Below are positions 1 to 5,567 of a DNA stretch of 5,567 bases, piece after piece. The number at the start of each line of letters is the position of its first letter. Position 1 is the first letter of the stretch. The notes under the pieces were generated by a model. The model had not been told where the DNA came from, ran no database searches, and was given only the letters and a program-made list of their open reading frames with translations. The stretch is taken from contig JALGZO010000588.1 of assembly GCA_025774865.1 (NCBI GenBank), positions 1 through 5,567 of the forward strand, read 5' to 3'. This DNA comes from a bacterium (GTDB taxonomy: Bacteria; ARS69). Both the position numbers and the translations under genes were made by a program.

Positions 1-1
1 T

Positions 2-301
2 TGGCGTCGCTCGGGCGAGGAAGTCTCGCGATTCCACGTTCACGGATACCGCGCGATGGCGGTGGTCCTCGCGGCGGTCGACCTCGGTGCCCGTGACGCC
101 GAGGAGATCGTCGAGGTGTTGAGACGTCGCGAGCACTGGCGCGAGCGTCCGGAAGCAGAGCGCATCGACATCGTGACTTTCCGCGACGGCGCGCTCGGTC
201 CCGCGGCGTGGGCGACGGGCTTCGACCTGACGCCTCCGATCCATCCAGACGATCGAGAAGCTCTCGAGCGGGCGGACAGCACCCGGTCCGACTCCGAGTA
301 G
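2..301 (+). CDS. C-terminal end of a probable type I periplasmic binding-like (ABC substrate-binding) protein, 5' incomplete
   Basis: The reading frame is open from base 2 to the TAG at 299-301, giving 99 visible residues; the start lies left of the window. The internal ATG at 56 is unlikely to be the true start, because the residues before it (VSRFHVHGYRA) belong to the same segment as those after it. The pattern HGYRAMAVVLAAVDLGARDAEEIVEVLRR resembles the late helix of leucine/branched-chain amino acid binding proteins (GYDA..LL..A...AG..D.EAI..AL). The next stretch, FRDGALGPAAW, resembles the closing strands in which such proteins restate their ligand-independent core. The lipoprotein gene at 1730 has a comparable C-terminal layout, so the two may be related. 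The last 20 residues are charged and probably disordered. In this family such proteins bind small solutes, often amino acids, outside the cytoplasmic membrane. The family call rests on a short C-terminal fragment and is tentative; the existence of a coding region is firmer. Confidence 0.55.
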   Translation, partial: WRRSGEEVSRFHVHGYRAMAVVLAAVDLGARDAEEIVEVLRRREHWRERPEAERIDIVTFRDGALGPAAWATGFDLTPPIHPDDREALERADSTRSDSE

Positions 302-350
302 GCGTCGAACAACTTTCGCTCGACACTGCGAAGCTGACGGTGTTCCCTCA

Positions 351-362
351 CGGCCGCGGCCG
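351..362. repeat. Perfect 12-base palindrome upstream of the symporter gene
   Basis: CGGCCGCGGCCG reads the same on both strands and sits in the 79-base gap between the partial gene and the symporter gene, ending 7 bases before the ribosome binding site. It could be an operator half-site or an RNA hairpin near the start codon. In DNA this rich in G and C, a palindrome of only C and G can also arise by chance. No T run follows it, so it is not a rho-independent terminator. Confidence 0.3.
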
Positions 363-369
363 AAATCAG

Positions 370-374
370 GGAGG
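370..374 (+). promoter_or_regulatory. Ribosome binding site of the symporter gene
   Basis: GGAGG lies six bases before the GTG at 381. It is the best Shine-Dalgarno match in this gap and decides for GTG 381 as the start, giving the short N-terminus typical of the family before the first membrane helix. Confidence 0.75.
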
Positions 375-380
375 GCGGGC

Positions 381-1730
381 GTGCCGGACGGTTCTCACGG
401 ATCAGGTCGTTCCCACTGGGGAAGCCGGTTCGGTTTCATTCTCGCCGCCTCGGGAAGCGCGGTCGGCCTCGGCAACATCTGGAAGTTCCCCTACATCACG
501 GGCGAGTACGGGGGCGGCGCCTTCGTGCTGGTTTACCTCGGGTGCGTGCTCCTCGTGGGCCTTCCCCTCATGTACTCCGAGCTCATCATCGGGCGGCGGG
601 CCGGCAAGGACGTTCTCGGGGCGATGCGGAAGCTCACCAGCCATTGCGGCGACATGGGGAAGGATCTTTCCGGTTTCGCCGGGATGATGGGGATTGCGTC
701 CGGCTTCCTCATCCTGTCGTTCTACTCGGTGGTCGGCGGCTGGGCGATCCACTTCTTCTGGGTCTCACTCGATCTCATCCCGATGGCCCAGGGCGGCGCC
801 GACGAGACGTTCGGCGCGCTTGCCGGAAGCTGGAAGGTCTCCACGCTCTGGCACACGGTGTTCATGGCGCTCGTGATCTCGGTCGTGGCGCGCGGCGTCC
901 ACGACGGCATCGAGCGCGTGTGCAGTCGTCTCATGCCCGCGCTCATCGGCATCCTGCTGATCCTGCTCGTCTACGTCGGGTTCACGGGCGGTCTCGGGGC
1001 CTCACTCGCCTTCCTGTTCCGTCCCGACTTCTCGAAGCTCTCCGGCGAGGGAGCACTCGAGGCGCTCGGTCACGCCTTCTTCACGCTCTCGCTCGGTATG
1101 GGGGCGATGGTGACGTACGGCTCGTACCTCAAGAGCGACACCTTCGTCGTCCGGGACGGCGTGTGGATCGCGGCGCTCGACACGATCATCGCGCTACTCG
1201 CGGGGACCGTGATCTTCGCCGTGGTGTTCGCCGCGGGCATGGAGCCCGGCGCGGGGCCCGGGCTCGTCTTCGTGACGCTGCCCGATCTCTTCGCGCAGAT
1301 GCCCGGGGGGCAGGCGGTCGGCATCGGGTTCTTCCTGCTCCTGATCTTCGCGGCGTGGTCGTCGGCGATCTCGCTGCTGGAGGTCGTGCTCGCCTACTTC
1401 GTCGACGAACACGGGTTGAGTCGGGGTAGGGGAGCCCTCCTCATCGGGGGGGCGATCTGGTTGATCGGAGTCGGCTCGGCGGTGTGGAGTCAGGTGTTCG
1501 ACTTCCTCGACGGTCTGACGACGAACTACATGCTCCCGCTCGGCGGGATGATCATCGCGATCGCCGCGGGCTGGCTCATCAAGCCCGAGGACCGAGTTGC
1601 CGGATTCACGAGGACGGGGGGCGCCGGTGCGTTCCTGGCCACCGCGTGGCTCGTCGTCATCCGGTTCGTGACGCCGGTTCTCGTCCTCGCGGTCATTCTC
1701 TACAAGATGGAGATCATTCGGTTCGAGTGA
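381..1730 (+). CDS. Sodium-dependent transporter, neurotransmitter:sodium symporter (NSS/SNF) family
   Basis: The product has 449 residues, the usual length of bacterial 11-helix members such as Tyt1 and MhsT. It is an inner-membrane carrier expected to take up an amino acid or related amine by cotransport with Na+. The helix 1 signature is plain: HWGSRFGFILAASGSAVG, then LGNIWKFPY and GGGAF (residues 12-48). By alignment from memory to LeuT, Na1-site residues are A27, N32, T235 (in FFTLSLG) and D267 at the LeuT N286 position. Na2-site residues are G25, V28, A324, S327 and S328 (in AAWSSAIS). Y115 in helix 3 matches the substrate-gating tyrosine. Hydrophobic segments lie near residues 17-38, 47-68, 99-126, 157-172, 185-203, 230-250, 261-286, 310-338, 354-373, 382-400 and 414-441. 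K35 replaces the LeuT gate arginine R30. The TGA overlaps the next gene's ATG by one base, indicating an operon. The substrate cannot be read from the sequence. Confidence 0.95.
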   Translation: MPDGSHGSGRSHWGSRFGFILAASGSAVGLGNIWKFPYITGEYGGGAFVLVYLGCVLLVGLPLMYSELIIGRRAGKDVLGAMRKLTSHCGDMGKDLSGFAGMMGIASGFLILSFYSVVGGWAIHFFWVSLDLIPMAQGGADETFGALAGSWKVSTLWHTVFMALVISVVARGVHDGIERVCSRLMPALIGILLILLVYVGFTGGLGASLAFLFRPDFSKLSGEGALEALGHAFFTLSLGMGAMVTYGSYLKSDTFVVRDGVWIAALDTIIALLAGTVIFAVVFAAGMEPGAGPGLVFVTLPDLFAQMPGGQAVGIGFFLLLIFAAWSSAISLLEVVLAYFVDEHGLSRGRGALLIGGAIWLIGVGSAVWSQVFDFLDGLTTNYMLPLGGMIIAIAAGWLIKPEDRVAGFTRTGGAGAFLATAWLVVIRFVTPVLVLAVILYKMEIIRFE

Positions 1731-2851
1731 TGCGCCGCAAGAGACTCCGGGTGATGGTTGGTCTCCTCGCGATCCTCACGGGTTCGTGCGGAAAGCCGGA
1801 AAGCGGGCTGCCGCCGAGCGTCGTCGTGGGCACGGTGCTGCCGCTCTCCGGTCCCGACGCCGAGACGGGTCGCGACGTTCTGTTGGGGCTCCGGCTCGCG
1901 GCGGAACGAGAGGGCTCGACGATCACGCTGCTGCCGGTCGATGGAGAGGGGACGTCGATGGCGTCGGCCCGGAAGCTCCGGGCGCTGGCGCGGGATCCTC
2001 GCGTCGACGTGGTAATCGGGGGCTGGCTCGCGTCCACCGCGCGCACCCTCGCCGCGGTCGCGGGGGGCGTGGCGGTACCCTTCATCGCCCTGTCCCCGCT
2101 GGCCGGAGCGTCCAGCGAGGCGGTCGGGAACAACCTCTTCCTGTTGCACCGGATCGGGGCTCTCGGTCAGGCGGCTGCGGTCTTCGCGCGTGAAGACCTC
2201 GGCGGCGAACAGGCGGGGATCTTCCTCATTCCCGGCAGTACGGCATCGCGCACGCTCGGGGACGCGTTCGACCGTGAGTTCAACGCCGCCGGCGGCCAGG
2301 TCGCCTGGACGATCTCCCCGGACGAGGAGGGACGCGTCGCACTCCCGCGCGGGCCCGAGAAGAAGGTCGATGTGATCTATGTGGCCGGTCCGTCGGAGTG
2401 GGCGGAGAGATGCCTCGAGCTCGGCCAGAAGACCGCGAGCGCGACGATCCTGCTCGCCGACGGGTGGCGTTTGGACGCCGTCGACGCGTTGGTGGAGCGC
2501 GGAGTCCCGGTGTACCTGGCCGGCTTCTACTGCGGGACCGACGCGACGCCCGCCGTTCAGGAGCTTCTCGACGCTTGTGCCCAGGCGGAGCTGCCGGCCA
2601 GCCCGGCCGTTGCTCTCGGCTGGGACTCGCTGCGGCTCGTCCAGGAGGCGGCCGCCGCCGGAGGCACCTCGCGCGAGGCGATCCGGACCGCGCTGCGCAT
2701 GGGAGAGCCGCTCGAGGGGGCCTCGGGGAACGTCGGGCACACTCGGTCCGCTCACAGCCCGGAGACGCCGGCGCTCTCGATGGCCGCCCGGGGCGGCTTC
2801 GTGTTCGTTCGACGCGTGGAGGTCGTTCCACCGCCGCCGCCCGGGGCTTGA
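1730..2851 (+). CDS. Periplasmic binding-like lipoprotein, leucine/branched-chain amino acid binding type
   Basis: The start at 1730 overlaps the symporter stop by one base (TGATG). A longer open frame to the left would run through the symporter gene and is rejected; ATG 1754 is an alternative start. The product has 373 residues. Residues 1-20 form a lipoprotein signal peptide: basic MRRKR, a hydrophobic core, then LTGSC with C20 as the lipidated cysteine. Thr at -3 is not the usual Leu. Gly at +2 gives no inner-membrane retention signal. The mature part starts like the type I periplasmic binding fold: VGTVLPLSGPDAETGRD (residues 33-49), then VDVVIGGWLAS (92-102) and VPFIALSPLAG, and AVALGWDSLRLVQEAA near the C-terminus, which ends in a proline run. 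Such proteins capture amino acids or other solutes for ABC importers, but some act as sensors or envelope scaffolds. No ABC permease or ATPase is visible here; the coupled gene encodes an NSS carrier. Without a strong ribosome binding site, translation probably depends on coupling. Confidence 0.85.
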   Translation: MRRKRLRVMVGLLAILTGSCGKPESGLPPSVVVGTVLPLSGPDAETGRDVLLGLRLAAEREGSTITLLPVDGEGTSMASARKLRALARDPRVDVVIGGWLASTARTLAAVAGGVAVPFIALSPLAGASSEAVGNNLFLLHRIGALGQAAAVFAREDLGGEQAGIFLIPGSTASRTLGDAFDREFNAAGGQVAWTISPDEEGRVALPRGPEKKVDVIYVAGPSEWAERCLELGQKTASATILLADGWRLDAVDALVERGVPVYLAGFYCGTDATPAVQELLDACAQAELPASPAVALGWDSLRLVQEAAAAGGTSREAIRTALRMGEPLEGASGNVGHTRSAHSPETPALSMAARGGFVFVRRVEVVPPPPPGA

Positions 2852-2877
2852 CGCTCGGAAAGCCGCATCGCTACATT
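2848..2877 (+). promoter_or_regulatory. Putative sigma70-type promoter for selA
   Basis: TTGACG (2848-2853, five of six to the -35 consensus) and TACATT (2872-2877, four of six to the -10 consensus) are separated by 18 bases. The -35 overlaps the TGA of the lipoprotein gene. Transcription would begin near 2884, leaving a leader of about 38 bases before the ATG at 2922. The AT-richer -10 stands out in a GC-rich background. It suggests that selA and the next gene can be transcribed separately from the transport genes. Inferred from the sequence alone. Confidence 0.5.
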
Positions 2878-2921
2878 CCTCGCGGCCATCCTCCCCGCAC
2901 CGGATTGGGCGTGTCGACTCC

Positions 2922-4331
2922 ATGACCCCACGCCAGGATTCCTTGCGCAAGATCCCGTCCGTCGACCAGGTTCTGGCGGCGCCCGCGGTCGTCGACCTGC
3001 TCCGGACCGAGCCGCGGCCCGTCGTGGTCCGCGCGATACGCGCGTGTCTGGATGAGATCCGGACGGAGGTCCGCGGCTCCAAGGACAATGGTCGACCGGT
3101 GCCGGGCGCATCCGACGTCGCCGCCCAGGTGGCGCGCTCGGTCCGGTTGGAAGTTCGAGGGCTGCGCCGAGTGTTGAACGCGACCGGAGTGGTGCTCCAT
3201 ACGAACCTCGGTCGAGCGAGGCTCGCGGACTCCGCCGTCCGCGCCGTCCAGGAAGTCGCGAGCGGGGCGTGCGACCTGGAGTTCGACCTCGTGACCGGCA
3301 AGCGCTCCTCCCGAGGCCGCATCCTGGAACGCCGGCTCGTGCAGATGACCGACGCCGAAGGGGCGCTCGTCGTGAACAACAACGCCGGGGCGCTCGTACT
3401 CGCCCTCAATGAGCTGGCCCGCGGGCGAGAGGTGATCGTGTCGCGGGGCGAGCTCGTCGAAATCGGCGGCTCCTTCCGCCTCCCGGACGTGATGGAGCGC
3501 ACTGGAGCACGTCTCCGGGAGGTAGGGACGACGAACCGGACCCACGTGCGGGACTACGAGAACGCGATCGGCCCGGAAACGGCGATGCTGCTCAAGGTGC
3601 ACCGATCGAACTTCCGTCAGGAGGGCTTCGTGACCGAGCCGACGCTCGCCGAGCTCGTCGAGCTCGGACGCCGGTATGACCTGACCGTGTTGCACGACCT
3701 GGGCTCGGGCGCGCTCTGGGAGATGCCGCCGCTGCGGGACGAGCCGCTCGTCCCGGGCAGTCTGGCGTCGGGGGTGGATCTCGTGACGTTCTCCGGCGAC
3801 AAGTTGCTCGGCGGTCCTCAGGCCGGAATCCTGCTCGGCCGGGAGCCGCTGATCGAGCGACTCCGGAAGAATCCGCTGGCCCGAGCGCTAAGAATCGACA
3901 AGTTCACCATCGCAGCCCTTGCAGCCACGCTGGATCTCTTGGAAGATCCCGACAGGGCGCAGACCGATGTCCCGGTTCTCCGGGCGCTCGGGGCGGAACC
4001 CGCCGAGCTCGCGGGGCGTGCCGAGGCGATGGTCCGTGCTCTGGACGGATGTCCTGCGCTCCGGGCCCGGACGACCGAGGCGCTGAGCGAGGTCGGGGGA
4101 GGCGCTGTTCCGGCGGAAGGGCTGCCCACTACGGTCGTCGCGCTGTCGCACGAGACCCTCTCTCCGGACGAGCTGGCGGGCGAGCTGCGCGCCGCCGAGC
4201 CACCGGTGATCGGAAGGATCGCGGGGGGAGAACTCTTGCTCGATCCTCGAAGTCTCGATCGGGCGGAAGACGAAGAGTGCGTTGAGGCCATCCGGGCACG
4301 TCTCGCCGGGTCGGCAGGGGGAGGAAGATGA
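2922..4331 (+). CDS. selA: L-seryl-tRNA(Sec) selenium transferase
   Basis: SelA is a cytosolic PLP enzyme, a homodecamer in bacteria. It replaces the serine hydroxyl on Ser-tRNA(Sec) with selenium from selenophosphate, giving Sec-tRNA(Sec) for UGA decoding. The product has 469 residues, against 463 in E. coli. The N-terminal domain begins with the family pattern LRKIPSVDQVL, which supports ATG 2922 although its ribosome binding site is weak; the open frame further left lies inside the preceding gene. Family blocks follow: NATGVVLHTNLGRA (residues 86-99), then VVNNNAGALVLAL, SRGELVEIGGSFRLPDVM, VGTTNRTHVRDY, LLKVHRSNF and LHDLGSGAL. The PLP-binding lysine is K294 in FSGDKLLGGPQAG. The C-terminal GRIAGGELLLDPRSL is also typical. 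No catalytic block is missing. The gene implies selenoprotein synthesis, but selB, selC (tRNA-Sec) and selD are not in the window. It overlaps the next gene by four bases (ATGA), so the two are likely cotranscribed and translationally coupled. Confidence 0.97.
   Translation: MTPRQDSLRKIPSVDQVLAAPAVVDLLRTEPRPVVVRAIRACLDEIRTEVRGSKDNGRPVPGASDVAAQVARSVRLEVRGLRRVLNATGVVLHTNLGRARLADSAVRAVQEVASGACDLEFDLVTGKRSSRGRILERRLVQMTDAEGALVVNNNAGALVLALNELARGREVIVSRGELVEIGGSFRLPDVMERTGARLREVGTTNRTHVRDYENAIGPETAMLLKVHRSNFRQEGFVTEPTLAELVELGRRYDLTVLHDLGSGALWEMPPLRDEPLVPGSLASGVDLVTFSGDKLLGGPQAGILLGREPLIERLRKNPLARALRIDKFTIAALAATLDLLEDPDRAQTDVPVLRALGAEPAELAGRAEAMVRALDGCPALRARTTEALSEVGGGAVPAEGLPTTVVALSHETLSPDELAGELRAAEPPVIGRIAGGELLLDPRSLDRAEDEECVEAIRARLAGSAGGGR
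4316..4324 (+). promoter_or_regulatory. Ribosome binding site inside the end of selA
   Basis: A purine-rich AGGGGGAGG run inside the last selA codons precedes the ATG at 4328, three bases from the GGAGG core, or six if the AGGGGG part is used. It supports ATG 4328 as the start and direct initiation in addition to coupling with selA. Confidence 0.6.
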
Positions 4332-5567
4332 CGACGGGAGCCATAGCCGAGTTCGGATCTCCGGAAGACGCTGCGCTCGAACTCGAGCTTCCACTTTTGG
4401 GCATGGTGCGGTCCCCGGCCGACGAGAGCGGCCCGATCGCGCCGTCGTATCCGGCCGACGAGCGGACGCGTCGAGAGTACCACCGCGCCGCCGACCGGAT
4501 TCTCTTGTCGCCGCTGTCAGCCAAGGGCTCCGTCGGTCTGATCGGCGACGTCTCTTCGTTGCGCCGCGCCCGGATCGCGGCGGATCTCTCGACGTTGCTC
4601 GCCGCCGAGAAGACGTCGATCCTCGTCGACGCGGACCTCGGCGGGGCGCACCTGTCATTCGATGAGCGTGGCCGCTCCCAGGAAGGGCTCGTGGACGTGC
4701 TCCGTTACGGAGTTCGGTCGCCTCGCGTCGTCGCGCCTACCCAGGCTCCCGGACTGAATCTGCTGCCGGTGGGGTCGGGCACCGTGGACTTTGCCAGCAC
4801 GTACGGCTCGGACTCCACCGCATCGTTGTTCGCGGAACTCCGTCGAACGGGCGATCTCGTGATCGTGAACGGCCCCGACCTCTCGGATCTGGATACCGCC
4901 CGCCCGTTCCTCGCCGAGGTCGCGGGCTGGGTTCTCGTACACGATTTCGGGGCGTCGGTCGCGGCCCGCACCCGCGAGCTCAAGGAGATCTTCGGGGCGG
5001 ATGCCTGTGTCGGAGTGCTCGCGGTCGTGGTGGAGAGGCCGCCGTCAGAGGAGCTGCACGCGCCGTCCAGCTCCGAGTTCCTGCCGCCGTCATTGCCTCC
5101 GCCGATCGAGACGACCATCGAGAAGGAACAGGTCTACGAGGACGTTCCGTCCTACCGGGATGCGTTCGAGGCGGCACCGCCCGAGGAAGCCTCCCCCGTC
5201 CGGGACTTCCTCGAAGAAGCCCCCACCGGGGAGGTCCCGGCCGAGGACGTCGGGTCCCAGGGCCAGCCTCTGGAAGAGGATGCTTCCCACGCGGAGGAGA
5301 GCCCCGGCGGGCCGTTCGAGCCCATCCGCGCGGTGCCTCCCGCGCCCGCCGAGCCGCCGGAGCTCGAGCCGCCCGAGGAGCTCGAGCCGCCGGAATTCAA
5401 GCCGCCGGAGTTCGAGCCGCCGGAATTCAAGCCGCCGGCGGCGCTCGAGCCGTCGGAGTTCAAGCCGCCGGAATTCAAGCCGCCGGAGGCGCTCGAGCCG
5501 TCGGAGTTCAAGCCGCCGGAATTCAAGTCGCCGGAGGCGCTCGAGCCGCCGGAGTTCAAGCCGCCGG
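4328..5567 (+). CDS. Degenerate ParA/MinD- or tyrosine-kinase-like P-loop protein with Pro/Glu-rich repeat tail, 3' incomplete
   Basis: The frame is open from ATG 4328 to the right edge without a stop, giving 413 visible residues. Residues 1-65 are a polar leader. Residues 66-235 follow the order of a ParA/MinD or BY-kinase (CpsD/CapB) domain. SVGLIGDVSSLRRARIAADL (69-88) sits where Walker A should be, but lacks GKS/T. ILVDADLGG (98-106) matches Walker A' and keeps both aspartates. EGLVDVLRYG and LNLLPVGS match the GL.DVL and LLPAG blocks that follow in CpsD-like proteins. LVIVNGPD (177-184) sits where Walker B (IIIDTPP) should be, with Asn for Asp. WVLVHDFGASVAA corresponds to the next core strand. 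ATP hydrolysis or kinase activity is therefore doubtful, and a binding or scaffold role is more likely (inference). Residues 236-340 form an acidic, proline-rich linker. From about 341 a repeat tail of EPPEFKPPE-type units runs off the window. No membrane segment is visible. Start and stop overlap with selA (ATGA). The exact family and function are not known to me. Confidence 0.7.
   Translation, partial: MTTGAIAEFGSPEDAALELELPLLGMVRSPADESGPIAPSYPADERTRREYHRAADRILLSPLSAKGSVGLIGDVSSLRRARIAADLSTLLAAEKTSILVDADLGGAHLSFDERGRSQEGLVDVLRYGVRSPRVVAPTQAPGLNLLPVGSGTVDFASTYGSDSTASLFAELRRTGDLVIVNGPDLSDLDTARPFLAEVAGWVLVHDFGASVAARTRELKEIFGADACVGVLAVVVERPPSEELHAPSSSEFLPPSLPPPIETTIEKEQVYEDVPSYRDAFEAAPPEEASPVRDFLEEAPTGEVPAEDVGSQGQPLEEDASHAEESPGGPFEPIRAVPPAPAEPPELEPPEELEPPEFKPPEFEPPEFKPPAALEPSEFKPPEFKPPEALEPSEFKPPEFKSPEALEPPEFKPP
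5342..5567 (+). repeat. In-frame tandem repeat, 48-base (16-residue) units, continuing past the window
   Basis: The best-preserved units start at the GCG codons at 5441, 5489 and 5537, exactly 48 bases apart; the last is cut by the edge. Each encodes a pattern like ALEPSEFKPPEFKPPE. Units 1 and 2 differ by one base (CCG to TCG at 5528-5530), and the visible part of unit 3 differs from unit 1 also by one base (5549-5551). A diverged copy occupies 5393-5440, and looser PPELEPPE-type sequence precedes it from 5342. Each 16-residue unit is itself built of five- or six-residue pieces, one acidic (ALEP.E) and two basic (FKPPE). The near identity, including synonymous choices (GAG-TTC then GAA-TTC), points to recent duplication by slippage or unequal recombination. 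A proline-rich, charged, extended spacer is the likely product. Confidence 0.9.

Follow-up and report, generated by a model that had tools for sequence, protein, structure and literature searches.

Proteins with a degenerate BY-kinase-like domain, a transmembrane helix and a SPOR domain form a family whose genes lie between selA and smc

A protein that keeps the block order of a P-loop ATPase while both of its nucleotide-binding motifs are eroded can be a single damaged copy or a member of a conserved family, and gene X, which stands at the right edge of the window analysed here (a stretch of 5,567 bp that is the complete contig C592, JALGZO010000588.1, of assembly GCA_025774865.1), raises the question of which of the two applies, and of what the cut-off remainder of the protein would reveal about its role.

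The locus and the missing half of gene X

Gene X (4328–5567, forward strand) begins with an ATG at 4328 that overlaps the selA stop codon as ATGA, and its frame stays open through base 5567, over 413 codons. The selA gene itself (L-seryl-tRNA(Sec) selenium transferase; 2922–4331, forward strand) is identified by Pfam matches to SelA (E 4.5e-135) and Se-cys_synth_N (E 3e-11). Upstream of it lie a gene of the Sodium:neurotransmitter symporter family (381–1730), which is found in the same place in genomes G002 and G003, and a gene for a periplasmic-binding-protein-like protein (Peripla_BP_6; 1730–2851). The N-terminal domain of gene X is followed by an acidic, proline-rich linker (5048–5567, forward strand; 23% Glu, 25% Pro) with EFKPP-type tandem repeats, and the contig breaks within the 48-bp tandem repeat that codes for them (5400–5567), which is a usual site for an assembly break. 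As the window is a whole contig, one of 785 in its genome, there is no DNA past the right edge.

The window's phylum was sampled by five genomes of one family, among which are two complete orthologues of gene X: P0002 (657 aa, 60% identity over the domain; genome G002, JALGZR010000014.1) and P0003 (431 aa, 46% identity; genome G003). In both, the acidic proline-rich linker leads to one hydrophobic helix and then to a C-terminal SPOR domain (PF05036; Pfam E-values of 1.6e-10 and 2.5e-9), and in G001 and G004, of the same phylum, the contigs start in the same linker, carry the SPOR domain according to Pfam, and continue with smc. The window's gene X is thus cut ahead of its TM-SPOR part. The sequence-only reading had described an acidic linker with a charged, proline-rich repeat tail and had looked past the right edge for the rest of the protein; the linker stands, the free C-terminal tail has to be given up, as in the orthologues this stretch connects to a TM helix, beyond which a SPOR domain follows in the periplasm, and although the contig ends at the edge, the orthologues show how the gene continues, through TM helix and SPOR domain to smc. 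A TM helix is predicted in P0002, P0003 and the scanned members of other phyla. The SPOR domain scores above the Pfam cut-off in the orthologues and in members of all four phyla considered below; its Ser and Arg columns are invariant (49/49 each) and Trp is kept in 47/49. At one position, where Gln is the usual residue of SPOR domains, 33 of the 49 have His.

A search of the rest of the window's assembly recovered neither the TM-SPOR half of gene X nor smc, which would be expected if both fall into the assembly gap. Contig C710 matched only 55 bp of the linker and can be rejected as the continuation, and the SPOR matches of the same genome proved to be other proteins, namely DamX-like or TM-SPOR ORFs on C151 and C109 and a short SPOR protein on C591. 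The DamX-like ORFs have both a TM helix and a SPOR domain (C151: L036, 1–1278, forward strand; C109: L039, 2511–3248, reverse strand). The N-terminal domain of the L036 ORF has an intact GSGKS P-loop, which suggests that one organism combines TM-SPOR with two distinct P-loop classes.

Motif loss and conservation in four phyla

The block order of a ParA/MinD or CpsD-type domain that had been recognized in the window is present in the translation of gene X, with ILVDADL, EGLVDVLRYG, LNLLPVGS and LVIVNGPD all in place, and the translation likewise bears out both of the substitutions that had been noticed. At the P-loop position stands GDVSSLRRARIA, with the degenerate loop GDVSSLRRA (4544–4570) replacing GKS/T by Arg80 in the Lys column and Ala81 in the Ser/Thr column, and the Walker B segment LVIVNGPD (4856–4879) has Asn181 for Asp. 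Gene X therefore departs from active BY-kinases (CpsD/CapB/Wzc) in Walker A (GxxGEGK[ST]) and in Walker B (hhhhD), and agrees with them in Walker A' (hhhDxD), where Asp101 and Asp103 of ILVDADL (4619–4639) are retained. Three further segments mark the domain: SPEDAALELELPLLG (4358–4402), which in an alignment to CapAB resembles the juxtamembrane segment of BY-kinases and contains invariant residues, the family-defining block EGLVDVLRYGVRS (4682–4720), and the LLPVGSG motif (4760–4780), all of these features lying on the forward strand.

Pfam gave no significant match to the window's N-domain, and the NCBIfam BY-kinase models matched the single gene X protein with E-values of about 1e-6, far below the model cut-offs, so that the domain is covered by no Pfam or NCBIfam family, in line with the earlier statement that no named family has this architecture. 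A profile of the family matched the solved structures of CapB1 (5.8e-8), VpsO (1.1e-7), BceF (1.6e-6) and MinD (3.2e-6). Because of the NCBIfam matches and the match to solved CapB, the likeness to the P-loop class exceeds chance, and there is good sequence evidence that the N-domain belongs to the SIMIBI class with BY-kinases as its nearest relatives. AlphaFold models from alignments of two or three sequences reached a pLDDT of only 38–39 in both runs, and the class assignment thus rests on the sequence profiles.

Scans of sequence collections with the single gene X protein yielded no relatives, nor did scans of viral sequences, and when genome contigs were scanned with three orthologues, the G002 copy and one Wzz-type protein from Rhodococcus, its P-loop degenerate, were the only matches. 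The latter, from Rhodococcus aetherivorans (L047, 7392–8729), is fused to a BY-kinase domain in which Walker A (SPDPRCDTAG) and Walker B (VVIGTPA) are both degenerate. When the genes upstream of smc were read in other phyla, a TM-SPOR gene was present in one further phylum, where 34 of 80 genomes matched, with proteins of about 480–640 aa whose N-domains align with that of the window. A three-sequence profile from the window's phylum recovered the bridging member L109 (E 2.5e-15) and L108 (E 3.3e-12; E-values for a small set), and a 26-sequence profile found members in two more phyla. In total, the family comprises 51 N-domains from four GTDB phyla, two of them (L148, L159) from one low-completeness genome, G483; 35 BY-kinase-like domains from the same searches served as controls.

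The motif loss is a conserved trait of this family. The Walker A Lys, present in 30 of the 35 controls, occurs in none of the 51 members, and the same holds for the Walker B Asp (0/51 vs 35/35), whereas the first Asp of Walker A' is kept in family and controls alike (50/51 vs 33/35). The P-loop Gly pattern is mostly lost. What is kept instead is the block EG..D....G.S, in which G120 and D123 are found in 51/51 and G128 in 50/51 members, the latter compared with 10/35 controls, while column 130 is Ser in 47/51 and Arg in the window's phylum; in the LLPVGSG motif, G149 is invariant (51/51) and S150 occurs in 50/51. The sequence-only reading had proposed a pseudo-ATPase maintained as a binding module and had left it to a collection of homologues whether the loss of the GKS/T loop is conserved; across four phyla it is, and the control BY-kinases retain the residues concerned. 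Five controls lack the P-loop Lys and all five keep the Walker B Asp, which shows that partial P-loop decay occurs in other BY-kinase-like proteins as well. Examples of a replaced P-loop Lys with Walker B Asp and without a SPOR domain are L142, L143, L156 and L161 (EGEGTS/T, VGTGTS, QGEGAS).

The place of gene X between selA and smc

In tblastn searches, smc was found in 47 of 53 family loci and selA in 43 of 53, and both were absent from all 35 control loci. Most of the family loci without selA or smc stop short there, at the end of a contig or of the stretch retrieved, and the counts leave out the loci of P0002 and P0003, both of which have selA and smc as neighbours. In two orthologues from the window's phylum, gene X and smc overlap as ATGA. 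Adjacency to smc guided the search only for the first members (G001, G004 and G029) beyond the window's three copies; the other members were found by protein similarity, so that their position next to smc is independent evidence. In G010, from another phylum (L053, about 1–1474), smc follows selA immediately and gene X is absent, which indicates either that gene X entered an older selA–smc pair or that it disappeared from one. A literature search did not find the architecture or the selA–X–smc order described. The parts of gene X are of known kinds, and it is their combination and the operon that appear to be new.

Proposed role at the septum and competing explanations

We consider it probable (roughly 60%) that gene X encodes a membrane-anchored pseudo-BY-kinase scaffold that is recruited to the septum by its SPOR domain and binds a partner through its cytoplasmic domain, with no nucleotide cycle involved. 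The product would be a single-pass inner-membrane protein with a cytoplasmic SIMIBI-class N-domain (CpsD/CapB/MinD-like), a flexible acidic linker, a TM helix and, in the periplasm, a SPOR domain. Binding to peptide-free (denuded) glycan is how SPOR domains bring proteins to the septum (PMC6895207), and a septal position is therefore what we infer for gene X: its SPOR domain would bind the denuded glycan that amidases produce as the septum closes, and the protein would become concentrated there. The conserved face of the dead domain, made up of EG..D....G.S, the Walker A' Asp and the GS motif, could then act as a nucleotide-independent docking platform. A scaffold role of this kind has been proposed for the BY pseudokinase EcpK (PMC12004946), and contact of a related domain with the SMC complex is known from the MinD homologue Rv1708, which binds ScpA and ParB (PMC10482377). 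The fixed position between selA and smc favours SMC/chromosome segregation or the divisome machinery as the cytoplasmic partner and, from gene order alone, SMC or another chromosome or division factor is the likeliest one. A point against the SMC link is that selA, which has no obvious division role, shares the locus, and the conserved order can alternatively be caused by co-expression only.

Each of the systems with which gene X can be compared shares part of its features. CapB, CpsD and Wzc are the nearest profiles and have Walker A' and the LP.LG segment in common with it; unlike these kinases, gene X is devoid of the Walker A Lys and the Walker B Asp, and P0002 and P0003 end with the SPOR domain and a short charged stretch without Tyr, not with the Tyr-rich C-terminal cluster of active BY-kinases. 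The ParA/MinD family, including the MinD-like Rv1708/MSMEG_3743, belongs to the same SIMIBI class as judged from the profile match to MinD, but retains the deviant Walker A and has no TM-SPOR part. DamX, FtsN and DedD combine an inner-membrane TM helix with a periplasmic SPOR domain, as the gene X family does, and a DamX-like P-loop–TM–SPOR ORF is encoded in the window's genome as well; what sets gene X apart is a dead SIMIBI domain on the cytoplasmic side and the selA–X–smc operon. The atypical MinD-like proteins TadZ and CpaE are relatives with degenerate P-loops that serve positioning, and in contrast to gene X they belong to Tad-pilus clusters and have no SPOR domain.

Could the domain nevertheless be an atypical active NTPase that binds ATP through a displaced basic residue and switches states with the nucleotide? 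The retained Walker A' Asp and an Arg that 41 of 51 members have in the helix following the P-loop would fit this, as would the precedents of TadZ and MSMEG_3743, and the fact that TadZ compensates for the missing P-loop Lys and still uses ATP (PMC10482377) calls for caution in excluding ATP binding by gene X. However, no basic residue is common to all members, with the window itself having Glu94 at the helix position, and with the Walker B Asp lost throughout and the Gly pattern mostly gone, we regard an active NTPase as unlikely. Going by its residues, ATP binding by the N-domain is unlikely and ATP hydrolysis in the known way should be impossible, and the domain most likely provides a docking surface. 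That this surface is dispensable, and that gene X is no more than an FtsN/DedD-like division protein relying solely on its TM helix and SPOR domain, would agree with the identity of only about 20% between N-domains across phyla, and variation in the cytoplasmic part is known among SPOR proteins; but across the four phyla several columns do not vary, and in the window's phylum three genera share an identical long block around EGLVDVLRYGVRSPRVV, and as a relic would lose such features, we think this explanation quite improbable.

More improbable still is an EcpK/HfsB-type polysaccharide pseudokinase acting on a Wzz-like co-polymerase, with the SPOR domain only positioning exopolysaccharide synthesis. 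The profiles nearest to gene X are BY-kinases, and EcpK of Myxococcus xanthus, named alongside HfsB of Caulobacter, is a CapB/Wzc-like domain without catalytic motifs, as is gene X judging from motif loss and sequence profiles, and a proposed scaffold (PMC12004946). But EcpK is encoded in an exopolysaccharide cluster and has a Wzz-like partner, whereas gene X is joined to TM-SPOR and its neighbours in the loci read are selA and smc, not a PCP/Wzz cluster or other polysaccharide genes, and canonical BY-kinases exist separately in the same phylum (L016, L027, L028). A single mutated copy, a pseudogene or an assembly artefact might be suspected in a fragmented MAG with 8.3% contamination and a break inside a repeat, yet the same motif loss and gene order recur across the family of 51, whose frames are open and whose operons are tightly spaced, and this suspicion is refuted.

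The family described here is unannotated and is conserved in at least four little-known phyla, known here from mostly fragmented genomes, and it fuses a dead ParA/BY-kinase-class domain to a septum-targeting SPOR domain in an operon locked with smc. Gene X may help to tie cell division to chromosome handling; if so, the family would connect the constriction of the cell wall physically to chromosome segregation, in a way that can be tested, and BY pseudokinases would have a role outside polysaccharide export as well. Still more tentatively, gene X might be a dedicated trans-envelope coupler that reads septal peptidoglycan via SPOR and relays the position to SMC-driven segregation through its nucleotide-independent pseudo-SIMIBI domain, which, if true, would link wall splitting directly to chromosome handling.

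In the phylogenetic tree, the whole family lies on one side of a branch that separates it from the BY-kinases with a support of 99/83. The first branch on the BY-kinase side is L115, a distant homologue from another phylum that combines an intact NEGKST P-loop and the Walker B Asp with TM helix and SPOR domain, and whose locus lacks smc. L115 may represent an enzyme-like precursor of the TM-SPOR architecture and hints at how such a scaffold may have arisen from an enzyme. In L131, the sequence AGNGVR is triplicated exactly at the position of the dead P-loop.
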